Shown here: one piece after another, positions 1 through 33,741 of the stretch | Numbering within the stretch: the stretch's first letter is position 1 | Layout: every line of letters starts with the position of its first letter | From: a virus | Virus record (IMG/VR): IMGVR_UViG_3300035703_000279 | Span: 1-33,741 of that record | Direction: 5' to 3' (one strand) | Length of the DNA stretch: 33,741 nt | Notes under the pieces: model-generated | What the model was told of the DNA's origin: nothing | The model's input: the letters and a program-made list of their open reading frames with translations, nothing else | The model's database searches: none | Translations under genes and position numbers: made by a program

Positions 1-147
1 CTTGCGACCAGCCTGAAGGGCCCGTGCAAGAACAGCAGAGCCCTCGCCCTGCTTAACTTGCCCTACCCCCCCCCCCCCCCTAAATTAACACGACGTGCAC
101 GGGGCGAGGTTTGAATGCTACTCAGAAAACGCTGCAGCTCAGATTCT
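1..147. repeat. Terminal overlap, left copy
   Basis: Bases 1-147 are repeated at the right end (33594-33741). The two copies match base for base except that the C homopolymer is 15 long here and 16 long on the right. Because the genes read through the junction sensibly, this is the overlap of a circular or circularly permuted assembly and not an att direct repeat. Confidence 0.93.
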
Positions 148-293
148 GAGACGCGCCACTGGGCGCCGGCTTGGAATCCGTGCAGGTACTCGACCCGGCC
201 ATAAACAGGTCGGCCGACGGTTATCCAGGAGCGGATAGTGGTAGGAGAGACATCAAGCATCTTGGCGATAACAGAAATAGACAGAAAAGTCAT
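63..293 (-). CDS. Excisionase/MerR-type small helix-turn-helix protein (Xis-like)
   Basis: A 76-residue protein. Residues 5-55 form a winged-helix HTH of the excisionase class: SISVIAKMLDVSPTTIRSWI is the helix-turn-helix, followed by a beta-hairpin wing and the closing WRVSESELQRFL typical of HTH_17/Xis proteins. The gene is divergent from the integrase across attP, as expected for a recombination directionality factor, although a repressor role is not excluded. The C-terminus ends in five Gly encoded by the poly-C/poly-G tract, so the stop depends on tract length. ACTCAGAAA-type boxes (120-129 and inverted 143-150) lie inside the gene. It converges on the RHH gene with about 6 bp between their stops. 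Confidence 0.7.
   Translation of the reverse strand: MTFLSISVIAKMLDVSPTTIRSWITVGRPVYGRVEYLHGFQAGAQWRVSESELQRFLSSIQTSPRARRVNLGGGGG
66..80. repeat. Poly-C/poly-G homopolymer tract (15 nt; 16 in the right copy)
   Basis: A pure run of 15 C on the + strand forms the last five Gly codons of the minus-strand Xis-like gene. The right-hand copy has 16 C (33659-33674). One added base removes the TAG at 63-65 from frame and extends the protein through the antisense of the neighbouring gene. The length difference may be real slippage or sequencing and assembly error. Confidence 0.8.
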
Positions 294-463
294 TTTACCC
301 CACGGGACTGGGGTTTAAGATCCATCAGAAAGACCATCCGATCCATCGGTTGGGGCCGAGAACTCTATCTCGATACACAGACGATATGGATCAGATTTTT
401 TAATTGCAAGTAAAAACTTTCGCATAAATGTTTTTTTACAGCTTCCGAATCTGGTCTAGCGTC

Positions 464-503
464 GACTCAGAATGACTCAGAAAATGGTTTTCTGAGTCTC
501 AGA
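464..503. repeat. GACTCAGAA boxes and perfect inverted repeat (candidate arm-type sites)
   Basis: GACTCAGAA occurs at 464-472 and again 10 bp later as GACTCAGAAAA (474-484). It is mirrored by TTTTCTGAGTC (488-498), giving an 11-bp perfect inverted repeat with a 3-nt spacer; a further CTCAGA lies at 498-503. The same box recurs on the other side of the core at 676-685 and 696-706. This matches arm-type binding sites of a lambda-family integrase or Xis-binding sites. Confidence 0.6.
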
Positions 504-535
504 TTATAGGGTTTTTTTATCTACTACGGGAGGTG

Positions 536-565
536 TTGTCTTTGCCATAAGGCTTTACTGATAAT
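536..565 (+). promoter_or_regulatory. Candidate int promoter
   Basis: TTGTCT (536-541) and GATAAT (560-565) are separated by 18 bp and resemble sigma-70 -35 and -10 elements. They lie about 120 bp before the integrase start, on the upstream side of the attP core, so integration would detach this promoter from int. The call rests only on match to consensus. Confidence 0.4.
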
Positions 566-584
566 CACTTTAGCTGGTTTGTGG

Positions 585-632
585 ACTTGCTTGGGGTGCA
601 AGAGGTCGCTGGTTCAAATCCAGTCGCCCCGA
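585..632 (+). tRNA. 3' half of tRNA-Pro(GGG), the attP core (not a functional tRNA)
   Basis: The segment folds as the anticodon arm (stem 586-590 with 598-602, loop TTGGGGT, anticodon GGG at 593-595), the variable region and the T arm (608-612, loop TTCAAAT, 620-624). The 3' acceptor strand CGCCCCG (625-631) and discriminator A follow. No CGGGGCG 5' acceptor strand is upstream, so the D arm and 5' half are missing. Such a 3' half beside an integrase gene is the usual identity segment by which a phage rebuilds the host tRNA gene on integration. No CCA is encoded. Confidence 0.85.
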
Positions 633-675
633 TCTACAAAACAAGTGGTTTCAGAAGGTTTCGGGGCAAAAAGAC

Positions 676-706
676 GACTCAGAAATAATGGGCAAGACTC
701 AGAAAA
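676..706. repeat. P' arm ACTCAGAAA boxes overlapping the int start
   Basis: GACTCAGAAA occurs at 676-685 and 696-706, 20 bp apart, flanking and overlapping the integrase ATG at 688. With the boxes at 464-503 they bracket the tRNA core. Integrase bound here could also repress its own translation start region. Confidence 0.55.
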
Positions 707-1824
707 CCAGACCCAAGCGGCTCCCGAAGCTCTGCCGCAACAAGCTCAAAGACTTTGCATACGTCACCGACCCGCGTACCGGGAACCAGATCTACATGGG
801 TCCATGGGGTGGCGTTGAGACCCAGACTAAGTACGCAGCATGGCTCGCCGACTTCGTCAAAGACATGCAGATAATCCCTGCGATTGCAGCAGCTCCACCC
901 ACTATCGGACACCTTGCGACACGCTGGCTGGAGTACTGCCGACAGACCTATCGCCGAGCCGACGGCAAGCCCACTGGCGAGGTCGGGATCTGCCAGCAGG
1001 CCGCGTCATTGCTGATGCCGTTCGCCGATCAACCCATCGATGAGTTTAGCCGGGCACACCTGATCAGCATCAGGGACCAGCTGGTAGCGACAGGAAAAAG
1101 TCGCTCCACGATCAAGCACTACATCTCCCGCATAGTGCGAATGTTCAAGTTCGGCTCAGATCGTGAGTGGATAAATTCTGAGCATATTCTGAGACTGGAA
1201 AAGATTCCGAACATGCGCGGCGACCAAGGACGAGCAAAAAAAGTGGTTCGCGGCATACCTCGCTCGCACCTGTTCAAGTTGTTCCGAGAGCTGCCGACTG
1301 GGTGGAAAAAAGTTTTCTTATTTCACATCCTTACTGCCCAGCGGGTCGAGACTGCGCTGAGTGTCACGGCTGACCAGATCGACCAGAAGCGACACCCATG
1401 GCAGTACGTTCCAAGGCAGCACAAGGGACTGGCCAAGGGGCTCGACCTAACGATCCTCGTCGGACCTCGAGCCCGCGCCGTGATCAAGCCGTTGATGCTA
1501 GCCAAGTCGTTCTTGTTTCCCGGCCGATCCGCTGTCCCAGGCACCATGTACCGAGGGCCTCGGCAGTACTCCGGATATGCCGCCGCCATGGAGCGAGCCT
1601 GCAAGAGAGCTGGCATTCCGCACTACACGCCACGCCAAGTGCGCCACACGGCTGCCACGTATTTGATCGATCGCATGGTGCCCGAGCCGATTATCGGAGC
1701 CATATTGGGACATCACGGCAAGGGTGATGATGACTCGATGTCCACCGGCTCCGGCACCATCACCGGGAGATATGCTGCCGTGCCGAGGCGCAGAGTTGAA
1801 GCAGTTGTTGAAAAATGGGGGTAA
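688..1824 (+). CDS. int: Tyrosine site-specific integrase
   Basis: A 378-residue tyrosine recombinase that should integrate the phage into tRNA-Pro. The N-terminal arm-binding part includes the GNQIYMGPWGG motif (residues 32-42). A SAM-like core-binding domain spans about 72-175 and the catalytic domain about 185-378. Catalytic candidates are Arg219 (AQRVE, box I), Arg319 in RQVRHT, His342/343 in LGHHGK and nucleophile Tyr362 in GRYAAV. The usual first His of the HxxR box is Arg316 here, which is unusual but tolerated in some family members. The start at 688 overlaps an arm-type box and has no strong ribosome-binding site. It is the only recombinase seen and lies just downstream of the attP core. 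Confidence 0.93.
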   Translation: MGKTQKTRPKRLPKLCRNKLKDFAYVTDPRTGNQIYMGPWGGVETQTKYAAWLADFVKDMQIIPAIAAAPPTIGHLATRWLEYCRQTYRRADGKPTGEVGICQQAASLLMPFADQPIDEFSRAHLISIRDQLVATGKSRSTIKHYISRIVRMFKFGSDREWINSEHILRLEKIPNMRGDQGRAKKVVRGIPRSHLFKLFRELPTGWKKVFLFHILTAQRVETALSVTADQIDQKRHPWQYVPRQHKGLAKGLDLTILVGPRARAVIKPLMLAKSFLFPGRSAVPGTMYRGPRQYSGYAAAMERACKRAGIPHYTPRQVRHTAATYLIDRMVPEPIIGAILGHHGKGDDDSMSTGSGTITGRYAAVPRRRVEAVVEKWG

Positions 1825-1828
1825 AGAT

Positions 1829-1942
1829 ATGAAGAGTTACGAAATAGCTTGGTTGATTTTCAAGCTTGCGATTCTAGTACTGGTTCCGGCGTGGTTCATC
1901 TACATGTTTTTGCAGGCGCCGGGGTTTTTGATGCCACGCTAA
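1829..1942 (+). CDS. 37-residue single-pass membrane protein
   Basis: MKSYEIAWLIFKLAILVLV starts a 37-residue ORF that is nearly all one transmembrane helix (about residues 8-30). It begins 5 nt after the integrase stop with a GGGGG purine run 6-7 nt upstream of the ATG. It would be co-transcribed with int. Its function is unknown; a membrane peptide expressed from the lysogen (exclusion type) is possible but unsupported. Confidence 0.5.
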   Translation: MKSYEIAWLIFKLAILVLVPAWFIYMFLQAPGFLMPR

Positions 1943-1953
1943 AGCAATAAATA

Positions 1954-1982
1954 ACCCCGGCCCCATCCATGGTGACCGGGGT
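1954..1982 (-). terminator. Rho-independent terminator of the leftward late operon
   Basis: ACCCCGG (1954-1960) pairs with CCGGGGT (1976-1982). On the minus strand the stem is followed by TTATTTATT, a U-rich tail, in the convergent space between the HNH gene and int. A second small hairpin, TGCGT-CAGC-ACGCA (1989-2002), lies just upstream in the leftward direction. The apical part carries AUGGAU on the minus strand. Confidence 0.65.
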
Positions 1983-2002
1983 GGCGTGTGCGTCAGCACG
2001 CA

Positions 2003-2323
2003 TCACGTATCTCGTCTTCCGAACTCCAGAGTCCTCTGCAGGTATACCGCCGCGTCATCACGCACATGCGGGTTAGCTGTCTGCCAGTCGCGAAGGTGTC
2101 CTATCTGGTAGTGGCATTCACGACATAGCGGGATCAGGTTGTCCACATCGAGTTCACGGTCCGGGTCGATGTGGAACGGCACGATATGGTGCGCTTCTAG
2201 CTCGCGCGTGGAGTCGCAACCGCTACAAGATCGGCCGCGTAAGAAATTGATACGGAATGTGGACCAGCGACTGCTGCGTGGTGTACCGCCCCAGATCATA
2301 GACCAGCGGAATGAGCTCAGCAT
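2003..2323 (-). CDS. HNH endonuclease
   Basis: A 106-residue protein with a compact HNH/zinc finger. C34xxC37 (CSGC) is followed by the AHHIVPF core (His-His of the beta-beta-alpha metal fold), DVDNLIPLCRECH (Asn and second CxxCH zinc pair) and a helical tail. It may nick or cut DNA as a homing-type enzyme or assist packaging. It is the last gene of the leftward operon, 1 nt after the upstream stop and directly before the terminator. ATG 2323 is used because it abuts the previous stop; ATG 2299 is an alternative. Confidence 0.8.
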   Translation of the reverse strand: MLSSFRWSMIWGGTPRSSRWSTFRINFLRGRSCSGCDSTRELEAHHIVPFHIDPDRELDVDNLIPLCRECHYQIGHLRDWQTANPHVRDDAAVYLQRTLEFGRRDT

Positions 2324-2324
2324 A

Positions 2325-2657
2325 TTAGCGCCCTGCTAACCATCGGTCGATCACTCGCTGGACAAGCCACGAAGCGAGCAGCGTCCACGGAATCAGTCCA
2401 GCAGCTATCTGATGCTGTGATTCCTGATCAGACAGACTCTCCAGCGCAGCGATGGCGCCAGCGTCCATACTGATCGGATCTGGGATATCTCCACCCACGA
2501 GTCGTGGTGGCACTGTAACATTGAGCGCATACCCGAGCAGGTTGTAGGCTGCCTCGACGACAGGCCTGCCAAACGGCTCCTTGGCGCGCGCAAAGTCCAT
2601 CAGCACGCGCACGGCTGCGAAGTCTAGCTCTGTCGGTAGCGGACTGCTATATGGCAT
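2325..2657 (-). CDS. Hypothetical protein with C-terminal amphipathic or membrane helix
   Basis: A 110-residue protein I do not recognise. The N-terminal 80 residues look globular and alpha-rich. The end contains a hydrophobic, Trp-rich helix (about 85-106, IPWTLLASWLVQRVIDRW) that could sit in the membrane. AGGAGA lies 4-5 nt before the ATG. It lies between the papain-like protease and the HNH gene, so a lysis-related role is possible from position only. Confidence 0.6.
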   Translation of the reverse strand: MPYSSPLPTELDFAAVRVLMDFARAKEPFGRPVVEAAYNLLGYALNVTVPPRLVGGDIPDPISMDAGAIAALESLSDQESQHQIAAGLIPWTLLASWLVQRVIDRWLAGR

Positions 2658-2666
2658 AATCTCTCC

Positions 2667-3551
2667 TTATATCACCCAGTTAATGCGACGACTGGGGAAA
2701 CCTTTTACTGCGCTGAACGCCCATGAGTCGCCCTGCCTAAGCATCTTGTCGATGACAGTGCTCGATGCGTAGAACCCTTCAGAGCCCGGATCACCTGGGC
2801 CGACTGGTCCGGTGTGCGAGGATGGGCCCCACGAGTTGTCGATGCGGCCGTACACTGCACCGTTGATCGTGGCGTATCCGGCGAGGCACATGCAGTGCGC
2901 CCACGAACCGGATGGTTGGCAGATTCCGTTGGTGTCTCGAGCCATCGTGAAGCCCTGACTGCTGCTCACCGCAATGCCGTAGCCATTGGCCAGCATCCGC
3001 ATCGCTCCGCCCCACGAGGTGACCCGCGTCACTGACACAGGGTGCTTGCGAGCCAGTGGCTCGAGGTCATCAGGCACTCCAGCAGCGCCCCACTTCTTGC
3101 ACCTGTCGACCGAGTACTCCGAGAGGTCGTAGCTCCCGTGGATGCCGCGATCGATGAGGCCCCACTGAGACACCCACTTTGCGGCCCAGCTACCTGTGCT
3201 GCCGTCGCCCCGCAACCTACCTCCGCCCACTTCGACACGGCTGCCTCCATAGATAGCTTCTTGGCATAGGCTGCGGAACTCTTCAGGCTCACCGGCAGCG
3301 ATCTCGCAGCACATGCTATATTCAATCGCTCGGGCCGTTCCGAAGCTCACGCACGACCCAACCTGCCCCTGACTCCATGGCCGGAGCAGGCTGCCGGTGA
3401 CTTTGCGAGCCACATCCCACAGGTACACGTGATCGGGTGGATCTGCGATCTCCTCGCCCGCCTGCGTGACCCGCCAGTCAGGCTCCGGCAGCTCGGTCAG
3501 CAATTGAGCGACGGCATCGTCATCTCGCACCCAGCCCATCTCGTAATTCAT
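2667..3551 (-). CDS. Papain-family (C1) cysteine protease, candidate lysis enzyme
   Basis: A 294-residue protein with the full papain signature. Oxyanion Gln61 and catalytic Cys67 lie in QGQVGSCVSFG, catalytic His219 in GSWAHCMCLAGY and Asn239 in RIDNSWGP. No signal peptide is visible. The gene follows a holin-like gene and a lipoprotein-like gene and is coupled to the latter by an ATGA overlap. No lysozyme, amidase or transglycosylase is seen anywhere in the genome, so this enzyme is a candidate for degrading peptide cross-links or a proteinaceous envelope layer at lysis. A virion-associated or maturation protease is the alternative. Confidence 0.85.
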   Translation of the reverse strand: MNYEMGWVRDDDAVAQLLTELPEPDWRVTQAGEEIADPPDHVYLWDVARKVTGSLLRPWSQGQVGSCVSFGTARAIEYSMCCEIAAGEPEEFRSLCQEAIYGGSRVEVGGGRLRGDGSTGSWAAKWVSQWGLIDRGIHGSYDLSEYSVDRCKKWGAAGVPDDLEPLARKHPVSVTRVTSWGGAMRMLANGYGIAVSSSQGFTMARDTNGICQPSGSWAHCMCLAGYATINGAVYGRIDNSWGPSSHTGPVGPGDPGSEGFYASSTVIDKMLRQGDSWAFSAVKGFPSRRINWVI

Positions 3552-4192
3552 CGAATGGACTCCAGCAGGGTGGCTGTGCGCTCGTATATGTCCCCGACGG
3601 ATGCGCGCTGTGCTGCGGTGATGGTTGCGGTTGGATCGTTGGGGGCGATCTTCGCAACCTCAGCTCCGACTCGATCACGCAGGGTGGAGAGCTTTGTGGC
3701 TGGCACGGCGGAGGCGATCTTGATCAAGGCCTGATACAGATCGCCTGCAGTTGCGTGAGACCCCATACATTCCGTAACACAGGACCGGTAGACCTTGGCC
3801 AGCGCGATGCGGGTGGCGTCTCGGTCTGGCTCCTGAAGCGCACCGTAGATGTCGAGCAGCGAGCGCTCGTACTCGCCCGGTGTCGGTACTGGTGGTGTTG
3901 GTGGAGCGGCTCCGACGACGATGGTGACGATGACTGGATCGGATGGCCGATCACCGAGAGCGGTGTATGCCAAGAGTCGATACCGGCCGGCCTTCGGTGC
4001 CGTCACTACTGTCGCTGTAGGGTCTGACAATAATTCGGCAGGGAATGAATTAAGTCCCGCATCCAGCGAATAGTATCTAACGAGCTTCCCATCCGTTTTC
4101 GGCCTAACCGCAATAAACGAACCCACCTCGCCCTGGATCTCCGCCGGCAGTTCGACCTTCTGTCCGCACATCAACACCAGCATCAGGATCAT
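3548..4192 (-). CDS. Probable secreted or membrane-attached protein with Ig-like segment
   Basis: A 214-residue protein. A very short hydrophobic N-terminus with Cys (MILMLVLMCG) resembles a lipoprotein or signal leader but lacks a good lipobox. Residues about 10-95 look like a beta-sandwich (APKAGRYRLLAYTALGD...VTIVVG), followed by a Pro/Thr linker and a helical C-terminal half. This architecture is one I associate with planctomycete phage and prophage proteins of unknown role. It overlaps the holin-like gene by ATGA and the papain gene by ATGA, suggesting one lysis-linked cassette. Confidence 0.6.
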   Translation of the reverse strand: MILMLVLMCGQKVELPAEIQGEVGSFIAVRPKTDGKLVRYYSLDAGLNSFPAELLSDPTATVVTAPKAGRYRLLAYTALGDRPSDPVIVTIVVGAAPPTPPVPTPGEYERSLLDIYGALQEPDRDATRIALAKVYRSCVTECMGSHATAGDLYQALIKIASAVPATKLSTLRDRVGAEVAKIAPNDPTATITAAQRASVGDIYERTATLLESIR

Positions 4193-4434
4193 TTAGTCAC
4201 TCCGTTGCGACATGCCGTGCTCACACGCTCGATCTCTTTGACCATCTGACCCTGCGTTTGTGCGATTGCGTCGAGCGTCGCCTCGAGGGATGTTAGGAAC
4301 GCAAAGTGCCTGTCTCGCAGAGGGATCACGACCTGCGTGCCAATCCACTGCATGATGTGCCAGGTGCCGTAGCCGATGGCACAGAGTGCCGCCACCGGCA
4401 GGCCGAATTCTCGGATGAACGGGATTACTTCCAT
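4189..4434 (-). CDS. Holin-like small membrane protein
   Basis: An 81-residue protein with one hydrophobic stretch at residues 9-36 (GLPVAALCAIGYGTWHIMQW...). A charged, helical C-terminal part, probably coiled coil (45-72), ends with basic residues. GGAGG lies 8 nt before the ATG. Size, topology and place before the protease fit a class III-like holin or an anchoring subunit, but there is no family-specific motif. Confidence 0.5.
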   Translation of the reverse strand: MEVIPFIREFGLPVAALCAIGYGTWHIMQWIGTQVVIPLRDRHFAFLTSLEATLDAIAQTQGQMVKEIERVSTACRNGVTK

Positions 4435-4461
4435 TGAATGTCCTCCATGAGGACAGAGTAA

Positions 4462-5328
4462 CTAATCGTGTGCTCGCACTCGACCTGCCGTGGATCGCTC
4501 AGGCGCCCAGATGTCCGGATGGAGCGCCAGTAGCTCGGCCTCGACTGCGGCCGACTGGTCGGTAGGTAGCTTGCGCCCGAAATACTGTCGCATCTGGCCG
4601 ACGTTCCAGCCCACCTCGTATGCTGCGATGCAGTAGTTGCGCAGCTTGTCGTTCAATGTGAGCGGATACGTGACAGGTCCGAAGCGCGGGAACCGATGCA
4701 CCCACTCGAGCCTCGGGTGGTACATGACCTTGCCACCATTGCGACGAACTCGGTCGTGTATGTAGATCTCTTCGCCAGCGAATCCCCTGAAGTCGTTGCT
4801 GAACCCCGGCCATTCGGCCCGCGCCATAAACGCATACGCCGATCCGTGAGCGTGCACCTCGTGTGGCTCATGCGGACCGACATGCCAGACGCCGAAGAAG
4901 TCGCCACGCAGTTCCGGCAAAAGCTCCGTGGCGACGAGGTGTCCGCCTTCGCTCCGCAGTGGTCCGACCCACATGTCGCGCCTCGATGCCTTGGCCTCGG
5001 CTGCCGACACCAGATAGTCCACAGATCCCGGCCCTAACAGAACGTGACAGTCGATCATCAGGACATGACTGCCACGTGCCTCTTCCCAGATGGAGTTCTT
5101 CGCATGCGCTGGCCCCTTCCCCTTCGGCTTGTGCACGTACCGCGTCTTGGTGTGTCCACAGACAGCCACCAGTTCCTTGGAGCTCACTGGCGCATCATCA
5201 ATGACCAGCAGTTCGACATCGTCCCGAGACAGCTCGACGTGGTAACTTCTGATGGCGCTCAGCGTCCACCACACACCCTGATCGTCGTTGAACGCAGCCA
5301 TGCCAATCGTCAGGACAGGGTCGGACAT
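4462..5328 (-). CDS. GT-A glycosyltransferase resembling polypeptide GalNAc-transferases
   Basis: A 288-residue cytosolic glycosyltransferase of the GT2/GT27 type. The N-terminal nucleotide-binding half begins LTIGMAAFND and includes ELLVIDDAP (about 40-47). The metal site is Asp93-Cys-His95 in MIDCHVLL, the DxH form of polypeptide GalNAc-transferases and not DxD. FAGEEIYIHDRVRRNGGKV (183-201) and LEWVHRF match the acceptor and catalytic GGE...GG...GHVFR region of that family. There is no signal or membrane segment. ATG 5328 has GGAGT upstream; the longer frame reads into antisense of the neighbour. It lies directly after mucin-like Thr/Ser tail genes, which are obvious candidate acceptors. 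Confidence 0.8.
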   Translation of the reverse strand: MSDPVLTIGMAAFNDDQGVWWTLSAIRSYHVELSRDDVELLVIDDAPVSSKELVAVCGHTKTRYVHKPKGKGPAHAKNSIWEEARGSHVLMIDCHVLLGPGSVDYLVSAAEAKASRRDMWVGPLRSEGGHLVATELLPELRGDFFGVWHVGPHEPHEVHAHGSAYAFMARAEWPGFSNDFRGFAGEEIYIHDRVRRNGGKVMYHPRLEWVHRFPRFGPVTYPLTLNDKLRNYCIAAYEVGWNVGQMRQYFGRKLPTDQSAAVEAELLALHPDIWAPERSTAGRVRAHD

Positions 5329-5365
5329 TAGCACTCCACGTCTAAGAAATTGGTAGTAGTTTTTC

Positions 5366-5743
5366 TTACAGAACCCGTGCCACATAACTGTCGCAGTCGA
5401 TGCAGTTCGGCAGCGCCTTGTCTCTCGAGGAGATCCGGCATTGACCATGAACAGAGCACGCATGCTTGATGGCGAGAGTACCGCCGCACCCGCACGATGG
5501 CTTAGCCTCGAGCGCTTCGCCCAGGTGCTGGCATGGCGCGGCCATGTGAAGCTTGATCTTGCGCAGCATCTCGAGCTGGTCGGGCGTCGGCCCTGTCGCT
5601 GGCGGCGTCGCACCAGTAGTCGTGACCGATGTCGCCACCGTTGCCGGATCTCCGCCCCAGAGCGAGCGATAGCGAGGGTCGTGGTCGTAGAGCCAGCAGA
5701 GTCGGCATCCGTCGCGTGGTGGTGTATGGTTGCAGGGTTTCAT
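5366..5743 (-). CDS. Cys-rich zinc-binding-type protein next to the glycosyltransferase
   Basis: A 125-residue protein with about eleven Cys in paired motifs: CRLC (13-16) near the N-terminus, then CGCGG, CSVHGQC and CIDCDSY near the C-terminus, separated by a Thr/Pro linker. The C-terminal Cys block with CxxHGxC resembles short zinc modules I associate with planctomycete glycosyltransferase neighbours. It overlaps the upstream tail gene by ATGA and precedes the glycosyltransferase. A scaffold or chaperone for glycosylation is possible; the function is unknown. Confidence 0.6.
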   Translation of the reverse strand: MKPCNHTPPRDGCRLCWLYDHDPRYRSLWGGDPATVATSVTTTGATPPATGPTPDQLEMLRKIKLHMAAPCQHLGEALEAKPSCGCGGTLAIKHACSVHGQCRISSRDKALPNCIDCDSYVARVL

Positions 5744-7224
5744 TCGGTCACCGTAGCAAATACAGTTTTAATTCCACTAGGTCCATATGTCAAAGTCCCG
5801 CCGACAAAATAGTTAGTTTCCATGCACCCAGAACTTGTTCCACTTCTAACTGCAATGCAATCGTTTGGTTCAACTTCAAATGGTGTATTTATTACAACAC
5901 ATGACATTGGTTGTAATGAATTACCGTATACCGATAAATTTCCTGCGTTTATAAATGTTGGGTCTGTATTATATTCAATACAACTAGATGGCGTGCAAGG
6001 CTCAGAGACACCTTGTCTAGTTCTGTAGCCAGTCGTTACGTTTAGATTTAATGACAATCTACATGCGCTTAATGATCCTGGCTCTAAATAAATATCTTTG
6101 TCCCATAGCTGAATTGTGCCTGAAATGTATACATTAGTGTTGCAATCATAGTATTTTGTTTCAGTTGTGCATGAGTTTCCAGAAACGTGATAAATATATG
6201 CTCCTGCATTATTACATAATAAATGCCGATTAAAATTACCACTTCCGTCATTATATCGAGAAAACCAATATACTCGATAAGGGTAAACAGCAGTAGTTGA
6301 TTTTTCGTAATGAAAAGGGATTGATACGCCATCAATGCATGGCCAAACACCATTTGGATCGCTAAATGTCAAATATAAAACCTTGGCTACACGCCTTGGA
6401 CCAGATAGGCAACATCTCAAATCTATTGGGCAACAATCATTAACTCCACAGCACTTCGTACACGTCAACCGCTTGCAGGCTGGCGTCGCATACTCCCCAT
6501 CTGTCGTTCCATTGCTGCTCGGATACGAGCACGAACACCCTGTCGAGCATGTGCCGTTACCACCAGAGACTTTGATCCATTTCTGTAATTCTGCGCGCCA
6601 TTGCCACGCGCATGAGCCGGTGCAGGGTTGCTCGGTTGTGGTTGTCGTCGTGGTCGATGATGTGCTGGTCGAGGTCGTAGTCGGTGCCGCAGTCGTGGTT
6701 GTGCTGGTCGTCGAGCTGGTTGTGCTGGTCGATGTGCTGGTTGTCGTGCTCGAGGTAGTCGATGAGGTGGTCGAGCTAGTAGTAGTCGTGGTCGATCCAA
6801 CGCAGTCTACGTACCATTCCTCATCTATTTCTGTGCCCGGCTCACTAGGAGCCGGACCGCATATGCACCCTTCGCCCTCGCATGAGTTGATGTAGACGGT
6901 CCAGATGTAGCCGTTCCATCGATAAACGCATAGACCGCCGCATGGTGATGGAGTGGATGTAGTGCTCGTCGTGCTGCTGGTTGTTGAGCTGGTCGTAGTC
7001 GATGACGAGCTGCTTGAGCTCGTTGTAGTCGATGAGCTTGACGAGCTCGTTGTTGTTGTTGAGCCCCCCTCATCTTGGCAAAATGTGTTACCAATTTGCC
7101 CTATTTCTGTCCCATTATATGCAGGTGGTCCAGAACATTCGCAGCCGACTCCGCACTCTTCTGAAATAAATACCCATGCAGAGCCATTCCATTGATATAT
7201 ACATGGCAGATCATTACACGCCAT
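5740..7224 (-). CDS. Mucin-like, Cys-rich distal tail protein (candidate receptor binder)
   Basis: A 494-residue protein. Three Cys/Trp modules (about 8-50, 95-142 and 201-250; pattern C-x-Y/W-x-W-x(2-6)-W ... GC-x-C) are separated by pure Thr/Ser linkers (56-92 and 145-197). A Cys-dense segment (250-273) and a C-terminal beta-rich domain (275-494) follow. The ATG at 7224 overlaps the previous stop as TGATG. The DNA of the C-terminal domain (5745-6460) is clearly more AT-rich than the genome, suggesting acquisition of a new tip domain. The long Thr/Ser stretches are candidate O-glycosylation sites for the nearby transferase. Surface localisation is inferred from composition and position. Confidence 0.65.
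   Translation of the reverse strand: MACNDLPCIYQWNGSAWVFISEECGVGCECSGPPAYNGTEIGQIGNTFCQDEGGSTTTTSSSSSSTTTSSSSSSSTTTSSTTSSTTSTTSTPSPCGGLCVYRWNGYIWTVYINSCEGEGCICGPAPSEPGTEIDEEWYVDCVGSTTTTTSSTTSSTTSSTTTSTSTSTTSSTTSTTTTAAPTTTSTSTSSTTTTTTTEQPCTGSCAWQWRAELQKWIKVSGGNGTCSTGCSCSYPSSNGTTDGEYATPACKRLTCTKCCGVNDCCPIDLRCCLSGPRRVAKVLYLTFSDPNGVWPCIDGVSIPFHYEKSTTAVYPYRVYWFSRYNDGSGNFNRHLLCNNAGAYIYHVSGNSCTTETKYYDCNTNVYISGTIQLWDKDIYLEPGSLSACRLSLNLNVTTGYRTRQGVSEPCTPSSCIEYNTDPTFINAGNLSVYGNSLQPMSCVVINTPFEVEPNDCIAVRSGTSSGCMETNYFVGGTLTYGPSGIKTVFATVTE
6640..7070. repeat. Low-complexity Thr/Ser-coding repeat tracts
   Basis: Two tracts (about 6640-6792 and 6955-7062) consist of imperfect GTCGTGGTCGATG-type short repeats that encode the Thr/Ser linkers on the minus strand. 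A third, similar tract at about 7436-7530 encodes the C-terminal linker of the next gene upstream. Such tracts can change length by slippage or recombination. Confidence 0.75.
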
Positions 7225-7421
7225 CACACACCCCCACGTATCGGTGGTGGCGTGCCATGCGACGTGTACACCACTTCACCGAACCACGTCCCGTCGTTGT
7301 GCGGCGGCCAGCACGGCGGACAGATAGGCTCATGTCCTTGCGGCACCCAGCGTATGCCGTCCCACATCCATGAGCAGTCGTTCTGTGGTGCCGTGGTCGT
7401 GTGGATAACGATATCGTCCAT
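7224..7421 (-). CDS. Single Cys/Trp-module protein
   Basis: A 65-residue protein comprising one copy of the module that is repeated in the following gene: CSWMWDGIRWVPQ, then ICPPCWPPHNDGTWFGE. It starts at an ATG overlapping the preceding stop (TGATG at 7421) and ends at another TGATG (7224). It therefore sits between a Thr-rich C-terminus and a module-starting N-terminus as if one long modular protein had been split into coupled cistrons. The role is presumably structural. Confidence 0.6.
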   Translation of the reverse strand: MDDIVIHTTTAPQNDCSWMWDGIRWVPQGHEPICPPCWPPHNDGTWFGEVVYTSHGTPPPIRGGV

Positions 7422-7984
7422 CACGGACCTCCTGTGCTCGTTGTCGTGGTGGTCGTACTCGACGTGCTGGATGTGCTCGATGTTGGTGCCGCCGTAGTCG
7501 TTGTCGTGGTGGTGGTTGTCGTGCAGTAATACGCACCGGGAACACATATGGTGGTGTAGACAGGAGTAATGGTGCCGTCGACGCAGGATATGCCTGATAC
7601 GTAATCGTAAGTTAGGACAGCGCCACCACCACCGCCACCAGCGATTGCCAGGTACACCACCTGATCAGAGTCATTCACCCCGGCATACCGAGCCAGATAT
7701 CGCTGAGTCGCAAGGGTGCCTGCGTTGAGCTCGCGTACCCGTACATCCACCCCGTCCGCATCATCCGTGGACCATGTGCCAGCGCTCTCGTCGTAGACAT
7801 CGATCACGGCAGGGTAGAGCCCCGACACGGCGGCGCCTGTCACGCGCACGACCGTCATGATCGGCATGCCGCCGGTGTTGTCGTCGCCCGGCTGCCGAGC
7901 ACCGAGCCGCCCGCCCTCGAATGCTCGGAGCAGTTTGGATATGCGACTCAGGTCGGCATCGCCTAACGTGTAACCGCTTGACAT
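7421..7984 (-). CDS. Tail protein with Thr-rich mucin-like C-terminus
   Basis: A 187-residue protein. The N-terminal part is beta-rich (VRVTGAAVSGLYPAVIDVYD, RELNAGTLATQRYLARYAG), followed by a Gly-rich stretch and a C-terminal Thr/Ser run (about 154-184). The sequence style resembles phage or prophage structural proteins of planctomycetes. It follows the previous gene after 7 nt, with the stop codon embedded in a GAGGT ribosome-binding site. It is probably part of the distal tail; the exact role is unknown. Confidence 0.6.
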   Translation of the reverse strand: MSSGYTLGDADLSRISKLLRAFEGGRLGARQPGDDNTGGMPIMTVVRVTGAAVSGLYPAVIDVYDESAGTWSTDDADGVDVRVRELNAGTLATQRYLARYAGVNDSDQVVYLAIAGGGGGGAVLTYDYVSGISCVDGTITPVYTTICVPGAYYCTTTTTTTTTTAAPTSSTSSTSSTTTTTTSTGGP

Positions 7985-7991
7985 GACGACC

Positions 7992-8915
7992 TCACAGGGA
8001 CGGGAACGATACCCGAGGGTAGATGTGGAACGTCAAATAGGTGTAGCTACCGGCGTCGATCTGCGTCTGCTTCAACGGCCTGCCTTCGCCATTTAGCGGC
8101 ACCGGGGAGCTTACTGGGACACCGTTCACCGTGATAGTGATCGGTGGCGATGTGCCGCCAACCTTGCGACGCTTGCCGGCATCCATGACTACGTAGGCCC
8201 AACCCGCAGGACGGTAGCTGAAAGACAACGACCAGCGCCAATAGCTCACGTCATTCTCGAATGTTTTAGTTGCGCTAACAGAATCCAGCTTGGCCAAGCC
8301 TGCTCCGATGACATATGGCCCTACTGTGTAGGTCGAGGCGTTCAATGCGCCAATGGCCGCGATCCATGACGCCGATGGCGAGCTTGTCGAGTTCAGGCCC
8401 ACGGTAATGGTGGCCGCGCCCTTGACCACCTCGGCAGGTGGCAGGAAAGGATCACCGGCAGAGTTCACGATCGGGATCGTGTAAGCATTCGTGCTGGTGT
8501 TGCAGGCGTACTGCGTGGCAAAGTTGTAACTACTCGTTGTAATTCCGTAATCTCGAGGCCGAGACAACGGGTTTTCGACACGCTCGGCTGGATCCTGCCC
8601 TTTCTGCTGCGTGTCGACTGCGGCATCGCCTGTGCCGGCACCATCGTCGGCATAATAGGCATAGTTGGCCACGATGCGCCACTGCTGCGGATCATTGCCG
8701 TCCTGCGAGACATCGAGGCTCGTACAGAAGGCTTTAGAGTCGTCTGGGTGCCTGTTCCATATGCGAGGCAGCGATGAGTGCGACGCGGCGTAGGCCGGAC
8801 CGTAGCTGCTGCTCGATGTGCGCACAATGAACACACGGGCATAGCTGCGCTGGTACTTCTGGTCGACGTTGGCGTGCCGACCTTCGGCCATTTCCTTGAA
8901 GAGCGTATAGGCCAT
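7992..8915 (-). CDS. Distal tail structural protein, hypothetical
   Basis: A 307-residue protein rich in beta-prone Ser/Thr/Tyr/Val segments, without a motif I can name. It is the first gene after the tape measure, the usual place of a distal tail or baseplate hub protein. The start is 1 nt after the tape-measure stop. A central stretch with WSLSFSYRPAGWAYVVMDAGKRRK and an NGVPV...PLNGEG segment near the end looks like a tail-hub beta domain. Assignment is by position. Confidence 0.55.
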   Translation of the reverse strand: MAYTLFKEMAEGRHANVDQKYQRSYARVFIVRTSSSSYGPAYAASHSSLPRIWNRHPDDSKAFCTSLDVSQDGNDPQQWRIVANYAYYADDGAGTGDAAVDTQQKGQDPAERVENPLSRPRDYGITTSSYNFATQYACNTSTNAYTIPIVNSAGDPFLPPAEVVKGAATITVGLNSTSSPSASWIAAIGALNASTYTVGPYVIGAGLAKLDSVSATKTFENDVSYWRWSLSFSYRPAGWAYVVMDAGKRRKVGGTSPPITITVNGVPVSSPVPLNGEGRPLKQTQIDAGSYTYLTFHIYPRVSFPSL

Positions 8916-8916
8916 G

Positions 8917-11061
8917 TCATTTCTCCATTACGGCCTGCACGGGTTTCAATTTGTTCTGCTTAATCGCCTCGTCGACCAGCTTGCGCTGATAGTCGAGCTG
9001 CTGCTCGGACAGGTATGCCGCCCGCTCAGTGGCAATTCTGATTTTATCCTGAACGGACATGTTCTGCTCGCCATACTGCGCCCTGACTCGAGTCTCGACA
9101 TCAGCCGCACTGCCTCGGGTCGCTGCTGCGGAGAACATTGAGTCTCCGCCAATGTTCGCCCCGATCAGATCCTGAAGTTGCTTGCCCGCCTTGCGAGCCA
9201 TGGCCTCCTTGAACGCTGCGGTGTCCTTCTCGTTCAGCCCAGCTTGGCCCGCCTCGGCCATACGCTGGGATAGCGTCTTCATCTCGTGCTCGAACGCCTC
9301 ATACGGAGTCCGCATCTCTCGGATGGTGTTATTGGCAAAGTCTTTGCTGGCCCTGGCCATCGCCTCGATCTCGATCTTTGCCTTGTTGGCGGCTTCGGCG
9401 ACCTTGTCCAGAGCGTTACCATTTACACCTCCAGCGACGGCAGCAGGATCAAACATTGCTTTAGGTGCAGGCTTGGCAGCCTTAGCTTTCGCATCCATGT
9501 CGTTTCGTATTCTGTTAAAAAACTCTTCGACAGCTTGATCTGCTTGCAATCTGTTTTCCGCAGATTTATTGATTTTGGTGTCTCGCAGCCTGTCAACGCT
9601 GGCATTGTAATCGTCAGTGTTGTGTAGCGGATTCCTTAGCTGCATCAACACCTTGTCCACAGTCGCTTCGACATTGTAGTACATGGCCTCAAACGCTGCC
9701 TTCAGCGAATTGATCCCCTTGCTAAGGAACTCTACAGTGTCATAGGTCATCTTTCGCAGAGCGGCGAACGTGCCCTCGATACCGGCAGCCTTGTCCTTCG
9801 GATCCATCATGTCGCCAAACAATTTGGCTATCTCGACAACGATGTCCTTGACCCCAATAAAAACGCCACGTAACCCCGCCATCAGCGCCGGGATGTTGAT
9901 CGCGTCAAGCAATACTTTTGAAATCTCGCGGAACGTCTCGGTTGCAGTCTCGACTAGTCGCTTGAATTGACCCTCGAAGGATCCCCTGAACCGCTCGTTG
10001 GCTTCTTTCAGCGCATCACTAGCACCAGCCGCACTAATGGCCGCGATGCCCTTGGCGGCGCTGACGGTGCCGTCACGCACCGCAGCCATGGCGTCCTCGA
10101 CCGAGTGAGCCTTGCCTGTGGCCTTCGTCATGTTCTCGGCCAGAGCTTCCCACACCTTGAGGCCAGCGGCCTGCAGAGAATTGAACTCCGCCTCGCCAGC
10201 AACCCCTGCCCGCTGCATGCTGACGATGCTCGATGTCAGCATCCCCATGCCACCCTCACCGAGCAGTTCGGCGGCGTTCTGCAAAGACTTGACGGTGTCG
10301 GTCGATGCCTTAACCGAAAACCCAGCGGTGGCGAGAGCGTTCATTCCCTTGACGTTGTCAGCCAGGGCCACGCCTGACGCCATGGAGGCATCGCGCATCT
10401 CTTCGATTGCGGCCACGCCTGCCTTAAAGCTACCGGCCATATAGCTGGCTTTAATTTGAAGTGTTTCGAGTGCGCCGCCTAGCTTGGCGAAACTCAGCAC
10501 AGCGTTGCCTGCGCCGACAGCCATGCCTGCGAAACTTGCGATATCAGTAGCGCCAGCGGTCACAGATGCGGCCTTCTGAAATAGCGACTTCTGCGACCAT
10601 TCCTCCTGCGCCGCTTTGCGACTTGCCTTCTTCTTTTCCATTTCGATATCGGCTTGAATCTGCTTTGCGGTCATGCCCATCCGGCGCTGCCTGATACGCT
10701 CCTGCTGCATGTATTCTTGACGCTCTAGCGCATTCATGCCGGATAATTTTTTATCCATAGACTCTTTAGCGATATCTTTCTCGATGTCGCCTGCCGACAT
10801 GCCAGCCCGCCGCTGCTTAGTGGCTCGCTTGGCCTTGGCGTTCTCCTGCTCGAGTGCGTTCATCTTCTCCAGCGACTTGGCGAACCGCTCGTTTTCCTTG
10901 GCAGCTTCGCTAGCTGCCTTGGCAGCATCGCTCATGCCCTTGCCTAGCTCTGTGACTTTCTTGCCGCTGGCATCTACTGTGGTAGCCATCTTCTGCAGAC
11001 CGTTTTCGGCCGCCTTGCCGTCCCAGCCCATGGCGAGTGATGTGCGAATGATGCTAGCCAT
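8917..11061 (-). CDS. Tail tape measure protein
   Basis: A 714-residue protein that sets tail length and is ejected with the DNA. Residues 20-165 are highly helical and charged (coiled coil with repeated Ala/Lys/Glu). Residues about 190-350 match the tape-measure N-terminal domain (LQIKASYMAGSFKAG...MNALATAGF...LQAAGLKVWEAL...DAMAAVRDG), and the rest is helical. At about 0.15 nm per residue a tail near 100 nm is expected. It is preceded by the G/GT frameshift genes and overlaps the GT end by 8 nt, the classic order in long-tailed phages. Confidence 0.9.
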   Translation of the reverse strand: MASIIRTSLAMGWDGKAAENGLQKMATTVDASGKKVTELGKGMSDAAKAASEAAKENERFAKSLEKMNALEQENAKAKRATKQRRAGMSAGDIEKDIAKESMDKKLSGMNALERQEYMQQERIRQRRMGMTAKQIQADIEMEKKKASRKAAQEEWSQKSLFQKAASVTAGATDIASFAGMAVGAGNAVLSFAKLGGALETLQIKASYMAGSFKAGVAAIEEMRDASMASGVALADNVKGMNALATAGFSVKASTDTVKSLQNAAELLGEGGMGMLTSSIVSMQRAGVAGEAEFNSLQAAGLKVWEALAENMTKATGKAHSVEDAMAAVRDGTVSAAKGIAAISAAGASDALKEANERFRGSFEGQFKRLVETATETFREISKVLLDAINIPALMAGLRGVFIGVKDIVVEIAKLFGDMMDPKDKAAGIEGTFAALRKMTYDTVEFLSKGINSLKAAFEAMYYNVEATVDKVLMQLRNPLHNTDDYNASVDRLRDTKINKSAENRLQADQAVEEFFNRIRNDMDAKAKAAKPAPKAMFDPAAVAGGVNGNALDKVAEAANKAKIEIEAMARASKDFANNTIREMRTPYEAFEHEMKTLSQRMAEAGQAGLNEKDTAAFKEAMARKAGKQLQDLIGANIGGDSMFSAAATRGSAADVETRVRAQYGEQNMSVQDKIRIATERAAYLSEQQLDYQRKLVDEAIKQNKLKPVQAVMEK

Positions 11062-11380
11062 TGCGCGTCACCTCCACGCCACCCGCAGACAACAGAATCG
11101 CCCGCGCCTGCTCCGGACTCATTTTGTTCTCGACACGCTCCTCGCCGTACCGTGGCAGGTAGTCGGCAAGTGAGACCTCTTTACTCCATGGAGCAGTCGC
11201 GGCCCACGCCATCGTGGCAGCCTGCACATCACCTCGAGCTGCGCCCCATGGCTCGATGCGGCTCAGGGCGATCCACTCGGACAGCTCCACCGATGTCATC
11301 CGCTCGCCCAGCTCAGCGACCGTCATCCCGAGATGTCCCGCCAAGGCGAACATCAGGCGTCGGGTTGGTCGCTCACGGAG
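11054..11380 (-). CDS. Tail assembly chaperone T extension (made by -1 frameshift)
   Basis: This frame continues from the upstream chaperone after a -1 slip at AAAAAAC. It reads LRERPTRRLMFALAGHLGMT... for 108 residues, with the conserved HLGMTVAELGERM...ELSEWIALSRIEPWG block typical of the T part of GT-type chaperones. The fusion would be about 223 residues. No convincing independent start exists near the domain. The GT protein normally bridges the tape measure and tail tube subunits during tail assembly and is absent from the virion. Confidence 0.8.
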   Translation of the reverse strand, partial: LRERPTRRLMFALAGHLGMTVAELGERMTSVELSEWIALSRIEPWGAARGDVQAATMAWAATAPWSKEVSLADYLPRYGEERVENKMSPEQARAILLSAGGVEVTRNG

Positions 11381-11724
11381 TTTTTTTCGAGTGCGTCCAC
11401 GTCGTCCTTGGAAAGGCCGCATAACGACAGGCACCGATGCCAGAGCCGATCAGCCAGCCCGGCAGGGAGCTGGCCGACGAGAGTGATGTCGGCATCGCCG
11501 AAGAGCCTGTTACCAGCCTCGTCGCAGATGCACAGGCACAGCAGCTTGGCCCGCATGTTGGACCACTTCGCCATGCCCTTGGCCTCGATACTGTTGCCTT
11601 CGTAATTATCACGCTCGCTGGCGCTGATCTCGCGGAGGTGGATCACGTCTGCCCACTCCGGGACCTCGACGCGCTCCACCTTGCCCTTAGTCCGAGACAA
11701 TATCGCAGACCTGTCCAGTGCCAT
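11353..11724 (-). CDS. Tail assembly chaperone G
   Basis: A 123-residue helical protein (EVPEWADVIHLREISASERDNYE...NMRAKLLCLCICDEAGNRLF) of the tail assembly chaperone type that follows the tail tube gene in siphoviruses. The last codons contain GAA AAA AAC, a canonical -1 slippery heptamer. The unshifted product ends 8 codons later (SVSDQPDA). Position between tube and tape measure and the coupled T frame make the assignment firm despite modest sequence conservation. Confidence 0.8.
   Translation of the reverse strand: MALDRSAILSRTKGKVERVEVPEWADVIHLREISASERDNYEGNSIEAKGMAKWSNMRAKLLCLCICDEAGNRLFGDADITLVGQLPAGLADRLWHRCLSLCGLSKDDVDALEKNSVSDQPDA
11380..11386 (-). promoter_or_regulatory. Programmed -1 frameshift slippery heptamer AAAAAAC
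   Basis: On the minus strand the zero frame reads CTC GAA AAA AAC TCC. A AAA AAC is the X XXY YYZ heptamer. Slippage by -1 places the ribosome in CTC CGT GAG, the T-domain frame. It sits near the end of the G gene, as in lambda-type tails. Confidence 0.85.
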
Positions 11725-11735
11725 GTGCTACCTCG

Positions 11736-12182
11736 TTAAACAGTCAGAGCAGAGCTGATAGTCAGGGTGACCTGATATTTCAGAGTGTCATCACCAGCCG
11801 CAATATTAGGAGTCGTCACGTCTGTGATGTAGCCTGTGTAGGTGATTAGCGTGTCGATGGCCGTACCGGTAAAGTCGACAGCAATCACGCTCTTGGTCTT
11901 GCCTGTGAGGCGAGCCCGAAGGGTTGTTAATTGGTTAGTGCTGGTCGCGGTGTCATCGAGGAAAAACTCGAGCTGCACAGTGCCCGGATCGATGCGTGCT
12001 GGATATTTTACCAGCGTGCTATCGGCCAGACCAGTCTGGTCGCTGGTCGCAATGGTGGAGGAGTTCGGCCCCACCGAGATCAGATTGAGCAACGGAGTTG
12101 GTGTGCCTGTGGTTTCGGTCACGCCGCTGATCGTGATCGTCGCAATCGTTGCCGATGCGCCGATCGCAAGTACCTTAGCCAT
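11736..12182 (-). CDS. Major tail tube protein
   Basis: A 148-residue beta-rich protein (AKVLAIGASATIATITISG..., LVKYPARIDPGTVQLEFFLDD, KYQVTLTISSALTV) with the composition and length of siphovirus tail tube subunits. It lies between the tail terminator-like gene and the chaperone pair. The ATG overlaps the previous stop by one base (TAATG). The family assignment is by fold-like pattern and synteny. Confidence 0.75.
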   Translation of the reverse strand: MAKVLAIGASATIATITISGVTETTGTPTPLLNLISVGPNSSTIATSDQTGLADSTLVKYPARIDPGTVQLEFFLDDTATSTNQLTTLRARLTGKTKSVIAVDFTGTAIDTLITYTGYITDVTTPNIAAGDDTLKYQVTLTISSALTV

Positions 12183-12598
12183 TATCCGCCCTCCATGGTG
12201 CCAGTTATCACAAGAGTTGTAATTCGAGCCTGTTCGTCCGATCCGTCCGAGAACGACTCGCTACTATCGGACTGATCATCGATCCTCCAATGATGCACAA
12301 CAGTCGTCCCGATCGTCTGCCTTGCGGGTGTGGCTTGGATCTGTGCGATCACCCAGTCTGCCGATACCGCAGATGCGGCCCGTGTGCCGGCCACGATGGT
12401 GCACTGGACGGTCTCCGTGCTTGCGGCCACCGTGCCGTTAAGAGCGAGTTCACGCGTTCTGTTAGTGCCTTCTGTCACCATGTACGGGATGGCCGATCCC
12501 TGCGGTGCCTGCTCGGGATGGATGCCGCCCGGCAGTGCCGCAGCGTAACCGGTGCGAGCTATCAAATAGTCTCGAGCGACCTTCGCCAATTGGCTCAC
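12182..12598 (-). CDS. Tail terminator/completion protein (DUF3168-like)
   Basis: A 138-residue protein. The beginning VARDYLIARTGYAAALPGGIHPEQAPQGSAIPYMVTEG, the middle strand region and the ending ITTLVITGTMEG match the DUF3168/gp17-like tail completion pattern. The protein would cap the tail tube and join it to the connector. It starts at GTG 12598, overlapping the preceding stop (GTGA). Confidence 0.7.
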   Translation of the reverse strand: MSQLAKVARDYLIARTGYAAALPGGIHPEQAPQGSAIPYMVTEGTNRTRELALNGTVAASTETVQCTIVAGTRAASAVSADWVIAQIQATPARQTIGTTVVHHWRIDDQSDSSESFSDGSDEQARITTLVITGTMEGG

Positions 12599-13149
12599 TT
12601 TGCAAGCTCCTCGGTGACAGCCTTGATGGTCATCTGCTCGATGACTGGACCTGATCTCGCCAGAGCGTTCTTCAAAAAGTACTTGCCCGGTACCTGGACT
12701 CGCTTACCATGGCGCCAGACCTTGGCGGTGAACCCTCGCTCCACTAGGTGCGTGTAGTTGCCCGGATGCACTCGCACCATCACGTTGTGCTGCGCCTCGA
12801 GGCTTTTCTTCGGCTTGAAGTACTTAATGAATGCCATGATTGGTTTGAACGACTTGCGACGTCGTGGACCGACGATGGAATAGACTTGCCCATTCTTGCG
12901 GTTAACGCCGACGCGGAACCCGATCGACTTACGAAGCGCGCCAGACGCTCCATACACAGGGACCTTCTTGCCGTCTTGCTTAACTGTTTTCTTGAGCTGC
13001 GGAGCCAACGACTGAACGGTCTTGACTACAGGCGATGACGCCAACTGAGCGGCACGCTTAAGCGCTGCCTTCAGGCGCTTATCACCCAAGGCCTTGAGCC
13101 TGCTGACCGCTTCGGACACACCACGTAATTGAGCGAAGACCTTGAACAT
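12595..13149 (-). CDS. HK97 gp10-like neck/tail protein
   Basis: A 184-residue, strongly basic protein (MFKVFAQLRGVSEAVSRLKA..., ALRKSIGFRVG, HLVERGFTAKVWRHG, PGKYFLKNAL) with the gp10-family order of motifs, including the HLVE(R/Y)G block and the final FLKNAL helix. It probably acts in head-tail joining. ATG 13149 overlaps the previous stop as TGATG; the longer frame upstream is antisense-like and not used. Confidence 0.75.
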   Translation of the reverse strand: MFKVFAQLRGVSEAVSRLKALGDKRLKAALKRAAQLASSPVVKTVQSLAPQLKKTVKQDGKKVPVYGASGALRKSIGFRVGVNRKNGQVYSIVGPRRRKSFKPIMAFIKYFKPKKSLEAQHNVMVRVHPGNYTHLVERGFTAKVWRHGKRVQVPGKYFLKNALARSGPVIEQMTIKAVTEELAK

Positions 13150-13475
13150 CAGCCGCCCTCTCTCTCGGTGGCGGTGATCTCGATCCACTGGTTGCGTTCG
13201 TCGATGTTGCGAATGAAGGTGAAGTTAAAGTTGCGGCCAGACATCCGCGCACGGTGTGTCGCTGCCACATCGGATCTGTACCGGATCGTGATCGTGTGCG
13301 ACTGCGTCACTTGCATCACATCGGCCACCGACGACTCGCTCCCACCAGACGGGATCACCGATGCGAACACTGTGGCATACGTCGCCCAGGTGCGCGTGGC
13401 CTGACCGTAGGCGTCGATGCTGTCAGTTGGCGCCTGCAACTCGATGCGCTTGCGCATTTCGCCGATGACAGTCAC
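13149..13475 (-). CDS. Head-tail adaptor / head closure protein
   Basis: A 108-residue beta-barrel type protein: GEMRKRIELQAPTDSIDAYGQATRTWATYATVFASV..., then YRSDVAATHRARMSGRNFNFTFIRNIDERNQWIEITATE. This is the pattern of SPP1 gp16-like head closure proteins (start RI.LQ...D.YGQ...W...V.A.V; end R.I...D.ERN.WI.IT..E). The start is GTG 13475, overlapping the connector stop as GTGA. Confidence 0.85.
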   Translation of the reverse strand: MTVIGEMRKRIELQAPTDSIDAYGQATRTWATYATVFASVIPSGGSESSVADVMQVTQSHTITIRYRSDVAATHRARMSGRNFNFTFIRNIDERNQWIEITATEREGG

Positions 13476-14167
13476 TGGTAGTCTCCCATCTGGTAGATGC
13501 GGAGGATGCTGTCGACAGCCAGCGGAGTCTCGGTGCCGAACGCGCCGACAGCCTCCCTGTGCTCGTACCAGTGCGCCACCAGCATCAGGATTGCCTGACG
13601 CATCAGCGCAGGACAGTCGGCAGGCGTGGTGCCATAGCCGACCACGAAGTCCACTTCGACAGCGTTCGACTTGCCCGGCTGCGTGAGCGGCCAGTATTTC
13701 ATCGGAGGTAGCTGAAGGCACGCAGGGTTGCTGCTCAGGTCGAGTTCATAGTCGGTGCTAACAGTCAGCGTCTGCTGTGTGCCGTTGCCGTCGTAGTACC
13801 GCACTCGAGGCATGGCGTAGGCATAGCCGTCGCCGGTGGTGACAGCCGTCACCGGACCTCGAGGTAGTTCGATGGGCGATCCGACATAGGTATCAAAGTT
13901 GTAGCGCCATGTGCGGCGCATGGTCTCATATGGGCCGTTAAAGAACCTCGGTTGCTCCAGCGGACCACCGGGGAATGTATCGAGCGTCATGCGCCATGTG
14001 GTGCGCACCAACGAGCGACGAGTGAACCGCTCGACATGGTCTCGAGCGGCACTGATGAGCCCGCTAATAATGTCATCGTCTGTCGAGTTGTCCTGCCGGA
14101 GCCAGGACTTGGCTGTCGCCAAGGTCACTGGCTCGGAGGCACATGGTGTCAGTACGGAGAGTGCCAT
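13472..14167 (-). CDS. Head-tail connector (phage gp6/phiE125 gp8 type)
   Basis: A 231-residue protein. The N-terminal helical part PVTLATAKSWLRQDNSTDDDIISGLISAARDHVERFTRRSLVRTTW is the signature of the gp6-like/phiE125 gp8 connector family. A beta insertion and a C-terminal helical segment (CPALMRQAILMLVAHWYEHREAVG) with the usual LVAHWYE(H/N)RE motif follow. It forms the connector ring beneath the portal. Confidence 0.88.
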   Translation of the reverse strand: MALSVLTPCASEPVTLATAKSWLRQDNSTDDDIISGLISAARDHVERFTRRSLVRTTWRMTLDTFPGGPLEQPRFFNGPYETMRRTWRYNFDTYVGSPIELPRGPVTAVTTGDGYAYAMPRVRYYDGNGTQQTLTVSTDYELDLSSNPACLQLPPMKYWPLTQPGKSNAVEVDFVVGYGTTPADCPALMRQAILMLVAHWYEHREAVGAFGTETPLAVDSILRIYQMGDYQ

Positions 14168-14173
14168 GGGTGC

Positions 14174-14353
14174 TTATCTCCGTTCCTTGATCCTCGATCT
14201 CTTGGACTCGCCAGTCTCAGGGTCTGAGACAATGACGATAGCGTATTCAGCGTCCACCAGTCGCTTGGCTTCGGCCTCGTCGACCTCTAGCAGGTCGCCC
14301 GGTCTCCAAGACAAGGTGTCACTTGCCAAGGAGACGAGTAGTTGGATTTTCAT
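14174..14353 (-). CDS. 59-residue small head-region protein
   Basis: The ORF starts MKIQLLVSLASDTLSWRPGD, continues LLEVDEAEAKRLVDAEYA and ends with a basic tail (KRSRIKERR). GGAGGC lies a few bases before the ATG. Short proteins of this design (beta-hairpin, then a DEAEAKRLV.AG.A segment) are often found between capsid and connector genes in HK97-type phages. Function is unknown. Confidence 0.75.
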   Translation of the reverse strand: MKIQLLVSLASDTLSWRPGDLLEVDEAEAKRLVDAEYAIVIVSDPETGESKRSRIKERR

Positions 14354-14364
14354 GCTGCCTCCGA

Positions 14365-15789
14365 TTACGCCTGTGTGAGGAGGCGGATCGCGGTGGACAT
14401 GAGGACCTTGGCGTCGGTACGGAGGAACGCGGTGAAGGCGACCTGTCCGTATTCGGCGTAGCGCTCATCGAGGCGAACGATCTGAACATCAAGGGCATCA
14501 CGGATGATGTACTTGCTGAAATCGCCGAAGAGCACAGTCTTGGCGCCAGTGGCGATGCTGCTGGCCATCGAGTTGTTGATGACGACCGGGTAGCCGAACA
14601 AGCGGTCTGGCTCACCAACGATGTACGACTCGCTGAAGATCGGCCGGCCCAAGGTGTCTTGGAGCTTGCGGATCGCAAGTAGTACGTTGTCGTGCATCAT
14701 GAACTTCGCGTCCTGACGATAGGCGCGGTCCACACTGTGCACGAGGCCGAGCAGGTCGTTGACAGCGATGGCGGTGGCCGATGCTGCGGTCACGCCAGCG
14801 GTTGCACCCGTCACCAGACCCTGTGGCTGGCTAGAGCCAGTACCAGTCGAGAAGTGATCAGCCTGAATGCGGCCCAGACGTTCGCCGAGCTGCTCGCCGA
14901 GAAGGCTTGGGATGTCGACGATACTGTCCTGAAGCAGCTCGATGGAGCACAGGACCAATTTGGAGGAGTACTTGTAGCTGTTCAGTGTGACCTTGCTGAA
15001 CGCCAGATCCTGCGCGTTGAACGCAGTGTTTTCCGCGATGATTTCACCTTTGTTAGCGGTGTCGTTCATCGTTGGGATGTCGTATGGGTTGCCCGTGGAA
15101 GTACGGATAACCTGAGCGACTTCACGGACGTTCGCGTAGTAAAGCAACTGTTTTTCAAGCGCATCGCTCAAAGTGGTCTGAACCAAGTAGCCACCACCGC
15201 CTACGGTGCCAACCGACTGAGCCCGATGCTCTTCAGTTTTGGCGCGGGCGATAGCGTCAACGCGGCTGGTTGGAGCTTTTGCCCACAGGTTGGCGGTGAT
15301 TGCGCGAGTTTGAAGGCCGAGGCCTACGCGCTCTGCTGCGGATGCCTGTTCGCTGGTGGTAAGGCCAGTCGGCTGCAGCGCCCAGCCACGCAGTGCGTTG
15401 CTGTGGTCGGCATGAGCACGACGGTCGTTGAGGTCGCTGACGTAGGCTGGAACGCCCACTGGCATGCGTGGAGCCTTGGCACGGCCTGCTGCATTGCGGC
15501 GCAGGATGGTCAGGCGAGACTCGAGACCCTTGATGGATTTATTGTTCTGCTCTTCGGCGACCACGGCAGGAGTTGCTTCGTCGACTTCAACCATATCTTC
15601 GTCTCTATCAGCGGCGACTGCTTCTTCGACTGCTGACACGCGAGCATCGAGATCGGCAACCTTGGCGGTCAGCTCGTCCCACATGCCCTGCTCTTCTGGC
15701 GTCAGCTCGCGCTTGGCGAGAGTCTCGATCTTGCTTACGAGAAGCTTGCGCTCTTCGATAAGTTGATCGATAATAGCGGCTCGTTTCAT
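14365..15789 (-). CDS. HK97-family major capsid protein
   Basis: A 474-residue protein. Residues 1-100 form a helical delta/scaffold domain (IDQLIEERKLLVSKIETLAKRELTPEEQGMWDEL...) that the protease should remove. The HK97 fold follows, with GGGGYLVQTTLSDALEKQLLYYANVRE, ENTAFNAQDLAFSKVTLNSYKYSSKLVLCSIELLQDS and FGYPVVINNSMAS...KTVLFGDFSKYIIRD. GGAGT precedes the ATG. It forms the icosahedral shell, and the cleavage site is expected near residue 100. Confidence 0.95.
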   Translation of the reverse strand: MKRAAIIDQLIEERKLLVSKIETLAKRELTPEEQGMWDELTAKVADLDARVSAVEEAVAADRDEDMVEVDEATPAVVAEEQNNKSIKGLESRLTILRRNAAGRAKAPRMPVGVPAYVSDLNDRRAHADHSNALRGWALQPTGLTTSEQASAAERVGLGLQTRAITANLWAKAPTSRVDAIARAKTEEHRAQSVGTVGGGGYLVQTTLSDALEKQLLYYANVREVAQVIRTSTGNPYDIPTMNDTANKGEIIAENTAFNAQDLAFSKVTLNSYKYSSKLVLCSIELLQDSIVDIPSLLGEQLGERLGRIQADHFSTGTGSSQPQGLVTGATAGVTAASATAIAVNDLLGLVHSVDRAYRQDAKFMMHDNVLLAIRKLQDTLGRPIFSESYIVGEPDRLFGYPVVINNSMASSIATGAKTVLFGDFSKYIIRDALDVQIVRLDERYAEYGQVAFTAFLRTDAKVLMSTAIRLLTQA

Positions 15790-15843
15790 ATCGGACTCCT
15801 AAATAGGTAATTGAACCATATGCGTAACATATTGCCGACACGA

Positions 15844-16395
15844 TCAGCGTGAGATGCGCCGATAGCGAGCCAGCCAGAGTTGACGATCACGGAACGACAT
15901 CATGCCGATCCGCATCGACCTGAGTGCCGCTGTCGTGTCCGGATAGGCAGGTACAGCGACCACAGAGACTTCATGGAGATTTACATCGTTAAGCGTGCGG
16001 ATGCGCTTGACACCATCGGAGCCAGGGCCCCAAGAGTCGCCACCATCTGGAACGGAGAAAGCAAACGACATCTGGGATATGTCGCCACGCTTGAGTAGCT
16101 CACGCAGGTCTCGGGCATAGCTTGTATCAGGCAGATCGATCTCGACTCCCAGACCTTTCTCATCGCTGCGCAGCCTAAGTGTGCCGGCCGACATCCTGCC
16201 GATCACCATGGAGTCGTCGTGCCCTATTAGCGCACGCACATCGACTCGTTCCTTGATGGATCGCTCGAAGGCAGTACTGGCCACGACCTCGCGGAAACCA
16301 CCAAGGTCCTCGCTCATCGGTCCGTACACGGCGGCATAGCCGATCACTTTGTTACCTTCGGCCTGAACCGTACCACCTGCCCTGATCTCGATCAT
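15844..16395 (-). CDS. HK97-type prohead protease (U35)
   Basis: A 183-residue protein from ATG 16395, which overlaps the portal stop (ATGA). Family motifs are GYAAVYGPMSEDLGGFREVV, the His of RALIGHDDSMVIGR, RDLRELLKRGDISQMSFAF (Ser nucleophile region) and VNLHEVSVVAVPAYPDT. It trims the capsid delta domain and itself during maturation. Confidence 0.93.
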   Translation of the reverse strand: MIEIRAGGTVQAEGNKVIGYAAVYGPMSEDLGGFREVVASTAFERSIKERVDVRALIGHDDSMVIGRMSAGTLRLRSDEKGLGVEIDLPDTSYARDLRELLKRGDISQMSFAFSVPDGGDSWGPGSDGVKRIRTLNDVNLHEVSVVAVPAYPDTTAALRSMRIGMMSFRDRQLWLARYRRISR

Positions 16396-17915
16396 GGCTG
16401 CGCTCCTGGTGTGCCGATGGGTCGCCACTTGATTCGCCAGCCGTGCTCACCACCGGGCACTTCCGGAGGCACTAGCTCGCGCTCTCGCTCGATGCCGCAT
16501 ATGCGGCAGCGATTGGTGCTGCCGTGTTCGCACGACATGATCTGATGCTCGGTCATCGCGGCAGCCAGACGCACAACAGACTCATGCGTGACAGGCAGAT
16601 CGTTGGTCTCTTCTGGCTCGTCGATGGAGTTCTCGCCTGCCGTGGTTGGGGTGTCCGCAGGAGTGACGGAACCCACGGCAGGCGAGGATGACGGTGCGCT
16701 CGGTCCGGTCGGCGCATTGATCGGTTGCATGTTCAGCGGCTGCATGTAGACATCGCCGCCCTCGATTGGCTCTAAATTCTCCTTGGCTCGGATCTCATTG
16801 ACGCTTAACCATCCCCAGTTGCGACCGACAGCGTATGCCGCGTAGCGGGCCGACTGATCTGCTCGCAGCAGATCCTCGATCTGGTGCTCAGCGTAGTAGC
16901 AGCTCTGCTCGTAGGTGTTGAGCAGCTTCGCCCGGACCTCCTGCTCGATGCGGATCAGCCATGGGCGCAGGGTCTCCGTCAGGAAGACCATGTTCTCCAT
17001 CTCCATGGTGGAGTATGACTGGCTACTACTGTCTCGAAGCTTGCTGAGCGGGATGTTGAACCACCGAGCGATTTCGGCGAGCTGGAACTGGCGGGTCTGA
17101 AGGAACTGCGCATCCTCGGGAGGGATGCCCAGAGCGCTCCACGTCATGCCCTCCTCGAGGACTGCCACGCGGTGAGCGTTGTTGACGCCTTGGTGAAGGC
17201 GCTCAAAGTCTTGGCGCAGCCTGCCGCGAGCATCGTCGCTGAGCCTGCCGGGATGGGTAAGCGCGCCAGAAGGGCGAGCGCCAGCACCAAAGAACTTGGC
17301 GCCGAACCGCTCCGATGCCATCGTCAGGCCGATGCTCTCACGGGCCATCTTAATAACAGAATAGCCGAGCATGCCATCGAAACCGAGGCCTTTAATGTGG
17401 AACACATCACGGGACTGCAGGACTCGCCTGCCAACCTGTGGCTGCATGTACTCGTAGTTCAGCATCTCGCTGAATGGGTTGCGCACGACTGTCATCCAGT
17501 CAGGGCGCAGTATCTTCAGCTCGAGGACGTTGCCGGCTGAGTCTCGCTCTATCTCGGCGAACGCGTTGCCGTAGAGCAAGACGTGGTGCATTAACGTCTC
17601 AGTCCACACCAGTGCGGAGATCTCGCCACAGGGTTGATGCAGGAGGATCTCATAGAGTGGGTGATGGCTGGCACGCTTCCGGGCACCGTTCGGCCCATGC
17701 TCGTAAAGGATCAGCGGGAGCGATGCTACCGTCTCTGATATGACACGCACGGCAGACCATACGCCGGCAGACTGCAGGGCGATCGACTCGGTGACGACAA
17801 CACCGGCATCGGAGCCGTGGCCACCAAATAACGTGACGAGTGCAGGATCCCGCAGACTATACGTCGCACGGGACTCTAGACCGATAAGAGACTTGAGTCG
17901 ATCGAATATGCGCAT
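16392..17915 (-). CDS. Portal protein (HK97 family)
   Basis: A 507-residue protein with the typical pattern SAVRVISETVASLPLILYE, LYGNAFAEIERD, VFHIKGLGFDGMLGYSVIKMARESIGL, FARLHQG-type (FERLHQGVNNAHRVAVLEEGMTW) and FNIPLSKLRDSSSQSYSTMEMENMVF. The C-terminal tail after residue 420 is longer than usual and contains a four-Cys/His patch (CEHGSTNRCRICG) that may bind zinc, followed by the coupled protease start. It forms the dodecameric DNA entry channel. Confidence 0.93.
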   Translation of the reverse strand: MRIFDRLKSLIGLESRATYSLRDPALVTLFGGHGSDAGVVVTESIALQSAGVWSAVRVISETVASLPLILYEHGPNGARKRASHHPLYEILLHQPCGEISALVWTETLMHHVLLYGNAFAEIERDSAGNVLELKILRPDWMTVVRNPFSEMLNYEYMQPQVGRRVLQSRDVFHIKGLGFDGMLGYSVIKMARESIGLTMASERFGAKFFGAGARPSGALTHPGRLSDDARGRLRQDFERLHQGVNNAHRVAVLEEGMTWSALGIPPEDAQFLQTRQFQLAEIARWFNIPLSKLRDSSSQSYSTMEMENMVFLTETLRPWLIRIEQEVRAKLLNTYEQSCYYAEHQIEDLLRADQSARYAAYAVGRNWGWLSVNEIRAKENLEPIEGGDVYMQPLNMQPINAPTGPSAPSSSPAVGSVTPADTPTTAGENSIDEPEETNDLPVTHESVVRLAAAMTEHQIMSCEHGSTNRCRICGIERERELVPPEVPGGEHGWRIKWRPIGTPGAQP

Positions 17916-17944
17916 ACCCAGAAGCTAACGTAACGGTGGCACGA

Positions 17945-18385
17945 TTAGCGCCAGACAGCGATGCCCCACGACCGATAGGTGGCACCCATGCGATCGATGT
18001 CATGCCACGACCGTTTCCACGAAGGCTTCGGCTGGTCCATAGGACCCTCGGCGGGATCCTGATAGTGGATGCGATCGAACTCCACGCCAGCGACGACCAC
18101 ATAATGTCCGACACCCGATGCGCTCACGAGGCAGATCACCGGCCTGCCGATGGTGGTATGGTGGTGCAGATCCTGCAGGCTCATCTCCCCCGATATCACT
18201 CGGAGACCTACGCCACGCAGCATCGACTCGATGGCCCGAGGGTCGGTGCCGTTGATGACATTGCAGGACAACGGAGCCAGATCGCCCGGAGTGACACGCC
18301 TGCGCAGGTGCTTTAGGACAGTCAGGACTGCCGTATATCCGCAGTCGTGCTGTGCGTTCTGCCTGAGATCGGGGAGAGCGATCAT
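17945..18385 (-). CDS. Peptidase C39-like cysteine protease
   Basis: A 146-residue protein that is essentially one C39 domain: Gln9/Cys15 in RQNAQHDCGYTAVLTVLKHL, His94 in GVGHYVVVAGVEFDRIHYQDP, and Asp110. C39 enzymes usually cut at double-Gly leaders; here no transporter is present. It is coupled to terL by ATGA and precedes the portal gene, so a role in virion maturation or in processing an internal protein is likely. This position is not part of the standard HK97 module. Confidence 0.82.
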   Translation of the reverse strand: MIALPDLRQNAQHDCGYTAVLTVLKHLRRRVTPGDLAPLSCNVINGTDPRAIESMLRGVGLRVISGEMSLQDLHHHTTIGRPVICLVSASGVGHYVVVAGVEFDRIHYQDPAEGPMDQPKPSWKRSWHDIDRMGATYRSWGIAVWR

Positions 18386-19935
18386 AGCATCGATAGCCCT
18401 CGGCCTTCATAGACGCTGGTGCCAGCAACCTCGCCGATCCTGCTTCTGGCTGTGGCCATGATCGCAGCGATGGCCACGTCGATCTTCTCAGTGCTCTTGC
18501 CCTTGCTCGGTTTGACGTTGCCGGCGCTGTCCTGCTCGATCACGGCATTGCCCAGGCACCACCGAAGCACAGGGTGGCCATCATGCCGGATCCGCTTCTG
18601 CATGATCAGCGTCTCGAAGTCTTTGGAGGCGGGACTCATCGAGGCATATCCCTGACCGAAGGCCACCACCGACAGGCCATCCATCTGGAGCTGCTGCGCC
18701 AGTTGTGCAGCGTTCCAGCGGTCGATGGCGATATCACGGATCTGATACTTCAGCCCGAGCTCGGTGATGCGTGACCGGATCAGCTCGTAGTCGATCACAT
18801 CCCCATCGACTAGCTCGATGTGGCCTGCTGCCGCCCACTGGTCGTATCTCGTTTTGTTGCGGCGCTCTCGCTCCCGCAGGCAGCCCTTCGGAGCCCAGCA
18901 GAACGGCAACAGCCAGACCTGATCGTCGATAGGGAACGCCAGCACCAGCGCCGACAAGTCCGTGGTGGTCGATAGGTCGAGCCCTGCCCAGCATGGACGA
19001 CCAGCGAGGTCCGGCATTTCGCCCTTACATGCGTCCCACCTGTCGAGTGCCACCCAGCGCACGCTGGATTCTGTCCACTGGTTGAGATGCAGACGGCGGA
19101 ACGCCTGCTCGCGCATCGGTGATGCCTGTGCCTCAACGACGCTCTGCACGAAGTACTCTGGTCGCACCGAGACGCCATAGCCGGGGTTGGCCTTGCGCCA
19201 CGTCGCCTCAAGTCGCCAGTCGTCGCTATCCGGAGCACCGTATAGCACCGGCAAGAACGTCGGGTCGACGATGGTGCCGTCCGTCACGCCTCGAGCGTAA
19301 CTGTGGAGTTCATAACACAGAGACTCTCGATCGTAGCCTGCCGTGGTGAGCGCAACGGTGAGTGGGTTGCGCCGAGCGCCTGTGGATGTGGTGAGCGTGT
19401 CCCAGAGCTCACGGTCCCGCTGGCAGTGCACCTCGTCGAACACGATACCGGAGCAGGACATGCCGTGCTTGGTGTGCGCATCGGCCGAGATGGCCCGCAT
19501 GCGCCTGCCATCCTTCGTGACGATCTCCTTGCGAAGGACAGTACACTTAGATTCTAGAGTTTGGCAGTTCCTGACCATCTGTGCTGCGATATCAAACACG
19601 ATCGAGGCTTGGTCTCTATCGGCAGCGGCACATACCACCTCGGCACCGGGCTCGCCATCACCGAGCAGAAGGTACAACGCAATGCCAGCGGCAAGCGTTG
19701 ACTTCCCATTTTTGCGCGGTATCTCAATGTACGATGTACGGTATCGGCGTGTGCCATCGGCATTTATATCGCCGAACATTGGCCGAATGATGTCTCGCCA
19801 TTGCCATTCCGACAGGGTGAACGGCTTGCCTGCTAACTCGCCTTTAGAGTGCGATAGGAAGTGCTCGAAGAATAGGCGGGCCTTCTCTTCAGGGCGCAGC
19901 TCCTTATTTCTGCTTGCGCCCTTTAATTGTGCCAT
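18382..19935 (-). CDS. terL: Terminase large subunit
   Basis: A 517-residue packaging motor and nuclease. The Walker A-like IPRKNGKST is at 72-80, Walker B GIVFDEVH at 163-170 and the coupling motif ALTTAGYDRES follows. The nuclease Asp region CWAGLDLSTTTDLSALVLAF and the late DVAIAAIMA Asp complete the RNase H-like active site. This is the Terminase_1/HK97-type large subunit. It is preceded by terS with 8 nt between genes. Confidence 0.96.
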   Translation of the reverse strand: MAQLKGASRNKELRPEEKARLFFEHFLSHSKGELAGKPFTLSEWQWRDIIRPMFGDINADGTRRYRTSYIEIPRKNGKSTLAAGIALYLLLGDGEPGAEVVCAAADRDQASIVFDIAAQMVRNCQTLESKCTVLRKEIVTKDGRRMRAISADAHTKHGMSCSGIVFDEVHCQRDRELWDTLTTSTGARRNPLTVALTTAGYDRESLCYELHSYARGVTDGTIVDPTFLPVLYGAPDSDDWRLEATWRKANPGYGVSVRPEYFVQSVVEAQASPMREQAFRRLHLNQWTESSVRWVALDRWDACKGEMPDLAGRPCWAGLDLSTTTDLSALVLAFPIDDQVWLLPFCWAPKGCLRERERRNKTRYDQWAAAGHIELVDGDVIDYELIRSRITELGLKYQIRDIAIDRWNAAQLAQQLQMDGLSVVAFGQGYASMSPASKDFETLIMQKRIRHDGHPVLRWCLGNAVIEQDSAGNVKPSKGKSTEKIDVAIAAIMATARSRIGEVAGTSVYEGRGLSML

Positions 19936-19943
19936 ATTATTCG

Positions 19944-20369
19944 CTACCCCAGAATTCTAAGTGCGAGATCGTCAATATCATCCTCGCGTCTTCCAACTGC
20001 ATCAATGTTGTCCCGCCGGCCCTTACGACTCCGAGGCGTCAGCATCAGGACGGTGAATGTGGATCTAAGCTGACTCTCAGCGTTGCGCAACTCTCCCCAC
20101 AATGGGTGCATCCGCTGGACTCCTCGTTCGTCAGCCATAACAAAAGGTTCTTTGGCCGCTGCCAATCTCATTGCCTCTACTCTTGCCAATTGGTGAGCGG
20201 CCATGATAAGCACCTCGGCGTCTGCCGCCGCGACCCCTGTACCGGAGGTTTGGCTGATCCGGGAACATAGACGGATCCAGCACTTCTTGACATCCGCTGG
20301 CAGGCCCTTTGGCGGCTCCTGCGACATCGATGGAATGTCGTTCCGCATTGGTTTCCTCCCGCGCGCCAT
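19944..20369 (-). CDS. terS: Terminase small subunit (P27 family)
   Basis: A 141-residue protein from ATG 20369 with GGAGA upstream. The sequence MARGRKPMRNDIPSMSQEPP is followed by a helical body (VKKCWIRLCSRI...AADAEVLIMAAHQLARVEAMRL, GELRNAESQLRSTFTVLMLTPRSR). This matches the P27/phage terminase small subunit pattern, in which the final LTPxSR is characteristic. It recognises phage DNA for packaging. Its first 239 nt are overlapped in another frame by the GIY-YIG ORF. Confidence 0.85.
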   Translation of the reverse strand: MARGRKPMRNDIPSMSQEPPKGLPADVKKCWIRLCSRISQTSGTGVAAADAEVLIMAAHQLARVEAMRLAAAKEPFVMADERGVQRMHPLWGELRNAESQLRSTFTVLMLTPRSRKGRRDNIDAVGRREDDIDDLALRILG

Positions 20370-21366
20370 AGCTTTCTCCTTGCATGCCCAGCCTTGAAAA
20401 CAACTCCTTGAGACAACCCACATCAAGGTCAACCGTCTGCCATGCCTCAGTGTACCCATCGAACCGTTCACGGAATGCCAACTGCCCTCGAGGGATGCTG
20501 AGTCCATCCAATCGTTGCTTTATTTCATTTTCGATTGATTTCGCCAACGCACCATTGATCGGGCCGAGCAAATCTAAGGAACTCCACCCATTCACTCTGT
20601 GCCGGTTCATGCGGCCGCCAGTCCCATTAACGGTATTGGTGATACCAACCTTTAATTGACCAGGCCGACTGATCAGGTAGACCCAGCCATTCTTGCTGGG
20701 ATCATATGTCGATTTGGCGCAGCTAGGGCATCCGATGGCTGCGACAATCCTGCCTCGTATCTCTGCATAATAATAAAGCTCGCACATCGAGCACTGCCAA
20801 AGCGCTTTTACATGAGACCATCTACTGACCTTAGTTGTATCAAATACTGCCTGTGATACTAAATGAGGGTCTGTCTGAGACAGTGGCTTCTCGAATGCCC
20901 GGTTGCGCAAGCCAGCATACCGCTGAGCGCATTCTGGACATCCAGCCTTTGATTTCGCTCGCCGAACAACCGGAGCTTGCCACTTATGGCCGCACCGGCA
21001 CAACCACGTCGCCACATACGACGAGCCAGAAAGTAATATGTTCGGATCACCGACAACCATCGCTCGAGCCAGAGCGGGATGAGTTTGAGCCAAAGGTTGT
21101 TTGCGTCCCCAAGGTGTCGACTCATTAGAAACAGACCCATGCTTTCGCATCTGCCCAATATGCCTAGTGCACAAACCCTTCTTGCCCAGAGCTTGTCTGC
21201 CGCAAGCACTTACCGAGCATTCTTGTGGCTTTCTTGATGAGTGGAACCTGTCACGTATGACGCCATGCTTTGCTAGCTGAAGATTATGCTTCTTGCAATG
21301 CGAGCCTGAGCTCACTATCCAAAGACATCCATCAACCGTACAGATGCGATCTTTGCCGGACTTCAT
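20131..21366 (-). CDS. Zinc-ribbon GIY-YIG-like endonuclease (candidate homing enzyme)
   Basis: The ORF has 411 codons. N-terminal CxxxxC zinc motifs (residues 9-70) are followed by two DUF4379-like modules (about 95-150 with WLCRCGHKWQAPV...GCPECA, and 157-218 with LWQCSMCELYY...GCPSCA). A GIY-YIG-like domain follows from about 228 (GWVYLISRPGQLKVGITN, with Glu in AKSIENEIKQRL). Only residues 1-332 are free of overlap; the last 79 codons read terS out of frame and look like shadow sequence, so the original stop may be lost. It is inserted directly before terS, a typical place for homing endonucleases. Confidence 0.72.
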   Translation of the reverse strand: MKSGKDRICTVDGCLWIVSSGSHCKKHNLQLAKHGVIRDRFHSSRKPQECSVSACGRQALGKKGLCTRHIGQMRKHGSVSNESTPWGRKQPLAQTHPALARAMVVGDPNILLSGSSYVATWLCRCGHKWQAPVVRRAKSKAGCPECAQRYAGLRNRAFEKPLSQTDPHLVSQAVFDTTKVSRWSHVKALWQCSMCELYYYAEIRGRIVAAIGCPSCAKSTYDPSKNGWVYLISRPGQLKVGITNTVNGTGGRMNRHRVNGWSSLDLLGPINGALAKSIENEIKQRLDGLSIPRGQLAFRERFDGYTEAWQTVDLDVGCLKELFSRLGMQGESYGAREETNAERHSIDVAGAAKGPASGCQEVLDPSMFPDQPNLRYRGRGGRRRGAYHGRSPIGKSRGNEIGSGQRTFCYG

Positions 21367-21448
21367 GTAAGTCGACCCCGATATGCAATGAATTTCTCTT
21401 CTGATACACTGGCGGTCATCGGCTCAATATAGCCAACATATTCGCCCC

Positions 21449-22321
21449 CTACGTCGGTATTGCTCTGAATGAAACTTCAGAAGTTCTGCTATCATTTTTT
21501 CGCGTCGATTGAAATTCGAGCCACCATCCGCCGTGAGGTCTCGCGGCGCGCCCCTTCTCAGTGTGCCAGCCGTCGCCGCTTTCATCTTTCCACGCGCCGC
21601 ATCTTAAAAATAGCTGACGATTTTGCTCGACGTTGCCCCGAGATGTGAGCCGGATCATGATGTTCTCGTCCACATTGCGACGATGGATGTGGCCGCTAAC
21701 GTAGATGTCTGCCTCATATTGTCTCTGCGTCCTCGAGTGATCGATCATGCCACGTGTCACCTCGCCACCGCCGCCGTAGCCGTGGTGATACAGCAGTCGA
21801 GTGAGGGCCACATGCTTTGCGCTTTGTGGGAACAGATGGCGAGCCATCACGAACCCCCAGTACGGCGCACACACGACGCGGCTGCCATTACTGCGGAGCA
21901 GGCCGACCAGCCGTTGCAGCAAGTCAACCTCGTGCCGCTTCTTGACGCTGGTCTCATGATTGCCGTAGCTCATCAGAGCAATGCTGTCCGCATAGGGTGC
22001 GAACCACTCGGCAGCGGTGTCGACCAAACTGTCGAGGTAGTTGCCACATCGATGCTCAGGGCGCAGGGTGTCAGCCGAGGCGCGTGGATCCCACTTGCCC
22101 TGCATCGCGTCGAAGATGTCACCGAACATAAGGACGGGTGAGCCTGTCGCCTTAGCCTCGCCTAATGTGGCGGCCAGCTCATCACGCAGGCAGTGGGCGC
22201 TGTCCCAGTGGAGATCAGCCAGCAGCAGGACGCGGCGCACAGACCCGATGGCGCCGTGGTTAATGGTCAGCTTGTGGCAGTGTGTGTCCGAGCGCTCGAT
22301 GCTCCACCATGGATCTGTCAT
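21449..22321 (-). CDS. Calcineurin-like metallophosphoesterase
   Basis: A 290-residue protein with the complete two-metal motif set: Asp36/His38 (LLADLHWD), Asp68 (MFGDIFD), Asn121/His122 (YGNHE), His179/180 (YHHGYGG) and His211/213 (SGHIHRR). It resembles phage calcineurin-like phosphoesterases of unknown substrate; nuclease or nucleotidase activity is equally possible. It lies between the fibre block and the packaging genes. Confidence 0.85.
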   Translation of the reverse strand: MTDPWWSIERSDTHCHKLTINHGAIGSVRRVLLLADLHWDSAHCLRDELAATLGEAKATGSPVLMFGDIFDAMQGKWDPRASADTLRPEHRCGNYLDSLVDTAAEWFAPYADSIALMSYGNHETSVKKRHEVDLLQRLVGLLRSNGSRVVCAPYWGFVMARHLFPQSAKHVALTRLLYHHGYGGGGEVTRGMIDHSRTQRQYEADIYVSGHIHRRNVDENIMIRLTSRGNVEQNRQLFLRCGAWKDESGDGWHTEKGRAARPHGGWWLEFQSTRKNDSRTSEVSFRAIPT

Positions 22322-22324
22322 GTC

Positions 22325-22530
22325 TCAACCTCTGGTTGGTGTCAGACTCTCCAGTGGATCATGCTGACTGCCGGATCGGCTGCTGGCTTCGGGCGCTTCG
22401 GCGCAGGCCTCGGTGCTGGCTGAGCTACTGGTCTTCTCACTGGCGCGACGTACCGCCGCACCTGAGGCGCAGGCGATGGTCATGTCGGGCACGGTGGCGC
22501 AGACAGCATGAGCCAGATCATTGCGATCAT
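22325..22530 (-). other. Two tiny coupled ORFs or a TGA-interrupted small gene
   Basis: An ATG at 22530 overlaps the fibre stop (TGATG) and opens MIAMIWLMLSAPPCPT, then stops at TGA (22480-22482). The same frame continues with a Pro/Ala/Arg-rich 45-codon stretch to 22342. A second frame starts by ATGA at 22483 and runs 52 codons to 22325, just before the phosphoesterase. The hydrophobic leader suggests a membrane or lipoprotein peptide. Which reading is genuine is undecided. Confidence 0.3.
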
Positions 22531-23780
22531 CACATCACCCTCCATCCAGCAGCACCCGATCCGTTGTCGGTGCTGTCGTAAACCAGATCGGCCCAGGCAT
22601 TGACTGCCAACGCTTTGTCAGCGGCACTCGACACAAACATTCTGTTAGCTGCCGTGCTGCTGGCGCTGTTGTGTATCAGCGTCACCGTTGCCGTGCCCAC
22701 AGACACGAGCCTGATCATTCGCCCATCAACATGAGCTGAACTTGTTGGTGGAGCAATGCCGGTGATGTCGCTAGCTGTCGTGCAGTTCAGCCGCTGAAAT
22801 CCGGAGCCGGTAAGGACGTAGTCATTCTGATTTGCTACAATTGCTGTCGGTGTCGAGGATGCGAACACCAGCGATCCTTCAGTCCGGATGTATCGAGTCG
22901 CGTAAAAATGCTGCTGCACCGTTGACGAGTTGCCGACGACGACTGTATTGGCACCCTCGCCAATGGCTTGATAACCAATAACAATACTGTTGGAGTCGGA
23001 GTTGTTAAACGCTCTTGCCTGATATCCGATGTAAATTGAGTTGTTTAGAGTTGTTGCAAGGGTTGTTCCATCCGCAATAAACCGCACACATTGCCAGCCA
23101 ATAACAATATTATTGGATCCAGTTGATATTCCTTCGCCAGCGGCTGAGCCAAGAAATACGTTATAACTGCCGGTAGTTATACCGCCTCCGCAACCATATC
23201 CTAATGCTGTATTATATTGACCTGATGTGCATTGACCCAAAGTTGATGCACCCACAGCAGTATTAAAACTGCTTGTTGTTATTCCAGCCAAAGCAATAAA
23301 TCCAATGCCGACATTGTTTCCGCCCGTTGATACATTGCGAAGGGCATAGATGCCAGCGGCAAAATTACGTCCACCCGTAGTTAAATTTTCAAGACACAAA
23401 TTACCAATAGCAGTATTTTCACTACCGCTTGTGACTTTCGTCATGACGGATGCGCCAACTGCGGTATTAGTGGATACCCCATTATTGCCACGTCCCACTG
23501 TCAGCGTATCAATCACAACCTTGCCCGGCCCGCCCGTGGTAGCCTGCGCTCCTGGTGTAATCGTGATGCTACCACCAGCACCGCTTGTCACCCCATCAGC
23601 AGCTTTAATCGTGATGCTTGCCCCAGCCCCAGCCGATGCGCTATTAGGCTGGCTCAGCCCCTCAGCGACGACGGCAGCAACTGTAGCCCTGCCGCTGGGC
23701 CCACCCGATGGCGTGACGGGTAGCAGGTCAGTATCTGCTACCACGCGTGCATCTAGTTCATCAATTCTTTTGCTTGCCAT
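22530..23780 (-). CDS. Tail fibre with trimeric-adhesin-like head repeats
   Basis: A 416-residue protein. The start MASKRIDELDARVVADTDLLPVTPSGG...ATVAAVV is the virion-attachment type seen in many phage fibres. Residues about 105-275 are repeated NTAVGAxxMxxxTSGSxNTAIG-like units of the trimeric autotransporter head type (left-handed beta-roll). The C-terminal part (290-416) is a small beta domain. The repeat-coding DNA (about 22850-23480) is AT-rich relative to the flanks, suggesting exchange. It probably determines host binding. It lies upstream of packaging genes, away from the tail operon. Confidence 0.85.
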   Translation of the reverse strand: MASKRIDELDARVVADTDLLPVTPSGGPSGRATVAAVVAEGLSQPNSASAGAGASITIKAADGVTSGAGGSITITPGAQATTGGPGKVVIDTLTVGRGNNGVSTNTAVGASVMTKVTSGSENTAIGNLCLENLTTGGRNFAAGIYALRNVSTGGNNVGIGFIALAGITTSSFNTAVGASTLGQCTSGQYNTALGYGCGGGITTGSYNVFLGSAAGEGISTGSNNIVIGWQCVRFIADGTTLATTLNNSIYIGYQARAFNNSDSNSIVIGYQAIGEGANTVVVGNSSTVQQHFYATRYIRTEGSLVFASSTPTAIVANQNDYVLTGSGFQRLNCTTASDITGIAPPTSSAHVDGRMIRLVSVGTATVTLIHNSASSTAANRMFVSSAADKALAVNAWADLVYDSTDNGSGAAGWRVM

Positions 23781-23792
23781 TTACTTACTCCG

Positions 23793-23936
23793 TCACTGCC
23801 AGATTATGTAATCTGTCGCTGTGCTAAATATCAGAAAGTCGGTGGCCGATTGCCAGACGATCCCGTCGGTGGGTCCATCTCCTGATACCGGCGTTCTCAG
23901 CGTCGACGATACGACGCTGATCGATATCGATATCAC
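23793..23936 (-). CDS. 47-residue structural-block small protein
   Basis: Start GTG 23936 overlaps the previous stop (GTGA). The product is beta-prone and ends SATDFLIFSTATDYIIWQ, with a duplicated S/T-A-T-D-x-(L)-I motif. It sits between a hypothetical structural gene and the fibre. The longer frame upstream is antisense-like. Function is unknown. Confidence 0.55.
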   Translation of the reverse strand: MISISISVVSSTLRTPVSGDGPTDGIVWQSATDFLIFSTATDYIIWQ

Positions 23937-24244
23937 AGGACACCGGCGGCAGTGGCCAAACGTGTGAGCGTCGAGACAAGTGCGGACATCGAGGTTGCCA
24001 CGTTGGCATCGGTGTATGCCAGCACCCACACATCAGGGATGTGATAGTTACGGCGCTGATCACCAAGCACCCAACCGCTCGGGTTAGTCACGTCGCGTCG
24101 TGCCGAGCGGAACCATGCTTCGGCTGTCAGCGGTTGATCGATGCCGTTGCCGGAAAACACAAGCGACTCGACAACCCATAGCGGATAGGTCTGCGCTGGT
24201 ACTGCTGGTGTGACGATCGGAGTTGATGCTGGGATATCTGCCAT
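23933..24244 (-). CDS. Hypothetical structural-block protein
   Basis: A 103-residue protein beginning MADIPASTPIVTPAVPAQTYPLWVVESLVFSG, with beta-strands, an acidic central patch and a helical end. It is placed between the spike-base protein and the fibre, so it is likely a virion component. I do not recognise the family. Confidence 0.55.
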   Translation of the reverse strand: MADIPASTPIVTPAVPAQTYPLWVVESLVFSGNGIDQPLTAEAWFRSARRDVTNPSGWVLGDQRRNYHIPDVWVLAYTDANVATSMSALVSTLTRLATAAGVL

Positions 24245-24255
24245 GGTTGGTCTCC

Positions 24256-24525
24256 TTAGTAGAGGTTAATGATGTTTGTTGCGCTCGTTCCTGTGGACAG
24301 TACACGGCTCACCCTGATGGGCAGCACAGCGCCTGCGACCACGGTGTATGCGACATTGCTGCCACCACCTGCGGGAGTAACAGTGAGTGTGCCAGCGCCA
24401 CCGACATAGATGGCTCGGGACACGTAGTCCAGATCCGTGCTGTCTGATGGTGTGACGAGGACTTGGTTATCGGCTGGCCCTGTCAGTCCCTCGGCCATTC
24501 CGCTCTGCTGATCGATCGCTGGCAT
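24256..24525 (-). CDS. Spike base protein (RCAP_Rcc01079-like)
   Basis: An 89-residue protein. SRAIYVGGAGTLTVTPAGG, AYTVVAGAVLPIRVSRVLSTGTSATNIINLY is the compact beta motif of the spike base protein family first noted in RcGTA-like particles. Members form the base of capsid or head spikes. It is located at the head of the receptor-binding block, consistent with a virion decoration. Confidence 0.78.
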   Translation of the reverse strand: MPAIDQQSGMAEGLTGPADNQVLVTPSDSTDLDYVSRAIYVGGAGTLTVTPAGGGSNVAYTVVAGAVLPIRVSRVLSTGTSATNIINLY

Positions 24526-24526
24526 A

Positions 24527-24802
24527 TCACATGTCCTCCGTTATTGTTTTGCGGCTGTGGCAGCTATGGCACAGCGACTGCAGATTCTCTTCTGAATTCG
24601 TGCCACCCTTGCGCAGCGGCACAATGTGATCCACCTGGCTGGCCGCCTCACCGCATCGCCTGCACAGCGGCTCGCCCCGCAGGACCATCAGGCGCAACCG
24701 TTGCCAAGTTGCGTCGTAGCCTCGCTCATTGCTGCTGGGCCTCACCTCCTGCTTCGGCAGAGGCGGACGTGGCAGTCGGTGCATCGGGAGTCTGTCAGCC
24801 AT
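24527..24802 (-). CDS. HNH endonuclease
   Basis: A 91-residue protein with LCRRCGEAASQVDHIVPLRKGGTNSEENLQSLCHSCHSRKT, a textbook HNH fold: CxxC, DHIVPL, N, and CxxCH. Small HNH proteins near cos-type packaging genes nick DNA together with terminase in HK97-like phages. It lies several genes upstream of terS. ATG 24802 is preferred over an upstream GTG. Confidence 0.88.
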   Translation of the reverse strand: MADRLPMHRLPRPPLPKQEVRPSSNERGYDATWQRLRLMVLRGEPLCRRCGEAASQVDHIVPLRKGGTNSEENLQSLCHSCHSRKTITEDM

Positions 24803-24815
24803 AACACGCACACTA

Positions 24816-25214
24816 TCAATCAGCAGTCCCGAACAGAGTCTGCTGATGGTCCACGCCGTTGGTGTCGAGTGGATGGAACAGTCCGCACCCTGCCGCAGCT
24901 CGCCTCACCATGGCCGCTAACTTCGCCTTTGAGCGTGGAACACCAGCGCTCTGCTTGTGTGGTCGCAGTGGCTCACGGTATGCCTCTGGCAGCACGTGAG
25001 CACAGGCCGACGCCCATTGACGGGTCGTCAGTCCACCGAGCCTTGCGGGCAGATCCTCGAGCCAGTCCTCGACCACAGAGACAGGTATCTGCCGATCTCC
25101 CGGCCAGTCGTCGACCAGTGGCTCCAGCGCATCGGGAGGGACACCCAGTATCAGCGACAGATCGAGTACACGATCCTCGATGATGTGCTCAGCGACGCAG
25201 GTATCATCCACCAT
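24816..25214 (-). CDS. Hypothetical protein
   Basis: A 132-residue protein with an acidic first half (DWPGDRQIPVSVVEDWLEDLPARLG) and a helical basic second half (RSKAKLAAMVRRAAAG). No motif is recognised. It overlaps the RusA-like gene end by 11 nt and is coupled in the early operon before the HNH gene. Confidence 0.6.
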   Translation of the reverse strand: MVDDTCVAEHIIEDRVLDLSLILGVPPDALEPLVDDWPGDRQIPVSVVEDWLEDLPARLGGLTTRQWASACAHVLPEAYREPLRPHKQSAGVPRSKAKLAAMVRRAAAGCGLFHPLDTNGVDHQQTLFGTAD

Positions 25215-25581
25215 TCAGCACCTCGTATGTCACGACCACCTGAGCAGGCCCGCCGTTGCCGGCGACCATCCGCACGCACACACTTGGTACATGCTCCCAG
25301 TCGTCATCGATCAGCAGTCCAGACCTCACCGACCAGTCGAGGATCGGCTTGGCCACGTTGTCGAGGTCCCTGCCCTTTCTCCATCCCTTGCCAGGCATGA
25401 CGGAGATCACGATATTAACTCGATCACCGATAAGAGCGGACCGAACACCAGCGACTCGTGCCGTCATATCCGCCAGTGTGATCCATCGCGTGTAAGTTGC
25501 CGACTTATGCACTCGCCCACGGTTGCTGCGCCAGATGCCGTTCACGCTTGGCGGTATCGGCAGGATGATCGTTAGCCCAAT
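25204..25581 (-). CDS. rusA: RusA-like Holliday junction resolvase
   Basis: About 125 residues. LTIILPIPPSVNGIWR opens the fold, and the acidic catalytic cluster is in GRDLDNVAKPILDWSVRSGLLIDDDWEHV, the hallmark of RusA. It resolves recombination intermediates for packaging. No ATG, GTG or TTG sits at the natural start: ATT 25579-25581 is the only near-start codon, and the open frame reads 170 nt further into the clamp gene. The start is thus unsure and could be ATT, an upstream in-frame start, or frameshifting from the clamp. Confidence 0.85.
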   Translation of the reverse strand: MGLTIILPIPPSVNGIWRSNRGRVHKSATYTRWITLADMTARVAGVRSALIGDRVNIVISVMPGKGWRKGRDLDNVAKPILDWSVRSGLLIDDDWEHVPSVCVRMVAGNGGPAQVVVTYEVLNGG

Positions 25582-26693
25582 GGCATCAGGAGCTGCGTCA
25601 GGTTGTCCGACTTCAGGATCATCTGGCCGCTCTCGGTCAGGAACGCCGTGACCTCCTGTGTCTTGATCGCCTTCAGCGCGTCCAGCAGGTACTTCGGGTT
25701 GAAGTTGCTCTTGGACTCGACGGACACGTCGCATGGGATCACCACCTGACATTTACCGCTCTGAGATTGCGCCGATAGGTGCAGCCCCGTCTGTCGGTAA
25801 TCCACGGTCATCCGACTCGTCTCGTGATCCACCATGAACTCCACCTGCCGGATGGCATGGGAGAGAGCCGACAGATCATGCACGTATGGTGCTCCGATTT
25901 TGGATTCCTTCGGCATGACGGCGTGGTAGTCGGGGAACTTGCCATTGAGCTGGACGAAGACCAGCTCGGCCATGCTCTGTCCATCGATGCTCCAATACGC
26001 CACGACTTCGTTGGCGCGCACATAAAGCGCTAGCTGGGCACCCTCGAATCGCGGATGCAGGAACGGCAAAACATTCCGAGGGATCAGCGCTGATCGGACC
26101 TTGGCAGTACCGGATGCCTCACATGTGCCAACGGCGAGCCTGCGCCCATCGGTGCTAGCAGCGACTGCCTGCTTCTTGGTGTAGGAGACCTCAATGCCAC
26201 ACAGAGCGATCCGTGCCGACTCCACGCAGACTGCATGCTCGACGCTGCCGAGAAGCGCCTCAAAGTCCATCGAGTCGGCGAACACTATGTGATCCAGCGA
26301 GGTAGGCTCCAAGCCCTGCAGGATCGGGATCACAGCATCATCACGCTTTGATAGCTGCCACTCGCTGCCACCGGCCAAGACATCGATCTGCTCGGGATAA
26401 TCGATGTCGATATCAAGGTAGTCCTGCTGAACAAGTCCGACGATCTGGTCAAGCTTGCCCAGGTGAACATCGGCTGTGGTGCATTCTTGGTTTCCGGACT
26501 TTGACGCTCTAATGTAGACCGTCATGGATATCGAAGATGTCGGGTCGGTAACGGTCAGGCTAATCCGTTGGCCGAGGCTTGCGTCTGCCTGGATGCGGAC
26601 GCTTACGGGTTCGCCCTTGGCTGTCTTTTGACCTATCGGCTTTAGGCGCTTCAGGCCTTGGCGTAGTTCTCGGGTTAACAGTGTCAGGATCAT
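25572..26693 (-). CDS. dnaN: DNA polymerase III beta sliding clamp homologue
   Basis: A 373-residue protein with three-domain clamp features: MILTLLTRELRQGLKRL at the start, VSYTKKQAVAASTDGRRLAVG in the middle domain, NGKFPDYHAVMPKES, and the end NPKYLLDALKAIKTQEV...LKSDNLTQLLMPLG, the counterpart of DnaN's ...YLVMPMR. TTGGAG precedes the ATG. No phage polymerase is present, so it probably docks host Pol III, resolvase or other clamp-binding partners onto phage DNA. The preceding ORF overlaps its first 134 nt. Confidence 0.85.
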   Translation of the reverse strand: MILTLLTRELRQGLKRLKPIGQKTAKGEPVSVRIQADASLGQRISLTVTDPTSSISMTVYIRASKSGNQECTTADVHLGKLDQIVGLVQQDYLDIDIDYPEQIDVLAGGSEWQLSKRDDAVIPILQGLEPTSLDHIVFADSMDFEALLGSVEHAVCVESARIALCGIEVSYTKKQAVAASTDGRRLAVGTCEASGTAKVRSALIPRNVLPFLHPRFEGAQLALYVRANEVVAYWSIDGQSMAELVFVQLNGKFPDYHAVMPKESKIGAPYVHDLSALSHAIRQVEFMVDHETSRMTVDYRQTGLHLSAQSQSGKCQVVIPCDVSVESKSNFNPKYLLDALKAIKTQEVTAFLTESGQMILKSDNLTQLLMPLG

Positions 26694-26874
26694 CCGATAC
26701 TCCAAGTAACCAGCAGTCTCGGAGCTTGTCTCTCAGCTCATCGATGTACTGCATCAGAACCCCGACCGCGCACCCCGCGTGATCGAGCTCGCATCCATCC
26801 CAGTGAGTCGACTGCAGGCCTTTGTGCAGATGCGCGGCCTCAATCGCATTAAGTCGCTCATTGGAGATGGTCAT
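26560..26874 (-). CDS. Hypothetical protein overlapping the clamp gene
   Basis: The ORF has 104 residues from ATG 26874 (ATGA overlap). The first 60 residues are plausible (MTISNERLNAIEAAHLHKGL..., CAVGVLMQYIDELRDKLRDCW). After the clamp start it becomes a Pro/Arg/Lys-rich tail that may be unstructured. It shares 134 nt with the clamp in another frame. A coiled helix pair is likely; function is unknown. Confidence 0.5.
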   Translation of the reverse strand: MTISNERLNAIEAAHLHKGLQSTHWDGCELDHAGCAVGVLMQYIDELRDKLRDCWLLGVSDDPDTVNPRTTPRPEAPKADRSKDSQGRTRKRPHPGRRKPRPTD

Positions 26875-27080
26875 TTGGTGCCTTTCGGCTGGATCCACCT
26901 ATCGACGCCATTAGCGCCTTCGCCACATAGGATTGACGCGCGTTCAAGATACTTCTTGGCTGTCCGTGCCCGTGGAGGCGTTGCGGCCATAGCGGCAGCC
27001 GCTTTGCTTACCAGCGTCACCGCCTCGCCCAGCTTCTCTGCCCACTCCTCGAACCACGTCTCGAATGTTGTCGCGGTCAT
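26871..27080 (-). CDS. Hypothetical 69-residue protein
   Basis: MTATTFETWFEEWAEKLGEA starts 6 nt after GGAGG. The protein is helical and acidic-to-neutral with an Ala run, ending in DRWIQPKGTK. It overlaps the DUF3310 frame for 137 nt. The strong ribosome-binding site supports translation. Function is unknown. Confidence 0.55.
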   Translation of the reverse strand: MTATTFETWFEEWAEKLGEAVTLVSKAAAAMAATPPRARTAKKYLERASILCGEGANGVDRWIQPKGTK

Positions 27081-27297
27081 GGTTCGCCTCCAAGCTGTCC
27101 AGTAGCTCGATGCACCGCTGCGCCTTGGCCAGATCCGTTCTTTTGTTCTTTCCAAGGTATCTCCACAGGTACTTGATCGCGCATCCGCGCCAGTAGCCTC
27201 GCATCTGCTCCGGCCCGAGCATAGCGAGCTGCGCCCGCATGCAGTCGACATCGCTGCCATCGGAGCTCGCATAATGTGGCGGATCGACCTCAGACAT
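26944..27297 (-). CDS. DUF3310 protein (T7 gp1.7-related)
   Basis: The ORF has 117 codons from ATG 27297. The DUF3310 signature is clear: VDPPHYAS (2-12), AIKYLWRYLGKNKRTDLAKAQRCIELLDSLE (40-72). T7 gp1.7 of this family is a nucleotide kinase, but many relatives are uncharacterised. After residue 75 the frame runs through the next gene and looks low-complexity, so the functional protein is the first ~75 residues. The start overlaps the previous stop by 8 nt. Confidence 0.75.
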   Translation of the reverse strand: MSEVDPPHYASSDGSDVDCMRAQLAMLGPEQMRGYWRGCAIKYLWRYLGKNKRTDLAKAQRCIELLDSLEANHDRDNIRDVVRGVGREAGRGGDAGKQSGCRYGRNASTGTDSQEVS

Positions 27298-27436
27298 CGT
27301 CTCGCTCCATCTCTGCGTCGCCGTTGCTCTCACGCCAGCACGTGCGGCACATGCCGTCAGCGATCACTACTTTTACGGCTCCGCAATTGGCGCATGAGTC
27401 CTTATGGTCACTCCACGGATCAGTTGGCAGGTCCAT
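27290..27436 (-). CDS. 48-residue zinc-ribbon protein
   Basis: The ORF from ATG 27436 has two CxxC pairs (SCANCGAVKVVIADGMCRTCW) forming a zinc ribbon, followed by an acidic end. GGGAG lies 8 nt upstream. It overlaps the preceding gene by 17 nt. Small zinc ribbons of early phage operons often modify host transcription or replication; no specific target can be named. Confidence 0.6.
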   Translation of the reverse strand: MDLPTDPWSDHKDSCANCGAVKVVIADGMCRTCWRESNGDAEMERDDV

Positions 27437-27632
27437 CCAGATGCTCCCAGAGTTCAATGTCGTGCCGGTAAGGCTTGTACAGGTGATGACGGTCTTCCTC
27501 TTTATGTGCCGCAATGGCTGCCTTGAGCCTCTTGATCTCGTGCTGCGCATAGGCCAGATTGGTCTGGCAGACTTGGAGACAGGTGTCGAGCAGTGTCTCG
27601 CGTGTGATGTCAGTCGATCCAGATCCGTCCAT
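27420..27632 (-). CDS. Hypothetical helical protein
   Basis: A 70-residue protein, ETLLDTCLQVCQTNLAYAQH followed by EIKRLKAAIAAHKEEDRHHL, a single long helix or coiled coil. It overlaps the sigma-like gene end by 23 nt. Family unknown. Confidence 0.5.
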   Translation of the reverse strand: MDGSGSTDITRETLLDTCLQVCQTNLAYAQHEIKRLKAAIAAHKEEDRHHLYKPYRHDIELWEHLDGPAN

Positions 27633-28152
27633 CACGCATGCCCTCCCGCCAGTCCATCACGCACTTGCGCCATCGCTCATTTATTGATTGCCTGCTGACA
27701 CCCAGATCCCGAGAGACGCTCGCCATTGATTTGTCGGACAGCATGGCATCGATTATTGGTTGAACGCCACGTCTGGCCTTCGACCGCAGTAACCTGACTC
27801 GCTCCTCGGCATCGATCTTCTCGTCCAATCTGTCGGACTCGTCTCGAGCTAAGAGCTGAATGATCTCGCTGCCATCCTCCCGCAGAGATCCGGAAATGCT
27901 CTGTCCGCTAATGTGCCTGCGCGTCTTCAGGCGTCGACTCATACGTGTCAAGCAAGACCAGACCATGAGGTAGACGTATGTCGTCCAGCAAGACCGGGAC
28001 GGATCGAAGTACTCGAGGTGCTCGAGCAGGTACAGCATGCACTCCTGCTCCCAGTCGTCCTTGTCCATTTTGGACGGCTTGTATACCTGACAAGCTTTGT
28101 AGACGAGCCGGATATTCTCGGTGAATAATTGCAGCAGTTCACTTCGGGACAT
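27610..28152 (-). CDS. Sigma-70-family-like transcription factor
   Basis: A 180-residue protein. Region 2-like helices: KMDKDDWEQECMLYLLEHLEYFDPSRSCWTTYVYLMVWSCLTRMSRRLK (about 28-78), matching the D..QE..L.L......YD.....F..Y....I motif of small sigma factors. Region 4-like HTH: IIDAMLSDKSMASVSRDLGVSRQSINERWRKCV (about 132-165). It could direct host RNA polymerase to late or middle phage promoters. The ATG 28152 lies inside the preceding gene's Asp-rich 3' end, so translation is coupled. Confidence 0.72.
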   Translation of the reverse strand: MSRSELLQLFTENIRLVYKACQVYKPSKMDKDDWEQECMLYLLEHLEYFDPSRSCWTTYVYLMVWSCLTRMSRRLKTRRHISGQSISGSLREDGSEIIQLLARDESDRLDEKIDAEERVRLLRSKARRGVQPIIDAMLSDKSMASVSRDLGVSRQSINERWRKCVMDWREGMRDGRIWID

Positions 28153-28399
28153 TGCCGTCATCGTCGTCATTGTCATCGTCGTCGTCATCATCACTCTCTA
28201 TGTCGTCCGACGTGTGCCGGAGCCCCTCGGCGATCGTCTGCAGCACATAACCGAGGGTGTCTGCCTCGGCGATCTCCAAAGTGCCCGCAAGCACAGTGTG
28301 ACTGTCGCGCATGCAGACCAGACTGACCGTCCGCTCCGCGTCGTTGTGCGATACCTCGATGTCCAGCCCATTGTTCTCGACGCTGATCGTTACCTTCAT
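28139..28399 (-). CDS. Small protein with Asp-rich tail
   Basis: An 86-residue protein from ATG 28399. The first 70 residues are a small alpha/beta fold (MKVTISVENNGLDIEVSHND...). The last 20 contain an almost uninterrupted Asp run (DDIESDDDDDDDNDDDD) encoded by GAT/GAC repeats (about 28156-28195). Acidic tails can mimic DNA or bind basic host proteins. The GGAGG about 10 nt upstream is adequate. Function is unknown. Confidence 0.6.
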   Translation of the reverse strand: MKVTISVENNGLDIEVSHNDAERTVSLVCMRDSHTVLAGTLEIAEADTLGYVLQTIAEGLRHTSDDIESDDDDDDDNDDDDGNVPK

Positions 28400-28435
28400 C
28401 GGAGACCTACCTCCAGAGGACATGCGATGACGCTA

Positions 28436-28645
28436 TCATTCAGCCGGCACGATCGGACCGTCGAGGATGTCTCGAGCCCAGTCCTGCAGCATGTCCCTGC
28501 CCAGGCATCGCATGGAGCAGTTTTCCCTGATCACCTTGCGAGTGTCGACCAACTCCTTGAGCAGCCAGACCGATTGAAGATCGGTCAGCGCCAGACCACC
28601 CTCGAACTGGTCGATAATTGTTTGGATCGCTTCTGTCTTAGTCAT
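28436..28645 (-). CDS. Hypothetical protein
   Basis: A 69-residue helical protein (MTKTEAIQTIIDQFEGGLAL...WLLKELVDTRKVIRENC), coupled to the preceding gene by ATGA. No family recognised. Confidence 0.55.
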   Translation of the reverse strand: MTKTEAIQTIIDQFEGGLALTDLQSVWLLKELVDTRKVIRENCSMRCLGRDMLQDWARDILDGPIVPAE

Positions 28646-29286
28646 ATCTCACCTTCCACTTTGCCAGCCACCTTCGATGCCAATAGTTTCATCAGTTTAC
28701 TCTTTGCCTCTCTCATGTCCGTCGAGTCCGGATACTGAGCCTGCGGATCAGTAGTCGTCGCATGATCGGCATGTGTGCGCGTCCGCTTGTACTGCTCGAA
28801 CGCGGCCTTCTGCTCCATCCACCTCGGATTAGCCCGCTCGTATGCGGTCATCGAGACCGACGTGCCACCAGACCTCGAGCGACCCACGTTGCACTTGTCG
28901 CAGTGCGCCGCCTGTGTGTACTTGATCTCGCCCATGCACGCCGTCCAGTACATACCATTCCTGATGTATCGCAGATGTGGTAGGTCGGTCACCGTGCCGC
29001 TGTCGCCGCAGTACGGGCAGGGTGTGTGGTTGGCGCAGTCGTGGGCTCGCCTGTCGATGCGCTCGACGCACAACCGACGCAGCTCCTGATTGAACGCCGA
29101 CCGGACATCCTCGGCGAACGATGGCACCGACTCTCGGGACAGGATCGCCATGCCGGCGGCCAGCAGCTCCGCAGCCTCGCGGCCCTCCATGTCCCACTGC
29201 TCATCCCACGCCTGCCACGTCGGCAGCGACCTCGCTCCAGACATCAGGCCCATGGTGCGCAACCTCTCGAACCACGGCTCATCCAT
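28642..29286 (-). CDS. Zinc-finger protein following the replication gene
   Basis: A 214-residue protein. An N-terminal helical part (WQAWDEQWDMEGREAAELLAA...) precedes a DnaJ-like zinc site (CPYCGDSGTVTDLPHLRYI...CMGEIKYTQAAHCDKCNVG, about residues 90-137) and a helical C-terminal part. It overlaps the replication gene stop by 8 nt. Position right after an initiator-type gene suggests a helicase-loading or primosomal partner, but no AAA+ motif is present. Confidence 0.6.
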   Translation of the reverse strand: MDEPWFERLRTMGLMSGARSLPTWQAWDEQWDMEGREAAELLAAGMAILSRESVPSFAEDVRSAFNQELRRLCVERIDRRAHDCANHTPCPYCGDSGTVTDLPHLRYIRNGMYWTACMGEIKYTQAAHCDKCNVGRSRSGGTSVSMTAYERANPRWMEQKAAFEQYKRTRTHADHATTTDPQAQYPDSTDMREAKSKLMKLLASKVAGKVEGEI

Positions 29287-30127
29287 GGTCGGCCTCCTTC
29301 AGCGGTATCTGGTCGGATGCCGGGCTGGCCTTGTTGCGACGATTGATCGCGGCTCGCATCTTTTCCGCACCCGACACCATCTGAGCCACTAGCTCCGGAT
29401 CAGGTGTCGGCAGCACTGGTCCGGAGGTATTCGATAGAGTGTTTTTGAGGGTGGAAGGCGCGTCAGCGTCTGTCTTCTCTCTCTCCTCTTCTCTACTCTC
29501 TCTCCTCTCCTCTTGGAACGGTGGCGTTACGCTCGACCGTAACGGGACCGTAACAGGAGCGTAACGAGACCGTAACGGGACCGTAACGGGAGCGTAACCG
29601 GGAAGATCGTTACTGTGTAAGGACTTAGCGTTTTGGGTTTCGGCGTGTTCGGGTTCCGTTACGGTCTCGTTACGCTCAACCGTAACGGGAGCGTAACGAG
29701 ACCGTAACGGCGGCGTAACAGGACCGTAACGGGAGCGTAACGGTGGCGTAACCTGTTCGGCGACATACTGAGCCGTGGTTCGCGACCTGTGCTTGCTCAT
29801 CCGGCTCTGTGCCAGGGCCCGATCTTTGGCAGACTGGCCGTTGTGCCGCTCGAAGTTCGGCAGGCCCAGACTGCTAGATGCCTCGTCGATGATCAACCAC
29901 TTGGCGGCCTGCACGGCTGCGCACCATCCGGGACATGAGAGTCGCTTGTCCATCGCAGCCGCAGACACGGTCACCCATGGATCATCCGCAGTCGCCTGAG
30001 AATCGAACCACGCCCACATGGCATGCAGCCTGCCGATGACAGCGAATGCGTCCATGCCCAGAGCGTCGGCAATCTCCCAGACTGATGGGTCGTCCGAGAG
30101 GTTGGTACGTACTTTGATCCAAGACAT
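29279..30127 (-). CDS. Phage replication initiator-type protein containing the origin iterons
   Basis: A 282-residue protein from ATG 30127 with GGAGG 5 nt upstream. The N-terminal winged-helix (MSWIKVRTNLSDDPSVWEIAD...) matches phage replication proteins that bind DNA and load host helicase. Residues 125-150 and 177-203 are 11-residue repeats of the PLRSRYAPVTV type that simply translate the 33-bp (3 x 11 bp) iteron periodicity. The Arg/Glu-rich and C-terminal parts (205-282) are disordered or helical. Lambda O-like arrangement: initiator gene carrying its own origin. Confidence 0.72.
   Translation of the reverse strand: MSWIKVRTNLSDDPSVWEIADALGMDAFAVIGRLHAMWAWFDSQATADDPWVTVSAAAMDKRLSCPGWCAAVQAAKWLIIDEASSSLGLPNFERHNGQSAKDRALAQSRMSKHRSRTTAQYVAEQVTPPLRSRYGPVTPPLRSRYAPVTVERNETVTEPEHAETQNAKSLHSNDLPGYAPVTVPLRSRYAPVTVPLRSSVTPPFQEERRESREEEREKTDADAPSTLKNTLSNTSGPVLPTPDPELVAQMVSGAEKMRAAINRRNKASPASDQIPLKEADHG
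29525..29752. repeat. 11-bp iteron array, probable replication origin
   Basis: CGTAAC recurs in exact 11-bp phase at 29538, 29549, 29560, 29571, 29582, 29593 (cluster A) and 29681, 29692, 29703, 29714, 29725, 29736, 29747 (cluster B), with a unit CGTAACGGGAC/G. Inverted CGTTAC lies at 29525, 29608, 29657 and 29668. The clusters flank a less GC-rich spacer (about 29600-29656). Such iterons within an initiator gene are the standard signature of a phage origin. No unique spacers exist, so it is not a CRISPR array. Confidence 0.85.
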
Positions 30128-30164
30128 GGGACCTCCTGTCGCTCGTCGATGTGAATGTGTATGG

Positions 30165-30216
30165 CCGGGTCGGCCATCCATGGCCCCGCCCGGTCGGAGT
30201 GCGCGTCAGCACGCGC
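30165..30216 (-). promoter_or_regulatory. Double hairpin upstream of the replication gene, with AUGGAU loop
   Basis: A GC-rich stem (CCGGG 30165-30169 with CCCGG 30189-30193, inner GGCC 30172-30175 with 30182-30185) closes a hexaloop that reads AUGGAU on the minus strand. A second hairpin GCGCGT-CAGC-ACGCGC (30201-30216) precedes it. The gene's ribosome-binding site ACAGGAGGT (30131-30138) follows. GGA in a hairpin loop and a GGA in the Shine-Dalgarno are features of CsrA targets; the same double hairpin recurs at 1954-2002. Confidence 0.5.
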
Positions 30217-30221
30217 GTGGA

Positions 30222-30731
30222 TCAGAGATTGTGCCTAGGTAAATCTAAATACCAACCACAGATCCCGTCTTTGTGCCCGCGCTTTTCAAGAAATCGCAGC
30301 ATGGATTCCGATAGCGGGCGCTCGGCTGCAAAATTAGGGTGATTCTTTTCAAATAGACTCCACGATCCAGACAGAATTCCTTTGCGACGCACGAAAGGGT
30401 GCAACCAGATCCACTGAAGAGCTGGCCCGCCCTCCTCTCTTTGCCGAAAGCAGCAAGCACCAACGCATGGAACTTTGCCATTAACAAGCCAATCCTTGTA
30501 AACCCATAGGTAAGCGGTAGAATTAATATCATATTCGCGTCCGTCATATCCGTAGAGCGTCATGCTCCTACGCTCTTTACCAAAGTATTGCGCCATCTTG
30601 TAAACAGCTTTCCTATGAGCAATCGCTGATGTCGTAGAAACCGATATCATGGCAAAACAAGGGCTGGCAACCATCACCTCTTTGGCCTGGGTGTCAATCA
30701 TAGGACATCTAATGTCAAAATTATTCCACAT
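30222..30731 (-). CDS. GNAT-type acetyltransferase (accessory)
   Basis: A 169-residue protein from ATG 30731. The block LQWIWLHPFVRRKGILSGSW (about 111-130) resembles GNAT motif A, in which the (R/Q)RKG segment binds acetyl-CoA, followed by SLFEKNHPNFAAERPLSESMLRFLEKRG. Such proteins occur as accessory genes in phages and plasmids. The DNA is visibly AT-richer than its neighbours. It overlaps the upstream gene by 11 nt. Substrate unknown. Confidence 0.55.
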   Translation of the reverse strand: MWNNFDIRCPMIDTQAKEVMVASPCFAMISVSTTSAIAHRKAVYKMAQYFGKERRSMTLYGYDGREYDINSTAYLWVYKDWLVNGKVPCVGACCFRQREEGGPALQWIWLHPFVRRKGILSGSWSLFEKNHPNFAAERPLSESMLRFLEKRGHKDGICGWYLDLPRHNL

Positions 30732-31014
30732 CACTTTTTACATCCTTATCGATTTTATTTAGTGAATTAATTAGCGCCCTTGCTACCGCATGCAATCCGC
30801 TGTCGCACGCATCAGCCAGCTGGACTATAGCTTCGGCAAGCGTAGGTCCTTCGTCTTCGCTTTGCGAATTTGAAAGTGATTCGGCAATCATTCTTATATT
30901 GCCTGCGCATTTATCCATTGCGTCTACTAAATTTGCTGGCTCCCAGTTCGAGTCCGAAACATTTGGCGAGATAAAACAATCCCTAATTGCTTGCCTAATA
31001 TTATCTTGAATCAT
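30721..31014 (-). CDS. Hypothetical protein, AT-rich island
   Basis: A 97-residue helical protein (MIQDNIRQAIRDCFISPNV..., LADACDSGLHAVARALINSL). ATG 31014 is preferred because GGGGGAA lies 6 nt upstream; a TTG 15 nt earlier is possible. It shares the AT-rich base composition of the acetyltransferase gene, and both may have been acquired together. No family recognised. Confidence 0.5.
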   Translation of the reverse strand: MIQDNIRQAIRDCFISPNVSDSNWEPANLVDAMDKCAGNIRMIAESLSNSQSEDEGPTLAEAIVQLADACDSGLHAVARALINSLNKIDKDVKSDVE

Positions 31015-31070
31015 CAAAAATTCCCCCAATCAATCCCCTAACTGCCTCCCAGCACCCCGCTGGTCAGCAT

Positions 31071-31139
31071 CGCAGGCAGGAGGAATCGAACCCCCTAGCC
31101 CCCTGGTCTATAAGTCCCAGAAGGCCACCCAGTGCCCGC
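31071..31139 (-). tRNA. tRNA-like gene with aberrant anticodon arm (anticodon possibly TAT, uncertain)
   Basis: On the minus strand GCGGGCA (31139-31133) pairs with TGCCTGC (31078-31072). The T arm GGGGG-TTCGATT-CCTCC is intact (31095-31079). Between them a CTGG/CCAG stem closes an enlarged loop of about 10 nt containing CTTATAG, so a normal seven-base anticodon loop cannot be drawn. The D arm is also short, and the total is about 69 nt. Phage tRNAs can be degenerate, and this may be a decayed or unusual tRNA. Confidence 0.55.
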
Positions 31140-31251
31140 CTCGAAACACGATCAATAGGTTGGGCTTTCAGGTCGTCGACAGGCAGCGCATCGGCTGTAC
31201 AAAGAAGTCGGCCACAACCCTGCCGATATCCATACTCACCCAACCCATGGC
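31140..31251. other. Intergenic stretch before the tRNA-like gene
   Basis: About 110 bp with no convincing gene. A 26-codon minus-strand ORF lies here without a good ribosome-binding site. No clear promoter or terminator is seen. Confidence 0.4.
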
Positions 31252-31674
31252 TCAGAACGGCAGGTCTGCTGCCTCAATATCGTTTTTGGTTTCAGTCGCA
31301 GCGAAGGACCGCACCCGAGCGGTTGGTCCGTAGTCTCCACCTTGCTCCAGATACACAGTTGCTTGGCATGTCTTGCCAGTAAGCTCACCAGTGTTGAACT
31401 TGCGAGCGATCCCAACCGCTGCGGCTAACTCGCGAAGCTTGGACAGGGCGATCTCTCGTACAGCAACTGTCGGATGGCCGACGTTCAGGTACTCGTAAAT
31501 ATGTAGCCCGTTGTCCAAGCCGCCCTGCACTCGCAGGATCAGCTTGAGCATCTCATGCCCCTTCTTAGAGCGAGTCTCTTCGGCGCTAGATACCACAACA
31601 GTGTGAATCCCTGGTGTCACATGCTTACGTGCCGGGGCTGCCGGTTTCGCCGCATCGCTCCACTCAATGTCCAT
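31252..31674 (-). CDS. DUF669-type single-stranded DNA-binding protein
   Basis: A 140-residue protein. The core matches the DUF669 pattern (GIHTVVVSSAEETRSKKGHEMLKLILRVQGG...IYEYLNVGHPTVAVREIALSKLRELAAAVG). The C-terminus ends DIEAADLPF, an acidic-hydrophobic tail like that of SSB proteins (DDIPF) that recruits partners. It is preceded by GGAGA. It would coat ssDNA during phage replication and pair with the annealase-like protein two genes upstream. Confidence 0.8.
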   Translation of the reverse strand: MDIEWSDAAKPAAPARKHVTPGIHTVVVSSAEETRSKKGHEMLKLILRVQGGLDNGLHIYEYLNVGHPTVAVREIALSKLRELAAAVGIARKFNTGELTGKTCQATVYLEQGGDYGPTARVRSFAATETKNDIEAADLPF

Positions 31675-31912
31675 GCACCATCTCCTCTACACATCCCACA
31701 CACACTGGACGGCCATCGACGTGACGACCGTAAACACAAAGCCATCCCGTATCGACCAGCTCGCTGACCTGCGGATCAGACATGTACCACCTGCGAACAC
31801 ACATCCTGCCGCAGCTCGAGCAGTTGCAGACTTTAATGTCGGGTGGTATCTGAATCGCTCGGCCCAGGCTGTCGCGAGTCCATACCACCGGCCGTGGAAA
31901 GTTTTTAATCAT
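31664..31912 (-). CDS. Small Cys-rich zinc-binding protein
   Basis: An 82-residue protein with two CxxC pairs: CNCSSCGRMC (around 29-38) and CVGCVEE near the end. One zinc ribbon with a Trp/Tyr-rich middle is likely. It overlaps both neighbours (ATGA upstream, 11 nt downstream). Role unknown; linked by position to ssDNA-binding and recombination functions. Confidence 0.6.
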   Translation of the reverse strand: MIKNFPRPVVWTRDSLGRAIQIPPDIKVCNCSSCGRMCVRRWYMSDPQVSELVDTGWLCVYGRHVDGRPVCVGCVEEMVHGH

Positions 31913-32676
31913 TCAGCTCCTAAACGGATGACACCCTGAAGGTGCTCGATGACCTCGACAGCGTGATCAGACTGAAGTCCCTGTGAAACCTTCTTGGTCT
32001 TGATCTCGTAGTCGCCGCGAAGATCTTCAAAGTAGAGTTCGGTCGGCTTGATAGTCGTCGGACGTAGTGCGCGTGCCTCGGCGTGCAGCTTCAGGATCTG
32101 ATCGAGCTGCTCACGCGATGCCATCACGGCACGGGGCTCCGCCACCTTCGGCTCGACAGCAACAACCTGCACCTGCTTGGCTGCGGCTCTTGGCTTGGGT
32201 GCAATCTCGACATGGGCTAGCTCTGCATGATCCATCTCTTCTGCTGGTGTAGTCTGCAGCGAAGCATCCAGCAGAGGGACCACCCAAGCTAGAGCTGATC
32301 GGCATGCTCTGGATGTTGCGCGAGTCTGAGCCATCGCACGCTTGGCGTAGCGAGGACGTGATGACCACATCGGCTCATCGGTGCCTACAAACCCCTCGGC
32401 GCTAGCTACTATCTCGCCATCGGACAGCCGGATCAGATCACAGACTGCTCGGATATCTCCGCCAGTGAGCTCCTCGACGCAGTTAATCCTTGGACTGAGT
32501 CCGTTGGCTGCAGCTAGGGCCTGCCATCCTTCAGCCTTGATGTATTTCTTGCCCTTGAGATCAATGCTGCACTGCATCACGATCTGCCGGCAAGCGTCTG
32601 CCACTTGATGGCCACGTGTCACCACATCGCGCGGTACGATATGAGATTGAGAATCTTCAATAGGAACTAAACTCAC
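31909..32676 (-). CDS. Putative ssDNA-annealing/recombination protein
   Basis: A 255-residue protein from GTG 32676 (GTGA overlap with csrA). The block KKYIKAEGWQALAAANGLSPRI followed by ...RYAKRAMAQTRATSRACRSALAWVVPLL...TPAEEM is a conserved pattern of phage early-operon proteins that I associate with RecT/Rad52-type annealases or their relatives. The second half is a linker and a helical C-terminal domain (REQLDQILKLHAEARAL). Association with an SSB and a resolvase supports a recombination role. The family call is tentative. Confidence 0.5.
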   Translation of the reverse strand: MSLVPIEDSQSHIVPRDVVTRGHQVADACRQIVMQCSIDLKGKKYIKAEGWQALAAANGLSPRINCVEELTGGDIRAVCDLIRLSDGEIVASAEGFVGTDEPMWSSRPRYAKRAMAQTRATSRACRSALAWVVPLLDASLQTTPAEEMDHAELAHVEIAPKPRAAAKQVQVVAVEPKVAEPRAVMASREQLDQILKLHAEARALRPTTIKPTELYFEDLRGDYEIKTKKVSQGLQSDHAVEVIEHLQGVIRLGAE

Positions 32677-32870
32677 GTAACAACCTCCTGCTTAAGTTTA
32701 TTAATTACCTGCTTAACTCGCACTATCTTGACATCTGCCGGAGCATTTATGCCAATACGAACCCTGCCTCCATCAATGTCAGCAATAACCAATGAGATGT
32801 CTCCATGCATAGTTTGCAACACAATGGTCTCTCCACCACACGACACTGGACGGGCTGATAAGCACAGCAT
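32673..32870 (-). CDS. csrA: CsrA/RsmA-family translational regulator (phage-encoded)
   Basis: A 65-residue protein. MLCLSARP starts the fold, GGETIVLQTMHGDISLVIADI, GRVRIGINAPADVKIVRVKQVINKL follow, aligning with CsrA (MLILTRRVGETL ... QVRIGVNAPKEVSVHREEI). Arg51 aligns with the RNA-binding Arg44 of E. coli CsrA; Arg6 is replaced by Ala, and there is a 4-residue insertion after the first strand. ATG 32870 overlaps the upstream stop (TAATG) with GGAGG 7 nt upstream. CsrA dimers bind GGA motifs in mRNA leaders. It is among the first genes of the operon. Confidence 0.85.
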   Translation of the reverse strand: MLCLSARPVSCGGETIVLQTMHGDISLVIADIDGGRVRIGINAPADVKIVRVKQVINKLKQEVVT

Positions 32871-33112
32871 TAGGCAACCTCCACAGGAGTGGTCACTGTC
32901 CATCGGATAGTCGAGCAGCGCGCTATCTCGAGTGACTCGTGTAGCCGGCTGATCGCCTCGTCTGCTTTTGCTATGTTCCGGCAGTAAAATCTAAAAATGC
33001 TGGTACTGCCGCAGGCATGCGCCCGGCTGCGCTTACTGATCTGATCGCGTCGGTACATGATCAGGCCCGTAAGCTCCGACTCAAGTCTCTGGATCCTGCT
33101 GCTATAGCTCAT
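32870..33112 (-). CDS. Hypothetical basic protein
   Basis: An 80-residue helical, basic protein (RIQRLESELTGLIMYRRDQISKRSRAHACGS..., AKADEAISRLHESLEIAR). AGGAG lies 7 nt before the ATG. It sits between the small lipoprotein and csrA. No family recognised. Confidence 0.6.
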   Translation of the reverse strand: MSYSSRIQRLESELTGLIMYRRDQISKRSRAHACGSTSIFRFYCRNIAKADEAISRLHESLEIARCSTIRWTVTTPVEVA

Positions 33113-33115
33113 GGT

Positions 33116-33238
33116 CTATCTCCTGATAGTGGTGGTCACAGATGTGCCACCGGACTGATACGACACTTGGATCTCGGTCTGAATGTGAGAGCACCCAGTA
33201 GTACAGAGGGCGATCCCGATCCCGATTATTTTCCACAT
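33116..33238 (-). CDS. 40-residue putative lipoprotein
   Basis: MWKIIGIGIALCTTGCSHIQ starts with Lys then a short hydrophobic core and a lipobox-like TTGC; a beta-type, Thr-rich mature part of about 25 residues follows (YQSGGTSVTTTIRR). It is the first gene of the leftward operon, with GGGAGCGG upstream and the next ATG only 3 nt after its stop. Similar tiny phage lipoproteins block superinfection or receptor access; this function is inferred. Confidence 0.55.
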   Translation of the reverse strand: MWKIIGIGIALCTTGCSHIQTEIQVSYQSGGTSVTTTIRR

Positions 33239-33264
33239 CGCTAACCGCTCCCTGTGCCAACTGT

Positions 33265-33292
33265 TGTATGCACTATGTCGGCACTGCGTCAA
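33265..33292 (-). promoter_or_regulatory. Candidate leftward early promoter
   Basis: On the minus strand TTGACG (33292-33287) and CATACA (33270-33265) are separated by 16 bp, about 27 bp upstream of the first leftward start codon (33238). The -35 is near consensus, the -10 weak. The region 33239-33358 lies between divergent transcription units and would be the main regulatory switch of the phage. Confidence 0.45.
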
Positions 33293-33358
33293 CGGCTAAG
33301 TTACAAATATTTTGATTTTCCCATTTCGGCGCCGGGTTGGGAGGTCTAGCATTGCGAC

Positions 33359-33649
33359 ATGGCACGACGCGCGAAACAACCAGACGAACGCAAAGACGGA
33401 CAGATACGTGTCCGTGCAGTGGTGCACGATTTGCTGGTTGGCTTGGAGCAGAGGATAAGGGAGCGAACAGGGGACACGATGACGCAGAGCGACATCGTTC
33501 ACATGTCACTCAGAATGTTGGCTAAGGCGATTGCACCGGATCTTGCATCGACACCGTCAGGAGTGGAGTTTTTGGCGTCGGCGTTGCTGGCCGCTTGCGA
33601 CCAGCCTGAAGGGCCCGTGCAAGAACAGCAGAGCCCTCGCCCTGCTTAA
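33359..33649 (+). CDS. Ribbon-helix-helix-like small regulator
   Basis: A 96-residue protein. GQIRVRAVV (beta strand), HDLLVGLEQRIRERTG (helix) and TQSDIVHMSLRMLAKAI (helix) fit an RHH DNA-binding fold, preceded by a basic arm (MARRAKQPDERK) and followed by an acidic, probably disordered tail. It is divergent from the leftward operon across the promoter region and converges with the Xis-like gene. It is the best visible candidate for a lysogeny or early-gene repressor. No helix-turn-helix CI-like gene is seen elsewhere. Confidence 0.6.
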   Translation: MARRAKQPDERKDGQIRVRAVVHDLLVGLEQRIRERTGDTMTQSDIVHMSLRMLAKAIAPDLASTPSGVEFLASALLAACDQPEGPVQEQQSPRPA

Positions 33650-33741
33650 CTTGCCCTACCCCCCCCCCCCCCCCTAAATTAACACGACGTGCACGGGGCG
33701 AGGTTTGAATGCTACTCAGAAAACGCTGCAGCTCAGATTCT
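33594..33741. repeat. Terminal overlap, right copy
   Basis: This copy of bases 1-147 has one extra C in the homopolymer (16 instead of 15). It holds the end of the 33359-33649 gene and the 3' part of the Xis-like gene. The genome unit is about 33,593 bp after removing one copy. Confidence 0.93.

Follow-up and report, generated by a model that had tools for sequence, protein, structure and literature searches.

Mucin-type O-glycosylation is regarded as a Golgi process of animals and protists, and the glucosylation of O-antigens by prophages is well known. The metal site of the wall teichoic acid GlcNAc-transferases TarP and TarS, of TarF and of the K4 chondroitin polymerase is of the DxD type, and not of the DxH type. 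The polypeptide GalNAc-transferases of family GT27, among them the human enzymes that attach the first sugar of mucins, transfer GalNAc from UDP-GalNAc to Ser/Thr with retention. In GalNAc-T2, a member of this family, the Mn2+ ligands are Asp224, His226 and His359 (PMC4432651), and a ricin-type lectin domain belongs to the definition of this family (PMC4202792). Mycobacteriophages are described as glycosylating their capsids and tail tubes with their own glycosyltransferases (Freeman et al. 2023, in PMC12363180 and PMC12619734), Che8 gp110 and Corndog gp38 being cases in point (PMC12363180, PMC12619734). Phage glycosyltransferases that hypermodify DNA are known as well (cited in PMC12619734).

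The window, i.e. the whole stretch of DNA analysed here, comes from a virus record in IMG/VR and is 33,741 bases long. Scanning it revealed the gene set of a tailed phage, in which the terminase (TerL), portal, head protease, major head protein, head-tail adaptors and tail chaperone were recognised. The phage is temperate, with an integrase encoded on the opposite strand. At the end of the tail operon, the minus strand carries the genes for a 714-aa protein, a 307-aa tail protein, a first Thr/Ser linker protein, a 65-aa protein, a second Thr/Ser linker protein, a Cys-rich protein and a glycosyltransferase, in this order (Table 1). These genes are near-contiguous or overlapping, and the ATG start codon of the 65-aa gene overlaps the stop codon of the 187-aa gene. 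The glycosyltransferase gene is located beside structural genes inside the late tail operon, and the gene order is conserved in relatives. An initial annotation, made from the letters alone, had described the Thr/Ser genes, the Cys-rich gene and the transferase gene in this order in one transcript. Both the arrangement and the coordinates and motifs given for these genes proved correct upon re-examination; the 65-aa protein was absent from that description. Linker protein 2, encoded downstream of the tape-measure position, is a putative tail tip or fibre protein. However, it should be noted that the virion location of the Thr/Ser proteins was inferred from gene order only. For the 307-aa tail protein, AF2 gave a model (pLDDT 64) that was too poor for a structure search.

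Table 1. Features of the tail-operon end, with positions in the window.
Feature	Position	Strand	Remarks
Large 714-aa protein at the tape-measure position	8917-11061	minus	placed by operon position
Neighbouring tail protein, 307 aa	7992..8915	minus	anchor of the linker-enzyme comparison
Linker protein 1, 187 aa	7421..7984	minus	head domain of ~130 aa and C-terminal T/S tail
Poly-Thr run, 10 residues	7493..7522	minus	in linker protein 1
T/S run, 17 residues	7433..7483	minus	in linker protein 1
Small 65-aa protein	about 7224..7421	minus	one Cys/Trp domain; frame within ORF 7224-7547
Linker protein 2, 494 aa	5740..7224	minus	three Cys/Trp domains, T/S linkers, C-terminal domain
T/S linker, 37 residues	6952..7062	minus	in linker protein 2
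T/S linker, 35 residues	6691..6795	minus	in linker protein 2
T/S linker, 16 residues	6634..6681	minus	in linker protein 2
Cys-rich protein, 125 aa	5366..5743	minus	MKPCNHTPPRDGCRLCWLY...; between linker genes and glycosyltransferase
GT27-like glycosyltransferase, 288 aa	4462..5328	minus	ATG start
Metal-site residue D93	5050-5052	minus	in the glycosyltransferase
Metal-site residue H95	5044-5046	minus	in the glycosyltransferase
Metal-site residue H211	4696-4698	minus	in the glycosyltransferase

Several other genes of the window deserve mention. A papain-like cysteine protease (2667-3551; PF00112, 23 bits) is kept downstream of the glycosyltransferase in many relatives. Near the head genes, a calcineurin-like metallophosphoesterase is encoded at 21449-22321, and the start of a stretch in the tail region of another contig (L010, 2023-2904) looks similar to it. 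Between terminase and portal lies the gene for a 146-aa protein (17945-18385) that begins MIALPDLRQNAQHDCGYTAVLTVLK; by eye, this start resembles that of a C39-like cysteine peptidase. Lastly, this 34-kb phage record encodes a homologue of the DNA polymerase III beta subunit, the sliding clamp (25572-26705).

The initial annotation had likened the transferase to polypeptide GalNAc-transferases on account of its motifs, which are D93-C94-H95, G185-E-E, G-G and W209-V-H211-R-F. Across an alignment of 16 phage relatives, which reaches down to about 30% identity, residues D93, H95, E186 and H211 do not vary. DxH is present in every relative among those listed at 33-39% identity, and all remote relatives listed have D-C-H or D-S-H. 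As judged from the sequences, these motifs are far beyond chance. In Pfam, the enzyme matches only the general GT2 profile PF00535 (34.4 bits against a cut-off of 23.3), but the DxD metal motif of GT2 is not met, DxH being found in all aligned complete relatives. AF2, supplied with 12 phage relatives, produced a model with a pLDDT of 86 and a pTM of 0.87. When this model was submitted to Foldseek, the 38 best PDB chains were polypeptide GalNAc-transferases, and after VIA realignment GT27 catalytic domains occupied the first 28 PDB entries without exception (242-264 residues aligned, Z 18.7-21.9), the first other structure being the K4 chondroitin polymerase (Z 18.2). A better fit to a GT2 cell-wall enzyme would have refuted the earlier proposal, but the GalNAc-transferases came out ahead of every such enzyme.

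A profile of eight diverse phage enzymes (A6) matched GalNAc-T4 (E 2.6e-4) and T12 (7e-4); weaker matches were PGANT9 and T10. The alignments span both halves of the catalytic domain. A profile of the C-terminal half alone gave no GalNAc-transferase match, whereas the longer profile did. In the alignment with GalNAc-T4, the phage D-C-H falls on D-C-H, F-(A/G)-G-E on W-G-G-E, and the His of W-x-H-R-F on that of G-H-V-F, the third ligand. The proposed DxH site is thereby supported at the level of alignment, since DxH and the third His align with the Mn ligands of the GalNAc-transferases. The resemblance is nevertheless incomplete. It holds for the fold, DxH, the third His and the G-E motif, but not for two other hallmarks of GT27: the WGGE motif with the catalytic Trp331 is replaced by F183-A/G-G185-E186, in which the Glu is kept and the Trp is an invariant Phe, and no C-terminal ricin-type lectin domain was detected by Pfam, the 288 residues stopping at the end of the catalytic domain. 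Sequence identity to the GalNAc-transferases is about 14%. According to the model, the enzyme is built like a GT27 catalytic domain. Because it lacks the lectin domain and the Trp of WGGE and is a GT2 enzyme by Pfam, we refer to it as GT27-like and refrain from assigning it to GT27.

Since the sequence-profile matches include the teichoic-acid enzymes TarP, TarS and TarF, and since the phage is temperate, the enzyme could alternatively modify the host surface (O-antigen, teichoic acid or capsule) and block superinfection like prophage GtrABS, the Thr/Ser stretches then being mere flexible linkers. We regard this as unlikely. The matches to teichoic-acid and other GT2 enzymes are confined to the first ~100 residues, the nucleotide-binding half, and it is GT27 that fits the fold and the DxH/His site. 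Moreover, the gene lies within the late tail operon, linker chemistry is tracked by the presence of the enzyme (see below), and the enzyme is found in contigs of 150-190 kb as well. As DNA-hypermodifying phage glycosyltransferases exist, modified DNA bases could also be the acceptor; this we judge highly improbable, because no base-hypermodification gene was recognised among the scanned window proteins, the gene is part of the tail operon, and the nearest fold class, GT27, acts on proteins.

The long pure Thr/Ser stretches that the initial annotation had pointed out in two tail proteins are indeed exceptional: whereas the five runs listed in Table 1 comprise 10 to 37 residues, the longest run in the 22 other proteins of the window has 5, and the chance expectation for a run of at least 10 is about 1e-5. 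These runs are encoded by 7-8 different Thr/Ser codons and are therefore not an artefact of a DNA microsatellite. In the 494-aa protein, the linkers separate three Cys/Trp domains of the ‘W.WNG..W’ type, of which the 65-aa protein contains a further copy.

For the Cys-rich protein (5366-5743), no Pfam or PHROG family was matched. Together with relatives such as L133:10865-11287, it forms a family of small Cys/His-rich proteins with the pattern CxHLG...CGCG...C..HG.C...C..C, which are possibly metal-binding. The view that this protein is tied to Thr/Ser chemistry had to be rejected. Its relatives occur in phages with Thr/Ser linkers, with Ser-Gly linkers and with no linkers, and it therefore does not track the enzyme.

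How specific is the association of Thr/Ser runs with the enzyme? Among 381 ORFs on three long phage contigs (about 397 kb), only four have a run of at least 7, and all four are located immediately upstream of a GT27-like gene, one with a Cys-rich gene between. For 32 of the non-redundant GT27-like enzymes, the upstream sequence was long enough to be inspected as well. A mucin-like stretch was present within 6 kb upstream of 22 of these, as compared to none of 340 background ORFs. The number rises to 23 of 32 if L017 is included, which scored 0 through an ORF-boundary artefact and has 131 T/S-run residues. It should be noted that the thresholds for ‘mucin-like’ were set after seeing the data. 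Next to remote relatives, other proteins are encoded, but their chemistry is the same; they have (PT)n and (SP)n stretches of more than 100 residues, PTPTPT, SPSPTP, TTTTTTASP and TTTTTTTLAP repeats, and repeats of TTTTTTTTTPAP (L013) and EEPTSSTTSSTT (L049). About nine of the 32 relatives (~30%) have no mucin-like neighbour (the D-S-H clade of L178, L181 and L199, plus L183, L188, L190, L196, L167 and L011), and the transferase family may therefore have other jobs or also act elsewhere. Very mucin-like stretches of (PT)n, (SP)n or TTTTTTASP, up to 100 residues or more, were seen in L168:2527-4917, L171:492-4214 and L184:1306-4914, three to four genes upstream of the GT27-like enzyme.

Relatives of the transferase were found in 52 viral contigs, and a broader profile recovered 232 stretches, of which the best 80 were used. 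Close relatives keep the order tail protein, T/S protein 1, T/S protein 2, Cys-rich protein and transferase; in L040-L044 the T/S genes, the Cys-rich gene and the transferase gene are retained, but the upstream protein is different. Neither the transferase profile nor the tail-protein profile found a relative in the contigs of 84,980 species genomes. When 50,697 named phages were searched by tblastn, the window enzyme gave two weak fragments only and three remote relatives gave nothing. Judged by these sequence searches, named phages have almost no members of this family. A second GT2 gene is located near the transferase gene in 32 of the 51 transferase-bearing loci examined, and 17 of the 51 have a nearby protein of a family that Pfam matched to Methyltransf_24 (weakly CmcI) in L003. 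The sequence signatures used revealed neither of the two in the window. In some relatives (L049:5731-7767, L053:6001-8043 and L166-L176), the GT27-like enzyme carries an additional fused domain of about 300-350 aa, which in L053 shows a weak match to the Methyltransf_24/CmcI type.

A further comparison started from the 307-aa tail protein and took in all viral contigs that encode a relative of it and continue for 3 kb or more downstream. The GT27-like enzyme was present in all 23 phages with poly-Thr/Ser linkers. In all seven phages in which the homologous linker protein carries Ser-Gly repeats (SGSGSESGSVSGS), its place is taken by a fusion of 511-522 aa that Pfam recognises as a Mnn1-like transferase (PF11051, Mannosyl_trans3) joined to a methyltransferase; two of these seven loci were reassigned by eye from ‘none’, where an over-strict pattern had put them. 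Neither enzyme was found in any of the eight remote tail-protein relatives without a repeat linker. Fisher's test for Thr/Ser linkers against the transferase gave 6e-11, although the phages are related. Accordingly, the idea that tail relatives without Thr/Ser linkers simply lack a glycosyltransferase was rejected, as Ser-Gly linkers and a different glycosyltransferase were found there. L101:5217-8684, L107:8431-11491 and L115:8434-11360 are examples of this Ser-Gly set, which may represent a second phage protein-glycosylation cassette in sister phages.

In the tail-protein tree, the Ser-Gly class appears in two places inside the Thr/Ser class, which forces at least two changes, whereas the shorter tree of the linker head domain does not exclude a single split. 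Because the two trees differ, we can only infer from them that linker and enzyme changed together at least once, perhaps twice. As the head-domain tree needs one switch only, the cassette may have been transferred as a whole. This leaves room for an explanation in which transferase and Thr/Ser proteins form a transferable tail-fibre module and the enzyme acts on another virion site, such as the Cys-rich protein or the C-terminal domain, or on something other than protein. Neighbouring genes do travel together, and mucin-like neighbours are missing in some remote relatives. Yet the neighbours that remote relatives do have, such as Cys-rich T/S proteins, PT/SP repeats and TTTTTTTTTPAP, are Thr/Ser-rich despite their diversity, and the Cys-rich protein, being present in all classes, is untied to the enzyme. 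We thus find this explanation quite doubtful. Overall, that the enzyme follows the chemistry of the linkers and that its gene belongs to the tail operon makes action on the host surface, inert linkage and action on DNA all less likely.

The initial annotation had inferred an enzyme-substrate relation between the transferase and the Thr/Ser proteins. The synteny of transferase and T/S-rich genes in dozens of phages, with the enzyme changing along with linker chemistry, fits this inference, which is supported by comparative evidence at the sequence level. We therefore consider it probable that the phage encodes, in this cassette, a dedicated module for the O-glycosylation of protein linkers in its virion, with catalysis, acceptor and virion presence being inferred. 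During late expression, the GT27-like enzyme would hold Mn2+ via D93, H95 and H211. Its donor would be a nucleotide sugar, probably UDP-HexNAc, and its acceptors the many Thr/Ser hydroxyls in the linkers of those tail-tip proteins whose genes lie directly upstream; the transfer would take place before tail assembly or in the course of it. A dense coat of sugars would stiffen and extend the stretches between the Cys/Trp domains and make them resist proteases; it could also mask the tail. Many relatives encode a second GT2 enzyme and a CmcI-like O-methyltransferase downstream, which would extend or cap the glycan; their presence suggests glycan extension and O-methylation in the respective phages. 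The genes, motifs, fold match, conservation, co-occurrence with T/S linkers and matched enzyme switch in Ser-Gly phages are observations; catalysis, donor, acceptor, timing, virion presence and benefit are inferred, without biochemical data. That these phages sugar-coat their own tails is thus strongly suggested, but not proven. With only a slight leaning in its favour, we further propose that a family of GT27-like protein O-glycosyltransferases of uncultured phages builds mucin-like tails, and that linker-enzyme pairs are exchanged together by a pairing rule in which Thr/Ser and Pro-Thr/Ser-Pro linkers go with GT27-like enzymes and Ser-Gly linkers with the Mnn1-like transferase-methyltransferase.

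If true, this would define a prokaryotic-virus branch of mucin-type O-glycosylation and account for the linkers rich in T/S or SG that these environmental phages possess. Being compact and free of a lectin domain, a GT27-like enzyme with its own acceptor would give a simple model of peptide recognition, and the pair could serve as a tool for producing mucin-like glycoproteins in bacteria. Phage GT27-like enzymes would also provide clues to the origin of GT27, and the linker-enzyme switch leads to a direct, testable prediction of acceptor specificity. The literature searched, with partial journal coverage, does not describe phages with GT27-like enzymes or mucin-like acceptors, which is weak evidence. 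The initial annotation had called a dedicated cassette of this type unusual. That assessment stands in so far as no phage GT27 or mucin precedent was found in that literature, but not for phage virion glycosylation as such, which is already known from mycobacteriophages; the new part is the combination of a GT27-like enzyme and mucin-like acceptors, which has strong comparative support and no biochemistry.

Compared with known systems, the enzyme shares with GT27 polypeptide GalNAc-transferases such as human GalNAc-T2 and T4 the GT-A fold across the whole catalytic domain, the DxH (a D-C-H identical to that of GalNAc-T4), the third His, the peptide-side G-E motif and the Thr/Ser-rich partner proteins. 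It differs from them in the features noted above, i.e. the low identity, the missing lectin domain and the Phe in place of the WGGE Trp, and in being viral and without a secretory pathway. With TarP/TarS, TarF and the K4 chondroitin polymerase it shares the nucleotide-binding half and the PF00535 profile, but the similarity in profile searches does not extend beyond that half. The PF11051-methyltransferase fusion (L089, L099, L101, L107 and L115) occupies the same operon position beside homologous linker proteins, but is an unrelated type of enzyme that is partnered with Ser-Gly instead of Thr/Ser linkers. The mycobacteriophages likewise use a phage-encoded glycosyltransferase to modify structural proteins, and there the C-terminal parts of virion proteins are modified, one of the T/S runs described here also being C-terminal. 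The hosts are different, however, and in the present case the presumed acceptors are long mucin-like tail-tip linkers and the enzyme is GT27-like.
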